Assembly: GCF_002970915.1 (NCBI RefSeq)
Contig: NZ_CP027190.1
Coordinates: 1,922,001-1,986,000 of the forward strand
Direction: 5' to 3'
Length of the DNA stretch: 64,000 bases
Source: Lactobacillus sp. CBA3605
GTDB lineage: Bacteria > Bacillota > Bacilli > Lactobacillales > Lactobacillaceae
Part shown: positions 1 through 64,000 of the stretch, piece by piece
How positions within the stretch are numbered: the first letter of the stretch is position 1
Layout: each line of letters opens with the position of its first letter
The notes under the pieces: generated by a model
Database searches by the model: none
Seen by the model: only the letters and a program-made list of their open reading frames with translations
What the model was told of the DNA's origin: nothing
Program-made: the position numbers and the translations under genes

Positions 1-45
1 ATTACTTTGGGTACACAGTAATGTGTGTGAAGGGAGAGAAGATCT

Positions 46-612
46 ATGCTTAATTTTAATATTCGCGGTGAAAATATCGAAGTGACACAAGCTATTCGTG
101 ACTATGTTCAAAAACGGGTGGGTAAATTACAAAGATTCTTTGACAATAACGTTGATTCAATTGCCCACGTGAATTTAAAAGTTCATCCGGACAAAACTGC
201 TAAAGTTGAAGTAACTATTCCACTTCCCTATTTAGTTCTCCGAGCAGAAGAAACTTCTCCTGATATGTATGCGAGCGTTGATTTGGTAACCGATAAGTTG
301 GAACGTCAAATCCGTAAGTATAAGACCAAAATCAACCGGAAGTCCCGTGAAAAGGGCTTCAAAGCGATTGATTTTGCAGCGACTGATGAAACCGTTGCAG
401 CTGCTAATAATGATCAGGACGATAAGTTGGATGTTGTGCGTACGAAACGGGTTTCTTTGAAGCCAATGGATAATGAAGAAGCCATTTTACAAATGGACAT
501 GTTAGGTCATGATTTCTTTATCTACGAGGACGCAGAAACCGACGGCATTAACATCGTTTATCGGCGTAATGACGGTCGCTACGGCTTGATTGAAACCGGC
601 GATGATCAATAA
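46..612 (+). CDS. hpf: Ribosome hibernation promoting factor, long form
   Basis: This 188-residue protein has the two-domain layout of long HPF, which dimerises 70S ribosomes into inactive 100S particles in stationary phase or stress. The N-terminal HPF/RaiA domain (about residues 1-105) binds the small subunit near the A and P sites. A charged linker follows, and the C-terminal dimerisation domain (about 130-185) carries the typical stretch ending in RRNDGRYGLIE. The ATG at 46 follows a purine-rich GGGAGAG site. It lies directly upstream of secA, as in many Firmicutes, but a strong terminator separates them. The family assignment is secure. Confidence 0.95.
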   Translation: MLNFNIRGENIEVTQAIRDYVQKRVGKLQRFFDNNVDSIAHVNLKVHPDKTAKVEVTIPLPYLVLRAEETSPDMYASVDLVTDKLERQIRKYKTKINRKSREKGFKAIDFAATDETVAAANNDQDDKLDVVRTKRVSLKPMDNEEAILQMDMLGHDFFIYEDAETDGINIVYRRNDGRYGLIETGDDQ

Positions 613-628
613 TATCAAGATGTAAATC

Positions 629-660
629 AAGAACTGGTCATTGACCAGTTCTTTTATTTT
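629..660 (+). terminator. Intrinsic terminator after hpf
   Basis: An 11-bp stem, AAGAACTGGTC paired with GACCAGTTCTT, has a very short loop and is followed by a T-rich run. It separates hpf from secA. Confidence 0.85.
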
Positions 661-806
661 ACAAATAAAACGGTCGGTATCGGTTTCATTGAAAGCGTGT
701 GGTTTTCATTGACCTTAAAAAATGTTAAAATGACAGATGGTATTTTATTTTGAAAATAGACTAAAGTAACAGTAATTAAGAATTATTATTTGGAGAGGAT
801 ACGGAA

Positions 807-3170
807 ATGGCCAACATTTTAAAACGCTGGGTTGAAAGCGACAAGCGCGTCATTCGGCGTCTTGACAAAATAGCGAATCAAGTTGAAACTTACGCTGACG
901 AATATGCCAAGCTGAGTGATACCGACTTACAAGCTAAGACACCGGAATTTCGTGAACGATACAAGGAGGGCGAATCACTTGATGATTTACTCCCGGAAGC
1001 ATTCGCTACCGCCCGTGAAGGCGCTAAACGAGTGCTTGGGTTATATCCGTTCCACGTACAGATCTTAGGTGGTATTGTGTTACATCAAGGTGATATTGCC
1101 GAAATGAAGACTGGTGAAGGGAAGACCTTAACGGCCACCATGCCAGTTTATTTGAATGCAATTTCTGGCGACGGTGTGCACGTGGTCACGGTTAATGAAT
1201 ACTTATCAGCCCGTGATGCAACTGAAATGGGTGAACTTTACAATTGGTTAGGGATGAGTGTGGGCATTAATGGTGCTGACAAGTCGCCGGAAGAAAAGCG
1301 TGCTGCTTATAATTCGGATATCACTTATTCAACCAATGGTGAAATTGGATTTGATTATTTACGTGATAACATGGTGGTTTATCGTGAAGACATGGTGCAA
1401 CGACCATTGAATTTTGCGATTATCGATGAAGTTGATTCAATTTTAATTGATGAAGCTCGGACACCTTTAATTATTTCAGGACAGTCTGAAGGCACCACTG
1501 GCATGTATAAGCGTGCTGACCGCTTTGCGAAGACCTTAACCAAGGAAACTGATTATAAAGTTGATTTGGAATCTAAAACGGTCGCTTTGTTGGATGATGG
1601 GATTCGAAAGGCTGAGAAGTATTTCGGCCTGAAAAACCTTTATGATACTGATAATACGGCGTTAAATCACTACTTAGATGAAGCCTTACGGGCCAACTAT
1701 ATCATGTTGAAAGATAAAGATTACGTGATTCAGGACGGTCAAGCTATGATCGTGGATTCCTTTACGGGTCGGATTATGGATGGCCGGCGTTTCTCAGATG
1801 GCTTACATCAAGCGATTGAAGCCAAAGAACACGTTGAAATTCAAGAAGAAACTAAAACGATGGCCAACATCACCTATCAAAACTTGTTCCGGATGTATAA
1901 AAAGCTTTCTGGGATGACTGGGACGGCTAAAACAGAACAAGAAGAATTCCGTGAAATTTATAATATGGAAGTTATTAGTATTCCAACGAACCGACCAATG
2001 GTCCGAGATGACCGGTCGGACTTACTCTATCCGACGTTACGGAGCAAGTTTAATGCGGTTGTTAAAGAAATCACGGAATTGTACCAAAAAGGTCAACCGA
2101 TGTTAATCGGGACAGTAGCCGTTGAAACGTCTGAATATTTATCACAACGTTTAGACGATGCTGGCGTGCCACATGTGGTTTTAAATGCGAAAAACCATGC
2201 GCGTGAAGCTGATATTGTTGCTAATGCTGGTCAACGAGGTGCCGTAACCATTGCCACCAATATGGCTGGTCGAGGAACTGATATTAAGTTAGGACCAGGC
2301 GTTAAAGAACTTGGTGGACTAGCGGTTATTGGGACTGAACGACATGAATCTCGTCGGATTGATAACCAGTTACGTGGCCGTTCAGGGCGTCAGGGTGATC
2401 CTGGTATGTCACAATTTTATTTGTCATTGGAAGATGATTTGATGTTGCGGTTCGGTTCAGAACGGATTAAGAACTTCTTGCAACGGATGAATGTTGAAGA
2501 TGATGATGCGGTGATTCAATCACGGATGATTACGCGGCAAGTCGAATCGGCTCAAAAAAGGGTCGAAGGGAATAACTATGATTCACGGAAAAATGTGTTG
2601 CAATATGATGATGTTATGCGGGCACAACGTGAGGTTATTTACGGCGAACGCCAACAAGTTATCATGGAAGAAACAACCTTGAAGCCAGTTATTATGCCAA
2701 TGGTTAAACGAACCATTGAGCGGACCGTACAATTACACACGCAAGGGGATCAAAAAGACTGGGATTTAGCTGCCATCGTTGATTTTGCACAAGCTGCCAT
2801 GGTGAAAGAAGATTCGATTAGTGTCGCTGACTTAGAAAACAAGACGCAAGCTGAAATTGAGGATTACTTGATACAACGCGTCGATGTTATTTATGCAGAT
2901 AAGACGAAGCAACTTTACGATGCCGGTCAAATGCTAGAATTTGAAAAAGTCGTTATCTTACGGGTGGTCGATGCACATTGGACCGATCATATTGATGCGA
3001 TGGACCAACTAAGACAATCCATTGGCTTACGTGGCTATGGGCAATTGAATCCATTAGTTGAATATCAACGAGATGGTTACCGGATGTTTGAAGAAATGGT
3101 TGCGGATATTGATTATGATACAACGCGTCTCTTCATGAAGTCTGAAATTCGGCAAAATATTCAACGTTAA
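807..3170 (+). CDS. secA: Protein translocase ATPase SecA
   Basis: SecA is the ATPase motor that pushes preproteins through SecYEG at the membrane. The 787-residue protein has Walker A (GEGKT, about residues 103-107) and a DEVD Walker B box (about 206-209). It also has the second helicase-like half with conserved GRGTDI and [11 protein letters not shown] motifs. It ends shortly after the helical scaffold, at SEIRQNIQR. The C-terminal linker and the Cys-rich zinc motif used elsewhere for SecB or ribosome contact are not present. The start is an ATG at 807 after a GGAGAGG site. It is followed by a terminator and prfB, the conserved Firmicute arrangement. Confidence 0.98.
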
Positions 3171-3185
3171 TTAAATAGGCAAGTT

Positions 3186-3221
3186 AAAAACGTAGTTGGG
3201 TATGGTCCAACTGCGTTTTTT
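3186..3221 (+). terminator. Intrinsic terminator after secA
   Basis: The stem AACGTAGTTGG pairs with CCAACTGCGTT, with one G-T wobble, and is followed by six T. It lies between the secA stop and the prfB start. Confidence 0.85.
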
Positions 3222-3262
3222 GCAAAAAATAACTTAAAAATAAGTTGAGAGAAGGGTTCTTT

Positions 3263-4379
3263 GTGGAGTTAAGTGAATATAAACATTTAATTGAAGAAAT
3301 GCAGAGTGCTGTCGGTGACTTTAGGGGGTCGCTTTGACTTAGATGCTTTGAATGAAAGCATCCATGAAAATGAAGCTCGTATGGCCGAACCGGGCTTTTG
3401 GGATAATCAGGCGACTGCGCAAACCGTTATTGATGAGAACAATGTCTTAAAAGGAAAGTTTGATGCTTATCAGCAGTTAGCTGATGAAGTCGGCGATTTA
3501 GCCGTGGCTTACGAATTACTGAATGAAGAACCGGATACTGAGATGCAAGCCGAATTCGAAACTGACTTCGAAAAAGCCCAACATGATTTGCAGCAATATC
3601 GGTTGAATCTGTTACTAGATGGGCCTTACGACCGAAATAATGCCATTTTGGAAATCCACCCAGGTGCTGGGGGGACTGAATCGCAAGACTGGGGTGCCAT
3701 GTTGTTACGGATGTATACTCGGTGGGCCGGTAGTCATCATTTCACTGTTGAAACGGTTGATTATCAGGCTGGCGAAGAAGCTGGTATTAAGAGCGTAACG
3801 TTACTCATTAGTGGTCACAATGCTTATGGTTATTTGCGTTCTGAAAAAGGCGTCCATCGGTTAGTTAGAATTTCACCGTTCGATGCTGCTGGTCGCCGGC
3901 ATACCTCGTTTGCCAGTGTCGATGTGATGCCAGAATTAGATGATAGTGTCGACATTGACATTCGTACGGATGATTTAAAAGTCGATGTTTATCGGGCGAG
4001 CGGTGCTGGTGGTCAACATGTCAATAAAACATCATCAGCTGTTCGGATTACCCACTTACCAACTGGAATTGTGGTTGCGAGTCAGGCCCAACGCTCACAG
4101 CTACAAAACCGACAGACGGCGATGAATATGTTACGAGCCAAGTTGTATGAACGAGCTGAAGAAGAACGGGCTAAAAAACGGGCTGCAATTCAAGGTGAGC
4201 AACTAGAAATCGGTTGGGGGTCACAAATTCGCTCCTATGTTTTCCATCCTTATACCATGGTCAAAGATCATCGGACGAATTATGAGTCGCATGATGGTCA
4301 AGGTGTGATGGACGGTGAGTTAGATCCGTTTATTGATTCCTATTTACGCTGGAAGCTAGCTCAAAAAAATCCACAGTAA
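3263..4379 (+). CDS. prfB: Peptide chain release factor 2 (programmed +1 frameshift)
   Basis: RF2 recognises UGA and UAA stop codons and triggers peptide release. The gene is in two frames. A GTG at 3263, behind AGAAGGG, opens 24 codons that end in CTT followed by an in-frame TGA at 3335-3337. A +1 slip at CTT T resumes at GAC (3336) and runs to 4379, giving about 371 residues. An internal Shine-Dalgarno-like AGGGGG (3323-3328) lies just before the slip site, as in the classic autoregulated RF2 switch. The anticodon-like SPF (about 204-206) and catalytic GGQ (about 249-251) fall where RF2 has them. A TTG at 3291 in the second frame is an annotation artefact. Confidence 0.97.
3323..3338 (+). 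promoter_or_regulatory. RF2 programmed frameshift site
   Basis: An SD-like AGGGGG stands three bases before CTT TGA C. Slow decoding of the UGA when RF2 is scarce lets the ribosome shift +1 and make RF2. The arrangement and spacing match the conserved bacterial site. Confidence 0.95.
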
Positions 4380-4386
4380 GGGTGAG

Positions 4387-4429
4387 ACACTAGAGTGACC
4401 GACGTCAATGGTTACTTTAGTGTTTTTTT
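4387..4429 (+). terminator. Intrinsic terminator after prfB
   Basis: The imperfect 14-bp stem ACACTAGAGTGACC / GGTTACTTTAGTGT, with G-T wobbles, is followed by seven T. Confidence 0.8.
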
Positions 4430-4496
4430 GAGTATTAGGATTATAATTATTAAAGATAAACGTATTAATGACGGTCATTAATGGGAATAAACAAGA

Positions 4497-4525
4497 TTGG
4501 TCTGAACCAGTAAAAATGCTATACT
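4497..4525 (+). promoter_or_regulatory. Promoter of the PDZ protein-phoP-phoR operon
   Basis: TTGGTC (4497-4502), a 17-bp spacer and TATACT (4520-4525) with an extended -10 TG. It lies about 30 bp before the next start codon. Confidence 0.7.
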
Positions 4526-4557
4526 AATTTCAGAGTTCAACGTTAGGAGTAACGCAC

Positions 4558-5733
4558 ATGCAGGTATTAAAGGTTTTGGAATTATTCTTGGTACAACCGT
4601 TGGTCTGGGTCGGCTTGATTCGATGCTATTTGTCGGCCCGACGACGAGTTAAGTATGAGCGACAGACGTTCGGCAGTGCCATTGATGCTCGTTATTTTGA
4701 AGAGCGGAATTTCTTTAAATATGGCATCTTGTTGGGGTTGGTGGCGACTGTGATTAGTCTAGCTTTGGGATTGATTGTTTCACCTGTTTGGGTCTTGATT
4801 TATGAAGGGCTTGCCGTGATTAGTTTGCTGATTGTGCCTTTCGGTTTGATCCCAATAACTGTTTTTGGACTTAGTTGGTTGCTTTATTGGGGACTTAATC
4901 CTAAAGTTACGTTGATGGGACATCAACTTCAACGCGTTGGGGTCACCACAATGAGTTTGAGCAATGGTGTGGTTCTCAGCGGGCTAGTGCTAGTCGTGAT
5001 ATTACTGGCAAGTACGGCGTTTCTATTGACGCGCCATTCGACGCAAGTGGCTTCACCACAAGTTCGCCCAGATCAACGTGGCAAACGAATCGTGAGGTAT
5101 CGGTGGCAACAGTTATTGGTTTTACCAGTTGGCGTCTTAATTCCCGGTGATTGGTTGCATTCGACGCTTAGTTGGTGGCCCGTTTTTCAAGTGGGTCATC
5201 AAAGCTTCGGCCTACTCTTGTTGCCGTTATTACTTGGCATGAGTGCGCAAGTTTATAAGCAAACGCCATCCGTGGCGTGGCACCGTTTGGCGACGCGCTA
5301 TGGTAGTGTGGCGTTAATCGGGCTGGTTATGGTCATTGGGGCTAAGTTAGTCACACTAAGCCCACAATGGGGTGTTGGATTGATTGGTGGCGTAGTGGTT
5401 TTAGTTTGGCTGAGTTTAGCACAACATCGCTATCATGATCGGCACCAACAATTTTGGTTTTCAGATACTGACCAAGGCGTGCGTGTGATTGGCTTACGGC
5501 GTCACACGCCTGCTGATAAACTTAATTTGAAGGTTGGCGATATTATTTTAGAATGTAATCGCCAACCTGTGCATACTGAGACGCAATTTTATGCAGCATT
5601 ATTAAAGAATCCAACCTATGTTCACTTGAAAGTACGCAATGGACAACAAGAATTAATTATAACTGAAACGGCGATTTATAATGGGGCTCCACATGAGTTA
5701 GGGATTGTGTTATTCACTGATCAGGAGGATTAA
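4558..5733 (+). CDS. PDZ-domain polytopic membrane protein
   Basis: This 391-residue protein has about seven or eight hydrophobic segments over residues 1-290. A C-terminal PDZ domain follows (about 300-391), with the recognisable core HTPADKLNLKVGDIILECN. No protease domain is present, so this is a scaffold or sensor rather than an HtrA or Ctp enzyme. The layout, many membrane helices plus one PDZ, recalls MinJ of Bacillus, a cell-division topology protein. That link is inference from architecture. The start is an ATG at 4558 after TAGGAG. Its stop is five bases before phoP, so it is probably cotranscribed with the two-component system. Confidence 0.8.
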   Translation: MQVLKVLELFLVQPLVWVGLIRCYLSARRRVKYERQTFGSAIDARYFEERNFFKYGILLGLVATVISLALGLIVSPVWVLIYEGLAVISLLIVPFGLIPITVFGLSWLLYWGLNPKVTLMGHQLQRVGVTTMSLSNGVVLSGLVLVVILLASTAFLLTRHSTQVASPQVRPDQRGKRIVRYRWQQLLVLPVGVLIPGDWLHSTLSWWPVFQVGHQSFGLLLLPLLLGMSAQVYKQTPSVAWHRLATRYGSVALIGLVMVIGAKLVTLSPQWGVGLIGGVVVLVWLSLAQHRYHDRHQQFWFSDTDQGVRVIGLRRHTPADKLNLKVGDIILECNRQPVHTETQFYAALLKNPTYVHLKVRNGQQELIITETAIYNGAPHELGIVLFTDQED

Positions 5734-5738
5734 CGACC

Positions 5739-6464
5739 ATGGATAAGATTTTAGTGGTAGATGATGAACCAGCAATTGTCACGTTATTATCATATAACTT
5801 AAAACAAGCTGGTTATGAAGTTGTGACGGCCACCGATGGGGCGGCGGCGTTAGCTTTGGGTATGCAACAACCGTTTACATGTATTTTATTAGATTTGATG
5901 TTGCCTAAATTAGACGGTATGGAAGTGACTAAGCGGTTGCGACAAGAGAAAATTCAGACGCCAATCATTATTGTCACGGCTAAAAGTGATGAATTTGATA
6001 AAGTATTTGGTTTGGAATTAGGTGCAGATGATTATATCACGAAGCCGTTTTCACCACGGGAAGTGTTGGCCCGAATTAAAGCAGTGATTCGGCGGATGAC
6101 ACCACCTGATAAGCCGGCAACCGTTCCGATATCTGCGGCACCGACCAGTCGATCGATGACGACTATTGGTGAATTGCAAATTGACCAAGATAAGTATCGG
6201 GTGACGCGCAATGGTGAAAATATTAGTGTGACCCCCAAAGAGTTTGAATTACTAGTTTATTTTATTGAACGAGAGGGTCGGGTGCTCAGTCGCGAAGCCA
6301 TTTTGAATCACGTCTGGGGCTATGATTATGCGAGCGAAACCAGAATTGTGGATATTCATATTTCACATTTACGAGAAAAAATTGAACTAGATCCAAAAAA
6401 TCCACAATTAATCCGCACGGTGCGTGGTTTTGGCTACGAGTTCGTTGGTGATGAGCATGCATAA
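5739..6464 (+). CDS. phoP: OmpR/PhoP-family response regulator
   Basis: The 241-residue protein has a receiver domain (about 1-120) with acidic pocket DD at 8-9, phospho-acceptor D52 in LLDLMLPKLDG, and the conserved Lys in ITKPF. A winged-helix DNA-binding domain of the OmpR type follows (about 145-238). It is paired with an overlapping sensor kinase gene and sits immediately before the pst phosphate transport operon. That context identifies it as the likely PhoP regulator of phosphate starvation. The 11-bp-spaced sites before pstS would be its targets. Membership of the OmpR family is certain; the phosphate role is inferred from context. Confidence 0.92.
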   Translation: MDKILVVDDEPAIVTLLSYNLKQAGYEVVTATDGAAALALGMQQPFTCILLDLMLPKLDGMEVTKRLRQEKIQTPIIIVTAKSDEFDKVFGLELGADDYITKPFSPREVLARIKAVIRRMTPPDKPATVPISAAPTSRSMTTIGELQIDQDKYRVTRNGENISVTPKEFELLVYFIEREGRVLSREAILNHVWGYDYASETRIVDIHISHLREKIELDPKNPQLIRTVRGFGYEFVGDEHA

Positions 6465-7848
6465 TCAGTGGCAGCAAACGATGCGTCTGTTAACGTTAGA
6501 AAATATTTTGACGTTGTTAATCGGCTTGGTCGTGCTGCAACATTTTTCACCGATTCAGTGGTCATGGCAATTAGTCGGGCTACTAACGTTAGCCATTGTT
6601 TTGTTGGCCATTATTGAAGCCAGTATTGTTTGGTTTCAACAGCATGAACGCCAAAAGACGATTGACCGCATGGAAGCTAAATTGCGACAGATGAGTAGTC
6701 AGCAATTTCCGCCGCATATTTTATTGCCAGAGAGTGATCCGCTGTATAGTTTATCGCAGGCTGTTAATCAGTTGGAGTCATACCAACGCAATCAGACGCG
6801 ACGGGCGGAGCTACAAGAAAAAGAATTAATGATGATTATGCGTTATTTGCCAATTGGCGTGATGGTGATCGACCATCATCGACAGGTTCAGTTGTCGAAT
6901 CCAGCGATGGGCGAATTATTGCAACATTCGATTAATTCAGTGGCGCACCTTTATACGAAAGATATCCAACTGTATGCTTTAACTAAAGTGATTGAAGCGA
7001 CGATTACCACTAAAAAAAACCAGCGAGCGACGGTTACGCTGACGCCGGCGCCTAATACACAGGTGGTTGAAGCAACCACGGTTTATATTCAAAATAGTCG
7101 GTCACACTTTCAGATTGTCTTAATGCTCTACAATATCACTGAAGTTTATATGATTGAACAGATGCAAGATGATTTTGTTAGCAATGCCAGCCATGAGTTG
7201 AAAACGCCAATTACGGCAATTGCTGGCTTCACTGAAACGTTGCTAAGTGGCGCAAAAGATGATCCTGCAACCTTGGATCAGTTTTTAAAAATTATTGCAG
7301 ATGAGAGTCAGCGGTTGATTGATTTGATTCAAGATGTTTTGTCGTTATCACGAATTCGAGCCCAAAATATGACTAACTTATCAATCCATACCGTGCAATT
7401 AAAACCGTTAGTTGATCAAGAATTAGCAGTACTACAACAAGCTTTTCAACGGAAAAACATTGCCGTAACGAGTCACCTTGATCCAACCATGACAGTGGTG
7501 ACTGATGCGCAAAAACTGAGTCAAATTGTCAAGAATTTATTGTCAAACGCGATTAAGTATAATCGCCAAAATGGAACTGTGACCATTAGTGCTAGCAGTA
7601 CTGATAAGCAATGGTTTTTGAAAGTTCAAGATACTGGTATTGGGATTAGCGCAAATGATCAGCAACGCATTTTTGAGCGCTTTTATCGGGTCAGTCCGTC
7701 GCGTTCACAACAAGTCAGCGGTACGGGACTAGGATTAGCTATTGTAAAAGAGCTGGTTAATGCGATGCACGGGCAGATTACGGTAATTAGTCAACGCGGT
7801 GTTGGTACCACATTGACGGTCGCTTTACCCATCAAAGTAACTGAGTGA
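6451..7848 (+). CDS. phoR: PhoR-type sensor histidine kinase
   Basis: This is a membrane sensor kinase of about 465 residues. Two membrane helices (about 20-62) are followed by a HAMP/linker coil and a PAS domain (about 125-230). A HisKA domain carries phospho-acceptor H248 in SNASHELKTP. The HATPase domain shows N (LLSNAIKYN), G1 (DTGIGI) and G2 (GTGLGLAIV) boxes. The extracellular loop is very short, so it probably senses through the PAS domain or the Pst/PhoU complex. The gene overlaps phoP by 14 bases with the ATG at 6451. ATG 6457, which has a better GGTGA site, is also possible. The longer GTG at 6424 looks unlikely. Confidence 0.92.
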   Translation: MSMHNQWQQTMRLLTLENILTLLIGLVVLQHFSPIQWSWQLVGLLTLAIVLLAIIEASIVWFQQHERQKTIDRMEAKLRQMSSQQFPPHILLPESDPLYSLSQAVNQLESYQRNQTRRAELQEKELMMIMRYLPIGVMVIDHHRQVQLSNPAMGELLQHSINSVAHLYTKDIQLYALTKVIEATITTKKNQRATVTLTPAPNTQVVEATTVYIQNSRSHFQIVLMLYNITEVYMIEQMQDDFVSNASHELKTPITAIAGFTETLLSGAKDDPATLDQFLKIIADESQRLIDLIQDVLSLSRIRAQNMTNLSIHTVQLKPLVDQELAVLQQAFQRKNIAVTSHLDPTMTVVTDAQKLSQIVKNLLSNAIKYNRQNGTVTISASSTDKQWFLKVQDTGIGISANDQQRIFERFYRVSPSRSQQVSGTGLGLAIVKELVNAMHGQITVISQRGVGTTLTVALPIKVTE

Positions 7849-7880
7849 GTTTGGGATATAGAACCCAGGCTCTTTTTTTT
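7847..7880 (+). terminator. Intrinsic terminator after phoR
   Basis: The stem GAGTTTGGG / CCCAGGCTC, with two G-T pairs, is followed by eight T. It starts inside the phoR stop codon region and separates phoPR from pstS. Confidence 0.8.
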
Positions 7881-7930
7881 GACCTTTTTTAACTGTCAGG
7901 CTAGGTCTAACAGTTAAAAATATTTTGACA

Positions 7931-7984
7931 TTTACACAATCTTTACAAAACGTCTATTAAGTATTTACAAAAACTTTGTATTAT
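7931..7984 (+). promoter_or_regulatory. Pho-box ladder and -10 of the pst operon
   Basis: TTTACA-type half-sites occur every 11 bp at 7931 (TTTACA), 7942 (TTTACA), 7953 (TCTATT), 7964 (TTTACA) and 7975 (TTTGTA). This is the spacing of direct-repeat PhoP boxes known in Bacillus (TTAACA-type repeats one helical turn apart). A TATTAT -10 follows at 7979-7984. No good -35 is needed if PhoP activates. Confidence 0.8.
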
Positions 7985-8016
7985 AGATATTGAGCATGGG
8001 TAGGAGGTATTTTGTT

Positions 8017-8892
8017 ATGAAGAAAAGTCGGGTCATCCAATTACTAGGACTGATTTTGATTGGCGTGTTAGTGGGGCTTGGGTACACTCACCGAGTTAAA
8101 ACCAATACTGGCGAGTCAATCACCGCAGTTGGTTCCACCGCATTACAGCCCTTAGTCGAAGCGGCTGGTGAACAATATAGTTCTGAACATACCGGGATTT
8201 TTATTAATGTGCAAGGTGGCGGATCTGGTACGGGTCTAAGCCAAATCCAATCTGGCGCTGTTGCCATTGGTAATTCTGATGTTTTTGCTGAAGAGCAAGC
8301 TGGAATTCAGGCGAGTAAGCTTAAAGATCATCAAGTCGCTGTGGTTGGGATTGCCCCAATCATTAACAAGCATACTGGAATCACTAATTTAACTGGGCAC
8401 CAATTAGACCAGATTTTCACTGGTAAATTAACGAATTGGCGCCAGGTTAGTGGTAAAGATTTGCCAATTGTCTTGATTAATCGCGCGCAAGGGTCGGGAA
8501 CTCGGAAGACATTTGAGCGGTATGCACTCAATGGTCACAAGAGTGCTGAATCGCAAGAACAAGATTCTTCGGGTTTAGCGCGGTCGATTGTCGCCAGTAC
8601 ACCCGGTGCGATTAGCTATGTCGCCTTTTCATATTTAGATTCTTCAGTGACAACCGTTTCTGTGGATGGCGTGCAACCTACAGAAGCCAACGTCCGACAA
8701 AATCGATGGCGAATTTGGTCATATGAACATTTATATACAAGTTTGCAGCCAGATCCATTAACAAAAAAATTTATTACTTATATTCTATCAACCGCTGTTC
8801 AGAAAAAATTAGTGAAACAGTTAGGTTATATCTCGGTTCATGATATGCAGGTTCAGCGGAGTGCGACCGGTAAAATTACGACCGTGAAATAA
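8017..8892 (+). CDS. pstS: Phosphate ABC transporter, substrate-binding protein
   Basis: The 291-residue secreted binding protein captures phosphate for the PstCAB permease. It has a positively charged start and one hydrophobic segment (about residues 5-22), with no lipobox Cys. It is therefore probably held by an uncleaved anchor or cleaved by signal peptidase I. Phosphate-binding signatures are present: GSTALQPL near the N-terminus, GGGSGTGL, and NRAQGSGTRKTFE. The ATG at 8017 follows a perfect TAGGAGG. An upstream in-frame TTG at 7990 overlaps the promoter and is rejected. It is the first gene of the pst operon behind the Pho boxes. Confidence 0.94.
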   Translation: MKKSRVIQLLGLILIGVLVGLGYTHRVKTNTGESITAVGSTALQPLVEAAGEQYSSEHTGIFINVQGGGSGTGLSQIQSGAVAIGNSDVFAEEQAGIQASKLKDHQVAVVGIAPIINKHTGITNLTGHQLDQIFTGKLTNWRQVSGKDLPIVLINRAQGSGTRKTFERYALNGHKSAESQEQDSSGLARSIVASTPGAISYVAFSYLDSSVTTVSVDGVQPTEANVRQNRWRIWSYEHLYTSLQPDPLTKKFITYILSTAVQKKLVKQLGYISVHDMQVQRSATGKITTVK

Positions 8893-8902
8893 GGAGGAGC
8901 GC

Positions 8903-9832
8903 ATGGATAAAATTCGGGCAAGTCTCTTGAAAAAATCAGTTGCGAGCAAAATTGAACGCCGCGGTAAGCTAATCAGTTTAACCTGTTTGGCATTGATTAT
9001 CGTCGTCGTGTTCTTGATTTTCTACTTTGTCGCATCACGGGGGCTAGCAACCTTCTTTCAAAATCATATTAACTTTTGGCAGTTTCTAAGTGGGACACAA
9101 TGGAATCCAGGAACCGTGGGGACCAATGGTCAGCCAGCAGTTGGGGCGTTACCAATGTTAGTTGGCTCGTTTCTAATCACAATTTTATCAGCCTTGATTG
9201 CGACGCCATTTGCCATTGGGACTGCTGTGTTTATGACTGAAATTTCACCGCGGCGTGGGGCTCAAATTTTGCGACCAGTGACGGAATTATTAGTCGGGAT
9301 TCCGTCCGTTGTGTATGGGTTCATCGGGTTACAAGTTGTCGTGCCATTTGTAAGAAGCACTTTTGGTGGCAGTGGGTATGGGATTTTATCCGGGACCTTT
9401 GTCCTATTCGTTATGATTCTACCAACTGTTACATCGATGAGTGCTGATGCGTTAAATGCCGTTCCACGGTATTATCGAGAAGCATCATTGGCGTTAGGTG
9501 CAACTCGGTGGCAAACCACGTATAAAGTGGTTTTGAGAGCCGCAATCCCAGGTATGCTAACAGCCATTGTTTTTGGGATGGCCCGGGCCTTTGGCGAAGC
9601 CTTAGCTGTACAAATGGTGATTGGGAATGCGACCTTGCTGCCGCAAAATTTAGTTTCACCAGCCTCAACGTTAACTAGTATCTTAACCATGGGAATTGGG
9701 AATACCGTTATGGGCTCCTTACAAAATAATGCGTTGTGGTCGTTAGCTATGATGTTATTACTCATGTCACTGTTCTTTAACTTAGTGATTCGCTATATTG
9801 GACGAAAGGGGAAACTAAATAATGAACGCTAA
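8903..9832 (+). CDS. pstC: Phosphate ABC transporter permease PstC
   Basis: The 309-residue inner-membrane permease has six predicted membrane helices. The binding-protein-dependent transport signature is in the EASLALGATRWQT region, which is the coupling helix that meets PstB. A cytosolic N-terminal tail (about 1-25) precedes helix one. The ATG follows AAGGAGG ten bases after pstS, and the end overlaps pstA by 11 bases, implying translational coupling. Confidence 0.95.
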   Translation: MDKIRASLLKKSVASKIERRGKLISLTCLALIIVVVFLIFYFVASRGLATFFQNHINFWQFLSGTQWNPGTVGTNGQPAVGALPMLVGSFLITILSALIATPFAIGTAVFMTEISPRRGAQILRPVTELLVGIPSVVYGFIGLQVVVPFVRSTFGGSGYGILSGTFVLFVMILPTVTSMSADALNAVPRYYREASLALGATRWQTTYKVVLRAAIPGMLTAIVFGMARAFGEALAVQMVIGNATLLPQNLVSPASTLTSILTMGIGNTVMGSLQNNALWSLAMMLLLMSLFFNLVIRYIGRKGKLNNER

Positions 9833-10706
9833 ACGAATGGATAAGCTGGCTACCGGTATCTTATACACCGTTGCCGCTTTAGTTGTAATTATTTTGGTGG
9901 CTTTACTTGGTTATATCCTAGTCCAGGGGGTGCCAGAAATTTCCTGGCATTTTTTAACCTCACCGTCACTTTCATTTGAAGCCGGTGGTGGGATTGGTAT
10001 TCAACTCTTTAATTCATTCTATCTGTTATTTTTGGCGTTACTGATTTCACTGCCCATCTCATTGGGAGCAGGAATTTATCTGAATGAATATGCGAGCCAA
10101 AATACGTTTACCGGCTTGATTCGAACGACCATTGAAATTTTAAGCTCACTGCCTTCGGTTGTGGTTGGCTTGTTCGGTTATTTGTTCTTTGTGGTTCAAT
10201 TTAAGCTAGGCTTTTCAATCTTGTCAGGGGCATTTGCACTCACTGTCTTTAATCTGCCAATTCTAACGCGTAGCATTGAAGAGGCGTTAGCTAATATCTC
10301 TGATAGTCAACGCGAAGCTGGTTATGCTTTAGGCTTGTCACGGTGGGAAACGGTGACCAAAATCGTGGTGCCAGCAGCGTTGCCAAGTATTATTACGGGG
10401 ATTGTTTTAAGCGCCGGTCGGATTTTTGGTGAGGCCGCGGCGTTGATTTATACGGCAGGCCAAAGTGCGCCAGCGTTAAATTTCAGCGATTGGAATCCAT
10501 TTAATATTAGTAGTCCCTTAAGTCCTATGCGCCCGGCTGAGACCCTGGCCGTGCATATTTGGAAGATTAATTCTGAAGGGATTATGCCGGATGCTAAGGC
10601 GGTCTCAGCGGGCGCCTCGGCCGTGTTAATTATTGCGGTCTTGCTCTTTAACTTCTTAGCCCGCTGGCTTGGAAAACGCTTGTATAAACATTTAACCGCT
10701 GAATAA
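9822..10706 (+). CDS. pstA: Phosphate ABC transporter permease PstA
   Basis: This 294-residue permease forms the heterodimer with PstC. It has six membrane helices and the coupling motif QREAGYALGLSRWETVTKIVVPAALP. The start overlaps the pstC end and uses AAGGGG within the pstC 3' end. It is followed after 13 bases by the first of two pstB genes. Confidence 0.95.
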   Translation: MNAKRMDKLATGILYTVAALVVIILVALLGYILVQGVPEISWHFLTSPSLSFEAGGGIGIQLFNSFYLLFLALLISLPISLGAGIYLNEYASQNTFTGLIRTTIEILSSLPSVVVGLFGYLFFVVQFKLGFSILSGAFALTVFNLPILTRSIEEALANISDSQREAGYALGLSRWETVTKIVVPAALPSIITGIVLSAGRIFGEAAALIYTAGQSAPALNFSDWNPFNISSPLSPMRPAETLAVHIWKINSEGIMPDAKAVSAGASAVLIIAVLLFNFLARWLGKRLYKHLTAE

Positions 10707-10719
10707 GGAGGTCCTTTTA

Positions 10720-11532
10720 ATGGCAGATGCAACAACGATGACGACAGATCAACGAAATATTATGAAGTTCGATGAAAAAGCACATGAAATTGCACTTTCA
10801 ACGCACGATTTACACGTGTTCTATGGTAAGTCGGAAGCAATTTCAGAGGGTGATTTACAATTTGAACGGTATAAAATCAGTGCACTGATTGGACCATCTG
10901 GTTCAGGGAAATCAACTTATTTGCGTTCTTTGAATCGCATGAATGATCGAATTGCCACGGTTAAGGGCCAAATTATGTATCGGGGCTTAGATATTAATAG
11001 TAATGCAATTGACGTTTATGAGATGCGGCGCCATATTGGCATGGTTTTCCAGCGGCCTAATCCCTTTGCTAAATCAATTTATGAAAATATTACCTTTGCA
11101 TTACGGCAACGTGGCATGAAGAATAAGCAAGAATTAGATGAAGTTGTGGAACGATCTTTACGACAGGCGGCCATGTGGGACCAGGTTAAAGATGATTTAA
11201 ATAAGAGTGCCTTAGCGCTTTCGGGTGGTCAACAACAACGGCTGTGCATTGCCCGGGCAATTGCTATTAAGCCTGATATTTTATTGTTAGACGAACCAGC
11301 TAGTGCTTTGGATCCCATTTCGACGAGTCAGATTGAAGACACTTTGCTAGAATTAAAGCAAAACTATACGATTATTATCGTAACCCATAATATGCAACAA
11401 GCGTCACGAATTAGTGACTATACGGCGTTCTTTAATCTCGGTAAAGTTTTGGAATATGCTGAAACGGGGGATGTTTTCACCAATCCTAAAGTTGACCTGA
11501 CAAATGATTATATCTCTGGTAATTTTGGCTAG
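10720..11532 (+). CDS. pstB: Phosphate ABC transporter ATP-binding protein (copy 1)
   Basis: This 270-residue ATPase energises PstCA. Walker A is GPSGSGKST, the signature is LSGGQQQR, and Walker B is [13 protein letters not shown], with a switch His in [10 protein letters not shown]. Copy 1 has an N-terminal extension of about 25 residues before the ABC core that copy 2 lacks. It starts with ATG after AAGGAGG. Tandem pstB copies are common in lactobacilli and streptococci; whether they form homodimers or a mixed pair cannot be told from sequence. Confidence 0.95.
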
Positions 11533-11543
11533 GAGGCGAGTTA

Positions 11544-12299
11544 ATGAGTACAATTTTAAAGACTGAAAATCTATCACTTTTTTATGGTAAGAAAGAGGCT
11601 TTGAAAAGTGTTAATCTTAGTTTCGAAAACAAAGGGATCACGGCTTTAATCGGTCCATCAGGATGTGGTAAATCAACGTTTTTACGGTGCTTGAATCGGA
11701 TGAACGACTTAATTCCTAATGTGACGATTACTGGTGAGGTGGCTTTTAATCAGGCGAATATCTATGCACCGACGACAGATACCGTTCAATTACGAAAAGA
11801 AATCGGGATGGTTTTTCAACAGCCCAATCCCTTTCCGTTTTCAATTTACGAAAATGTTGTTTATGGATTACGGTTAGCCGGGGTTCGCGATAAGGAAACG
11901 CTGGATGCAGCCGTTGAAAAAAGCTTGAAACAAGCGGCAATTTGGGATGAGGTCAAAGATCGCTTACATGTCAATGCGTTATCTTTATCTGGTGGTCAAC
12001 AGCAACGGATTTGTATCGCACGAGTCCTTGCAGTTGAACCAGAAATTATTCTTTTGGATGAAGCCACCAGTGCGTTGGACCCAGTTTCAAGCCATATGAT
12101 TGAAATGACCCTATTGAATTTACGGCATGATTACACTATCATAACTGTTACGCATAATATGCAACAGGCGTCACGAATTTCTGATCGAACCGCTTTTTTC
12201 TTGAATGGTGAGTTAATTGAGGTAAATGATACGAAACAGATTTTCATGAATCCGGTTAAGCAAGCAACCAATGACTATATTTCAGGCCGATTTGGTTAG
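11544..12299 (+). CDS. pstB: Phosphate ABC transporter ATP-binding protein (copy 2)
   Basis: The second PstB is 251 residues, a tandem paralogue of the preceding gene. It has Walker [10 protein letters not shown], signature LSGGQQQR and Walker [14 protein letters not shown]. Here the usual Pro after DE (DEP) is Ala, as is seen in some family members. Both copies end in a related NDYISGxFG motif. The ATG follows AGGAGG eleven bases after copy 1. Confidence 0.95.
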
Positions 12300-12311
12300 G
12301 AGGATAAAACC

Positions 12312-12986
12312 ATGCGACGACTATTTGATGATGAATTAAATGATATTGATGCTAATTTTACCGAAATGGGAATGATGGTTAGTGAAACTATTGAAAAAGC
12401 TGTGAAAGCTTTTATTGACCATGATCGTGATTTAGCTCAAGAAATCATTGATAATGATGCCAAAATTAATGAACGTGAAGTCGAATTGGAACAAAAATCA
12501 TTTGAAATGATTGCTTTATACCAGCCAGTAACTTCTGATTTACGTGAAATCGTTACGATTTTAAAGGCCGTCTCAGAATTAGAACGGATGGCTGATTATG
12601 CCCGGAACATTGCGCATGCGACGATTCGGGTTAAAGGACATGTACGTGTCCCTGAAATTGAAGCGCAGTTATCTGAGATGGGGAACCGGGTCCGTAAAAT
12701 GGTCGAAGAGATGTTAGCAGCCTATGTTAAAAGCGATGATTTGGCAGCCCGTAAAGTTGCGGCTAAGGATGCTAAAGTTGGTGAAATGTACGATAAAATC
12801 AACGAAAAAGGAATTTCGAAGATGGAACGCCATCCAGAAACTGTGATTGGATCGACCGACTATCTTAATGTTGCGAGTTATTTGTTACGAATCGGTGCAT
12901 TGGTCACCAATGTTGGTGAATGGATCGTTTACTTGAATACTGGAAAAATCATAGAATTGAATCCAGAAAGTTCGAATTTAGTTTAG
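12312..12986 (+). CDS. phoU: Phosphate signalling protein PhoU
   Basis: The 224-residue all-helical protein has two PhoU repeats, each with the metal-binding E/D-rich helix (for example ELERMADYARNIA). PhoU links the Pst transporter to the PhoR kinase and represses the regulon when phosphate is plentiful. It closes the operon, with the ATG twelve bases after pstB copy 2 behind TTAGGAGG. No clear terminator follows it. Confidence 0.95.
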   Translation: MRRLFDDELNDIDANFTEMGMMVSETIEKAVKAFIDHDRDLAQEIIDNDAKINEREVELEQKSFEMIALYQPVTSDLREIVTILKAVSELERMADYARNIAHATIRVKGHVRVPEIEAQLSEMGNRVRKMVEEMLAAYVKSDDLAARKVAAKDAKVGEMYDKINEKGISKMERHPETVIGSTDYLNVASYLLRIGALVTNVGEWIVYLNTGKIIELNPESSNLV

Positions 12987-13086
12987 TGATTCATAAATAA
13001 TTTCTAAAGCCGGTCCATCAAGTTTGCAACCTGCTTTTACAATTAGTAGAATATAATTAGACTAAACTTATGTGAGGGGTCTAATT

Positions 13087-13410
13087 ATGAAGACTAAAAC
13101 TAATCGTAAACTAACTAAATCTAACAATCGGGTCGTTGCCGGTGTCTTGGGTGGCATTGCCGCCTACCTACAGTGGAATGCTACCGTATTGCGTGTGTTA
13201 TTTGTGTTACTGACAATTGCGTCACATGGTTTTGGGATTTTGTTGTACTTAGTTCTAATGACCATTATTCCCAGTCAGCCTAAGCAATCTGGTTTTTTTG
13301 ATCAGATGCGCCAAGCTACTGGGCAGTCATCACAAACTACGCAGCAACCGCAAGGACGTAAAGAAATTCATAACGTCCATGAAGAAGATGAGCCGCGCCA
13401 CCAAGATTAA
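13087..13410 (+). CDS. PspC-domain membrane protein (YvlC-like)
   Basis: This small protein of about 107 residues has an N-terminal PspC domain (about 5-65). The motif NRVVAGVLGGIAAYL is followed by one membrane segment, then a hydrophilic Gln-rich, charged tail. PspC proteins are implicated in envelope-stress sensing. In Bacillus the orthologue yvlC sits next to yvlD and hprK exactly as here. The ATG at 13087 follows GAGGGG; the in-frame GTG at 13072 overlaps that ribosome site and is not used. Confidence 0.85.
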   Translation: MKTKTNRKLTKSNNRVVAGVLGGIAAYLQWNATVLRVLFVLLTIASHGFGILLYLVLMTIIPSQPKQSGFFDQMRQATGQSSQTTQQPQGRKEIHNVHEEDEPRHQD

Positions 13411-13424
13411 TGGAGTGATAGTGA

Positions 13425-13790
13425 GTGGGTTTTTGGAAACGAATTATAATTAATACCGTATTATTTATTGCCATTGCTGGCTTTTTTAAGAGTGATTTCC
13501 ATGTTGCCAATGTGTGGATTGCTTTATTGGCAAGTTTTGTTTTAGCAGTCTTGAACGCAGCGGTTAAACCCGTGCTACTGTTATTATCATTACCGATTAC
13601 GTTATTGACCTTAGGGTTATTCAGTATTGTGATTAATGGTTTGATGCTCCAACTGACGTCTTATTTTGTCGGCAAAACCAGTTTTGGATTTTCCAGTTTT
13701 GGAATGGCCGTCTTAGTGTCGGTTTTAATGTCCTTGGCAAATGTGATTGTTTCTAATTTTTTAGCTAAGCGTGATGTAAATGGTGAATAA
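13425..13790 (+). CDS. YvlD-like phage holin family 4 membrane protein
   Basis: The 121-residue protein has four predicted membrane helices and almost no soluble part. It matches the YvlD / DUF360 family often labelled phage holin superfamily IV, although these are chromosomal genes of unknown function. A GTG start at 13425, fifteen bases after the PspC gene, is preceded by TGGAG. Its conserved position between pspC and hprK suggests a shared envelope role, which is inference. Confidence 0.8.
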   Translation: MGFWKRIIINTVLFIAIAGFFKSDFHVANVWIALLASFVLAVLNAAVKPVLLLLSLPITLLTLGLFSIVINGLMLQLTSYFVGKTSFGFSSFGMAVLVSVLMSLANVIVSNFLAKRDVNGE

Positions 13791-13842
13791 AGCGCTTTAA
13801 AGTGCTAAAATTAACAGATAGGAATGATCCATTTTCAGTCAA

Positions 13843-13910
13843 AAAAGTGCGAGCGGCTTGAAAAAAGATTGCAATAGCAATTTTGGACAATGCCACTGGC
13901 TTTTTTTTAT
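13843..13910 (+). terminator. Possible terminator before hprK
   Basis: An imperfect long stem pairs AAAAAGTGCGAGCGGC with GCCACTGGCTTTTTT. It encloses a small perfect hairpin (ATTGC / GCAAT) and ends in eight T. Mismatches lower the confidence. Confidence 0.45.
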
Positions 13911-13936
13911 AGCTGAATAATTTGGGAGGGATTAAC

Positions 13937-14887
13937 TTGGCAGAAAGTGTAACTGTTGCCGATTTAGTGAAAAATACCCGCTTGGATGTTTACCATGGCG
14001 CCAAGCTACTAGCAGATAAAGAAATTACAATTAGTGATATTTCACGGCCTGGTTTAGCACTAACAGGCTACTTCAACTACTACCCGCGCGAACGGGTACA
14101 ATTGCTGGGGAAAACTGAAACCGCTTATTCAAAGAATATGAGCCACGATGAACGATTAATGATTTTTCGGAAGATGTGTCAATTAACGACGCCAGCTTTT
14201 GTGGTTTCTACGGGATTACCCGTACCTGCTGAGCTTGTTCAGGCTGGTGACGAGAACAAGGTACCAATCTTAGGCACTAAGATGACTTCTTCACGAATTT
14301 TAAGTAATATGACCAACTACTTGGAAGGTAAATTAGCTGAACGTCAATCGGTTCATGGTGTTTTAGTGGACATTTATGGGCTAGGGGTTTTAATTACTGG
14401 TGATTCAGGGGTTGGGAAAAGTGAAACGGCTTTGGAGCTCGTCAAACGGGGGCATCGCTTGATTGCAGATGATCGCGTAGATGTTTATCAACAAGATGAA
14501 CAAACCCTAGTTGGGGAAGCACCAAAGATTTTAAATCATCTCCTTGAGATTCGGGGGATTGGGATTATTGACGTGATGAACTTATTCGGTGCCGGAGCAG
14601 TCCGCCAAGATACCGATATTGATTTAATTGTTCACTTAGAGAATTGGACGCCAGATAAGCAATTTGATAGACTAGGAAATGGCGAAGCATCGCGTAAGTT
14701 TTTTGATGTTGAAGTGCCGGAAGTCTCTATTCCGGTTAAAACTGGGCGTAACTTAGCCATTATTATTGAAGCAGCTGCGATGAACTTTCGGGCTGAAAGC
14801 ATGGGCTATGATGCGACTAAGGTGTTTGATGACAATTTGAATTCCTTAATCAAAGAAAATTCAGCCCATGATTCTGAAAAGCATTAA
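13937..14887 (+). CDS. hprK: HPr(Ser) kinase/phosphorylase
   Basis: HprK phosphorylates HPr on Ser46, creating the CcpA co-repressor, and removes the phosphate when phosphate is high. This makes it the sensor of carbon catabolite control. The 316-residue protein has the N-terminal regulatory domain (about 1-130) and the P-loop GDSGVGKS (about 155-162). The capping His sits in KRGHRLIADDRVD, followed by the HPrK signature EIRGIGIIDVMNLFGAGAV. A TTG start at 13937 behind GGGAGG is chosen; the in-frame TTG at 13922 overlaps the ribosome site. The gene is followed closely by lgt, a conserved Firmicute pair. Confidence 0.96.
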   Translation: MAESVTVADLVKNTRLDVYHGAKLLADKEITISDISRPGLALTGYFNYYPRERVQLLGKTETAYSKNMSHDERLMIFRKMCQLTTPAFVVSTGLPVPAELVQAGDENKVPILGTKMTSSRILSNMTNYLEGKLAERQSVHGVLVDIYGLGVLITGDSGVGKSETALELVKRGHRLIADDRVDVYQQDEQTLVGEAPKILNHLLEIRGIGIIDVMNLFGAGAVRQDTDIDLIVHLENWTPDKQFDRLGNGEASRKFFDVEVPEVSIPVKTGRNLAIIIEAAAMNFRAESMGYDATKVFDDNLNSLIKENSAHDSEKH

Positions 14888-14902
14888 GGAGATGGCGACA
14901 GC

Positions 14903-15751
14903 GTGAAACTCGTCTTGGGGGCGTTAAACCCGATTGCGTTAAGATTAGGGCCGATTGAGGTTCATTGGTATGGCGTATTTATTGCAAGTGCCGTTATTAT
15001 TGCGGTGACTTTGGCTGTGCGCGAGGGTCTGCGGCGTGGTATTCGACCAGATGATATTTACGATATGATTTTGTGGGCCTTACCGTTTACTTTAATTGCG
15101 GCTCGATTATATTATGTTGGGTTTCAATGGTCCTATTATAGCCAAAATCCAGGTGAAATTATCCGAATCTGGGATGGCGGTATTGCCATTTATGGCGGCT
15201 TAATTGGTGCGGCAATTGTGGTGATTCTATTTTGCCGATCACGGTTTGTCCCCGTTTGGTTAATGTTAGATGTTGCGGCACCAACTGTCATTATGGGCCA
15301 AGGAATTGGTCGCTGGGGTAATTTCATGAACCAGGAAGCTTTTGGCCGGGTGACTAGTTTGGGCTTTCTACAAGGGTTACATTTACCGCAGTGGTTGATT
15401 TCTCAGATGTATATCAACGGTGCATATCGGCAACCGACGTTTTTATACGAGTCGGTTTGGGATTTGCTCGGATTCGTTTTATTGATGACGACGCGACATA
15501 AAAAGGGGCTTTACAAACAGGGTGAAGTGTTCTTGGCCTATGTCGCATGGTATTCATTTGGTCGTTTCTTTACAGAAGGAATGCGGACAGATTCTTTAAT
15601 GTTATTTGGCGTCATCCGTATTTCACAGGCCCTATCCGTGGTATTATTTATTGGTAGTTTGACTTTGATTATTTGGCGTCGACGCCGATTAACCGAGAAT
15701 CGTTGGTACCTTGATGGTTCTGGTCAAAAAATTGCCACCGAAAATAAGTAG
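14903..15751 (+). CDS. lgt: Prolipoprotein diacylglyceryl transferase
   Basis: Lgt attaches diacylglycerol from phosphatidylglycerol to the lipobox Cys of prolipoproteins at the membrane. The 282-residue protein has seven predicted membrane helices and the Lgt signature [17 protein letters not shown] near the N-terminus and an essential Arg/Tyr-rich segment ([12 protein letters not shown]) are also conserved. A GTG start at 14903 follows AAGGAGATGG, which overlaps the hprK stop. The next gene is gpsA. Confidence 0.96.
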
Positions 15752-15768
15752 ATTAGAGGTATATTTGA

Positions 15769-16785
15769 ATGACAGAAAAAGTTGCCGTTCTAGGTGCTGG
15801 CTCATGGGGCAGTATTTTGGCGAACTTATTAGATGAGAACGGAAATGAAGTTCGACTCTGGTCTAATTCGGCTGCACAAGCAGCTGAACTAAACGATCAG
15901 CATACGAATGAACGCTATGTCCATGGGTTTCATTATTCAGAGTCGTTAATGGCTTATACGGATTTGAAGGCGGCTTTAGATGGAGTTGCAGTGATTCTGT
16001 TCGTCGTGCCAACGAAGGCTATCCGTAGTGTGGCACAACAAGTCACAGCGGTGTTACAAGCAACTGGACAACGGCCAATTATTGTTCATGCTAGCAAAGG
16101 CTTAGAATTAGAAACCCACAAGCGGTTATCGCAAGTGTTGGCAGAAGAAATTCCAGCCAATTTACGTCAAGCAATTGTGGTGTTATCTGGCCCTAGTCAT
16201 GCGGAAGAAGTTGCTAAACGCGATATCACGTTAATCACAGCGGCAAGCGCGGACGATGCGGCTGCTAAGCTGGTACAACAGCTCTTTATGAATAATTATT
16301 TCCGAATCTATACAAACAATGATGTCATTGGGGTTGAATTAGGTGCTGCCCTGAAAAATATTATTGCATTAGGTGCTGGTGCGTTACATGGGTTGGGCTA
16401 TGGTGATGATGCCAAAGCTGCTTTGATGACACGTGGATTGGCTGAAATTAGCCGTCTTGGCGTGGCATTAGGGGCTGAACCGTTAACTTTTATCGGGTTA
16501 TCAGGTGTTGGTGACTTAATTGTAACTGCTACGAGTGTGCATTCACGTAACTGGCGGGCTGGTAATGAACTTGGCGCTGGTCAAGATTTGAAGACGGTCG
16601 TTGCGACCATGGGAATGGTGATTGAAGGGATTCCATCTACTAAAGCGGCTTACGAATTAGCCCAACAGCAGCAGATTGAAATGCCCATCACCGAAGCCAT
16701 TTATGATGTTTTATATAATGGCGCCGATATTAAGCAAGTTATCCCTCAGTTGATGCAACGTGAGGGGAAACCTGAAATTCAGTAG
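15769..16785 (+). CDS. gpsA: Glycerol-3-phosphate dehydrogenase [NAD(P)+]
   Basis: GpsA reduces dihydroxyacetone phosphate to sn-glycerol-3-phosphate, the backbone of phospholipids and of the lipid used by the neighbouring lgt. The 338-residue protein has the Rossmann motif [10 protein letters not shown] at the N-terminus. It also has conserved [17 protein letters not shown], the catalytic Lys region [15 protein letters not shown], and [11 protein letters not shown]. The length is typical. It lies 17 bases after lgt and is probably in the same transcript. Confidence 0.96.
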
Positions 16786-16824
16786 GTTATTATTTTATTT
16801 CATTATTCTTAGGAGGATGTCCAA

Positions 16825-17742
16825 ATGTCTAAAGTTAGAAAAGCAGTTATTCCCGCCGCTGGTTTAGGAACTCGTTTCTTACCAGCTACTAAAGCAATGC
16901 CCAAGGAAATGCTGCCAATTGTTGATAAGCCAACGATTCAATTCATCGTTGATGAAGCACGGAAGTCTGGTATTGAAGATATTGTGATTGTTACGGGTAA
17001 GAGCAAGCGGAGTATCGAAGACTACTATGATTCAAATCCAGAACTGGAAGATAATTTACGGGCTAAGCACAAGGAAGAAATGTTAAAACTCGTTCAAGAA
17101 ACGACTGATATTAACCTCTACTTTATTCGGCAATCACATCCCCGTGGCTTAGGTGATGCAGTTTTAACGGCTAAAGCCTTCGTTGGGGACGAACCTTTTG
17201 TTGTCATGCTGGGTGATGATTTGATGGAAGACAAAGTGCCATTGACGAAGCAATTGATGGATAGCTATGATCAAACACATGCCTCAACCTTAGCTGTTAT
17301 GAAGGTGCCACATGATGATGTATCGAAATATGGGGTTATTAATCCTGAAAGTGAAAAGGCACCTGGTTTATACAATGTGAATAACTTTGTTGAAAAGCCA
17401 AGTCCCGAAGATGCTCCCAGTGATTTGGCGATTATTGGGCGTTACTTGTTAACTCCTGAAATTTTTGATGTCTTAGAACATCAAAAACCAGGTAAGGGTG
17501 ATGAAATCCAATTAACTGATGCCATTGATACGCTGAATAAAACGCAACGCGTCTTCGCCCATGAATTTAAGGGCACACGTCATGATGTCGGTTACAAATT
17601 TGGTTACTTAAAGACGACGATTGAATATGGGCTAACTCATCCTGATGTTAAGGATGATTTACGTGCTTATATTAAAGACTTAGGAATTAAGTTAACCAAA
17701 GCGGATGCTAACAAATCTGCTACGAAGAAAACCACGAAATAA
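16825..17742 (+). CDS. galU: UTP-glucose-1-phosphate uridylyltransferase
   Basis: GalU makes UDP-glucose from UTP and glucose-1-phosphate for wall polymers, exopolysaccharide and the Leloir pathway. The nucleotidyltransferase signature [19 protein letters not shown] is at the N-terminus, with FVVMLGDD and NNFVEKP further in. The 305-residue length is typical, with a Lys-rich tail. The ATG follows TTAGGAGG. Its substrate comes from phosphoglucomutase, encoded about 6 kb downstream. Confidence 0.96.
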
Positions 17743-17743
17743 T

Positions 17744-17785
17744 AAAAAATGATTCAGCTGAATAAATCAGCTGGATCATTTTTTT
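17744..17785. terminator. Bidirectional terminator between galU and EAL gene
   Basis: The stem AAATGATTCAGCTGA / TCAGCTGGATCATTT is flanked by A-rich and T-rich runs. It can end galU on the plus strand and the converging EAL gene on the minus strand. Confidence 0.85.
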
Positions 17786-18464
17786 AACGGTCAGATTTAA
17801 GCTTGAAAAGATGTGGCTTGCCGTAGTAATACCCTTGACGGAGTGGAATATTTAAATCATCCGCCAATTGATCTTCAGCGTCATCTTCGACCCCTTCAAG
17901 AATTAAGCGAGCATCATGTTCTAAGGCAACATCATTCCAGAATTTGAGTTGTGCCGGAATTTCATCAGTTCGTTCTTCTTTACGGAAGTTTTGCATGGCA
18001 AATTTAATTTCTTCAGCATAACCAAGTAATGGTTTAATATGGTCAAAAACGTTAATACCAGTACCAACGTCATCCAGGCTAAACTCTAATCCATGCGCTT
18101 TGATTAATTCAATTTGTTTTTGCATATCAGCTAGTGAATAAGCTTCTTCATCAGGTTCTTCAGTTACTTCAACAATCACTTTAACCGGAAACAATTTAGC
18201 TTGGGCGTCAATAACGGCGGCCGCAATCGCAGGTGTTAAAAATTGCTTACGGTTGAAATTGATAGAAACTGACCCAATCTTTAAAGACAACTCACTGGCA
18301 GTTGCCTTCAATAAATCAATTTGTACATCAATTGGAATAGCTTCAAAGTTTGCTGGTAGTGTCCAACGATCTGCTTCGGTTTCACGGTAACGAATAAGCA
18401 TTTCGTAACCAATCAAAGAATTATTGAATTTATTTAATTGTGGTTGAATAAAATAGCGATACAT
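17784..18464 (-). CDS. Stand-alone EAL-domain protein (copy 1)
   Basis: This is a 226-residue EAL-type domain with no GGDEF, PAS or membrane part. Positions of c-di-GMP phosphodiesterases can be followed: ExLxR (EMLIR, about residue 20), N in SINFNRKQF, E in VEVTEE, DDVG, K in EIKFAMQ, E in LEGVE, and QGYYYGKP. Family members need these for metal and substrate, so activity is possible. However, DDFG is changed to DDVG and the loop after it is divergent. Start: ATG at 18464 behind AAGGGG; the upstream TTG overlaps that site. A TATACT -10 lies upstream. It has a paralogue about 3.4 kb away. Confidence 0.8.
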   Translation of the reverse strand: MYRYFIQPQLNKFNNSLIGYEMLIRYRETEADRWTLPANFEAIPIDVQIDLLKATASELSLKIGSVSINFNRKQFLTPAIAAAVIDAQAKLFPVKVIVEVTEEPDEEAYSLADMQKQIELIKAHGLEFSLDDVGTGINVFDHIKPLLGYAEEIKFAMQNFRKEERTDEIPAQLKFWNDVALEHDARLILEGVEDDAEDQLADDLNIPLRQGYYYGKPHLFKLKSDR

Positions 18465-18760
18465 ACACTGGCCCCTTACGTTCAAATTATGTTCAGTAAA
18501 ATTACCCCTAAGTTACATAGTATACCAAATAATGATTTAGTGGAATACGAAGGTCTCGTCTTTTTTCAATTGAGCGGTGAGTTTAAGCAAGGGTTGGAAT
18601 GGTTGAAAGCGATATCCAAACTTTTTTACGCCGATATTAAAATAATTTAGGTGTTTTAACAAATCCGGATATAAATTAGTCGAAAAAGCGGTTATAATTA
18701 AGTTGGTCTGTATCAACGTATATGTGACAAATAAATTAATTCTGTGGAGGAATACTTAGT

Positions 18761-20173
18761 ATGAAGATTGTAATTGTTGGTTGTACCCATGCCGGAACAG
18801 CGGCAGCAAATCAAATTTTAAAGAATCATCCAGAATCAGAAGTGACGATTTATGAACGTAACGATAATATTTCATTCTTATCTTGTGGGATTTATCTTTA
18901 TTTAGGTGGCAAGGTTAATAAGCTAGAAGATATGTTTTATGCGTCACCAGAAGAACTTGAAGCAGCGGGTGCTACAGTAAAAACTAAGCATAATGTACTT
19001 AAAATTGATGCAACTGCTAAGACGATGCAAGTTGCAGATATGGAAACAGGTAAAGTCTTTGATGACCATTATGACAAGTTAATTATGACGACCGGGTCAT
19101 CCGTTGCGGTGCCACCAATCTTTGGGATTGATGAATCGAAAGTTCTTTTGTGCAAAACGTATGAACAAGCACAGGAAATTTACAAAACTGCTAAGGATAA
19201 CAAACGGATTGCGATTGTTGGGGCTGGTTATATTGGAACCGAATTATCTGAAAGCTATGCCAATACAAATCATGAAGTAACCTTGTTCCAATCACATGAT
19301 CAGATTTTAAATCACTATATTAGCAAAGATATGTCTGACCAAGCGGTTGATTTATTGAAGCAACATGGCGTTAAAGTGCTCTTAAATCATCGGGTTACTG
19401 CATTTACCGGGAACGATAAAGGTGAATTGGTTATTGAAACAACCCAAGGGGATTTTGTGGCCGATTTAGCAATTGTTGGGACAGGCTTTATTCCAACGAC
19501 TGAATTATTACGTGGTCAAGTGGATATGGACAGACATGGTGCTATCATTATCAATGATTATGTTCAAACGTCTAATCCTGATATTTATGCTGCGGGCGAT
19601 TCATGTGTGGTTAACTTTAACCCAACGGGTCGGTCAGCTTATACGCCGTTGGCAACGAACGCTGTCCGGCAAGGGGCTTTAGCTGGGGTTAATATTTTTG
19701 GCAACATCCAACCTTACATGGGAACGCAGGCAACGTCGGCAATGCAGTTATTTAATTACACGCTAGCAACTACTGGGCTGACTTATGAAGTTGCGAAGAT
19801 GAGCAACGTGCCAGTTAAACGAGTCGTCTTTGATGGCACGTGGCGGCCAAGTTACATGCCAAGCACGGATCCATTGAGAATTGAATTAACGTATAATCCT
19901 GAGAATCGGCAAGTCCTAGGAGCACAGTTCTGGAGTCCTCACGAAGTTGCCCAGTCAGCCAATACGGTTTCAGTAGCTATTCAAAATGGGAATACAATTG
20001 ATGATTTAGCCTTTGTTGATATGCTATTCTCACCAAACTTTGATGATCCCTTCAATTATTTGAACTTAGTCGCTCAAATGGCGGTTGACCAAGAAGCCAA
20101 GGCTGGCAATACGCAAGGACGGATTACAGCTGTCGGTGATTGGGCTAAGTTAAATAATCCTGAAAACAAGTAA
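18761..20173 (+). CDS. nox: NADH oxidase / CoA-disulfide reductase family flavoprotein
   Basis: The 470-residue FAD- and NAD-dependent oxidoreductase belongs to the NADH oxidase/peroxidase family. An FAD motif is at the N-terminus, and the single redox Cys C42 is in FLSCGIY. A second nucleotide motif IVGAGYIGTE (about 150) binds NADH, and a late FAD contact IYAAGDS and a dimerisation domain follow. In lactic acid bacteria such enzymes oxidise NADH with O2, usually to water, regenerating NAD+ under aeration. Sequence alone does not separate the water-forming oxidase from the peroxidase. ATG at 18761 follows TGGAGG. It is flanked by an EAL gene and trxB. Confidence 0.88.
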   Translation: MKIVIVGCTHAGTAAANQILKNHPESEVTIYERNDNISFLSCGIYLYLGGKVNKLEDMFYASPEELEAAGATVKTKHNVLKIDATAKTMQVADMETGKVFDDHYDKLIMTTGSSVAVPPIFGIDESKVLLCKTYEQAQEIYKTAKDNKRIAIVGAGYIGTELSESYANTNHEVTLFQSHDQILNHYISKDMSDQAVDLLKQHGVKVLLNHRVTAFTGNDKGELVIETTQGDFVADLAIVGTGFIPTTELLRGQVDMDRHGAIIINDYVQTSNPDIYAAGDSCVVNFNPTGRSAYTPLATNAVRQGALAGVNIFGNIQPYMGTQATSAMQLFNYTLATTGLTYEVAKMSNVPVKRVVFDGTWRPSYMPSTDPLRIELTYNPENRQVLGAQFWSPHEVAQSANTVSVAIQNGNTIDDLAFVDMLFSPNFDDPFNYLNLVAQMAVDQEAKAGNTQGRITAVGDWAKLNNPENK

Positions 20174-20183
20174 ATTGTTGAAT

Positions 20184-20369
20184 GGGGTCTTATGATGCGT
20201 AGCAAGTGGTTAGGATGTGGCTACCGGCCAGGGGCAACAATTTCTGACCTTTTACTAAGTGATTAGAAACAGTTGATAATCACGGATAATTTCATTATCG
20301 TTAAGACCCCTGTCGTAAGAGGCCTTAGCGCGTTATTACCACGCTGGGTGATTTTGAATCATTCGCGTG
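20184..20369 (+). other. Structured intergenic region after nox (possible ncRNA)
   Basis: An outer stem GGGGTCTTA (20184-20192) / TAAGACCCC (20302-20310) encloses three local hairpins: GTAGC/GCTAC (20199-20224), GTGATTA/TAATCAC (20259-20283) and GATAAT/ATTATC (20285-20299). A fourth hairpin, CACGC...GTGATT/AATCAT...GCGTG, lies at 20340-20369. No known riboswitch core was recognised. There is no T-run that would make it a simple terminator. Confidence 0.35.
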
Positions 20370-20400
20370 CTATTAGCGTACAATCAGATGGTATTATACA

Positions 20401-20562
20401 TGCATTAAAACGAGTTTTGATAAGGGCCTACAAGCTTCAGTTAGTTTGAGTTCGTTAGAAATTTTATTAGTCGTGGGGATTGCTAGTTGGGACCCGGAAA
20501 AAATGAAGAGTCCCTATGATTTGATGAACACAGGGATTAAAGAAACCGAATATGATGTATAA
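20401..20562 (+). pseudogene. Remnant coding segment before trxB
   Basis: An open frame ending at TAA 20560-20562 reads with ordinary coding character over its last 40 or so codons (for example SWDPEKMKSPYDL then MNTGIKETEYDV). It has no start codon with a ribosome site, and the frame becomes poor upstream. It looks like the 3' end of a decayed gene. The family was not recognised. The rest of the nox-trxB gap holds only the structured region and a TATAAT at 20558-20563. Confidence 0.35.
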
Positions 20563-20669
20563 TGGCGAGGCCACTTTTTTCAGTTGTGTACAAACAACTT
20601 AGTCGACAAACTAGATTTTTGGGGGTATATTTAGCCACATAGATTAGTTAAGTGGAAGGGGTTTTAGAA

Positions 20670-21608
20670 ATGGCAAAGCATTACGACGTGATTATTATTG
20701 GTGCCGGTCCTGCTGGGATGACAGCGGCCTTATATGCCTCACGGGCCAATTTATCAGTATTACTATTAGATCGTGGGATTTATGGTGGACAAATGAATAA
20801 TACCGCCGCAATTGAAAACTACCCGGGTTTTAAATCAATTCTAGGGCCAGATTTGGCTAAGGAAATGTATGAATCCTCAACCCAATTTGGGGCAGAATAT
20901 GCTTATGGTAGTGTTGAATCAGTTGAAGACCAAGGTGACATTAAGGTGGTTAAGACGGATTCGGATACGTTTGAAACTAAAGCAATTGTCATTGGGACGG
21001 GGTCAGAGTACCGTAAACTTGGGGTACCTGGCGAAGATACCTATGGTGGCCGGGGTGTTTCGTACTGTGCCGTTTGTGATGGGGCATTCTTCCGTAACAA
21101 GCACGTGGTCGTCATCGGTGGTGGTGATTCTGCCATTGAAGAAGGCAGTTACCTGACGCAATTAGCTGATAAAGTGACTGTTATTCATCGGCGTGATCAA
21201 CTACGGGCGCAACAAATTTTACAAGACCGGGCCTTTGCAAATGACAAGATGGACTTTGTCTGGAACAGCAACGTCACGGAAATTGTTGGTGATGGGAAAA
21301 AGGTCACTGGTGTGAAAGTGAATAATAATCAAACTGGTGAAAATAGCGAAATTGCGGTTGATGGGGTCTTTATTTATGTTGGGATTAACCCAATTACAAA
21401 GCCTTTTAGTAATCTCGGTATTACGGATGAAAATGGTTGGATTGAAACGACTAACCATATGGAAACCAAAGTGCCTGGCATCTTTGCTGTGGGCGATGTA
21501 CGTAAAAAAGATTTGCGGCAAGTTGCGACGGCTGTCGGCGAAGGCGGTACAGCTGGACAACAAGTTTATTCATACATTACGGCCCTCGGTGATAAAGTTA
21601 AAAATTAA
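20670..21608 (+). CDS. trxB: Thioredoxin-disulfide reductase
   Basis: TrxB transfers electrons from NADPH through FAD and a disulfide to thioredoxin. The 312-residue protein has the FAD motif GAGPAGMTAA, the redox pair C133-x-x-C136 in SYCAVCDG, the NADPH motif GGGDSAIEE, and the C-terminal FAD motif GIFAVGDVR. The length is standard for the low-molecular-weight type. ATG at 20670 follows GGAAGGGG; the in-frame GTG at 20652 lies upstream of that site. It sits with nox in a redox-themed block. Confidence 0.96.
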   Translation: MAKHYDVIIIGAGPAGMTAALYASRANLSVLLLDRGIYGGQMNNTAAIENYPGFKSILGPDLAKEMYESSTQFGAEYAYGSVESVEDQGDIKVVKTDSDTFETKAIVIGTGSEYRKLGVPGEDTYGGRGVSYCAVCDGAFFRNKHVVVIGGGDSAIEEGSYLTQLADKVTVIHRRDQLRAQQILQDRAFANDKMDFVWNSNVTEIVGDGKKVTGVKVNNNQTGENSEIAVDGVFIYVGINPITKPFSNLGITDENGWIETTNHMETKVPGIFAVGDVRKKDLRQVATAVGEGGTAGQQVYSYITALGDKVKN

Positions 21609-21682
21609 GTAGTTGAGCGTTAATCGAGCGTGGAATAAACTGGCTTTTTGTGCCTGTTTTGGCACGCTTGATGACCGATGAT

Positions 21683-21729
21683 AAATAGTCATTGCAGGAA
21701 TTCACAAATTCTTGCAATGACTATTTTTT
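21683..21729 (+). terminator. Intrinsic terminator after trxB
   Basis: A long stem of about 19 bp, AAATAGTCATTGCAGGAATT paired with AATTCTTGCAATGACTATTT, with a single bulged position and a T-run. Confidence 0.9.
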
Positions 21730-21760
21730 GTTTCGCTTGGTTTTGTTGGTCGCATTTTAG

Positions 21761-21812
21761 TTGCCATCAAAGCGGTAATTCGCTATAATCAGCAACACTG
21801 AAAACGATTACG
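21761..21812 (+). promoter_or_regulatory. Promoter of EAL copy 2 with cre-like site
   Basis: TTGCCA (21761-21766), a 17-bp spacer and TATAAT (21784-21789). Just downstream, at 21799-21812, TGAAAACGATTACG matches the CcpA site consensus TGWAANCGNTNWCA at 13 of 14 positions. It is placed where bound CcpA would block elongation. Confidence 0.65.
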
Positions 21813-21846
21813 ATTAGACCCTTAACTCACAGTGAAGGAGGCAGCC

Positions 21847-22512
21847 ATGCCAACGTATAAATATTTTGCCCAACCCATTAAAAATGTCCTGACGAATCAG
21901 ACCATTTTGTATGAATTATTATTACGACAATGGCATGAGGCCCAACAAACTTGGGGAATCCCAATTGATTTTGAGCTCACACCAGCGGCGGTTATCCAGT
22001 TGTTGGATGTGGCCGTTAAGGAATTAAAGTACCACAATGTTTCAATTAACCTGACCCAAAAACAATTTGCCAATCCGGTCATGCAACGCGACCTGAATGC
22101 TTATGTGACTGAAAATTTATTGCCACGCCAATTAACCATTGAATTAGTAAGTACGCCGGATTTAGCGGTATTAAAGGCTATGAGCCGAGATTATCGCTCG
22201 GCGGGGGTATTAATTGCGTTTGATGATGTGGGCTCGGATAATTTGTTGGCAGATATTGCACCGATGTTACCGTATGCCAACACGATTAAGTTCGCATTGC
22301 AAAATAGTCGTCAAATTGGACAAGCTAATTTAAAAACAGCAGTTTCAGAGCTCCGTTTTTGGTTTGAAAAGGCAGAAGCCGAACAAATGCTGTTTACCTT
22401 TGAAGGGATTGAAACGGCAGCTGACCTGCAACTGGCGCATAACTTACGAATTACACGGGGGCAAGGGTACTTATTTGCCAAGCCACAGTTACCAGTAACG
22501 TTTAATGATTAA
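21847..22512 (+). CDS. Stand-alone EAL-domain protein (copy 2)
   Basis: The 221-residue paralogue of the minus-strand EAL protein has the same single-domain layout. It retains ExLxR (ELLLR), N in SINLTQKQF, DDVG, K in TIKFALQ, E in FEGIE and QGYLFAKP. The second acidic residue of the LEITE-type motif is lost (IELVSTPD), so metal binding may be weakened. It could be a c-di-GMP phosphodiesterase, a c-di-GMP receptor or a degenerate scaffold. No GGDEF synthase gene is in the window. ATG at 21847 follows GAAGGAGG; an ATG five codons earlier overlaps the site. Confidence 0.8.
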   Translation: MPTYKYFAQPIKNVLTNQTILYELLLRQWHEAQQTWGIPIDFELTPAAVIQLLDVAVKELKYHNVSINLTQKQFANPVMQRDLNAYVTENLLPRQLTIELVSTPDLAVLKAMSRDYRSAGVLIAFDDVGSDNLLADIAPMLPYANTIKFALQNSRQIGQANLKTAVSELRFWFEKAEAEQMLFTFEGIETAADLQLAHNLRITRGQGYLFAKPQLPVTFND

Positions 22513-22562
22513 AAAATCACTAACTGTGGCATCGGAGTTACAGCCATGGCTAGTGATCTTTT
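22511..22562. terminator. Bidirectional terminator, EAL copy 2 / DUF421 gene
   Basis: An imperfect 20-bp stem, AAAAAATCACTAACTGTGGC with GCCATGGCTAGTGATCTTTT, lies between two converging genes. It has A/T runs on both sides. Confidence 0.75.
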
Positions 22563-23193
22563 AGTGTTGATAGGGAAATAATAAGAGTTGTTTGTTCGTA
22601 TAAGTACCCAGATAAATATCGCTTAGAGTATAATTTTTGGCATCAAGTTGGGCTTGTAGCCAAGCTAAATCATGATCGCTGCTCTCCAGGACATCTGTAT
22701 CTAATTGACCATCGACGATTAAGGGATACTTGATGACATCATCGCCAACTTGCGTAATTGTTAATTGACCGTTCTGCTTGAGAATCGCGCGTTTAACGTA
22801 ACGGATATCGGTAATGCCTTCAGTACGCAAACGGAAAGTTAAGTCATTGGCACTCAACCCATTTTTCAGAGCGGTTGCGACCATTAGTTCACCGTTTTTA
22901 ATTAAGAGCTGTGGTTGACCGTCAATTAAGGTTTTAATGTAGCGGTTATGGTGAGTCAAAAATCGCAGGACTAAGACGAGTAGTGTCCAGATTAACAGTA
23001 CTAGAATATATTGAAGTACCGTCACACTTGTGCTATAAATCATCCCACCAACGATGGCACCAAGTACGTAATTTTGAACCTGATCAAGGGCACTGATAGG
23101 AGCAAGATTACTTTTACCAGATAGATTAATTTGTAGAATGATGGTTAATAAGCCTAGGCCTAATTTAATCGTCACATCCCAGTATGAAAACAT
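22561..23193 (-). CDS. DUF421 (YetF-like) membrane protein
   Basis: The 210-residue protein has three N-terminal membrane helices (about 8-80) followed by the cytosolic DUF421/YetF domain. The characteristic piece is GQPQLLIKNGELM, with LRTEGITDIRYVKRAILKQNGQLTI further on. The function of the family is unknown. It is translationally coupled to the upstream DUF3290 gene: the ATG shares its last base position with that gene's stop, and AAGGGGG lies inside the partner's end. This pair occurs together in many lactobacilli, suggesting one membrane complex. Confidence 0.82.
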   Translation of the reverse strand: MFSYWDVTIKLGLGLLTIILQINLSGKSNLAPISALDQVQNYVLGAIVGGMIYSTSVTVLQYILVLLIWTLLVLVLRFLTHHNRYIKTLIDGQPQLLIKNGELMVATALKNGLSANDLTFRLRTEGITDIRYVKRAILKQNGQLTITQVGDDVIKYPLIVDGQLDTDVLESSDHDLAWLQAQLDAKNYTLSDIYLGTYTNKQLLLFPYQH

Positions 23194-23645
23194 TATTGGT
23201 CCCCCTTAACGTAAGTAATTTGTGGATTAATCGTGGTGGCTTTGGTCAGGGTATAACTATTGCCATCAGGATTAATTGTCACGTTATAAATGGTTTTATT
23301 CATCATAATTAACATGCCGCTACTAACCGTTGCCGTATTTGACCAGATTTTGTGACGCGAGATATGATGTTTTTGCGCAACCCGTTGCATAATCTGAGTA
23401 ACTTGTGATTTTTGGGATGAATTAGATTGCAACATCTGCCACTCATTAAATTGAATCCCAATCAGCAAGAATAATAATAAAACCATGATAATAAATAAAT
23501 CACGATACTTTAAGTCGGTTTGATGCCGATACCAGAGCCAACTAACTAGACCGATAATTAAAATAATAATACTAATCACTGCCAGTTGAATTAACGTGTG
23601 GTTACTGTTTTGTTGCGTTAAATAAGTGTATGAATAAAAAGTCAT
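23193..23645 (-). CDS. DUF3290 family membrane protein
   Basis: This 150-residue protein has two membrane helices (about 18-38 and 46-64) and a C-terminal soluble part of about 80 residues. It fits the DUF3290 family, which is found next to DUF421 proteins in lactic acid bacteria. The role is unknown. The ATG at 23645 follows AAGGGGGC. It is divergent from pgm with about 195 bp between, which holds the promoters of both. Confidence 0.75.
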   Translation of the reverse strand: MTFYSYTYLTQQNSNHTLIQLAVISIIILIIGLVSWLWYRHQTDLKYRDLFIIMVLLLFLLIGIQFNEWQMLQSNSSQKSQVTQIMQRVAQKHHISRHKIWSNTATVSSGMLIMMNKTIYNVTINPDGNSYTLTKATTINPQITYVKGDQ

Positions 23646-23839
23646 GATAGCCCCCTTATGAACTTAATTATACCAATTAATTAAGTAAAAGAGACTGAAA
23701 TAATAGTTGAAATAGTGGCGATAGCGGGTTAAATTGCGATGCAAACGTAGATTTATCATGAATTTTAACTTGTAAAGGGGTCACATGTTGTATACTATTT
23801 TTGTAAGCACTAACAATTATATGAATTGGGGATGGTCAC

Positions 23840-25567
23840 TTGAGTTGGAAAGAAACTTATTCAACTTGGAAGCAACAGGCAACACTCGAACCAAGCCTAA
23901 AAGCAGAATTAACGAATTTAGCAGGTGATGAAGCGACGTTAGAAGATGCCTTTTATCAGCCAATGGAATTTGGAACGGCAGGGATGCGTGGCATTCTTGG
24001 CCCTGGGATTAATCGCATGAATATCTATACGGTTCGTCAAGCAACGGAAGGGCTTGCACGATTCATGGATACGTTACCAGCTGAAGTTAAAGACCGTGGC
24101 GTGGCAATTAGTTTTGATTCGCGCCACCATTCTACCGATTTTGCTCATGAAGCAGCGCATGTTTTAGGGGCGCATGGCATTAAATCATTTGTATTTGAAG
24201 GGTTACGACCAACGCCTGAATTATCTTACACTGTTCGTCATCTAAAGACCTATGCGGGGATTATGATTACGGCTAGTCATAATCCGAAACAATACAATGG
24301 TTATAAAATTTATGGTGAAGATGGCGGTCAAATGCCGCCTAAGGAATCTGATTTAATCACATCATATATTCGCAAAGCCACTGATTTATTTGCCATTGAA
24401 GTGGCTGATGAAGCTCAATTGTTGGCTGATCACACCATGACAATGATTGGTGATGATGTGGATCAAGATTACTTGGCTGAAGTTAAAAAGATTACCATCA
24501 ATCAAAAGTTAGTTGATGAAGTGGGGAAGGACATGAAGCTTGTGTTCACACCATTACATGGGACTGGCCAGATGTTGGGTGAAAAAGCCCTCCGCAATGC
24601 AGGCTTTAAAAACTTTAGTATTGTTAAAGAACAAGCCATTGCTGATCCCGAATTTCCAACGGTTAAGTTCCCTAATCCTGAATTTCCATCTGCTTTTAAG
24701 ATGGCGATTGAATTAGGTAAAAAAGAAGGCGCCGATGTTTTAATCGCGGTCGATCCTGATGCTGACCGGTTAGGGACAGCAGTGCGTCAGCCCAATGGTG
24801 ACTACGTGTTATTGACGGGTAACCAAATTGCGGCGCTCTTGTTACATTACATCTTACAAGCCAATAAAGATGCTGGCACGTTACCAGCGAACGCTGCTGC
24901 GGTGAAGTCGATTGTTTCGAGTGAATTTGCAACGAGGGTAGCGGCATCATACCACGTCGATATGATTAATGTCTTAACTGGCTTTAAGTATATTGCGGAA
25001 CAAATTGAACACTTTGAAGCGACTGGAGAACACACCTTTATGTTTGGCTTTGAAGAAAGCTATGGTTATTTAATCAAGCCATTCGTGCATGATAAGGATG
25101 CTATTCAGACCACTGTCCTCTTGGCAGAAGTGGCTGCTTACTACAAACGTCAAGGTAAGAACTTGTATAATGGGTTGCAAGATTTGTTTGCTGAATATGG
25201 GTATTTCCGTGAAAAGACGACTTCAGAAGAATTTGATGGTGTTGGTGGTAGTGATAAGATTGCAGCCCTCATGACTAAGTTCCGTGAAGAAGCACCCGTT
25301 GAATTTGCGGGCCATCAAGTTGTTTCAACTGAAGACTTCCAATCACAAGTTGAAATCTTTGCAACTGGCAAAACAGCGCCAATTGCGTTGCCAACAGCGA
25401 ATGTTTTGAAATATAAGCTAGCCGATGGGACTTGGATTGCAATTCGGCCTTCAGGGACTGAACCTAAGATTAAATTTTATATTGGGACCTTAGGAGATTC
25501 TTTGGATGCTGCTAATACGAAGTTAGAACAATTTGACCAAGCCATCCAAGCTTTTATTAAAGCTTAA
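23840..25567 (+). CDS. pgm: Phosphoglucomutase (alpha-D-phosphohexomutase family)
   Basis: This enzyme interconverts glucose-6-phosphate and glucose-1-phosphate, feeding GalU and polysaccharide synthesis. The 575-residue protein has all four domains of the phosphohexomutases. The phosphoserine loop is TASHNP (S146), the Mg site is DPDADRLG (about 305), the sugar-specificity loop is FGFEESYG, and the phosphate-binding loop is RPSGTEPKIKFY. The start is a TTG at 23840 behind GGGGATGG, with a TATACT -10 about 40 bp upstream. The long form is typical of Firmicute PgcA-type enzymes. Confidence 0.95.
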   Translation: MSWKETYSTWKQQATLEPSLKAELTNLAGDEATLEDAFYQPMEFGTAGMRGILGPGINRMNIYTVRQATEGLARFMDTLPAEVKDRGVAISFDSRHHSTDFAHEAAHVLGAHGIKSFVFEGLRPTPELSYTVRHLKTYAGIMITASHNPKQYNGYKIYGEDGGQMPPKESDLITSYIRKATDLFAIEVADEAQLLADHTMTMIGDDVDQDYLAEVKKITINQKLVDEVGKDMKLVFTPLHGTGQMLGEKALRNAGFKNFSIVKEQAIADPEFPTVKFPNPEFPSAFKMAIELGKKEGADVLIAVDPDADRLGTAVRQPNGDYVLLTGNQIAALLLHYILQANKDAGTLPANAAAVKSIVSSEFATRVAASYHVDMINVLTGFKYIAEQIEHFEATGEHTFMFGFEESYGYLIKPFVHDKDAIQTTVLLAEVAAYYKRQGKNLYNGLQDLFAEYGYFREKTTSEEFDGVGGSDKIAALMTKFREEAPVEFAGHQVVSTEDFQSQVEIFATGKTAPIALPTANVLKYKLADGTWIAIRPSGTEPKIKFYIGTLGDSLDAANTKLEQFDQAIQAFIKA

Positions 25568-25587
25568 TGGATTGCTGAACTTGAATG

Positions 25588-25630
25588 TAAAAGGTATGCC
25601 GCTGATTTTTTCAGGGCATACCTTTTTTAT
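25588..25630. terminator. Bidirectional terminator, pgm / dipeptidase gene
   Basis: The perfect 12-bp stem AAAAGGTATGCC / GGCATACCTTTT is followed by a T-run and lies between converging genes. Confidence 0.9.
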
Positions 25631-26185
25631 TTAATAGTCATTGGGATTGGCAGCTAGGGGCTGATAATCCGCCATTTCAGCATCTCGATAATCCCACCAT
25701 TCATTGGCATAACCGACAAAGCCGGCGGTAGTCATCGCCGTGTTGAGGATTTGGTAATAATGGTCTTGAATTGCAGTCCGGGGCGCATCTCGATGAGCTA
25801 ATGGACTAAAGTCATCAAACGCAGTCGGCATTGGACAGTCTTCACCAGTTGCGGTGACCAAAGTTAAATCAAGGGTAACGCCCTTTTGGTGACTGAAATT
25901 TGGATCGGGCGGTGCGACAAATTCTGGATCAGGGTAGGCTTCAAATAAACGTTTTTGAGCGCTGACTGGTCGATAAGCATCCCAAATTTTTAACCGGAGC
26001 TGATGTGTTTGCACGAGGGCATTCGCGTGGGCTAATTTTTGCGCCGTGCCAGTCCGGGTGATGGCTGTAGTGAAATCATAAATAACCTGATGGGTAAAAT
26101 TATTTGGCGTGGCATAGCGTAAGTCCACGACAATATTGGGGTCAAGTTTTTGTAAGTTAGTGAAACCAGTTAATTCAGGGGACAT
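25631..26185 (-). CDS. D-alanyl-D-alanine dipeptidase-like protein (VanX/Aad family)
   Basis: The 184-residue protein belongs to peptidase family M15D, zinc enzymes that split D-Ala-D-Ala. Seen here: DAYRP (R72), the zinc-site motif SHQKGVTLD with H99 and D106, and E162 in NEWWDY. In VanX the zinc ligands are His, Asp and His, the last as EWWH. Here that third ligand position is Asp165. In lactobacilli, whose wall precursors end in D-Ala-D-lactate, Aad removes D-Ala-D-Ala, so this is the expected role. ATG at 26185 follows AAGGAGG; the longer reading upstream lacks a ribosome site. Confidence 0.85.
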   Translation of the reverse strand: MSPELTGFTNLQKLDPNIVVDLRYATPNNFTHQVIYDFTTAITRTGTAQKLAHANALVQTHQLRLKIWDAYRPVSAQKRLFEAYPDPEFVAPPDPNFSHQKGVTLDLTLVTATGEDCPMPTAFDDFSPLAHRDAPRTAIQDHYYQILNTAMTTAGFVGYANEWWDYRDAEMADYQPLAANPNDY

Positions 26186-26345
26186 TTTGCAGACCTCCTT
26201 AGGATTTGATACCTTTAATTGTACGCAAGTTAGGGTGGTTTGTCTGGCGATAAGGGTTGCAAGCTTTAAAGTAGACAAGGGCAATGGCGGTTGTTATGAT
26301 GGACCGTATTGTGTGAAAAAAATAAAACAACCAGAGGTGAAGCTA

Positions 26346-27542
26346 ATGACACGCCAAACGCGACGAGCCATTTTTATTTTAATTTTTAGTGAATTTTTAG
26401 TTTGTTTAGGGATCAGTTTAGTTATTCCAGTAATGCCATTTATTAAGAATGATCTCAAACTAACTGCAACGGATATGGGTATTATGAACGCTTTATTTGC
26501 GTTGGCGCAATTTGTCGCTTCGCCTTTGATTGGTCGATTATCTGACCGCATTGGTCGTAAACCAGTCTTAGCGGGCGGGCTATTCTTATATATGGTTTCA
26601 GAATTCTTGTTTGCTTTGACTAATCAGTTATGGGTGTTTAATATTTCCCGGCTGATTGGTGGCTTATCGGCGGCAATGGTCGTGCCAACTGCGATGGCCT
26701 TAGCTTCTGATATTACAACCAAGCGACAACGAGCTAAGGTTATTGGTTGGTTATCAGCGGCCTTTAGCGGTGGATTGATTTTAGGTCCAGGGATTGGCGG
26801 TATTTTAGCAGGAATCAGTTATAAGACACCATTTTGGGTGGCCGGTAGTTTGGGCTTAATTAGTGCGATTGTCTTATTAAGCTTACTCCCGAGTGATGCT
26901 GAAACCTTGGCTCAACGTGAACCAGAGCGGGATTCGAAGGCTGAGCCAGCCAGTCATCCGTTAAGTCGCGCCTTTTGGACTGTGCCGATTATCATTTTAT
27001 TTACGATGATTTTAGTCTCTTCATTTGGGTTGCAAGGATTCGAAAGTATCTACAGTATTTACGTTAACGAAGTCTTTCATTTTAGTTTAAGTAACATTGC
27101 GATGGTCTTAACTTTAAATGGCTTAATTTCGTTATTTTTACAAGTAGCGTTGTTCGATACTTTTGTGCAAAAATGGGGCGAACGGCGTGTTATTCGCGTT
27201 TGTTTTGCGGCGGCGGCTATCTGTACCATTTGGATTACTCAAGCGCACACTAAATGGGAAGTCATGATTGCAACTTTGGTCATCTTCTCGGCATTTGACC
27301 TATTACGACCAGCGATTACGACTTTATTGACTAAAGCCAGCGAGTCCAATCAAGGTTTGATTAACGGGTTGAACATGTCACTAACAAGTGTGGGTAATAT
27401 TGTGGGGCCTATCATGTCCGGCATGTTATTGGATATGAATACGCATTATCCGTATATTGTGGTGGCAGGATTCCTAATTGTGTCTTATTTGATGGCCTTC
27501 TTACTGCATCGGCCGCAACAGCCGCTACCATCAACTAAATAA
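26346..27542 (+). CDS. MFS multidrug-type exporter
   Basis: The 398-residue transporter has 12 predicted membrane helices. It carries the MFS motif A between helices 2 and 3 (GRLSDRIGRKPVL) and the antiporter-type motif C in helix 5 (GGLILGPGIGGIL). It belongs to the drug:H+ antiporter DHA1 group, like NorA or TetA; the substrate cannot be predicted. ATG at 26346 follows AGAGGTGAAG. A much longer in-frame reading back to 26136 overlaps the divergent dipeptidase gene and is rejected. Confidence 0.88.
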   Translation: MTRQTRRAIFILIFSEFLVCLGISLVIPVMPFIKNDLKLTATDMGIMNALFALAQFVASPLIGRLSDRIGRKPVLAGGLFLYMVSEFLFALTNQLWVFNISRLIGGLSAAMVVPTAMALASDITTKRQRAKVIGWLSAAFSGGLILGPGIGGILAGISYKTPFWVAGSLGLISAIVLLSLLPSDAETLAQREPERDSKAEPASHPLSRAFWTVPIIILFTMILVSSFGLQGFESIYSIYVNEVFHFSLSNIAMVLTLNGLISLFLQVALFDTFVQKWGERRVIRVCFAAAAICTIWITQAHTKWEVMIATLVIFSAFDLLRPAITTLLTKASESNQGLINGLNMSLTSVGNIVGPIMSGMLLDMNTHYPYIVVAGFLIVSYLMAFLLHRPQQPLPSTK

Positions 27543-27548
27543 TGAGTT

Positions 27549-27584
27549 AAACGGGACTAGCAAGGCTGCTGGAACCGTTTTTTT
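27549..27584 (+). terminator. Intrinsic terminator after MFS gene
   Basis: AAACGG pairs with CCGTTT around an inner stem CTAGCA / TGCTGG. Seven T follow. Confidence 0.7.
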
Positions 27585-27651
27585 GTTGCTTGTCAGTAGT
27601 AGATTTGGTACACTGAGGCCAATTTAAGTGAGGTTAGGACGGTGTTTAAAA

Positions 27652-28299
27652 ATGGGTATGCATCAATATTTACAAAGTTTGAGTAATTTAGAAACGATTC
27701 AACGGGCGCCCGGATTTTTTAAGTATCAGAATCATTCAGTCGCGGCCCATTCATTTAAGGTTGCTGAGATTGCGCAGTTCTTAGGGGATGTTGAAGCTAA
27801 TGCTGGGCAGGAAGTTGATTGGCGGGCCCTGTATGAAAAAGCGTTGAACCATGATTATAATGAGCGTTTCATTGGCGATATCAAAACGCCTGTTAAATAT
27901 GCGACTAAGACCCTCCGGGAAATGTTAGCGGATGTCGAACATAAGCTGTCCCAAAACTTCATTCAAAATGAAATTCCAGCCGAGTTTCAGGTAGCCTATT
28001 CGCGCCGGTTGTCGGAAGGCAAAGATGCGACGTTAGAAGGTCAAATTTTATCGGTAGCGGATAAAATTGACTTACTTTATGAATCATTTGGTGAAATTCA
28101 AAAAGGTAATCCGGAATCAGTATTTACGGCAATCTATCAAGAAAGTTTGAAAACCATTGTGGCGTTCAAACAACTGGCAAGTGTGCAGTATTTTTTGCAA
28201 GCAGTCTTGCCAGAAATGTTGGCTGAGTCGTTTACCAATCAAGAAAAAATGCAAGCCTTGACGCAACAAATTCTAGGCGCAACGACGCAACCTGATTAA
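27652..28299 (+). CDS. HD-domain protein, YfbR-like 5'-deoxynucleotidase
   Basis: This protein of about 215 residues is of the HD hydrolase superfamily, closest in pattern to YfbR-type deoxyribonucleoside 5'-monophosphatases. The first metal His is H33 in SVAAHSFKVAEIA, the HD pair is H67-D68 in ALNHDYNERFIGD, and a later Asp in LSVADKIDLLYE completes the site. Nucleotide salvage is inferred from family. ATG at 27652 is chosen; a GTG at 27628 overlaps the GAGGTTAGGA purine-rich stretch that may be the ribosome site. The gene is monocistronic by position and just upstream of the SOS-type uvrBA promoter. Confidence 0.78.
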   Translation: MGMHQYLQSLSNLETIQRAPGFFKYQNHSVAAHSFKVAEIAQFLGDVEANAGQEVDWRALYEKALNHDYNERFIGDIKTPVKYATKTLREMLADVEHKLSQNFIQNEIPAEFQVAYSRRLSEGKDATLEGQILSVADKIDLLYESFGEIQKGNPESVFTAIYQESLKTIVAFKQLASVQYFLQAVLPEMLAESFTNQEKMQALTQQILGATTQPD

Positions 28300-28302
28300 T
28301 GG

Positions 28303-28328
28303 CGAAAGTATGTTCGATATGCTAAAAT
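28303..28328 (+). promoter_or_regulatory. LexA-type SOS box and -10 upstream of uvrBA
   Basis: CGAAAGTATGTTCG (28303-28316) matches the Gram-positive LexA/DinR consensus CGAACNNNNGTTCG at all fixed positions but one. A TAAAAT -10 follows at 28323-28328, so bound LexA would cover the promoter. Confidence 0.7.
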
Positions 28329-28347
28329 GAATAGCGGTTTTGTAAGT

Positions 28348-28377
28348 GATAGGGAAGCCACGGCTTGCCTATTTTTT
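28348..28377 (+). terminator. Hairpin with T-run between SOS box and uvrB
   Basis: The stem ATAGGGAAGC / GCTTGCCTAT has one mismatch and is followed by six T. It lies downstream of the predicted uvrBA promoter, so it may either end the HD gene transcript or attenuate uvrBA. Confidence 0.65.
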
Positions 28378-28479
28378 ATGAGGAACGACGCCAGTTAAAT
28401 GGCGAACGACCGGGATTAAGTCGTATTAGTCCGGTTAATGATGGAAACTTAAAAATAGCTTTTAGAGGAGGAGTCGCTT

Positions 28480-30483
28480 TTGATTGATCGTGTCGATAAT
28501 AATCAATTTGATTTGGTTTCTGAGTATCAACCTACTGGGGATCAACCTCAGGCCATTCAGCAATTAACGGCTGGCTTAAATGCGGGTGAAAAAGAACAGA
28601 TTCTGTTAGGTGCCACCGGGACTGGGAAAACTTTTACGATTTCAAATGTCATTGCGCAAGTTAATCGGCCAACCTTAATTTTATCGCATAACAAAACGTT
28701 AGCTGGTCAACTATACGGGGAATTTAAAAAGTTTTTCCCACACAATGCGGTCGAATATTTTGTCAGTTATTATGATTACTATCAACCAGAAGCCTACGTG
28801 CCTTCCAGTGACACTTATATTGAAAAAGACTCGGCCATTAATGACGAAATTGATAAGTTACGCCATTCGGCAACGAGTTCATTGTTGGAACGAAATGATG
28901 TGATTGTTGTCGCTTCGGTTTCCAGTATTTTTGGGTTAGGTGATCCGACTGAGTATAAGAATCATGTGGTTTCTTTACGAGTGGGCATGACTTTAGAGCG
29001 AGATGCGTTGTTACGTAAACTCGTGGATATTCAATTTGATCGTAATGATATTGATTTTCAACGGGGACGTTTCCGGGTTCATGGTGATATTGTTGAAATT
29101 TTTCCAGCTTCGCGTGATGATCACGCCTTGCGGGTTGAATTTTTTGGTGATGAAATTGACCGGATTCGAGAAATCGATGCGTTAACAGGTGAAGTGGTTG
29201 GTGATCGGGACCATGTTGCCATCTTCCCAGCGACGCATTTTATGACGAATGATGACATTATGGAACAAGCAATTGATGGCATTGATGCTGAATTGGCGGA
29301 CCGTTTAAAAACATTAACAGCGGATGGCAAGTTGTTGGAAGCCCAACGGTTAAAGCAACGGACGACCTACGATATTGAAATGTTACGTGAGATGGGTTAT
29401 ACCAACGGGATTGAAAATTATTCTCGGTTTATGGATGGCCGCCATCCCGGCGAGCCGCCATATACGCTATTAGATTTCTTTCCGAAAGACTTTTTAATGG
29501 TAGTTGATGAGTCCCATGTGACGATGCCACAAGTTCGTGGTATGTATAACGGTGACCGCTCACGTAAACAAATGTTAGTGGATTATGGTTTTCGGTTGCC
29601 AAGTGCGCTCGATAATCGGCCTTTAAAGTTGGCCGAAGTGGAACAACACGAAAATCAGGTCGTGTATATGTCAGCGACTCCTGGTCCTTACGAAATGGAT
29701 CGTACGAAGCATGTGGTCCAACAAATTATTCGACCAACCGGATTATTAGACCCTAAGATTGAAGTGCGGCCAATTATGGGACAGATTGATGACCTAGTTG
29801 GTGAAATTAATGCGCGGGTTGAACGTAATGAACGGGTCTTTGTCACGACCTTAACCAAGAAAATGTCCGAAGATTTAACGGATTATATGAAAGATTTAGG
29901 CATTAAAGTGCGTTACTTGCATAGTGATATCAAGACGTTGGAACGAACTAAGATTATTCGTGATTTACGGTTAGGTAAGTTTGATGTCTTAATTGGGATT
30001 AACCTATTGCGTGAAGGGATTGACGTTCCGGAAGTGTCATTAGTGGTTATTCTGGATGCCGATAAGGAAGGCTTTTTACGAAATGAACGCTCGTTAATTC
30101 AAACTATTGGCCGTGCTGCACGGAATGAACATGGCTCGGTCATTATGTACGCTGATAAGACCACCGTTTCCATGCAAGCGGCAATGGATGAAACTGCCCG
30201 GCGGCGGCAGATTCAAGAGCAGTATAATCATGATCATCACATTACACCGCACACGATTAAGAAATCAATCCCAGAGTTGATTGCCTCGACGAAAGCAACG
30301 ACTGATACCGGTAAAAAGGATGATTTCTTAGAAACAGATTTTGATGATATGACCCATGAACAACAACTCGATATGATTAGTAAGTTAGAGGAACAGATGA
30401 AGACGGCGGCTAAGAAGTTAGACTTTGAACAGGCTGCAACGTTACGCGATACTGTCATGGAATTAAAAGCGCAGATTAGCTAG
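28480..30483 (+). CDS. uvrB: Excinuclease ABC subunit B
   Basis: UvrB verifies DNA damage and loads UvrC in nucleotide excision repair. The 667-residue protein has Walker A GATGTGKT (about 45-52), the damage-probing beta-hairpin [12 protein letters not shown], helicase motifs DESH (in [11 protein letters not shown]) and GRAARN, and the C-terminal UVR domain (about 630-665). A TTG start at 28480 follows GAGGAGG. uvrA starts 12 bases after its stop, so the two form an operon behind the LexA-type box. Confidence 0.97.
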
Positions 30484-30495
30484 GAGGTCATTTTT

Positions 30496-33351
30496 TTGGC
30501 GAACGATAAGATTGTCATTCACGGGGCACGAGCCCATAATTTAAAAAATATTGATGTCACGATTCCGCGGAATAAATTAGTAGTCGTGACGGGACTATCC
30601 GGTTCCGGTAAGAGTTCGCTGGCATTTGACACATTGTATGCAGAAGGGCAACGACGCTATGTTGAAAGTCTGTCAGCGTATGCACGGCAATTCTTAGGGC
30701 AAATGCAAAAGCCGGATGTTGATTCAATTGATGGGTTAAGCCCTGCAATCTCAATTGATCAAAAGACGACGTCCAAGAATCCGCGCTCAACGGTCGGTAC
30801 GGTCACTGAAATTAACGATTATTTACGTTTGTTGTGGGCACGGGTTGGGCAACCAATCTGTCCGAATGATGGGACGTTAATTGCTAGTCAAACCGTTGAA
30901 CAAATGGTTGATCGGGTGCAAAAATTACCTGAACGGACTAAACTACAAATTCTATCACCAGTGGTGCGTCAAAAAAAAGGCGAACACAAAAAGATCTTTG
31001 AAAAGATCAAGCGTGAAGGTTTTGTGCGTGTCCGAGTTGATAATGAGGTTCATGATATCGGGGAAACCTTTGAACTGAATAAGAATCAACAACATACTAT
31101 TGAAATTGTGATTGACCGTATCGTGGTCAAGTCGGGTGAACGCTCACGGTTATTTGATTCGTTTGAAGCGGCGCTACGTTTAAGTGGGGGCTATGCGATT
31201 GCAGATGTCATCGGTGGCGACCCAATTCTGTTTTCTGAACACTATGCTTGCCCAGTCTGTGGGTTCACGGTGGGTGAACTTGAACCACGGTTGTTCTCCT
31301 TTAATGCGCCCCAGGGTGCTTGTCCTGATTGCGAAGGCTTAGGTGTTAAGCTTGAAGTTGATGAAGATTTAGTGGTTCCAGATAAAAGCCTGACATTAGC
31401 CGAAGGGGCTTTGGCACCTTGGAATCCGATTAGTTCACAATACTATCCCGAGATGTTAAAGCAAGCTTGTGAACAGTTGTCGATTCCGATGGATGTGCCA
31501 TACGAAGATTTAAGCAAAGCTGACCGTCAGACGGTCTTATTTGGTTCGGAAGGTCAACAATTCCACTTCCATTATCAAAATGATTTTGGCGGTGTGCGTG
31601 ATGTGGATGCTGTCTTTGAAGGGGTTATCAATAACGTCGATCGTCGTTACCGGGAAACCAGTAGTGACTTCACACGTGACGTAATGCGTAAATACATGAC
31701 AGAATTAACTTGCCAAACTTGCCATGGTTTCCGCTTGAATCGGAAAGCCTTAGCAGTTAAGGTCGGTGGTCAACATTTAGGCACCGTTTCAGCGGAAGCT
31801 ATCGGGGATGAACTCGACTTTTTTGCACAATTGAAGTTATCAGCGCAAGAATTAGTCATTGCGCAACCGATTCTAAAAGAAATTCGTGATCGGTTAACGT
31901 TCTTACAAAATGTGGGCTTATCTTATTTGACGTTAAGTCGTGCTGCTCGGACCTTATCTGGGGGCGAGGCCCAACGGATTCGCTTGGCTACTCAAATTGG
32001 ATCGAATCTATCAGGTGTGTTGTACATCTTGGATGAACCGTCGATTGGGTTACATCAGCGGGATAATGATCGGTTAATTAAGTCGTTAAAGAAAATGCGT
32101 GATTTAGGCAATACGCTAATCGTAGTTGAACATGATGAAGATACGATGCGAGCGGCGGATTACATTATTGATATTGGACCGGGCGCTGGTGAAAATGGTG
32201 GTGAAGTCATGGCCGCTGGGACGCCAAAACAAGTGGCCCGCTCCCGTAAATCATTAACGGGTCAATATCTAGCCGGCAAACGATTCATTCCAGTACCTGC
32301 GACGCGGCGGCCTGGTAATGGCAAAAAGATTCGAATTACTGGTGCGGCTGAAAATAATTTGAAGCAAATTGATGTGGACTTTCCCTTAGGTGAATTAGTC
32401 GTCGTAACCGGGGTTTCTGGATCAGGTAAGTCAACGCTGGTTAATGATATTTTGAAGCGTGCTTTAGCCCAAAAATTAAATCATAATTCAGAAAAGCCCG
32501 GGACCTATCACTCAATTAGTGGCGTCAAAAATATTGAACGCTTAGTTAATATTGACCAAAGTCCGATTGGCCGTACGCCACGGAGTAATCCAGCGACGTA
32601 TACTGGCGTCTTCGATAATATTCGGGATTTATTTGCACAAACTAATGAAGCTAAGCTTCGCGGGTATCAAAAGGGGCGCTTTAGTTTCAATATTAAGGGC
32701 GGCCGTTGCGAAGCTTGTCATGGTGACGGGATTCTAAAGATTGAAATGAACTTTTTACCCGATGTTTTTGTGCCGTGTGAAGTTTGTCATGGGCAGCAAT
32801 ATAATTCTGAAACTTTGGAAGTTGAATACAAAGGGAAAAACATTGCGGATATTTTAAAGATGACCGCTTCAGAAGCCGTTAAGTTTTTTGAACCGATTCC
32901 TAAAATTCGACGGAAATTGCAAACCTTAGTGGATGTTGGTCTCGGTTACGTTAAGTTAGGCCAACCAGCAACGACACTATCTGGTGGTGAGGCCCAACGG
33001 ATGAAGTTGGCATCAGAATTGCACAAACAACAATCTGGGAAGAATTTCTATATTTTGGATGAACCAACGACCGGATTGCATAGCGAAGATATTCGTCGAC
33101 TCATCGGCGTTTTGGAACGCTTGGTGGATGCCGGCAATACAGTTTTGATTATTGAACATAACTTAGATATTGTTAAGTCGGCGGATCACTTGATTGATTT
33201 AGGGCCAGAAGGTGGCGCGGGTGGTGGTCAAGTCTTGGCGACTGGGACCCCAGAAGCAATTGCCGCTGTGCCTGAAAGCTATACTGGTCAATACTTGAAG
33301 TCAGTCTTAGTGCGAGATGCTGCTCGACAGACAACTCCGGTAACCAAATAA
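30496..33351 (+). CDS. uvrA: Excinuclease ABC subunit A
   Basis: UvrA is the dimeric ABC-type damage sensor that hands DNA to UvrB. The 951-residue protein has two ABC modules with Walker [10 protein letters not shown] (about 31) and GVSGSGKST, and two LSGGEAQR signatures. Its zinc modules are CPVCG...CPDC in the first half and CEACHGDG...CEVC in the second. A TTG start at 30496 follows TAGGAGG, directly downstream of uvrB. The full length is conserved. Confidence 0.97.
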
Positions 33352-33410
33352 CCCAAGGTTTGTGGTACACTAACTATGTTATTAGAATTTAATTAGAGGA
33401 GTGTTTCAAA

Positions 33411-33887
33411 ATGGCTAAAGTAGAAAGTTTTGCATTAGATCATACGAAAGTTTTAGCACCCTACGTGCGTAAGATCACAGTTGAACATGGTGCCAAGGGT
33501 GATGCCATCACTAACTTTGATTTACGGTTAGTTCAACCCAATCAAACGGCGATTGATACCGCAGGGTTGCATACTATCGAACACATGTTAGCTGGGTTAT
33601 TGCGTGATCGGATGGACGGCGTCATTGATTGTTCACCATTTGGTTGCCGAACTGGGTTTCATTTGATTACTTGGGGCGAACACAGTACTGAAGAAGTGGC
33701 AAAAGCCTTAAAATCTTCCTTAGAATTTATTGCAGGCCCTGCCAAGTGGGAAGACGTTCAAGGCACAACGATTGATAGTTGTGGGAACTATAAAGATCAC
33801 TCACTATTTTCAGCTAAGGAATGGTCAAAGCTGATCTTATCACAAGGGATTTCTTCTGATCCATTTGTGCGTCAAGTGGTTGAATAG
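33411..33887 (+). CDS. luxS: S-ribosylhomocysteine lyase (AI-2 synthase)
   Basis: LuxS cleaves S-ribosylhomocysteine to homocysteine and the AI-2 precursor DPD, in the activated methyl cycle. The 158-residue protein has the zinc motif H54-x-x-E57-H58 in [10 protein letters not shown]79 lies in SPFGCRTGF, and C124 in [10 protein letters not shown] is the third zinc ligand. ATG follows AGAGGAG. It is monocistronic, with a terminator directly after, and has a TACACT -10 about 45 bp upstream of the start. Confidence 0.97.
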
Positions 33888-33903
33888 ATTTAAAATTTAA
33901 TAT

Positions 33904-33944
33904 AAAAAAAGTTGTCATAGCCAGTCGGTTATGACAACTTTTTA
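33904..33944 (+). terminator. Intrinsic terminator after luxS
   Basis: The near-perfect 17-bp stem AAAAAGTTGTCATAGCC / GGTTATGACAACTTTTT has a four-base loop. The palindromic A/T flanks make it functional in either direction. Confidence 0.92.
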
Positions 33945-33976
33945 GTTTAAAATGAGAACGAAAATACATTAATTTA

Positions 33977-34074
33977 TGAATAAATGTATAAATAACCGTT
34001 TTTAAAGTGAATATTTCGTTTTACTTGAATATTTTATATAAATCATTGCATAAAGTTAAAATGGGTGGTACGAT
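33977..34074 (+). promoter_or_regulatory. argGH promoter with candidate ArgR sites
   Basis: TTGCAT (34046-34051), 17 bp and TACGAT (34069-34074) form a plausible promoter. Upstream lie ARG-box-like elements TGAATAAATGTATA (33977-33990), TGAATATTTC (34008-34017) and TGAATATTTTATA (34026-34038), each carrying the TGAATA half-site. ArgR control of argG is known in lactobacilli; these sites are inferred. Confidence 0.5.
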
Positions 34075-34119
34075 ACTGTCATTGAGAAGCGATGTTTAAA
34101 ATTATGGAGGTATAAATCA

Positions 34120-35358
34120 ATGGTCAAACAAAATGATAAAATTATTCTTGCTTATTCAGGTGGATTAGATACGTCGGTTGCCATTAGCTGGTTAAAAGAC
34201 AAAGGTTATGATGTCGTCGCTTGCTGTATTGATGTGGGTGAAGGCAAAGATATGGCAGCGATTAAAGCGAAGGCCTTACAATTAGGTGCCGTTTCGTCAT
34301 ACATGATCGATGCAAAGCAAGAATTTGCCGCCGAATATGCCTTAATTGCGTTACAAGGGCATACCTTGTACGAAGGTGAATATCCATTAGTTTCAGCCTT
34401 ATCACGACCATTGATTGCTAAAAAATTAGTAACCTTAGCAAAGCAAGAACACGCGGTTGCCATTGCGCATGGTTGTACAGGTAAAGGGAACGATCAAGTT
34501 CGTTTTGAAGTTGCCATCCATGCTTTAGCGCCAGATATCAAGATTGAAGCGCCGGTCAGAGATTGGCACTGGTCACGCGAAGAAGAAATTGACTATGCTA
34601 AAAAACACAACATTCCGGTGCCAATCAAATTAAACAGTCCTTACTCAATTGATGAAAACCTTTGGGGCCGGGCTAATGAATGTGGTATTTTGGAAGATCC
34701 TTGGGAAGGTGCGCCTGCTGATGCTTTTGATCGGACCAATGCATTAGCCGACACACCCGATACACCGACAACTTTAGAGATCACGTTTGAAGCTGGGGTA
34801 CCAGTCGCATTAGATGGTGAAACCTTAAATTTAGCTGATTTGATTGTTAAATTGGACAAAATTGCCGGTGAACATGGTATCGGCCGGATTGACCATATTG
34901 AAAATCGGTTAGTCGGGATTAAGTCACGGGAAGTCTATGAAGCCCCAGCTGCAACGGTTTTACTAAAGGCTCATAAAGATTTAGAAGATTTAACTTTTGA
35001 ACGTGAATTAGCTCATTTCAAACCTTTAATTGAACAAAAGTTAGCCGATACAATCTATAATGGCCTTTGGTTCTCACCATTAATGGATGCCATGTTGGCG
35101 TTCTTGAAGCAGACGCAGGCCGTTGTGAATGGTGTGGTCCGGGTTCAATTATTTAAAGGAAATGTCATCACTGAAGGCCGGAAATCACCAAACTCATTGT
35201 ATGATAAGAATTTAGCCACCTATACAGCGGCTGATGAATTTGATCAACAAGCGGCGGTTGGCTTTATCAAGCTTTGGGGACTACCAACGCAAGTTAATGC
35301 GCAGGTTCAAGCGAAGGCACAAGCTGATGCACAAGCGACGCAGGCACATGTCGAATGA
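34120..35358 (+). CDS. argG: Argininosuccinate synthase
   Basis: ArgG joins citrulline and aspartate with ATP to make argininosuccinate. The 412-residue protein has the N-type ATP pyrophosphatase P-loop AYSGGLDTS (about 11-19). It also has [14 protein letters not shown] and the substrate-binding segment [17 protein letters not shown]. The C-terminal about 20 residues are Ala/Gln-rich ([14 protein letters not shown]), a low-complexity tail beyond the usual end. The stop overlaps the argH start by four bases (ATGA), so the pair is coupled. Confidence 0.97.
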
Positions 35359-36761
35359 GTACGAAAAAATTATGGGGTGGCCGATTCACAGCAACCGGTG
35401 CCAAGTACGTAGATGAATTCGGTGCTTCGATTGGTTTTGATCAATTATTAGCTGCCGAAGATATTGCCGGTTCATTAGCGCACGTTAAGATGCTTAAAAA
35501 GACTGGTATTTTACCAGCCAATGAAGTTGATCAAATTGTCGCCGGGTTGGAAAAATTATCCGAACAGTTAGCGGCTGGTGAATTGACCTTTGATACGGTC
35601 AATGAAGATATTCACATGAATATTGAGGCATTATTGACGGCTGAAATCGGACCGGTAGCCGGTAAGTTGCATACGGCGCGATCGCGGAATGATCAGGTAG
35701 CGACTGACTTTCATTTGTATCTGAAACATCAGTTGCCACAAGTCTTGGATCGTTTACAAGCGTTAGAGACCGTGTTGGTTGATAAGGCTAGCGAAAATGT
35801 TGAAACGATTATGCCTGGTTATACGCATTTACAACATGCACAACCCATTTCTTATGCGCACTATTTATTGGCGTACTATCAAATGTTCAAGCGTGATATG
35901 GAACGATTTGAATTCAATCAGCAACATACTGATATTTCACCATTGGGCGCAGCGGCTTTGGCCGGGACGACCTTCCCAATTGATCGGGAGTATAGTGCCA
36001 AATTACTAGGGTTCAGTGCGGTTTACCATAATAGTTTGGATGCTGTTTCAGACCGGGATTTCGTGCTTGAATTTCTAAGTAATGCCGCCATTTTAATGAT
36101 GCATTTATCGCGGTTCTGTGAAGAACTAGTTGCTTGGAGTAGCTATGAATTTAAGTATATTAGTTTGAGCGATCAGTTTTCAACGGGGAGCTCCATCATG
36201 CCGCAAAAGAAAAATCCTGATATGGCGGAATTAATTCGCGGGAAATCTGGTCGAGTTTACGGAAACTTAATGAGTCTGTTGACCGTGATGAAGGCAATTC
36301 CGTTGGCTTATAACAAGGATTTGCAAGAGGATAAAGAGGGCGCTTTTGACACGGTGACTACTGTGTTGACCAGCTTGCACGTCTTTACGGGGATGCTGGC
36401 GACCTTAACTGTGAATGAGGACCGGATGGCAGAAGCGACGGTTAATGATTTTTCCAATGCGACGGAATTGGCGGACTATCTTGCTAATAAGGGTATTCCG
36501 TTTCGAGAAGCGCATGCGATTGTTGGCAAGTTAGTGTTAGATGGGTTGCAGAAACACCGGCCATTACAGGATATTCCATTAGCTGAATATCAACAGATTT
36601 CACCGTTGATTGAAGCGGATGTGTATCATGATTTGGATGCTAAAGTGGCTGTTGAACGACGGCATTCCTTGGGTGGGACGGGCTTTGACCAAATCAAGCT
36701 TGAGTTAGCACGTGCTCGGACCCAGTTGGCAGCGTATCAATCAGCAACAAACCAAGATTAG
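35355..36761 (+). CDS. argH: Argininosuccinate lyase
   Basis: ArgH splits argininosuccinate into arginine and fumarate. The 468-residue protein belongs to the fumarase/aspartase superfamily, with the catalytic loop signature [12 protein letters not shown]. The T-H-L-Q-H-A-Q-P segment carries the catalytic His, and a Ser-rich C1 region is also present. ATG at 35355 overlaps the argG stop. The operon ends in a terminator; no other arg genes are present here. Confidence 0.97.
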
Positions 36762-36781
36762 CAGGTCAGTTGATTATTAGT

Positions 36782-36816
36782 GTGGAGTTTGGGCAAAAGC
36801 CCAGACTCCTCTTTTG
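36782..36816 (+). terminator. Intrinsic terminator after argH
   Basis: The stem GTGGAGTTTGGGC / GCCCAGACTCCTC has wobble pairs, an AAAA loop and trailing T. Confidence 0.88.
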
Positions 36817-36898
36817 TTTTCCAAGCCTGTTATTGCTTAATTAGTTGTCACAATTAACTTAAACCGGTATATTGAGAGTATTAAAAGGAGGTTATCAA

Positions 36899-37228
36899 AT
36901 GACAAAAATTTTAGTGACGACCACGGAACAAGTTCCCGGCCAAACTTATGAAATTATTGGTGAAGTTTTTGGAGTCACAACGCAGTCTAAGAATCTTTTC
37001 CGCGATATTGGGGCATCACTTAAGAATGTGGTTGGTGGCGAAGTCAAAGATTATACCAAAATGTTAAATGAAGCGCGTACTATGTCGGTAGAACGATTAC
37101 GGACTAATGCAACGGCGCTAGGTGCGGATGCCGTCGTGATGATGCGATTTGACTCCGGGTCAATTGGCACCGATATTCAATCAGTTGTCGCATATGGCAC
37201 GGCTGTAAAATTTACCACCACGGTCTAA
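36899..37228 (+). CDS. YbjQ/UPF0145 family protein
   Basis: The 109-residue protein is of the UPF0145 (YbjQ) family, also called heavy-metal-binding domain proteins. The core motifs are visible: GEVFG near residue 22, an [14 protein letters not shown] stretch, and A-x-x-LGADAVV. Members form pentameric rings; the cellular role is unknown. ATG at 36899 follows AAAGGAGG; the earlier TTG reading at 36872 overlaps the promoter side and is rejected. It stands alone between two terminators or promoters. Confidence 0.85.
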
Positions 37229-37258
37229 GTTAGGGTTTATTTAAGGTTGTTAGAACAA

Positions 37259-37287
37259 TTGGAAACTCTTTCATGAACTGGTATGAT
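37259..37287 (+). promoter_or_regulatory. Promoter of DUF308 gene
   Basis: TTGGAA (37259-37264), 17 bp and TATGAT (37282-37287) with an extended -10 TG. Confidence 0.6.
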
Positions 37288-37313
37288 AGAATCAAAGAGA
37301 ATTGGAGATGTTA

Positions 37314-37856
37314 TTGCGTATGTTTAATGATCATCGTTGGGGCTTTGACTGGAGCGAATTCATGACTGGAATCGTGTTCTTCATTGCTGCCTATTTTGTT
37401 ATGAAACAACCTAAGGCTGCGTTATTAAGCCTGGTATTCTTATTTGCCATTGCGGCAATCATTAGTGGGATTACGACGATTGCTGGTTATACGAAGCTAC
37501 GTCGCGAAACGGGGTTACGAGCTAACTTCGCCTTGGTTTTTGCGATTATTGATATTTTGGTGGGCCTGCTATTCTTATTCCATGCGCCTAGTGGTATTTT
37601 GGTCTTAGGGTATGTCTTTGCGTTCTGGTTCTTAATTGATTCAATTGAACGTTTGACGGTGGTTTCACATTTAAAAGTCTTTGGTATGGGATATTACGTC
37701 TTATCATTGATTTTGGATATTGCCAGCTTAGCATTAGGGATCTTGTTAATCTTTAATCCGATGATTGCAATTATCTCATTTAATATTTTGGTGAGTGTTT
37801 ACTTTACGATTTTCGGGATCAATGCGATTTTAATCGCATTTGCTCGGCGAAATTAA
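37314..37856 (+). CDS. DUF308 (HdeD-like) membrane protein
   Basis: This is a small polytopic protein of about 180 residues with six predicted membrane helices. It shows the repeated DUF308 pattern seen in HdeD-like proteins (three-helix units with LVFAIIDILVGLLFLF and LILDIASLALGILLIFNP). The function is unknown; in enterobacteria HdeD is linked to acid stress. A TTG at 37314 is six bases after GGAG; the ATG at 37320 is the alternative. A terminator follows. Confidence 0.75.
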   Translation: MRMFNDHRWGFDWSEFMTGIVFFIAAYFVMKQPKAALLSLVFLFAIAAIISGITTIAGYTKLRRETGLRANFALVFAIIDILVGLLFLFHAPSGILVLGYVFAFWFLIDSIERLTVVSHLKVFGMGYYVLSLILDIASLALGILLIFNPMIAIISFNILVSVYFTIFGINAILIAFARRN

Positions 37857-37877
37857 AAGGTACCTAGAGTTGAAAAT

Positions 37878-37912
37878 GAGGGGCTAGGGCCAATGGCGTT
37901 AGCCCCTTTATT
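37878..37912 (+). terminator. Intrinsic terminator after DUF308 gene
   Basis: The stem AGGGGCTA / TAGCCCCT has a 14-base loop and is followed by TTATT. Confidence 0.75.
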
Positions 37913-37993
37913 GCGAGCAAAACGGGGTCGTTACTAGAAATGACACACCCGGTATGCTATACTACCAACAACATCGATCAAAGGAGCAACGTT

Positions 37994-38878
37994 ATGGCAG
38001 AATCTTTACAATTAGTAATTATCTCTGGAATGAGTGGTGCTGGTAAGACAGTCGCTGTTCAAAGCTTTGAAGATCTCGGCTATTTTTGTATTGATAATAT
38101 GCCGCCAGCTTTGTTACCAAAATTTTCTGAATTGGTTGAAGAATCCGGTAAAATTAACAAAGTCGCTTTGGTGATTGATTTACGATCACGGGCGTTTTAT
38201 GACGAGATTATTGATATGTTAGCTAATTTGGATAATACCGACTTCGTGTCGACCAAAATTATCTTTTTGGATGCGTCCAATGAGGAATTAGTTTCACGCT
38301 ATAAAGAAACGCGGCGGGCTCATCCATTAGCCATGGAAGGTCGAATTATGGATGGTGTGTATAAGGAACGAGACTTACTAGCACCGCTAAAAGATCGAGC
38401 GTCTTACGTGATTGATACGACCACGTTAACCCCACGCGAACTGCGTGAATCAATTTTTGATAAATTTGAAACAAATGCTGATGAAACCTTTCACGTCGAA
38501 ATGGTCTCCTTTGGCTTTAAATACGGCTTACCGATTGATGCTGATATCGTTATGGATGTTCGTTTTTTACCCAATCCGTATTACATTCCAGCCTTAAAGG
38601 GCCAAACTGGGCTAGATCAGCCAGTCTATGATTATGTGATGGAACAGCCGGCGACTGAGGCTTTTTATCAACAGTTTTTAGGCATGCTGGAAAGTATCAT
38701 GCCAGGTTATGAAGCGGAAGGCAAGACCAGCTTGACTATCGCAATTGGGTGTACTGGTGGACAGCATCGCTCGGTGGCGCTTACTAAGCGTATCGGGGCG
38801 GCTTTAGCGAAAAGCTATAAGGTGCACATTAGCCACCGCGATATCGAAAAACGGAAGGAAACAGTTAATCGCTCATGA
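37994..38878 (+). CDS. rapZ: RNase adapter protein RapZ (YvcJ), nucleotide-binding
   Basis: The 294-residue protein is of the RapZ/YvcJ family. Walker A is GMSGAGKT (about 11-18), a Walker B-like region lies near 95, and the conserved C-terminal domain carries [12 protein letters not shown]. In Firmicutes YvcJ is a GTP/ATP-binding protein linked to competence and to UDP-sugar sensing. In E. coli RapZ targets a small RNA. ATG at 37994 follows AAAGGAGC; a TGCTATACT extended -10 lies at 37955-37963. It is the first gene of the conserved yvcJ-yvcK-whiA cluster, overlapping the next by four bases. Confidence 0.93.
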
Positions 38879-39876
38879 GAAAATATACGTTTAAGACTCA
38901 GCGACCAAAGATCGTCGTGATTGGTGGGGGAACTGGGTTGCCAGTTGTCCTCAATGGGTTGCGCAAGCAAGCGGTTGACATCACGGCGGTTGTCACAGTG
39001 GCTGATGATGGGGGTTCGTCTGGCATTATTCGCAATTATGTTAACGTCGTGCCACCAGGTGATATTCGCAATGTCATGGTGGCATTATCTAGCTTACCCC
39101 ATTTATATAAAGATATTTTTCAGTACCGGTTCCAAGGTGACGACCAATTTTTTGCGGGCCATGCCATTGGAAATTTAATTATTGCCGCTTTAACCGAGAT
39201 GAAATCCGGGGTCTTTGATGCGGTTCAAGAATTATCCAGCATGATGCAAGTTGAGGGCCATGTCTATCCAGCGGCCAACGAAGCTTTGACGTTGCATGGT
39301 AAGTTTAAGGATGGGTCTGAACTTGTTGGTGAAGCTGAGATAACGGCTGCACATAAGTCGTTAGACCGCGTGTGGGTGACCGATAAAGACGGGCAACGTC
39401 CCGCGGCGGTTCAGCCAGTCATTGATGCCATCATGGCTGCAGATCAGATTGTATTGGGTCCTGGGAGCTTGTTTACGAGTATCCTGCCAAATTTAACCAT
39501 TGATAATATCGGCCGGGCTGTATGTGAATCAGATGCTGAGGTCGTCTATATTTGTAATATTATGACCCAAAAGGGCGAAACGGATGACTTTTCAGATGCT
39601 GACCATGTCCGTGTTTTGAATCGACATTTAGGTGAAGCTTTTATTAATACAGTGTTAGTTAATACGGAAAAAGTACCGGATGACTATATGGATTTTCACA
39701 AATTCAACGAGGTTTCACGGCAAGTAAGCCATGATTTTCGGGGGCTCCGAGATCAAGGATGTAAAGTGATTTCGTCGAACTTTTTACAATTGCGTGATAA
39801 TGGGGCCTTTCATGATGGTGATCAAGTTGTCACGGAACTGATGAACTTAGTCGGTCATTCCGACATTTTAAGGTAG
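38875..39876 (+). CDS. YvcK/CofD-like gluconeogenesis factor
   Basis: The 333-residue protein is of the YvcK family. The UDP-sugar-binding nucleotide fold starts with [16 protein letters not shown], followed by [10 protein letters not shown] and [10 protein letters not shown] motifs. YvcK is needed for growth on gluconeogenic carbon and for cell shape in Bacillus, where it binds UDP-GlcNAc. Start ATG overlaps the rapZ stop (ATGA) and a strong AGGTAGGAGG for whiA follows its stop. Confidence 0.93.
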
Positions 39877-39887
39877 GAGGTAGCCAG

Positions 39888-40820
39888 ATGTCATACGCCA
39901 GTGAAGTTAAAAAAGAACTAACTAACCTCGCTGTCCATCGCGAGAATGCGAAAGCTGAATTAATGGCCTTGATTCGAATGAATGGGACGATTACTTTAGC
40001 ACATCATCATTTAATATTGAACATTCAGACGGAAAACCCGGCCATTGCGCGGCGTATCTATCGGTTATTAAAACAATTTTATGACGTCGCCAGTGAATTA
40101 ATTGTGCGCCGTAAAATGAAATTAAATAAAAATAACTTGTATATCGTTCGTTTGCAGACTGGGACTGAAATGGTCTTAGCTGATTTGGGTATTTTTAAGG
40201 ATTATCAAATTGTGGAAGTTGTGCCGACTGAAGTCTTAACCGATGATGCGGCGGTGCGTTCCTATTTGCGTGGCGCTTTTTTAGCCGGTGGTTCGGTGAA
40301 TAATCCTGAAACGTCACGTTATCATTTAGAAATCTATTCCCTGTATGAAGAACATAATTTGATGATTTCACAAATGATGAATCAATACGGTATGAACTCG
40401 CGAACGACGGATCGTCGTGGCGGCTTTATTACGTATATCAAGGAGGCCGAAAAAATTGCGGACTTTTTATCGTTAATTGGGGCCACGAATGGCATGTTGA
40501 AGTTTGAAGATGTGCGAATCATGCGAGATATGCGTAACTCGGTTAATCGATTGGTTAACTGTGAGAATGCGAATATGGATAAGGTTGCGAATGCATCCAG
40601 TAAGCAGATTGAAAATATTTTATTGATTGATGATACGGTTGGCTTGAAGCAATTGCCACCGAAATTACAAGAAGTTGCGGTAACACGGTTAGCGCATCGT
40701 GAAGTGAGCCTCAAAGAATTGGGGACCTTAGTGCCCGGTGGCCCGATTTCAAAATCAGGGATTAATCATCGTTTACGTAAGATTAACCAGTTTGCTGAAC
40801 AATTGCAAAAAGAAGCTTAA
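39888..40820 (+). CDS. whiA: WhiA sporulation/division regulator homologue
   Basis: The 310-residue WhiA has an N-terminal LAGLIDADG-like fold (about 1-220, with [15 protein letters not shown]) and a C-terminal helix-turn-helix (about 225-305, ending [13 protein letters not shown]). It is a DNA-binding protein linked to cell division and chromosome segregation in Firmicutes and to sporulation in Streptomyces. It ends the rapZ-yvcK-whiA operon and is followed by a perfect palindromic terminator. Confidence 0.94.
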
Positions 40821-40841
40821 TCAAAAACGAGTGGACAACAC

Positions 40842-40889
40842 AATAAATAGTCGCGACAAGAATTTAAATTCTTGTCGCGACTATTTATT
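40842..40889. terminator. Perfect 48-bp palindrome, bidirectional terminator
   Basis: AATAAATAGTCGCGACAAG...CTTGTCGCGACTATTTATT is an uninterrupted inverted repeat with 24-base arms and no unpaired loop. It lies between converging whiA and the MmcQ/YjbR gene. Confidence 0.85.
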
Positions 40890-40916
40890 ACCGATCATCG
40901 AGGGGAACGGACTGAC

Positions 40917-41582
40917 TCATTGAGCCAAGTCGTAACTTAGTTGCAAATAGTTGCGTAAGTCAGCATCGGCAACCCGATCATCTAAGATGATTGAAAACCA
41001 GTGTTGCTTGTTCATATGGTAAGCTGGAAAATAATTTTTTTGATCAATTAATGATTGCTGATCAGCTAATCGAAAATCAACGACGGTCACGATTTCATCT
41101 GAATCCAGCCCTAGCTTACGTTGTGGTATTTTAACCAGCAAGGCATACCATTTTTTGGTATCTGAGCGTCGTAAAATAGCGTTATTTGGAAATTTAGGCC
41201 ATAAGAATTCAAGCTCATTGTGATAGTTAGCCTTGACGGTTTCAATCAACCAACGAGCTTGACGTGATGGAAACATTGCGGGTTCAAAAGCCTGGTCGGC
41301 AACGGCTTGGAGTGCGTCAAGGTAGGCCTTTCGAACGCTTGCGACAAAGGCACCAGCATTGCTGGCTGCCAGATGTAGCGTATAAGGTTGCTGCGTGGCA
41401 TTATCGATTAAGGTTGTGGTAACTGTATTAGGTAGTGTCACTGTGAGGGTTAACGTAAAAGTTGGTGCTAATAATGGTTGCGACCGAATCAGGTCATGAT
41501 TGTGGCGGATAAACCCAATTTTTAATAACTGCTCCAGTTGACCACGTTGATCTTTAAAAATAGCTTGGCTCATATCATCCAT
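40917..41582 (-). CDS. MmcQ/YjbR family protein with N-terminal extension
   Basis: The C-terminal half (about 105-221) of this 221-residue protein is a MmcQ/YjbR (DUF419) domain. It is recognised by NYFPAYHMNKQHWFSIILD and the final LxLSYDLAQ, with KWYALLVKIP before it. These proteins have a CyaY-like fold and are called DNA-binding on limited evidence. The N-terminal about 100 residues form an extra domain rich in Thr and aliphatic residues, which I do not recognise. ATG at 41582 lies ten bases after TAGGAGG. It converges with whiA. Confidence 0.78.
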   Translation of the reverse strand: MDDMSQAIFKDQRGQLEQLLKIGFIRHNHDLIRSQPLLAPTFTLTLTVTLPNTVTTTLIDNATQQPYTLHLAASNAGAFVASVRKAYLDALQAVADQAFEPAMFPSRQARWLIETVKANYHNELEFLWPKFPNNAILRRSDTKKWYALLVKIPQRKLGLDSDEIVTVVDFRLADQQSLIDQKNYFPAYHMNKQHWFSIILDDRVADADLRNYLQLSYDLAQ

Positions 41583-41669
41583 GATTTGATAGCCTCCTAA
41601 AAATAACTGTTATCTATTAGTTTAACCCTGATTAAGTTTAATTAGCAGTGCTGGTATTAAATAAATCAC

Positions 41670-41699
41670 TTGACAAAAGTAAGTAAGACTCTCTATACT
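41670..41699 (+). promoter_or_regulatory. Promoter of Cys-rich leader and peptide-binding gene
   Basis: A perfect -35 TTGACA (41670-41675), an 18-bp spacer and TATACT (41694-41699). It is the best consensus promoter in the window, and predicted transcription starts near 41706. Confidence 0.8.
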
Positions 41700-41732
41700 A
41701 AAGCCATCTTATGAAATCGGAGAGACGTTACG

Positions 41733-41840
41733 ATGCAAATGCAAAAACAAGTCATGTTAATGAACTGCTGTCCATGTTGTGAAACTAACAACATGGCTAT
41801 TTGCGTCGAATTACAAGCGTCTCTACTGCATCAAAACTAA
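41733..41840 (+). CDS. Cys/Met-rich 35-codon leader peptide
   Basis: A short ORF has ATG 41733 behind CGGAGAGA and stops at TAA 41838-41840. It encodes 35 residues with five Cys and five Met; the core reads MNCCPCCETNNMAIC. Codons for the four clustered Cys (41766-41780) form the 5' side of a perfect 9-bp hairpin (CCATGTTGT 41772-41780 / ACAACATGG 41788-41796). A further stem CGATGCAAAT / ATTTGCGTCG encloses it, and AGAGACG (41721-41727, over the ribosome site) pairs with CGTCTCT (41818-41824). A terminator and then a peptide-binding lipoprotein gene follow. This is the architecture of an attenuation leader, perhaps sensing Cys-tRNA. The alternative is a small thiol or metal-binding peptide. 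The function is inference. Confidence 0.6.
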   Translation: MQMQKQVMLMNCCPCCETNNMAICVELQASLLHQN

Positions 41841-41869
41841 CGGCATTGAGCTCAAAACGTTATTTTTGA

Positions 41870-41914
41870 AACGCCTGCTTGGAATCTGACGAGATTCCTA
41901 GCAGGCGTTTTTTT
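41870..41914 (+). terminator. Strong terminator/attenuator upstream of oppA-like gene
   Basis: A 17-bp stem with one mismatch (AACGCCTGCTTGGAATC / GATTCCTAGCAGGCGTT) and a seven-T run sits between the leader ORF and the lipoprotein gene. No second promoter was seen after it, so the gene should depend on read-through. Confidence 0.88.
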
Positions 41915-41969
41915 GTTACCGATTCGAGGGTAGATCCACCAAAAAAGTAAAATAAAAGGGGCGAGAGTA

Positions 41970-43622
41970 TTGAAGAAGCGATCAGTGTTAGCAGTTATTT
42001 TTAGTGTCATGTTAGTAGCGGTGTTAGCGGCTTGTGGTAAGCAAAGTAGTCAAGCGACGACCAGCGGTAAATATGCAACTAACCAAGTTTTAAATCTTTC
42101 ATATCCAAGTTCGCTCGATTCAATTGATATTTCGACGATGTCTGGTTACGGTAGCACGGGGAATTTATTTGAGAGTCTATATCGCTTAGGTAAGGACGGT
42201 AGTGTCACGCCTGGTTTAGCGAGTCAAAGTAAAGTTTCGAAAGATGGCAAGACCTATACATTCACGATTCGTAATGCTAAGTGGAGTGATGGGTCAGCGA
42301 TTACGGCGCAAGACTTTGTATACTCGTGGCGGCGTACTGTCACGCCAGCGACTAAGTCTCAGTATGCGTATTTATTTTCAGGGATTAAAAATGCGGATGC
42401 AATTGTCGCTGGGAAAAAGCCGGCCAGCACGTTGGGCGTCAAGGCAAGTGGCAAGCATACGTTTATCGTAACGTTAGATAAGCCAATCACTTATTTTAAG
42501 AAATTAATGACTTATCCATTATTTGGCCCGATTAGCGAAGCTGCCGTAAAGAAATGGGGTAGTAAGTACGCCACGAAGGCACAATATATGTTATACAGTG
42601 GGCCCTTTAAGTTAACCGGCTGGACCGGGACCAATAATAAATGGACTTATGTTAAAAATAATCAATATTGGGATAAAAAAGTCGTTCATTTAAACAAGAT
42701 TAATTATAGTGTGAATGAAAGTTCGACGACTACTTTAAACTTGTTCCAAGAAAACAAACTGGACTTAACCCAGTTATCAAGTGAACAAGTGAAAAACATG
42801 AAATCTAATAAGGCTTACACCACATACCCCTATTCAATCACAGCCTTCTTGGTCTATAATTTCCAAGATAGTAATGCCACGATTAAAAAGGCTTTGAGCA
42901 ATCAAAAGATTCGCCAAGCTATTTCGTTATCAATTAATCGGGAACAACTTGTTAAAAATGTCATTGGGGATGCGTCCAAGACGGCTAAGACGTTTGTGCC
43001 ACAAAACCTAGCCAAAGATCCTAAAAATGGTCAAGATTTTGCCAGTGAATCGACCGTTAAAAATTCAACGTCATATAATCCAAAACTAGCAAAAAAGCTT
43101 TGGCAACAAGGATTAAAAGAGGTTGGCATTAAGCAGTTAACGATTAGCATGTTAACGTCAAATGATGAACCTAATAAACCAATCTCACAATATTTCAAAG
43201 GTCAATTGGAGAAGACTTTACCAGGGTTAACAATTAATCTATCAAATCTTCCGGCTAAGGTGGCGTCATCTCGGGCACAACAAGGTGATTTTGATGTTTA
43301 TCTGAGTGGTTGGGGTGCTGATTTCAATGACCCAATCTCGCATTTACAAATTATGACGAGTGGGAGTGGTTATAATTATGGTAAATATAACAGCAGCACC
43401 TATAACGCATTGATTAAGAAAGCCCAAAATCAAGATGCTAATAATGCCGAGGCCCGCTGGCAAGATATGTTGCAAGCAGAAAAGGTGATTATGCAAGATC
43501 AAGGGATTACGCCGATTTATCAGACGGTTTATTCCTACTTACAAAATCCTAAAGCCAAGGGCATCATCCACAATACAGCTGGAACGCAGTGGAATTACAA
43601 GTATGCTTATATGGAAAAATAA
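41970..43622 (+). CDS. oppA: Oligopeptide ABC transporter substrate-binding lipoprotein
   Basis: The 550-residue extracellular lipoprotein has a signal peptide with lipobox LAAC (Cys22), a Ser/Thr-rich linker, then the SBP family 5 fold. Family features are LNLSYPSSLDSIDI, the DGKTYTFTIRNAKWSDGS region, and SINREQLVKN. Such proteins bind peptides for an Opp permease, but no permease or ATPase gene is beside it, so it is an orphan receptor. Start TTG at 41970 follows AAGGGGCGAG. Expression probably depends on passing the upstream attenuator. Cys- or Met-containing peptides as ligand is a guess from that leader. Confidence 0.9.
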   Translation: MKKRSVLAVIFSVMLVAVLAACGKQSSQATTSGKYATNQVLNLSYPSSLDSIDISTMSGYGSTGNLFESLYRLGKDGSVTPGLASQSKVSKDGKTYTFTIRNAKWSDGSAITAQDFVYSWRRTVTPATKSQYAYLFSGIKNADAIVAGKKPASTLGVKASGKHTFIVTLDKPITYFKKLMTYPLFGPISEAAVKKWGSKYATKAQYMLYSGPFKLTGWTGTNNKWTYVKNNQYWDKKVVHLNKINYSVNESSTTTLNLFQENKLDLTQLSSEQVKNMKSNKAYTTYPYSITAFLVYNFQDSNATIKKALSNQKIRQAISLSINREQLVKNVIGDASKTAKTFVPQNLAKDPKNGQDFASESTVKNSTSYNPKLAKKLWQQGLKEVGIKQLTISMLTSNDEPNKPISQYFKGQLEKTLPGLTINLSNLPAKVASSRAQQGDFDVYLSGWGADFNDPISHLQIMTSGSGYNYGKYNSSTYNALIKKAQNQDANNAEARWQDMLQAEKVIMQDQGITPIYQTVYSYLQNPKAKGIIHNTAGTQWNYKYAYMEK

Positions 43623-43637
43623 ATTGAATTGAAAAAA

Positions 43638-43680
43638 CAGTAAGGCGGCAACCTGAGTGTTAAAGGGTGTCGCCTTTTTG
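43638..43680 (+). terminator. Intrinsic terminator after oppA-like gene
   Basis: The stem AAGGCGGCAACC / GGGTGTCGCCTT has two mismatched positions and five T after it. Confidence 0.8.
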
Positions 43681-43687
43681 TGAGCAC

Positions 43688-43720
43688 AAAAAATGAGCTA
43701 ACTGTGTTGTTAGCTCACTT
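43688..43720 (-). terminator. Intrinsic terminator of clpP
   Basis: On the minus strand TGAGCTAAC / GTTAGCTCA is followed by six T, eight bases past the clpP stop. Confidence 0.85.
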
Positions 43721-43727
43721 TAAAGGG

Positions 43728-44318
43728 TTATTTTAGTTTGTTGTTTTCCATAATATCATCGATCAAACCATAATCTTTGGCTTCTTGAGCTGTTAAGTAG
43801 TTATCACGTTCGGTATCATGATTCAACTTTTCAACTGGTTGATCAGAATTGCTTGCTAAAATTTCGTTGATCTTTTTACGCGTCTTCAAAATTTCTTCAG
43901 CAACGATTTCAATTTCAGTTTGTTGTCCTTGAGCACCACCAGAAGGTTGATGAATCAAGATTTCTGAGTTAGGTAAAGCGAAACGCTTGCCCTTAGTCCC
44001 AGAAGAAGCGAGGACACTGGCCATGGAAGCTGCCATCCCCATAACAATGGTTTGGACATCAGACTTGATGAAGTTCATCGTGTCATAGATGGCTAAGCCG
44101 GCGGTGACAACCCCACCTGGTGAATTGATATAAAGATAAATGTCTTTGTCGGAATCTTGCGCATCTAAGAAGAGTAATTGCGCAATAATCGCATTGGCCA
44201 TATTGTCTTCAATAGGACCAGATAACATAATAATACGGTCTTTTAAAAGTCGTGAGTAAATGTCATAAGCACGTTCGCCACGTGATGACTGTTCGATAAC
44301 TGTCGGAACTGGATACAT
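43728..44318 (-). CDS. clpP: ATP-dependent Clp protease proteolytic subunit
   Basis: ClpP is the serine protease barrel that works with ClpC, ClpE or ClpX in protein quality control. The 196-residue protein has the full catalytic triad at canonical numbers: S98 (GMAASMAS), H123 (LIHQPSGG) and D172 (ERDNY). The N-terminus [25 protein letters not shown] is typical of the mature form with a very short propeptide. ATG at 44318 follows AGGAGG on the minus strand. The promoter carries a CtsR box. Confidence 0.98.
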
Positions 44319-44376
44319 ACTTGTTAGCCTCCTAAAGTTTCAATCTGATAAATTAGCTCATTGCTAATATAAATGT

Positions 44377-44406
44377 AGTTTACCGCTAAGGTCAGTAAAG
44401 GTCAAA
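44377..44406 (-). promoter_or_regulatory. clpP promoter with CtsR operator
   Basis: On the minus strand TTGACC (44400-44405), 17 bp and TAAACT (44377-44382). Over the -35, at 44390-44406 on the plus strand, GGTCAGTAAAGGTCAAA matches the CtsR heptad repeat (GGTCAAA-N3-GGTCAAA) with two changes in one half. CtsR control of clpP is established in low-GC Gram-positives. Confidence 0.8.
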
Positions 44407-44450
44407 AGAAAAACCTCAAAAACAAAATTCCGTTTTTTTAGGTTCCGTGG

Positions 44451-44509
44451 TATACTTAGGATTCTATCATATACGGCTTGAGATTGGGGAAATCCCAATC
44501 TCTTTTTTA
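44451..44509 (+). ncRNA. Possible short transcript: extended -10 plus terminator
   Basis: TGGTATACT (extended -10, TATACT at 44451-44456) is followed about 25 bases later by a perfect terminator, AGATTGGG / CCCAATCT with six T (44479-44509). No gene lies between, so a transcript of only about 45 bases would result. A good -35 is lacking. The rest of the clpP-tRNA gap shows nothing else. Confidence 0.35.
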
Positions 44510-44611
44510 TGTCCAAATATCCTGACTGACTAGCAACAGGGGTACCGCCTAGGTTGTTTAGTATGGTATGATGAAAGCGGTGTAAGTTCTATTTTTGCTT
44601 GATTTGGGTAT

Positions 44612-44638
44612 AAAAAAAGCTGAGATACAATCTCAGCT
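44612..44638 (-). terminator. Terminator after tRNA-Arg
   Basis: On the minus strand AGCTGAGAT / ATCTCAGCT with a three-base loop and seven T, just downstream of the tRNA. Confidence 0.9.
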
Positions 44639-44644
44639 AAGTGA

Positions 44645-44716
44645 TGCGCCCGGAGGGAATCGAACCCCCATTTCAAGAACCGGAATCTTACGTGCGATCC
44701 ATTACACTACGGGCGC
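44645..44716 (-). tRNA. tRNA-Arg (anticodon CCG)
   Basis: On the minus strand a 72-base cloverleaf can be folded. The acceptor stem is GCGCCCG / CGGGCGC with discriminator A. The D arm is GTGT / GCAC. The anticodon arm is TAAGA-TTCCGGT-TCTTG with anticodon CCG. The T arm is GGGGG-TTCGATT-CCCTC. It reads the rare Arg codon CGG. CCA is not encoded (ATC follows). It stands alone, with its own terminator. Confidence 0.93.
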
Positions 44717-44797
44717 CTGAACAACATGTTATAGTTTAGCGGATTATGGCTGAAAACACAAGCGATATTTATAAAAAATATTTGGGAGGCATTATTT

Positions 44798-46138
44798 ATG
44801 GCATTAGGACCAGGTTTTCGCCAACAACAACGGCAAACCCAAAAGTTGGCCATGACGCAGCGATTGCAACAATCAATTCAAATGTTGCAATTTAACGTTG
44901 AAGAATTACGTGATTTTTTAACCCAAAAAGCGCTTGAAAATCCATTAATTGATGTTGATACTAATTGGAATGCCAATCATGCCAGTTTGAGTACAGCTAA
45001 GACTGTCACGACCCATGATGATTTTATTGAGCGGGTTTCGACATCTAACCAACATTCTCTGTTTGAATACTTATTAGATCAGATTCATTTAACCATGCGA
45101 GATACTAAGTTACGCAAAATCGTGCTGTACTTGATCGAATACGTGGATGTTAATGGGTATTTAAAAGTGGCTGATGAACAAGTGTTAGCCGCAATGCAAG
45201 CGACGCCGATTGAATTACTAGATGCAATCACCTTGCTACAACAACTCGATCCACCAGGGGTTGGGGCCCGAAACTTGCAACAAGCGCTGATGTTACAAAC
45301 TGAAAATGATGATAGTGCACCTAATTTAGCGTACATTATTTTAGAAGAAAGCTTTGATGCGCTGGTTAATCGTAATTGGGCCCAGTTAGCCAAAAAATAC
45401 GCGGTTGAGTTAGCCGATATTTCAAGTGTTTATGACTATATACGGACGTTAAGCCCAACACCTGGGGCGGCAGTCGGACAAGAAACAACGGGATATATTT
45501 TTCCAGACCTAATTGTGACCCAACCAACAGTGGGGCAATTGGCGTTGAAGACTGCATCGATGGCGCAACCAATTGTCAAATTTCAGAGTCGGTATTATCA
45601 ACAGATGAGTCAACATGATGATCAAGAAGTTACGGAGTATCTGAAAGAGAAAAAATCTGAGTATGATTGGATTGCAAGTAGCTTGCAGCAACGTGAGGCA
45701 ACTATTTTTCGCGTAGGAACCGCGATTATTGAACGACAGTCGGCTTTCTTCCTTGAAAAAACCAAAAGTTTAAAACCGTTATTATTGCGTGATGTGGCGC
45801 AACAGTTACAAGTACATGAATCGACAATTAGTCGGAGTATCAATGGTAAATATGTGCAAACTGATTTTGGTATGTTTGAACTTAAGCGTTTCTTTACTCA
45901 GGCGGTCAGCAAACGTCCCGCGAATGGCGAACTCGTCTCGGCTGATAACGTGCAACACCGGATTGTGGCTTTAGTTAAGCAGGAAGATAAAGAAAAACCG
46001 CTTTCAGACCAAAAAATAGTTCAGATTCTTAAGTCGGAAAATGTCGAACTTTCACGGCGTACAGTTGCCAAATATCGGGAAAATCTTAACATTCCAGCTT
46101 CGTCTAAGCGAAAACAATATTTAAAAACCGAACAGTAA
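44798..46138 (+). CDS. rpoN: RNA polymerase sigma-54 factor
   Basis: Sigma-54 needs an AAA+ enhancer-binding activator and recognises -24/-12 promoters. The 446-residue protein has the Gln-rich region I (QQQRQTQKLAMTQRLQQSIQML), a core-binding middle domain, the helix-turn-helix near residue 340 (LQVHESTISRSINGKY), and the RpoN box (RRTVAKYREN, about 425). In lactobacilli and Listeria its known targets are mannose-family PTS operons controlled by ManR/LevR; no such operon or activator is in this window. ATG follows TTGGGAGG. Confidence 0.96.
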   Translation: MALGPGFRQQQRQTQKLAMTQRLQQSIQMLQFNVEELRDFLTQKALENPLIDVDTNWNANHASLSTAKTVTTHDDFIERVSTSNQHSLFEYLLDQIHLTMRDTKLRKIVLYLIEYVDVNGYLKVADEQVLAAMQATPIELLDAITLLQQLDPPGVGARNLQQALMLQTENDDSAPNLAYIILEESFDALVNRNWAQLAKKYAVELADISSVYDYIRTLSPTPGAAVGQETTGYIFPDLIVTQPTVGQLALKTASMAQPIVKFQSRYYQQMSQHDDQEVTEYLKEKKSEYDWIASSLQQREATIFRVGTAIIERQSAFFLEKTKSLKPLLLRDVAQQLQVHESTISRSINGKYVQTDFGMFELKRFFTQAVSKRPANGELVSADNVQHRIVALVKQEDKEKPLSDQKIVQILKSENVELSRRTVAKYRENLNIPASSKRKQYLKTEQ

Positions 46139-46188
46139 CGAAAACAACCATTTTGAGCAGTCGGTTATCGGCTGTGGTGGGTTCTCAT

Positions 46189-46217
46189 TTGCAACCATTA
46201 CATGAACCTGTTATAAT
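46189..46217 (+). promoter_or_regulatory. Promoter of the cggR-gap operon
   Basis: TTGCAA (46189-46194), 17 bp and a perfect TATAAT (46212-46217). It leaves a leader of about 130 bases that holds the CggR operator. Confidence 0.82.
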
Positions 46218-46295
46218 TCAAGTTGTGGTTAAGAGAGGTATGCAACATCGATTTCATTGTAAATTATCGTTGTGTGCTTTGTTTTTTTAAGTCTT

Positions 46296-46331
46296 TGGGT
46301 CGTTATTCGACATAGCTGGACTAAATCCGTC
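46296..46331 (+). promoter_or_regulatory. CggR operator (CggO)
   Basis: TGGGTC-N6-CGAC-N4-CTGGAC-N6-CGTC reproduces exactly the spacing of the Bacillus CggR operator CGGGAC-N6-TGTC-N4-CGGGAC-N6-TGTC, with one or two changes in each element. It lies downstream of the promoter and just before cggR, where a bound repressor would block elongation. Confidence 0.75.
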
Positions 46332-46355
46332 CCACTAGAGAGCAGGTTGGATGCC

Positions 46356-47384
46356 ATGCATTCAGATATTCAATGGATTGAGGCAATTGCCCCAGACATG
46401 GTTGAAATGCTAAGTCATCGGTACTTGGTATTAAGAACCATTAATTGGATGGCCCCAGTTGGACGTCGGCTATTGGCTCAAACTTTAGAAGTCAGTGAAC
46501 GGACGTTACGGACCGAAACGGATACGTTACGGAAGTTAGATTTAATTGTGACTGATAAGGCGGGCATGCAGTTGACGCAACCGGGAAAAGATGTTTTACT
46601 CGGGTTAAGCCAATTCATGGATGAGTTAATGGGAATTCGACAGAAAGAACGACAGTTAGCGCAACGCTTCAATTTAAAACGTTGTATTATTGTCTCTGGC
46701 GACTCCGACCGACAGTTAAAGGTTATCGGGACCATGGGCGAAGAAGTTAACCAACTATTACAGCGGTTATTGCCAGAAGGGAATAACATTATTGCTGTAA
46801 TGGGTGGTCATACCATGGAGCATGTGGCAAATCATTTATCTAGCAAGCTTGCTAGCAAACGTGACTTGTTATTTGTTCCGGCGCGTGGTGGGGTTGGTGA
46901 ATCGGTTGCGATTCAAGCAAATACCATTGCGTCCCAAATGGCACAACACACCGGTGGTAAATTTCGGTCGTTGTTTGTGCCCGAACAGGTCAGTGAACGA
47001 ACCTATGAACCACTCCTCAAAGAACCAAGTATTCAAGAGGTGTTGGGGATTATTCGCCAAGCTAACGTGGTGATTCACAGTGTGGGTGATGCGGTTTCAA
47101 TGGCGCATCGCCGGGACATGTCTGAGGATCAGATTAAAGTATTACGTGGCCGCCATGCGGTCGGGGAAGCCTTTGGTTATTTCTTTGATAAAGACGGCAA
47201 CGTTGTTTATCGAATTCCACGTATTGGTTTGCAAATCGGAGAACTGGCCAATATGGAGATTATACTCGCAGTTGCGGGCGGTGCTTCTAAAGCGACCGCA
47301 ATTGAGGCGTATATGAAGATCGCACCTAAAAAGACGTGTTTAATCACGGATGAAGGTGCAGCAAACTTGATTTTAAAAAAGTAA
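46356..47384 (+). CDS. cggR: Central glycolytic genes regulator CggR
   Basis: CggR is a SorC-family repressor of the gap operon whose DNA grip is relaxed by fructose-1,6-bisphosphate. The 342-residue protein has an N-terminal winged helix (about 20-80, with GRRLLAQTLEVSERTLRTE). The C-terminal sugar-phosphate-binding domain follows (about 90-342, with IMGGHTMEHVANHL-type, ARGGVGES and VAGGASKATAIEAY motifs). ATG at 46356 follows GAGAGCAGG; TTG 46347 is an alternative. The longer reading from 46272 would run through the operator and is rejected. It is first in the glycolytic operon. Confidence 0.93.
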   Translation: MHSDIQWIEAIAPDMVEMLSHRYLVLRTINWMAPVGRRLLAQTLEVSERTLRTETDTLRKLDLIVTDKAGMQLTQPGKDVLLGLSQFMDELMGIRQKERQLAQRFNLKRCIIVSGDSDRQLKVIGTMGEEVNQLLQRLLPEGNNIIAVMGGHTMEHVANHLSSKLASKRDLLFVPARGGVGESVAIQANTIASQMAQHTGGKFRSLFVPEQVSERTYEPLLKEPSIQEVLGIIRQANVVIHSVGDAVSMAHRRDMSEDQIKVLRGRHAVGEAFGYFFDKDGNVVYRIPRIGLQIGELANMEIILAVAGGASKATAIEAYMKIAPKKTCLITDEGAANLILKK

Positions 47385-47451
47385 TCTTCTATATTGAAGT
47401 TGCTTTTTAAAATAAAAAATATTTTTATTTCCACAAGGAGGAAATTCTAGT

Positions 47452-48474
47452 ATGTCTGTAAAAATTGGTATTAATGGTTTCGGACGTATCGGTCGTTTAG
47501 CATTCCGTCGTATCTTAGAACTTGGTGCAAAATCAAGTGATATCGAAGTTGTTGCTATTAACGATTTAACTTCACCTGCATTGTTGGCTCATCTTTTGAA
47601 GTATGACTCAACTCATGGTACTTTGGACGCTGAAGTTTCAGCAACCGACGATTCAATCGTGGTTAACGGTAAGACTTACCGTGTTTATGCTGAACCTAAA
47701 GCACAAAATATTCCTTGGGTAAAGAACGACGGCGTTGACTTCGTTCTCGAATGTACTGGTTTCTACACATCAAAGGCTAAGTCACAAGCTCACTTGGACG
47801 CTGGTGCAAAGCGTGTCTTGATTTCTGCTCCTGCTGGTAGCGATTTGAAGACCATCGTTTACAATGTTAACGATGACATCTTAAACTCAGATGACCGCAT
47901 TGTTTCTGCTGGTTCATGTACGACTAACTGTCTTGCACCACTTGCCTTCTTCGAAAACGAAGAATTCGGCATCAAAGTTGGTACGATGACTACTATCCAT
48001 GCTTACACATCAACTCAAATGTTACTTGATGGTCCTGTACGTGGTGGTAACTTCCGTGCTGCTCGTGCTGCTGGTGTGAACACTATTCCTCATTCAACTG
48101 GTGCTGCTAAAGCTCTTGGCTTAGTAATCCCAGAATTGAAGGGTAAGTTACAAGGCCATGCACAACGTGTTGGTGTTGTTGACGGTTCATTAACTGAATT
48201 AGTTGCTATCTTAGACAAGAACGTTACTGCTGACGAAGTTAATGCAGCAATCAAGAAGCATACTGAAGGTAACGAATCATTCGGTTACAACGAAGACGAA
48301 ATTGTTTCTTCTGACGTAATTGGTACTACTTTTGGTTCAATCTTCGATCCTACCCAAACTGAAGTTACTTCTGATGGTGAAAGCCAATTAGTTAAGACTG
48401 TTGCTTGGTACGATAACGAATATGGCTTCACTTGCCAAATGGTACGTACTTTATTGAAGTTCGCTACTCTCTAA
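47452..48474 (+). CDS. gap: Glyceraldehyde-3-phosphate dehydrogenase
   Basis: This NAD-dependent glycolytic enzyme is 340 residues. The NAD motif [13 protein letters not shown] is at the N-terminus, the catalytic Cys sits in [13 protein letters not shown] with its partner His in [10 protein letters not shown], and the C-terminal [16 protein letters not shown] is conserved. The strong AAGGAGGAA site and codon choice biased to GGT, GCT, AAC and TTC mark it as highly expressed. It lies 67 bases after cggR and is followed by a terminator that partly separates it from pgk. Confidence 0.98.
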
Positions 48475-48516
48475 TATAAATTAGTTTGTCAGAACTTTAA
48501 AACCGCATAGGTTTTG

Positions 48517-48558
48517 AGACGGCGGGGGGAGGCAATCTCCTTCTGCCGTCTTTTTTTA
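48517..48558 (+). terminator. Intrinsic terminator between gap and pgk
   Basis: AGACGGC...GGGAGG pairs with CTCC...GCCGTCT and is followed by seven T. Since pgk-tpi-eno lie downstream, it may act as a partial terminator that sets gap mRNA above the rest. Confidence 0.85.
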
Positions 48559-48590
48559 TTCAAACCCACGAATTCTAGGAGGATTTTAAC

Positions 48591-49793
48591 TTGGCTAAAT
48601 TAATCGTTTCAGATTTAGATGTTAAAGATAAAAAAGTTTTAATTCGTGTCGACTTTAATGTGCCAATTAAAGACGGCAAAATTGGTGACGACAACCGGAT
48701 CGTCGCTGCTTTACCAACGATCAAATATGTTAGCGAACATGATGGTAAAGCTATCTTGTTCTCTCACTTAGGTCGGATCAAGAGTGAAGACGACAAGAAA
48801 GGCCTCAGTTTACGTCCAGTTGCTGAACGTCTTTCAAACTTGTTAAACAAACCTGTTACCTTCGTACCTGTTACTGAAGGCGAACAACTTGAAACTGCTA
48901 TTAACAACATGAATGATGGGGATGTTTTAGTTGTTGAAAACACCCGTTTTGAAGATGTTGTTAACGGTGAACAAGTTAAACGTGAATCAGGTAATGACCC
49001 TGAATTAGGCAAGTACTGGGCATCATTAGGTGACGTTTACGTCAACGATGCTTTCGGGACTGCTCATCGGGCCCATGCTTCTAACGTTGGGATTGCTTCA
49101 AACATGGATCAAGCTGCTGCTGGGTTCTTGATGGAAAAAGAAATCAAGTTCTTAGGTAACGCTGTTGATAATCCAAAGCACCCATTCGTTGCTATCTTAG
49201 GTGGTGCTAAGGTTTCTGATAAGATCGGTGTGATTGATCACTTGCTTGCTAAAGCTGATAAAATCATCATCGGTGGTGGGATGACTTATACCTTCTATGC
49301 TGCTAAAGGCATGGGTATTGGGAATTCACTTGTTGAAAAAGACAAAATTGACTTAGCTAAGTCAATCATCGAAAAAGCTGGCGACAAGTTAGTCTTACCT
49401 AGCGACTCAGTAGTTGCTGAAAAGTTTGACAACGATGTCCCTAGTAAAGTCGTTGAAGGGTCAATTCCTGATGGTTACATGGCTTTAGACATCGGTCCTA
49501 AATCAGTTGAAGAATTTAAAGCTGTTTTAAGCGATGCTAAGACGGTTGTTTGGAACGGACCAATGGGTGTCTTCGAAATGAGTAACTATGCTAAGGGTAC
49601 GCTTGAAATTGGCGAATTCTTAGGCACATTATCAGAAGCAACTACTATCGTTGGTGGTGGGGATTCAACTGCTGCTGTTAAGCAACTTGGTGTTGCTGAC
49701 AAGTTGACCCATATCTCAACTGGTGGTGGCGCTTCACTTGAATACCTTGAAGGTAAGACTTTACCAGGTATTGCTGCTATTTCTACAAAATAA
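48591..49793 (+). CDS. pgk: Phosphoglycerate kinase
   Basis: Pgk makes ATP from 1,3-bisphosphoglycerate. The 400-residue protein has the substrate motif [29 protein letters not shown], the hinge, and the nucleotide loop [13 protein letters not shown] with a final [17 protein letters not shown] start at 48591 follows TAGGAGG. It shares the high-expression codon bias of gap and is followed by tpiA after 26 bases. Confidence 0.98.
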
Positions 49794-49798
49794 TTTAA

Positions 49799-50575
<777 letters not shown>

Positions 50576-50645
50576 GTAATTCATTATTGCAAGTTTAATC
50601 ACAACCCACTACAATAAGATGTGAACCTATTACAAGCAAACCTAA

Positions 50646-51986
<1,341 letters not shown>

Positions 51987-52000
51987 TTACCGATTATCAG

Positions 52001-52029
52001 AAAGTCACTCTTAGGAGTGGCTTTTTTTG
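52001..52029 (+). terminator. Intrinsic terminator after eno
   Basis: The stem AAAGTCACTC / GAGTGGCTTT with a TTAG loop and seven T ends the glycolytic operon. Confidence 0.92.
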
Positions 52030-52249
52030 TGCTAATTAATAGGCCAAATTAATTGATAATAACGAACTGATTGAAACTATCTATTGAAATATTTAATTTT
52101 TCTATCACTATTATATATTGAAAATATTAAATAAATATATAACATGTTTTGCAAAAGCTAATCAAAGCTGAATGCTGATTTGGCGGGCTTACTTGCTTTT
52201 AGTTAGGAGTGGTCCGGTTGTCATGATTAGGTTGTGATGAGGAAAGTAG

Positions 52250-52424
52250 TTGACTTATGGTTTGGACTGGTTGTATGATGACCTCGTTAGCAACCGGATA
52301 AACTAACTGGTAATGGCTAAGTTTAGTGACTATTACGAATTTATATCAGATTAGTTGAATCAGGTACTGTTAAGTTAAGTGTGCGAGAGTTTTCTTTTTA
52401 TGAAATGTAACCGCTTACTACAAT
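52250..52424 (+). promoter_or_regulatory. Regulatory region of pox with cre site
   Basis: TGTAACCGCTTACT (52406-52419) matches the CcpA consensus TGWAANCGNTNWCA at 13 of 14 positions. Two promoter candidates were seen: TTGACT-N18-TATGAT (52250-52279), and a TACAAT -10 (52419-52424) overlapping the cre but without a clear -35. Either would be blocked by CcpA. The AT-rich stretch 52030-52249 shows nothing else. Confidence 0.6.
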
Positions 52425-52462
52425 GGTACCTGATGCGCTGACCTAAATCTAAGGAGCGCGAC

Positions 52463-54208
52463 GTGATTATGAGTAAAATTAAAGCAGCAACTGCCGGTTT
52501 AAAGGTATTAGAAGCTTGGGGCGTTAAAAATATTTATGGATTGCCGGGTGGGTCATTTGATTCGGGGATGCAAGCTATTTATGAACGCCAAGCAACCCTA
52601 CATTATGTGCAAGTCCGCCATGAAGAAGCTGGCGCATTGGCTGCTTCGGCGGAATCAAAGCTAACTGGTCACATTGGCGTTACTTTTGGATCAGCCGGTC
52701 CTGGAGCTGTTCATCTACTAAATGGGCTGTATGATGCTAAGCATGATCACACACCGGTACTCGCCATTGTGGCTCAAGTGCCAACTAAACGTATGAATGT
52801 TGATTTCTTCCAAGCGATGGATGAAGGTCCAATTTTTGAAGATGTTGCCGTTTGGAATCGGACCGCAATGACGGCCGCTGCGATTCCACAAATGATTGAT
52901 GAAGCAATCCGGCAAGCTTATAAATATTCCGGGGTGGCTGTCGTGACGATTCCTAAAGATTTAGGATGGGCGGAAATTGAAGATAAATTCGTACCAACCG
53001 CTGCCCTACATCAACACCCAATTATGCCAGAACCAGCCCCTCAGCAAATTGATGCTGCTTGGGACTTGATCAAATCTGCTAAGGCGCCGTTGATTTATTT
53101 TGGGATTGGCGCTAAGCATGCAGCAAAGGAATTGAAGACGGTCTCGGAAAGCTTTAAGATGCCAATGATTTCTTCTGTATTGGCGAAAGGAATTGTTGAA
53201 GACGACTATGAGAATTACTTGGGTTCAACCGGACGAGTTGCGCCAAAGCCAGGAGTTGAAGCGGGGTTTGCAACTGATTTAATCTTATGGGTAGGGAATG
53301 ATGTCCCGTTTAGTATTTTCCTGATTAATCCCCATGCTAAGGTCATTCAAGTTGATATCGATAGTGAAAAGTTAGGTAAGCGGCATCACGTTGACGTCGG
53401 CATTTTAGCGGATGCTAAGCAGACGCTGAAAGCATTACTGGCCAAAGGAACAGCTTTGCCAGCGACACCATTTTATCAAGCGTCCTTGGCTAATCGACAA
53501 AATTGGCGTGATTGGCAAGCTAGCTTTGCTAATGATGATAGTACCCCATTACGGCCAGAACCAGTTTTTGACCAGTTAAATAAAATGGCAAGCCCCCAAG
53601 CGATCTTTGGAGTCGATGTAGGTAATGTCAATATTAATTTTATGCGCTTGGTTAATTTACATGATGATCAGAAATGGACGACCTCAGGGCAATATGCAAC
53701 GATGGGTTACGGTGTACCGGCGGCCATTGCTGCTAAGAGTGCGTTTCCCAATCGTGATGTGTACAGCTTGAGCGGGGATGGCGCCTTTGCAATGTTAGGT
53801 GAAGAGATTATCACTGAAGTAAAGTATCAATTAAACATTGTCAATTTTGTCTTCAGTAATGAAACGTTAGGCTTTATTGAAGCCGAACAAACGGATGATA
53901 GTCAACAACCATTATCGGGCGTTGCGTTGCCGGATACTGATTGGGCTAAAGTCGGCGAAGGCTTAGGGGCACTTGGAATTACCGTACGGACATTGGCGGA
54001 ACTCAAAGCAGCGCTAGCACAAGCTAAGACAGCGAACCGACCGGTTGTGATTGATGTTAAGTTGACCCATGCAATGCCATTTACGACGGAACATATGGCC
54101 TTAGATCCGAAGTATCAATCACAAGCTGAAATTGATGCCTTTGTGAAGCAGTATCAGGCGGCTGGGTTACGGCCATATAGCTATTTCTTAGCACAAGCCA
54201 CTAAATAG
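52463..54208 (+). CDS. pox: Pyruvate oxidase
   Basis: This thiamine-diphosphate and FAD enzyme converts pyruvate, phosphate and O2 to acetyl phosphate, CO2 and H2O2. The 581-residue protein has the ThDP N-terminal domain with catalytic Glu in QVRHEEAGALAA, and GSAGPGAVHLLNGLYDAKHDHTPVLA typical of Pox. A central FAD domain follows (about 185-345), then the C-terminal ThDP-Mg motif starting GDGAFAMLGEE and ending near NFVFSN. It is one of several Pox paralogues expected in L. plantarum-like species. GTG at 52463 is six bases after AAGGAG; ATG 52469 is the alternative. The upstream cre site fits known glucose repression of pox genes. Confidence 0.9.
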   Translation: MIMSKIKAATAGLKVLEAWGVKNIYGLPGGSFDSGMQAIYERQATLHYVQVRHEEAGALAASAESKLTGHIGVTFGSAGPGAVHLLNGLYDAKHDHTPVLAIVAQVPTKRMNVDFFQAMDEGPIFEDVAVWNRTAMTAAAIPQMIDEAIRQAYKYSGVAVVTIPKDLGWAEIEDKFVPTAALHQHPIMPEPAPQQIDAAWDLIKSAKAPLIYFGIGAKHAAKELKTVSESFKMPMISSVLAKGIVEDDYENYLGSTGRVAPKPGVEAGFATDLILWVGNDVPFSIFLINPHAKVIQVDIDSEKLGKRHHVDVGILADAKQTLKALLAKGTALPATPFYQASLANRQNWRDWQASFANDDSTPLRPEPVFDQLNKMASPQAIFGVDVGNVNINFMRLVNLHDDQKWTTSGQYATMGYGVPAAIAAKSAFPNRDVYSLSGDGAFAMLGEEIITEVKYQLNIVNFVFSNETLGFIEAEQTDDSQQPLSGVALPDTDWAKVGEGLGALGITVRTLAELKAALAQAKTANRPVVIDVKLTHAMPFTTEHMALDPKYQSQAEIDAFVKQYQAAGLRPYSYFLAQATK

Positions 54209-54219
54209 ATGATTTAATT

Positions 54220-54256
54220 AGGTGACATTACTTATGAGGAGTAATGTCACTTTTTT
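54220..54256 (+). terminator. Intrinsic terminator after pox
   Basis: The stem GTGACATTACTT / AGTAATGTCAC, with a short loop and six T. Confidence 0.92.
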
Positions 54257-54362
54257 GCGTCATTAGCACGCTGACCAGCAGATTGTTTAACATATATTTT
54301 AAAATGCATGAAATCTCGTGGTAAAATAAGATTACTAGCATTTAAAGGAGTTAATTAAGCGA

Positions 54363-55274
54363 ATGGATTATTTTCAAACTGAAATTAAGCAATGGTCAGA
54401 TTGGCAAGCAGTGGTCACAACTAGTGCCGTCTTTGAACCGTTGATTCGTCAAATCTATTCAAGCGAACATGAACCATTTAAAACCCCCGTCGCAGTTGCA
54501 ACTGATTTTTGTGCTACTTTTGCGGTGGGGCCGACACAAATTGCAATTTTTCCACCGGCTGTGGTGGCCGCAACGACTCGCGATCGTTATCAAGCGGAAC
54601 GGTTTAGTCTAACTCGGTTAGCTCGGTTACAACTTATGGCGCCGCGGCTACGTCATGCGGGGTTTATTTTTGATGCTTACCAATTTTATTATGTGATTTA
54701 TCAGCCTTTAACAGGGGTTACGCTGACGGAATTTAAAGCGACTGCTGAGCCATTGGCTAAAGCAACATTAGGCCAGCAACTGGGGGCGGCACTTTTAAAA
54801 TTGAATACGGCCGTGCCGCAGTTTAACCAAGTTGATCACACTGAAGTTGAACAGCTTGCAACTTGGCAACCTTTAGGCGCTACTTTTGCAACGGAACGTG
54901 CGCAGTTTTTAGCGCAACAAACGGTTCAATTTGACCAGTTTGTCCATGGTGAGTTAACGGGTGAGACGATTATTGTGACCGCTGACCAAGTCGGTTTTTG
55001 TCACTTTCAGACGGCGCAGGTTGCGCCGCGGCAAACTGAATTAGTCCCGTTATTGTTAGCAGCTGCATACCAAGATCCTGATTTAATGGCTGGATTGAAA
55101 AAGGGATTGGCCAGTCCTGATTTAGTCACAGATCTATTAATTGGTCTTTTATGGCGCGCAGATGGGCCTAGTTGGATTCGCCAGGTGATGGGACGTGAAA
55201 CGGGAATAACGTTAGCGCAAGTGCAGGCACAATTAGCTATTACGATTAATGGAAAGGCGGGAGCCAAGGGGTGA
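54363..55274 (+). CDS. Uncharacterised protein with phosphotransferase-like outline
   Basis: I do not firmly recognise this 303-residue cytosolic protein. Its order of segments resembles the aminoglycoside/choline phosphotransferase fold: a hinge-like FYYVIYQPLTGVTLTEF (about 108-124), then a helix LGQQLGAALLKLN, then ITADQVGFCHFQTAQVAP-like strands where kinases place the catalytic HxD and DxD. Those catalytic residues are not present, so it would be a pseudoenzyme if related. ATG follows AAAGGAG. The stop overlaps the start of a ClC channel gene by four bases (GTGA), implying coupled translation and perhaps a joint role. Confidence 0.55.
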   Translation: MDYFQTEIKQWSDWQAVVTTSAVFEPLIRQIYSSEHEPFKTPVAVATDFCATFAVGPTQIAIFPPAVVAATTRDRYQAERFSLTRLARLQLMAPRLRHAGFIFDAYQFYYVIYQPLTGVTLTEFKATAEPLAKATLGQQLGAALLKLNTAVPQFNQVDHTEVEQLATWQPLGATFATERAQFLAQQTVQFDQFVHGELTGETIIVTADQVGFCHFQTAQVAPRQTELVPLLLAAAYQDPDLMAGLKKGLASPDLVTDLLIGLLWRADGPSWIRQVMGRETGITLAQVQAQLAITINGKAGAKG

Positions 55275-56821
55275 AATTACAACGTCAACCAATGAAGCGT
55301 CATTTTGATTTAACCCGATTTAGTGCCGTTTGGCGGGGGTTAGTCGTTGGGCTAATTACTGGGGTGGTTGTCAGTGTTTTTCGGTTTTGTATTGAACAAG
55401 GCTTACAGCTGGTCCAATGGGGGTATGGGCAGCTCCGTGGCAATCTTTGGTTATTGCTGCCATGGCTTGGACTTAGTGTCTTAGTCGCGGTCATCGTTGG
55501 ATTAATGGTGAAACAAACACCGGATATTAAAGGATCTGGGATTCCACAAGTTGAAGGTCAACTTGCTGGTGAATTAGATTATGCTTGGTGGCCGGTACTT
55601 TGGCGAAAATTCATTGGTGGTATTCTAAGTATTGGTTCTGGCTTGTATCTCGGTCGTGAAGGGCCATCGATTCAGTTAGGCGCGACGATTGGTCAGGGCT
55701 TTGCAGAAAAGACGCATCAAACCGGGGCTGATCGGCGTTCCCTGATTGCTGGTGGTGCCGCTGCGGGATTGTCAGCTGCTTTTAATGCACCCATTGCCAG
55801 TACGCTGTTTATTTTGGAAGAGGTCTATCATAATTTTTCGCCAATTATTTGGACAACCGCTTTAGCCAGTGCGATTGCGAGCAATTTTATTTCATTAAAT
55901 TTTTTTGGTTTGGTGCCCGTATTACACATTCCATATGGTCGTAACTTACCGTTAAGTCAGTATGGTAATCTGATTGGGTTAGGCATTTTGCTTGGCGTTT
56001 TTGGTTATCTCTACCAAAATATCACGCTAGCAATGCCTGGTTGGTATGCGAAACTACGGTTACCGAGTTGGCTCAACGGGTTAGTGCCATTTTTATTGGT
56101 CATTCCCATTGGTTTATTGTGGCCACAATTACTAGGTGGCGGGAATTCAGTTATTCTAAATATTGCTGGTGCACCACCATTGCTGCTAGGATTATTAGGT
56201 ATCTTTGTGTTACGATTTGTATTTTCAACTGTTTCGTATGGGTCAGGATTGCCAGGGGGGATTTTCTTACCGATTCTGTCCTTGGGGGCTATTTTAGGCG
56301 CCATTTATGCGCAAGCAATGGTGGCCTTAGGGTTAATGCCCGCCCAATATGTGACCAACTTTATTATCTTTGCGATGGCGGGGTATTTTGCTGGTATTGG
56401 GAAAGCCCCTTTCACCGCAATTCTCCTGATTACCGAGATGGTCGGGACCTTGCACCATTTGATGCCGTTAGCAGTTGTCTCAATGACGGCTTACGTGGTC
56501 GTTGATTTATTGGGTGGGGCCCCGATTTATGAAGCATTGCTAGAAAAATTAACACAACCCAAGTTGCCAGAACATAGTGGTGTTCAAGATCGACTAGAGA
56601 TTCCAGTTTTTGAAGGGTCGGCGTTCGAAGGACATCAAGTTCGTGATTTTAAATGGCCGCAAGAGTCTTTATTAATTGCTATTCGGCGGGGTGAACGTCA
56701 AGTTATCCCGCATGGGGACACCTTGATACGTGGCGGTGATACCTTAATTATTTTAACGGATCGGAGTAATCGTGCTTGGGTTCATCACCAAATTGATAAA
56801 TTAAATGTGGTGACGACTTGA
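55271..56821 (+). CDS. ClC-family chloride channel/transporter with TrkA-C domain
   Basis: The 516-residue membrane protein has the ClC fold (about 25-430). The anion selectivity motifs are GSGIPQVEG, GREGPSIQLG with the gating Glu, and GLPGGIFLP. A cytosolic TrkA-C/RCK_C domain follows (about 440-516) in place of the CBS pair seen in many ClCs. Family members are Cl-/H+ exchangers or channels involved in acid resistance or fluoride export; which applies is not clear. A GTG start at 55271 overlaps the preceding gene's stop. Confidence 0.9.
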   Translation: MKLQRQPMKRHFDLTRFSAVWRGLVVGLITGVVVSVFRFCIEQGLQLVQWGYGQLRGNLWLLLPWLGLSVLVAVIVGLMVKQTPDIKGSGIPQVEGQLAGELDYAWWPVLWRKFIGGILSIGSGLYLGREGPSIQLGATIGQGFAEKTHQTGADRRSLIAGGAAAGLSAAFNAPIASTLFILEEVYHNFSPIIWTTALASAIASNFISLNFFGLVPVLHIPYGRNLPLSQYGNLIGLGILLGVFGYLYQNITLAMPGWYAKLRLPSWLNGLVPFLLVIPIGLLWPQLLGGGNSVILNIAGAPPLLLGLLGIFVLRFVFSTVSYGSGLPGGIFLPILSLGAILGAIYAQAMVALGLMPAQYVTNFIIFAMAGYFAGIGKAPFTAILLITEMVGTLHHLMPLAVVSMTAYVVVDLLGGAPIYEALLEKLTQPKLPEHSGVQDRLEIPVFEGSAFEGHQVRDFKWPQESLLIAIRRGERQVIPHGDTLIRGGDTLIILTDRSNRAWVHHQIDKLNVVTT

Positions 56822-56921
56822 TGTGGTTTAGAATGTAACTAATTACGCTTGAGACTGGAAAAGTGAGGCCAAATATGTTAAATTGTTATAGACATAGCGG
56901 ACTCTTTAGGAGGCACTTTTA

Positions 56922-57158
56922 TTGTATAATTTACTGATGACGTTAATATTGGTTGTTTCCGTTTTAATTATTATTGCGGTAATGATGCAACCATCCAAAA
57001 CAAATGATGCCATGTCTTCATTAACTGGTGGTGCGGATGATTTGTTTGCAAAACAAAAGCCCCGTGGTTTTGAAGCCTTCATGCAAAAGGTAACCCTGGT
57101 ATTAGGAATCGCTTTCTTTATCATTGCGTTAGCTTTAGCATGGTACTCATCGAAGTAA
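56922..57158 (+). CDS. secG: Preprotein translocase subunit SecG
   Basis: SecG is a small subunit of the SecYEG channel that aids SecA cycling. The 78-residue protein has two membrane helices (about 2-22 and 54-75). Between them is the conserved cytosolic loop with QPSKTNDAMSSLTGGADDLF, ending in an RGFEAFM stretch. A TTG start at 56922 follows TTAGGAGG. The order secG-est-rnr-smpB is widely conserved in Firmicutes. Confidence 0.93.
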   Translation: MYNLLMTLILVVSVLIIIAVMMQPSKTNDAMSSLTGGADDLFAKQKPRGFEAFMQKVTLVLGIAFFIIALALAWYSSK

Positions 57159-57165
57159 TCAACCG

Positions 57166-57194
57166 TCCTCCTGTGATTTCAGGAGGCTTTTTTT
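57166..57194 (+). terminator. Intrinsic terminator after secG
   Basis: The perfect stem CCTCCTG / CAGGAGG with a six-base loop and eight T. Confidence 0.9.
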
Positions 57195-57210
57195 TAAAGA
57201 AGGTGTCGAG

Positions 57211-57966
57211 GTGTTTAAACGACCAGAACCATTTTTCTTTGAACATAGTGAACGTGTCATCATTTTGCTTCATGCTTATGCTGGTAGTGCTAACGACGTG
57301 CGCATGCTAGCGCGTGGCTTAGAACGGGCGGACTATAGTGTCTATGCGCCACAGCTAACGGGGCATGGAACGGGTCAGCCGCGTGATATTGTGACTCAGG
57401 GTTCTCCAGAACAATGGTGGCAAGATACGCAAGCGGCAATTTCATTTGTGCGGCAAAAAGGCTATACTAAAATTAGTATCTTTGGCTTGTCACTAGGTGG
57501 TATTTTTGCGACGAAGGCTTTGGCTGATGATACGCAGTTGTTAGGTGGGGGAACCTTTAGCTCACCGATTTTTCCAAGTGCGCATAGTCAAGTGCCAACG
57601 ATGTTCATGCGATTAAGTCAGCAACAGCTGGCGCGAACAGATCAATCGTCAACAGAACAGGCGACACAGCTCGCAGCGTTAAAGCCTGCCATGTTAGCCC
57701 AGTTACACGCAATTGAGCAGTTTACAGCGACTCAAGTGCGTCCCCAGTTATCGCAGTTAACGCGGCCCTTTTTCATTGGGCAAGGGGGCCAAGATGAGTT
57801 AATTGATGCCACCGTTGCGCAACAGCTGCGGCAGCATTTATTAGATCAACAATTATTGGTTGATTATCATTGGTATGCCGCTGCTGGACATGTCATCACG
57901 GTCAATATTGCCCATCATCAATTAGAACAAGATGTCTTAAAGTATTTAAAAACTATTTATGAATAA
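57211..57966 (+). CDS. est: Carboxylesterase (Est30-type alpha/beta hydrolase)
   Basis: The 251-residue alpha/beta hydrolase has nucleophile S94 in GLSLGG, acid D195 in GQGGQDELID, and H227 in AAGHVIT, a complete triad with typical spacing. The oxyanion region is LLHAYAGSANDV, where many relatives have HGFTG. It lies between secG and rnr as in Geobacillus and Bacillus, where Est30 acts on short-chain esters; the natural substrate is unknown. A GTG start at 57211 follows AAGAAGGTG. Confidence 0.88.
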   Translation: MFKRPEPFFFEHSERVIILLHAYAGSANDVRMLARGLERADYSVYAPQLTGHGTGQPRDIVTQGSPEQWWQDTQAAISFVRQKGYTKISIFGLSLGGIFATKALADDTQLLGGGTFSSPIFPSAHSQVPTMFMRLSQQQLARTDQSSTEQATQLAALKPAMLAQLHAIEQFTATQVRPQLSQLTRPFFIGQGGQDELIDATVAQQLRQHLLDQQLLVDYHWYAAAGHVITVNIAHHQLEQDVLKYLKTIYE

Positions 57967-57985
57967 TAAAAAAATGAGGTAAATA

Positions 57986-60406
57986 ATGTCAGAATCTAAC
58001 TTACAAGAACAAATCCTGACTTTTTTGCAAGCTCACCCAGACCGCAGCTATAGTGTTGAACGGTTAAGCGACGAATTGCATTTTACAGGATCAACAGCGT
58101 TCACTTTCTTAGTTAAAGAACTTGCTAATATGGAACGTACAAAAATGGTCACTACGGACGATCACGATCAATTCAGAATTGTCCAAGCAACTAAATTAGT
58201 CGATGGGTCTTTTCATGGGAATGATAAGGGCTTTGGGTTCGTGCGCTATGATCCCGAATTACCTGATATTTATATCAATCCGGACAATACAATGTTTGCT
58301 TTCACTGGTGATGACGTCCAAGTTGAAATCATTCGACCAGCTAAACCTGGTTCTGATCGGGGCCCTGAAGGTAAAATTGTCAGCATTACGCAACGAAACT
58401 ATTCTCAAATCGTGGGTGCTTTTGTACCTAGTACTGAAAATGCAGGATTTATTGGGACAGTTGACATTAAAGAAAAGAAACTTTCTAAATATGAACTCTT
58501 AATTACAGAACAAGGGCTACACCCAACAGAGGGCGAAGTCATTATCGCTGAAGTTGCAGCTTATCCAGATGCCCAACATCCGACTCGAATAGTTGGCTTG
58601 GCGAAACAAGTTATCGGGAGCGTTGATGATCCTGGAATGGACGTCTTACAAGTGGTCTATCAACATGATGTCCCTTCAGTCTTTCCAGAAGAAGTGACGG
58701 ATGAAGCTAACCGGATTCCGGATTATGTCACGGAAGCTGATAAAGCTGGCCGGAATGATTTAACGGATCAGCCATTGGTAACTATTGATGGCGCCGAATC
58801 CAAAGACTTGGATGATGCGGTAGTGGCCTGGAAATTACCAAATGGTAACTTCCACTTAGGAGTTCACATTGCGGATGTGAGTCATTATGTGACTGAAAAC
58901 TCTGAATTAGACCGAGAAGCTTTTAAGCGCGGTACTTCGGTTTATTTAACCGATCGTGTTATTCCAATGTTGCCACGGCGCTTATCTAATGGTATCTGTT
59001 CACTGAATCCAGATGTTGAACGCTTAGCCATGAGTTGTGAAATGGAAATTGATCAACAAGGGAACATCGTTAATCATAAGATCTCGCAAAGTGTGATTAA
59101 ATCACATGCACGAATGACTTATGATGGGGTTAACCAGATTTTGGAAGCTCATGATCCTAAAACTCGGGAAAAGTATGCCGATTTAGTGGATATGTTTGAT
59201 ACGATGGGCGACTTACATCGGATTTTATACAAAAATCGTCGGCACCGTGGTGCAATTGATTTTGATGATAATGAAGCCAAAATTATCGTTGACGAAACCG
59301 GTCACCCAATTGACATCCAACTCCGTGTTCGGGGGTTGGCTGAACGGATGATTGAAAGTTTCATGTTAGCCGCTAATGAAACGGTCGCAAAGCACTATAG
59401 CTTATTAAAAGTCCCATTCATTTATCGGGTACATGAAACACCTGACAGTGACCGGATGCTCAGCTTCTTTGAATTTGTCACTAATTTCGGGGTTAATGTG
59501 ACAGGTAGTTCTAAGGATGTTAAGCCTAAGATGTTACAAGATGTGTTAAAGAAAGTTGCTGGCAAGCCAGAAGAAGCCATGGTTTCAGTTATGATGTTGC
59601 GGAGTATGAAGCAAGCGCGTTATGCTGACCAATCATTAGGACATTTCGGGTTAGCAGCGCCTTATTATACCCACTTCACCTCGCCAATTCGCCGTTATCC
59701 GGATATGATGGTGCACCGTTTGATTCGGCATTACGATGAAAATGGTACTGGAGAAGACGCCCGTGCTAAGTATCGAGACAACTTACCAAATATTGCGACG
59801 ACGACGTCTGAGAATGAACGACGTGGCGTTGATACAGAACGTGATGTTGATTCCATGAAGAAAGCTGAATTTATGGCGGACCATGTCGGTGAAAAGTTTG
59901 ATGCCGTGATTGATTCTGTCATGAAGTTTGGTCTTTTCGTTGAATTGGAAAATACGGTTGAAGGTCTTGTTCACATTAGTGTGATGGATGATGACTATTA
60001 CGAATACGTTGAAAAGCAATTAGCGTTAGTCGGTCGGAAGACTAAGCGGACGTTCCGAATTGGGCAACCAGTCAAGGTTCAATTGATGCGGGTCGATAAG
60101 GACCAGCGTGAGGTTGACTTCAAACTATTAAATCCAGAAGAAGCGCCAAAGACAGATTTATTGCCTAAACGGGAACATCATGATAACTATCGCGGCAATA
60201 ACCGTCGTGGTGGCAATAGTAACTATCGTCGTAACGGTAGTAATAACAACAGTAATAATAATCGCAATGGCAATCGGTCAAGTAATGGCAGTAACCATAG
60301 TGCTAATAATAATCACCGCAGTAATAGCACGACTGCCAGTCATAATAATCACAGTAGCAGTCAAAGTAACACTAATCGTCGGCGGACGACTGATAACCGA
60401 CGGTAA
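57986..60406 (+). CDS. rnr: Ribonuclease R
   Basis: RNase R is a 3'-5' exoribonuclease able to digest structured RNA and, with SmpB-tmRNA, defective messages. The 806-residue protein has an N-terminal winged helix (about 5-65), two cold-shock/OB domains (about 70-225), and the RNB catalytic domain starting ITIDGAESKDLDDAV-like with its four Asp (about 255-580). An S1 domain follows (about 630-710). From about 735 the tail is low complexity, made almost wholly of Asn, Arg, Ser, Gly and His. It is followed by smpB 20 bases later, matching the joint role. Confidence 0.96.
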   Translation: MSESNLQEQILTFLQAHPDRSYSVERLSDELHFTGSTAFTFLVKELANMERTKMVTTDDHDQFRIVQATKLVDGSFHGNDKGFGFVRYDPELPDIYINPDNTMFAFTGDDVQVEIIRPAKPGSDRGPEGKIVSITQRNYSQIVGAFVPSTENAGFIGTVDIKEKKLSKYELLITEQGLHPTEGEVIIAEVAAYPDAQHPTRIVGLAKQVIGSVDDPGMDVLQVVYQHDVPSVFPEEVTDEANRIPDYVTEADKAGRNDLTDQPLVTIDGAESKDLDDAVVAWKLPNGNFHLGVHIADVSHYVTENSELDREAFKRGTSVYLTDRVIPMLPRRLSNGICSLNPDVERLAMSCEMEIDQQGNIVNHKISQSVIKSHARMTYDGVNQILEAHDPKTREKYADLVDMFDTMGDLHRILYKNRRHRGAIDFDDNEAKIIVDETGHPIDIQLRVRGLAERMIESFMLAANETVAKHYSLLKVPFIYRVHETPDSDRMLSFFEFVTNFGVNVTGSSKDVKPKMLQDVLKKVAGKPEEAMVSVMMLRSMKQARYADQSLGHFGLAAPYYTHFTSPIRRYPDMMVHRLIRHYDENGTGEDARAKYRDNLPNIATTTSENERRGVDTERDVDSMKKAEFMADHVGEKFDAVIDSVMKFGLFVELENTVEGLVHISVMDDDYYEYVEKQLALVGRKTKRTFRIGQPVKVQLMRVDKDQREVDFKLLNPEEAPKTDLLPKREHHDNYRGNNRRGGNSNYRRNGSNNNSNNNRNGNRSSNGSNHSANNNHRSNSTTASHNNHSSSQSNTNRRRTTDNRR

Positions 60407-60426
60407 TTTAGTAGGGGGTGCAGTTG

Positions 60427-60897
60427 ATGGCCAAGCAACGAGGTAAGCATCAAGATACTGCCCTTGCTCAAAATCGTAAGGCCCGTCATGATTACGCAGT
60501 TGAGGACACTTATGAAGCTGGGATTGCTTTAACAGGGACCGAAATTAAGTCTGTGCGGGATCGCCGGGCAAACTTAAAAGATGGGTATGTCCAAATCCGT
60601 AATGGTGAAGCCATTATGGTGAATGTGCATATTAGTCCATTCAAAGAAGCGAATCGGTTTAACGTGGATCCATTGCGTAGTCGTAAATTACTTTTGCATA
60701 AAAAAGAGATCAAAAAGTTAAGTGAAGCCACCGCAACTAAAGGGGTGACGATCATTCCTTTAAAAATGTATCTTAAGCATGGTTTTGCAAAGGTTTTGAT
60801 TGGCGTGGCCCATGGGAAACGCGAATATGACAAGCGGCAAGATATTAAAAAACGTGAACAACAGCGTCAGATTGATCGCGTGATGAAACACTATTAG
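60427..60897 (+). CDS. smpB: SsrA-binding protein SmpB
   Basis: SmpB carries tmRNA to stalled ribosomes. The 156-residue protein has [20 protein letters not shown], the GTEIKSVR motif, HISPF and the basic C-terminal tail [19 protein letters not shown] that enters the decoding centre. ATG at 60427 follows TAGGGGGTG; the upstream in-frame GTG overlaps that site. tmRNA itself is not in this window. Confidence 0.96.
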
Positions 60898-60911
60898 AAT
60901 TTTTATGCTTA

Positions 60912-60944
60912 ACTAGGATGGCTTAAATGCTGTCCTATTTTTTT
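60912..60944 (+). terminator. Intrinsic terminator after smpB
   Basis: The stem TAGGATGGC / GCTGTCCTA with a six-base loop and seven T. The next 240 bases are AT-rich and show no gene or repeat. Confidence 0.9.
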
Positions 60945-61192
60945 GTTGATCCAAAAGTTAGCTAAGTTTGTATGCTGAGTGGAATAAGCCGACTTTGGGG
61001 CTCAAATTGCTCTTTTTAGCGGCTAGTTGTGGTCAATTGGCCGCCAGATGACCAAAAAAATTAATAAACACAATAAATCAGCTTTTTCCTCGTTTTCTTC
61101 GTTGAAAATTTGGCTCTGATTAAGAAAATGAAGCCAAAGCTAAATGATACCGCAATCATTAAAAATAAATTAGATTATCATTACAAGTTGAG

Positions 61193-61222
61193 TTGGTGAG
61201 ATGCCATAATCTATGTTATATT
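61193..61222 (+). promoter_or_regulatory. Promoter of the glutamine-type transporter
   Basis: TTGGTG (61193-61198), 18 bp and TATATT (61217-61222), about 45 bp before the start codon. Confidence 0.55.
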
Positions 61223-61267
61223 TTATGACATACCGTTCAGGTAAAGTGAACTAGGAGGGGTCTCATC

Positions 61268-62704
61268 ATGAAAAAATGGCAGGTTGCAGTAGTCATACTG
61301 TTAGCGGCAGTTGGGAGTTGGTTAACCTTAGCGCCAACTGCCCAAGCTAAGACTTACACGATTGCGACAGACACGACTTTTGCACCGTTCGAATTTCAAG
61401 CAAAAGGCGGTAAGTATAAGGGTATTGATATTGATATTTTAAAGGCAATTGCTAAGAAAGAACATTTCAAGTACAACTTAAAAGCAATCAGTTTTGGTGC
61501 TGCTGTGCAACAGTTGAGTGCTAACCAAGTTGATGGCGTCATCGCCGGGATGAACATTACCCCCGAACGGAAACAAACCTTTGATTTTTCAACGCCGTAC
61601 TACACATCAGGAGTTGTCATGGCGGTGGCAAAAGGGAGCAAGATTACGGATTTTAAAGATTTGAAGGGGAAAATGGTTGCTTTGAAAACTGGCACGGCGG
61701 GCGCTGCTTATGCTAAGTCTATTCAAAGCAAGTATGGATTTAAAATTAAATATTTCAATGATTCTAATAACATGTATAACGATGTCAAAGTTGGTAATTC
61801 AGCAGCTTGTTTTGAGGATTATCCAGTGATGTCGTATGGCATTAAAAATGGGATTGCGTTAAAAATTGTATCGAAACAATACGCTGCTGGTGATTATGGT
61901 TTTGCAGTGAAAAAAGGTAAAAATGCTGAATTATTGAAGCAATTTAACGCCGGTTTAAAATCAATTAAAGCGGATGGCACGTATCAAAAAATTGTTAATA
62001 AGTATTTGCATTCGAGTGAAGCTAAATTAACCGGTGAAACTGCCAGCAGTCGGACGTTTGTTGGCCTATTCACGCAGAACTTTAGTACCATCAGCAGTGG
62101 GTTGTTGATGACATTAGAGTTAACCGTTATTTCAATTATTTTAGCCACTATCTTAGGCATGATTCTAGGCGTCTTAGGCGTGATGCCTGGCAAGCTGGGA
62201 CCTGCAATTTCTAGTACGATTATTTATATTTTTCGCGGGATGCCATTAATGGTGTTGGCCTTCTTTATCTATATTGGTTTTCCAGATCTGATTGGGCATG
62301 GGTTTAAAATCCCAGCCTTTATCGCTGGGATGGTGACGTTGATGCTGAACGAAGGCGCGTATACCGGGGCCTTTGTTAAAGGAGGTTTCCAAGCTGTTGA
62401 TGACGGTCAGATGGAGGCGGCCCGTTCACTGGGGTTACCTTATTGGACTGCGATGCGCAAGGTCATCATGCCGCAAGGAATTCGTATTATGATTCCATCA
62501 TTTATCAACCAATTTATTATTACGCTAAAGGATACGTCGATTTTATCGGTTATTGGGATTGTTGAATTAACCCAAACTGGGACGTTGATTATTGCTCGTA
62601 ACTTTGAAGGGTTCAAAATCTGGTTAATGATTGCGATTATCTACTTAATTATTATTACCTTATTGACATGGTTATCGAATTGGGTTCAAAGGAGGTTAAG
62701 CTAA
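61268..62704 (+). CDS. glnPH: Fused amino-acid binding protein-permease (GlnPH type)
   Basis: This is a 478-residue fusion. A signal peptide (1-27, ending AQAK) leads into one SBP family 3 binding domain (about 29-250, with [20 protein letters not shown] and [11 protein letters not shown]). A HisM/GlnP-type permease follows (about 270-478, five helices) with the coupling motif [23 protein letters not shown]. Such transporters import glutamine, glutamate, asparagine or similar; specificity is not readable. Lactococcal GlnPQ has two binding domains, whereas this one has a single one. ATG follows TAGGAGGGG. The ATPase gene starts two bases after its stop. Confidence 0.93.
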
Positions 62705-62706
62705 CA

Positions 62707-63441
62707 ATGGCTAAAGTCAGTGTGCAAGATTTACACAAAAGTTATGGGGATAACGAAGTCTTAAAAGGCCTGAATTTAGAGGTTCAGAATAATGAAGTTG
62801 TTTGTATGATTGGGCCTTCTGGTTCGGGGAAAAGCACTTTTTTACGGTGCTTAAATGACTTAGAAGTCCCTAGCCAAGGTAAGGTTATCATTAGTGATTA
62901 TGACTTATCTGATCGGGCAACGAATATTAACCTCGTGCGGGCTAATATTGGCATGGTGTTTCAACATTTTAATTTATTTCCACATTTAACCGTGCTACAA
63001 AATATTACGTTAGCGCCGATTCAACTCAAGAAAGCGACTAAGACGGCGGCTGAAACGGCCGCACGTAAGTTGCTGGATACGGTTGGTTTAGCAGATAAGG
63101 CGGATGCAATGCCACAATCATTATCCGGGGGGCAACAACAACGAGTTGCTATTGCTCGTGCCTTAGCGATGCAACCAAAAATCATGCTGTTTGACGAACC
63201 GACTTCAGCGTTGGATCCTGAAATGGTGGGCGATGTGTTAGACGTCATGAAAAAATTAGCGGCCAATGGGATGACGATGATTGTTGTCACGCATGAGATG
63301 GGATTTGCTAAAGAAGTCGCAGATCGCGTCGTCTTCATGGCCGATGGGTTAATTCAAGAAAGCGGGCGCCCAGCGGATATTTTTGATCATCCGCAAAGTC
63401 CACGGTTACAGGATTTCTTGAATAAAGTGATTAATGTTTAA
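62707..63441 (+). CDS. glnQ: Polar amino-acid ABC transporter ATPase (GlnQ type)
   Basis: The 244-residue ATPase has Walker [10 protein letters not shown] (about 34-42), Q-loop [15 protein letters not shown], signature [15 protein letters not shown], Walker [15 protein letters not shown] and switch H in [15 protein letters not shown]. It powers the adjacent fused permease. ATG at 62707 follows AAAGGAGG, which lies within the permease 3' end; the longer reading from 62668 is rejected. Confidence 0.96.
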
Positions 63442-63462
63442 TGGTCCCATGTTTCGGGAGTC

Positions 63463-63509
63463 AAAAAGGCAACTGGTGTTGAGCTTGGCTCAGTACCAGT
63501 TGCCTTTTT
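63463..63509 (+). terminator. Intrinsic terminator after glnQ
   Basis: The perfect 15-bp stem AAAAAGGCAACTGGT / ACCAGTTGCCTTTTT around a 17-base loop. Confidence 0.92.
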
Positions 63510-63529
63510 GTGGAAAATATAATGAGGAT

Positions 63530-63644
63530 GATTTTTAAGGGAAACTAAGCCGTGAAATTTTGTGGCTAAACTGCTCAGCTGTTTTGATAAGGGCCCCGTT
63601 TTAGCAAATGTGAGGAATACTTGTAGCAGATCGTTATCTAACAT
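63530..63644 (-). pseudogene. LysR-family regulator remnant
   Basis: On the minus strand an ATG at 63644, with AGGAACTGA upstream, opens with MLDNDLLQVFLTFAKTGPLSK. That is the start of a LysR-type helix-turn-helix domain. After about 21 residues the reading departs from the family (the helix-turn-helix core is missing) and soon runs into the glnQ terminator. It looks like the 5' end of a regulator with most of the gene deleted. It is divergent from the aldo/keto reductase, the usual place for its regulator. Confidence 0.5.
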
Positions 63645-63719
63645 GACTTCAGTTCCTAGGATACATTATCTGTATACTAGCATGTTTAATTAGTAATTTT
63701 CAATTCACGAGTTTGTCTT

Positions 63720-63725
63720 TATACT
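63720..63725 (+). promoter_or_regulatory. -10 element before aldo/keto reductase
   Basis: TATACT with a weak TTTTCA -35 seventeen bases upstream (63697-63702), about 35 bp before the start codon. Confidence 0.4.
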
Positions 63726-63758
63726 AAGGCCATCCAGTTCAGGAAAGGTTTGATATAA

Positions 63759-64000
63759 ATGATAAAAACTCCAACGATTAAATTAAATGATGGTAATGAA
63801 ATTCCGGCAATGGGCTTTGGCACTTTTTAGATTCCGAATGATGGTTCAACGTACAAAGCAGTTAGACAAGCGTTAGTCCTTGGTTATCGACATATTGATA
63901 CAGCTGTGGCCTATTTTAATGAAGCCGAAGTGGGGCAAGCTATTCGAGATAGTCAGATTCCCCGTGACCAGATTTGGGTAACTAGTAAGCTTTGGTTACA
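63759..64000 (+). pseudogene. Aldo/keto reductase with in-frame stop (partial at window end)
   Basis: ATG at 63759, behind AGGAAAGG, opens an aldo/keto reductase: IKLNDGNEIPAMGFGTF, a stop TAG at 63828-63830 (codon 24), then [15 protein letters not shown] in the same frame. The catalytic Asp and Tyr follow in [11 protein letters not shown], and the Lys in VTSKLW, up to the window end. Relatives usually have Gln (CAG) in the stop position, so a single C-to-T change explains it. The rest of the frame is intact, so inactivation is recent, or the base is an error. The gene continues beyond the window. Confidence 0.85.

Follow-up and report, generated by a model that had tools for sequence, protein, structure and literature searches.

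Cys attenuators and leader-peptide attenuation in Gram-positive bacteria have already been described, and the closest known systems include the following. The uORFC-8-2 motif of the cysS leader in Rhodobacterales, for which Cys-tRNA-dependent, ribosome-mediated attenuation has been proposed, consists of an upstream ORF with tandem Cys codons in a stem, followed by an intrinsic terminator (PMC8632094). Polycysteine leaderless uORFs of mycobacteria are titled cysteine-responsive (Canestrari 2020, PMC8764745, cited in PMC13236596), and cys leader peptides have been described in Actinobacteria (PMC1262725); both groups have runs of Cys codons in a small ORF ahead of sulphur genes. In the Firmicutes, leader-peptide attenuators with terminator hairpins precede the branched-chain amino-acid operons of S. 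aureus, L. monocytogenes and L. lactis (PMC6123439), and in Listeria the cysteine transport system CtaP has been linked to peptide import (PMC10269559). No Cys leader from Lactobacillaceae was found described in the literature searched (openly licensed papers, partly among the matches listed), which is not proof of absence, and the passages searched in PMC2965389, PMC2494555 and PMC10234816 hold nothing on such a leader.

The region reported here precedes an oppA gene within the window, i.e. the whole stretch of 64,000 nucleotides analysed. With good confidence, we read it as a ribosome-mediated transcription attenuator in which stalling at Cys codons, and probably also at Met codons, would cause read-through into oppA. 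It shares with trp/leu-type attenuators a leader ORF with a Cys run, a predicted terminator and a predicted antiterminator that excludes the terminator. Compared by description, it shares with uORFC-8-2 the uORF with tandem Cys codons in a stem and the terminator that follows. However, uORFC-8-2 belongs to the Alphaproteobacteria, precedes cysS only and has two stems, whereas the present leader belongs to the Lactobacillaceae, precedes importers, places a stem (P1) over its own ribosome site and adds Met codons; its downstream gene is oppA, not cysS. The mycobacterial and actinobacterial leaders are described as leaderless translation attenuators that lack conserved terminator hairpins and carry their Cys runs near the stop codon (PMC13236596, PMC1262725). 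In contrast, the present leader is led by a Shine-Dalgarno sequence, has a terminator and an antiterminator, and carries its Cys run ∼20 codons before the stop. The branched-chain leaders are alike in being Firmicutes ribosome-mediated attenuators, but they respond to other amino acids and serve biosynthetic operons (PMC6123439) rather than importers. The features of the region are as follows.

41670..41699, + strand: sigma-70-type promoter, TTGACA-18-TATACT
41718..41741, + strand: 5′ arm of P1 (predicted anti-antiterminator), covering the Shine-Dalgarno sequence and the start codon
41719..41722, + strand: Shine-Dalgarno sequence GGAG of the leader ORF, within the 5′ arm of P1
41733..41840, + strand: leader ORF of 35 codons, MQMQKQVMLMNCCPCCETNNMAICVELQASLLHQN
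41772..41796, + strand: perfect 9-bp hairpin at the tip of P1, arms 41772-41780/41788-41796, with codons P14-C15-C16 as the 5′ arm
41798..41828, + strand: 3′ arm of P1, overlapping the antiterminator strand
41804..41818, + strand: predicted 5′ strand of the antiterminator, CGUCGAAUUACAAGC, inside the ORF
41831..41869, + strand: small hairpin P2 between the stop codon and the terminator, within the antiterminator loop
41870..41914, + strand: predicted intrinsic terminator with a T run
41877..41891, + strand: predicted 3′ strand of the antiterminator, GCUUGGAAUCUGACG, which is the 5′ arm and loop of the terminator
41970..43622, + strand: oppA-type peptide-binding lipoprotein gene (SBP_bac_5) with a TTG start, read as the controlled gene

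The promoter matches the consensus in 11 of 12 letters, and both hexamers are identical in all 22 aligned leaders. It was the only promoter-like site found on the + strand within positions 41000-42500, and the same scan placed none between the terminator and oppA. The scan total was three sites, compared with 3.4 in shuffles, so the support for the promoter comes from its conservation and not from the scan. The leader ORF has Cys at codons 12, 13, 15, 16 and 24, including the CCPCC cluster, and Met at codons 1, 3, 8, 10 and 21. Promoter, ORF with CCPCC and five Met codons, ribosome site and lack of a second promoter ahead of the lipoprotein gene had all been pointed out in an earlier, sequence-only reading of this DNA, and each was recovered here. 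Cys makes up 14.4% of the residues in 21 leaders, as opposed to 0.37% in the 45 ORFs of at least 200 amino acids in the window, and Met makes up 11.4% of the residues ahead of the last CC pair versus 2.47% in the long ORFs. That last pair falls at residues 14-16 in 20 of the 21 leaders.

Leader DNA was matched in all 21 genomes of the genus of the window, Lactiplantibacillus, each time with the ORF, while a search of plasmids with the leader peptide gave no match. The window's own genome contributes two copies to the resulting alignment of 22 leaders; the second (L141:2850-6087, about 1276360-1279590 in the genome) is 86% identical over 219 bases, and none of the other genomes among the 21 has a second match of such strength. 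Cys codons 12, 13, 15, 16 and 24 are unchanged in all 22 leaders, as is Met10; 19 of them have Met at codon 11 as well, and 18 have MMM at codons 9-11. Cys13 varies synonymously, being TGT in 11 leaders and TGC in the other 11. Gaps within the ORF follow four distinct patterns, each a multiple of three; outside it, 0 of 13 patterns are. Invariant Cys codons, a synonymous change and frame-keeping gaps form the pattern expected of a translated ORF, so the leader ORF is inferred to be translated from its conserved start.

The whole leader folds at −85.1 kcal/mol, compared with −56.7 kcal/mol (sd 4.1) for shuffled sequences, i.e. 6.9 sd better, and none of 200 shuffles folded as well. The perfect 9-bp hairpin noticed earlier, with Cys codons in its 5′ arm, is present, and all nine pairs are kept in the 22 leaders; since its pairs never vary, it shows no covariation. 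Folding also recovers the nested stem and the stem over the Shine-Dalgarno side, which had been listed separately but belong to a single long stem, P1, the pairing predicted between the start region and the end of the ORF in the absence of ribosomes. In Lactiplantibacillus, 13 alignment cells of P1 are changed on both sides, whereas shuffles average 2.8 and none of 500 reaches 13. The covariation score of P1 is 0.110, versus 0.013-0.036 for slid versions, a comparison biased towards P1, whose structure had been drawn on the first sequence. Two-sided change affects three pairs, versus 1.9 in shuffles, which is not exceptional (111 of 500 reach it), and among the 27 drawn pairs three are broken in 16 sequences each, with one more broken in 14. 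The alignment of related leaders, proposed earlier as a check, thus returned invariant Cys codons, frame-keeping indels and a covarying P1.

A long and strongly conserved structure (z −6.9), with much of the conservation at the nucleotide level, could also belong to an RNA element that is bound by a protein or a small molecule and whose ORF is never read. We regard this as highly improbable, as frame-keeping indels occur in the ORF only, the TGT/TGC change is synonymous, a Shine-Dalgarno-like stretch precedes each of 16 leaders from several genera (described below), and neither a T-box (RF00230) nor any other Rfam family reaches threshold at the leader. The latter agrees with the sequence-only reading, in which T-box elements had been looked for and not found: no RF00230 match in the window reaches the gathering score.

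Downstream of the ORF, folding predicts an intrinsic terminator with a 17-bp stem (41870-41909, one mismatch) and a T run to 41914, ahead of the gene start at 41970, as had been claimed; a simple terminator scan did not list it. The antiterminator, which had been missed by eye, was located by folding the stretch that a ribosome on the Cys codons leaves free while the terminator is unfinished. It pairs 41804-41818 with 41877-41891; 13 of the 15 pairs are present in all 22 sequences, a count that is unaffected by the changes seen at pairs four to six. The 3′ arm of the terminator drifts, mostly via G-U pairs, whereas its 5′ arm and loop are invariant in all 22 leaders, because the 5′ side also pairs in the antiterminator. 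P1, antiterminator and terminator are predicted to be three mutually exclusive pairings, a model that is supported by the sequence comparison. If instead the element merely tuned translation of the leader or decay of the mRNA, the terminator would always work and oppA would have another promoter. P1 does hide the Shine-Dalgarno sequence, which speaks for such tuning, but the absence of a listed promoter-like site between terminator and oppA, together with antiterminator strands that are kept, in several lineages with letters of their own, leaves this explanation very doubtful.

For the attenuator itself, it had been proposed that stalling at Cys codons opens the nested stems and sets read-through. 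Stalling that sets read-through is the best-supported reading, given the antiterminator, the conserved ORF and Cys codons, the covariation of P1 and the importers among the targets. The 9-bp hairpin, however, is not the switch, as it lies outside the antiterminator strand; the antiterminator competes with the long stem P1, at whose tip the hairpin sits. Nor does folding support the opening of P1 by a single stalled ribosome. When only the stalled ribosome was masked, P1 stayed (0.85-0.93) and the probability of the antiterminator was 0.00. A second mask over the initiation region raised it to 0.87 for a 3′ end at 41891 and to 0.90 for one at 41895; it fell to 0.01-0.06 once the 3′ end reached 41903, with the terminator taking over, so the switch must be kinetic. 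As the one-ribosome mask fails and the two-region mask works, we propose a stalled ribosome together with a second, initiating one. With Cys-tRNA charged, the ribosome would reach the stop codon or P1 would re-form; either way the antiterminator strand would be taken and the terminator would form. A ribosome waiting at codons 12-16, with a second one covering the initiation site one footprint behind, would keep the P1 arms apart, so that the antiterminator could form once 41891 is made and the polymerase would pass into oppA. A real ribosome may also hold the P1 arms apart by its bulk, which is invisible to folding. Because P1 hides its own Shine-Dalgarno sequence, a wholly untranslated leader would terminate.

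The product of the controlled gene matches SBP_bac_5 at 270 bits, and its nearest solved OppA-type proteins include 5kzt, 6npo and PrgZ; it would presumably aid the uptake of Cys-containing peptides. No permease gene was recognised adjoining oppA among the ORFs of the window. The neighbours include a YjbR-domain gene, identified by domain match, and genes that we take to be whiA, clpP, cggR and one resembling rpoN. A tRNA-Arg gene (anticodon ccg, 44645-44716, − strand), the sole Rfam match over threshold in the whole window, is located between clpP and the rpoN-like gene. In L. plantarum, lp_0783 is considered the orthologue of the window's oppA on the basis of locus order, being three tags before clpP, lp_0786 (PMC3842655). 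At pH 5, this oligopeptide ABC transporter gene is among 25 raised genes, with a log2FC of 2.61, alongside cysE (3.18), cblB (3.69) and cbs (3.45) (PMC7645587 Table 1), and it is also raised early with homoserine lactone (PMC6459948). In a cadmium proteome, lp_0783 rose (+2.77) and cblB fell (−3.54), the opposite of simple co-regulation (PMC5430759).

Searches of the family, covering 301 genomes at the DNA level and 397 with the peptide, turned up leaders in another two genera. In all, leaders with a CC..xNM core were found in Liquorilactobacillus, Pediococcus, a Limosilactobacillus MAG and two genera referred to here as g23 and g6. A search for the hairpin pattern in 397 family genomes returned 46 genomes (21 of them Lactiplantibacillus) in 14 of 40 genera, with many chance matches, and 15 places outside Lactiplantibacillus were examined. 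A scan of named genomes returned 25 stretches: 15 in Lactiplantibacillus, four in Liquorilactobacillus, one in Pediococcus damnosus, one in a Limosilactobacillus MAG and four chance matches in other phyla. A profile of 16 leaders matched 48 of the 397 family genomes at E ≤ 0.05, some by chance, and seven of 395 genomes of the order at E ≤ 5e-4, all within the family. Among the leaders inspected, those with ORF, hairpin and terminator ahead of a gene were counted in 21/21 genomes of Lactiplantibacillus, 7/14 of Liquorilactobacillus (g31), 6/12 of Pediococcus (g5), 3/25 of g23 and 2/22 of g6, with genus sizes tallied by hand from the rows of the hairpin-pattern search. Its presence in 21 of 21 Lactiplantibacillus genomes and its Cys content put the leader well beyond chance. 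Candidates L125, L134, L136, L138, L078, L080-L085, L188-L192 and L194 were rejected as chance or parts of other genes, as were L142-L144, L148, L149, L152-L154 and L156, the latter judged on short frames only.

The architecture was compared in 16 leaders, i.e. four of the 22 Lactiplantibacillus leaders, four from Liquorilactobacillus, three from Pediococcus, the Limosilactobacillus MAG and four from g23, with terminator arms assigned by hand. A helix between the ORF end and the 5′ arm of the terminator occurs in all 16 predicted folds (7-18 pairs, five genera), and the other genera pair different letters at the same position. Taken singly against shuffled ORF ends, the antiterminator duplex is better at p < 0.05 in seven leaders (L001, L022, L013, L121, L127, L151 and L155) and not in the other nine (L021, L118, L132, L150, L129, L145 and the three from Pediococcus). 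When terminator arms were swapped among 10 leaders (two from Pediococcus, two from Liquorilactobacillus, four from g23, L001 and L129), own arms paired at −11.1 kcal/mol and swapped arms at −7.25 kcal/mol (permutation p 5e-5), the own arm being the best partner in five of the 10 rows. P1 is present in all 16 leaders with 18-42 pairs and beats shuffled ORF ends at p ≤ 0.05 in 14 (not in L151 and L155), although it stops short of the Shine-Dalgarno sequence in L129; the Shine-Dalgarno-like stretch is weakest in L022. Both helices also appear in a g6 leader, which was folded without a control. Liquorilactobacillus does not have a single antiterminator structure; two types occur, one in L121, L127, L183 and L184 and the other in L118, L132 and L182.

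Behind the leader, oppA is found in four genera: Lactiplantibacillus, Pediococcus, g23 and Liquorilactobacillus. The OppA proteins of Pediococcus and g23 are 52-62% identical to that of the window, and those of Liquorilactobacillus 35-37% in three cases and 43% over part of the protein in a fourth; given this spread, the leader is not confined to a single OppA type. In one g23 locus (L155:1160-2400), an OsmC-like gene lies between the leader and an oppA-like gene. The second leader copy in the window's own genome precedes an ABC operon of two permeases, an ATPase and a receptor, the proteins of which match several amino-acid importer models, cystine included, all below equivalog cut-offs. The nearest matches of the receptor are 2yjp (2e-77) and 1xt8 (4e-70), whose database names say only amino-acid transporter and which we take to be the Neisseria and Campylobacter cysteine receptors. 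The operon looks like a Cys/Met-type importer. The same operon follows the leader of the Limosilactobacillus MAG (receptor 72% and permease 68% identical). In g6, the leader precedes a 448-amino-acid SDF-family protein whose best NCBIfam match, GltP, is far below its cut-off; among the best 15 plasmid-borne relatives (45-55% identical), 10 are annotated as L-cystine transporter and five are unannotated. A second Liquorilactobacillus leader with a terminator (SSCCAMCNMCF; L187, − strand) is followed by what looks like proC (pyrroline-5-carboxylate reductase), a gene matching F420_oxidored.

These targets bear on an alternative that the sequence-only reading had left open, in which the Cys-rich peptide, nascent or free, binds metal or thiols; stalling of the ribosome, or an effect elsewhere, would then come from this binding and not from tRNA charging. 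CCPCC is a plausible set of metal ligands, the CC..xNM core is invariant in 16 aligned leaders, and the protein of lp_0783 rose in the cadmium study cited above (PMC5430759). Yet the spacing of the Cys residues varies (CCPCC, CCxPCC, CNCCPCC, CSCC, CCCLVTCC and a single CC in L145), and xNM is accounted for by the RNA hairpin CATGTTG/CAACATG: among L183, L184 and L182, two leaders have N replaced by S with the hairpin kept via U-G, and one has M replaced by I. The targets examined include the L-cystine-transporter homologue and no metal gene. Peptide binding is accordingly judged unlikely by a wide distance, and stalling set by Cys-tRNA charging is retained as the preferred reading.

The ABC operon provides a link to methionine. 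Its receptor is found in four of the 21 Lactiplantibacillus genomes (E ≤ 1e-40), and in the three other than the window's own (G004, G009 and G018) the operon carries a T-box, with scores of 69-85 bits (E ≤ 4.3e-14) that are below the gathering score of 93.

L199, 508-736: T-box on the ABC operon of a relative
L200, 386-615: T-box on the ABC operon of a relative
L201, 996-1225: T-box on the ABC operon of a relative

Their specifier context, GAAGATG, is common to T-boxes of the window's own genome before metE-like (L211, L221), metA-like (L218) and metN-like (L214, L215) genes and a Met-biosynthesis PLP gene (L225), so AUG is taken as the specifier codon, which would become GAU if the register were shifted back by one base. 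The names of the downstream genes come from NCBIfam matches, most of them scoring under the cut-offs. The own genome has 27 T-box matches, eight over the cut-off and none at the leader, and seven before Met-type genes have a GAAGATG or GAAAATG context. Judged by the N-terminal 70 residues of the ORFs that follow, no cysteine-synthesis operon was recognised among these targets besides a cystathionine-synthase-like gene. By sequence, the Met T-box and the Cys/Met leader thus occupy the same place on orthologous operons. They have in common the operon, the place and the kind of signal (amino-acid supply), but the T-box (RF00230, Met type) binds tRNA directly and lacks a leader ORF, whereas the leader has an ORF and no T-box match.

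That the relatives' T-box reads Met, not Cys, counts against a signal of Cys alone, and the leader might sense Met at least as much as Cys, as a general sulphur amino-acid attenuator. This alternative has a chance somewhat short of even. The Met enrichment ahead of the last CC pair, the MMM run in 18 of 22 Lactiplantibacillus leaders and the T-box in the three relatives speak for it; however, outside Lactiplantibacillus a Met run occurs in L155 only among the tabulated leaders, while all have CC, and the Met codons are located 5′ of the hairpin arm. Because Met codons are enriched and a Met T-box sits on the orthologous operon, the signal is likely Cys plus Met, i.e. the sulphur amino acids, with Cys as the constant part. 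More tentatively, and with the balance tilted against it, the leaders may define a family-wide sulphur amino-acid regulon of Lactobacillaceae, controlled by a two-ribosome attenuator (one ribosome stalled and one queued at initiation) that is interchangeable with a Met T-box on one operon. In this reading, the Cys/Met codons lie a single ribosome footprint beyond the start, and P1, the stem over the leader's own ribosome site, would be held open only by a stalled ribosome backed by a queued one; the T-box and the leader would represent the exchange of an RNA sensor for a ribosome sensor. If so, the uptake of cystine, amino acids and peptides would be under a single RNA-level regulon across five or more genera of lactic acid bacteria, and an orphan OppA would be assigned to sulphur nutrition. 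The T-box and the leader on the same operon form a natural pair for the direct comparison of two unrelated sensors, and the folding result poses a two-ribosome switch that can be tested.

The Pediococcus loci have a further small ORF. In all six leaders inspected in this genus (L128:6466, L077 on the − strand, L146, L185, L186 and L193), a second tiny Cys-containing ORF, beginning MSPGCPC or MKSECSDC, lies between the terminator of the attenuator and oppA.
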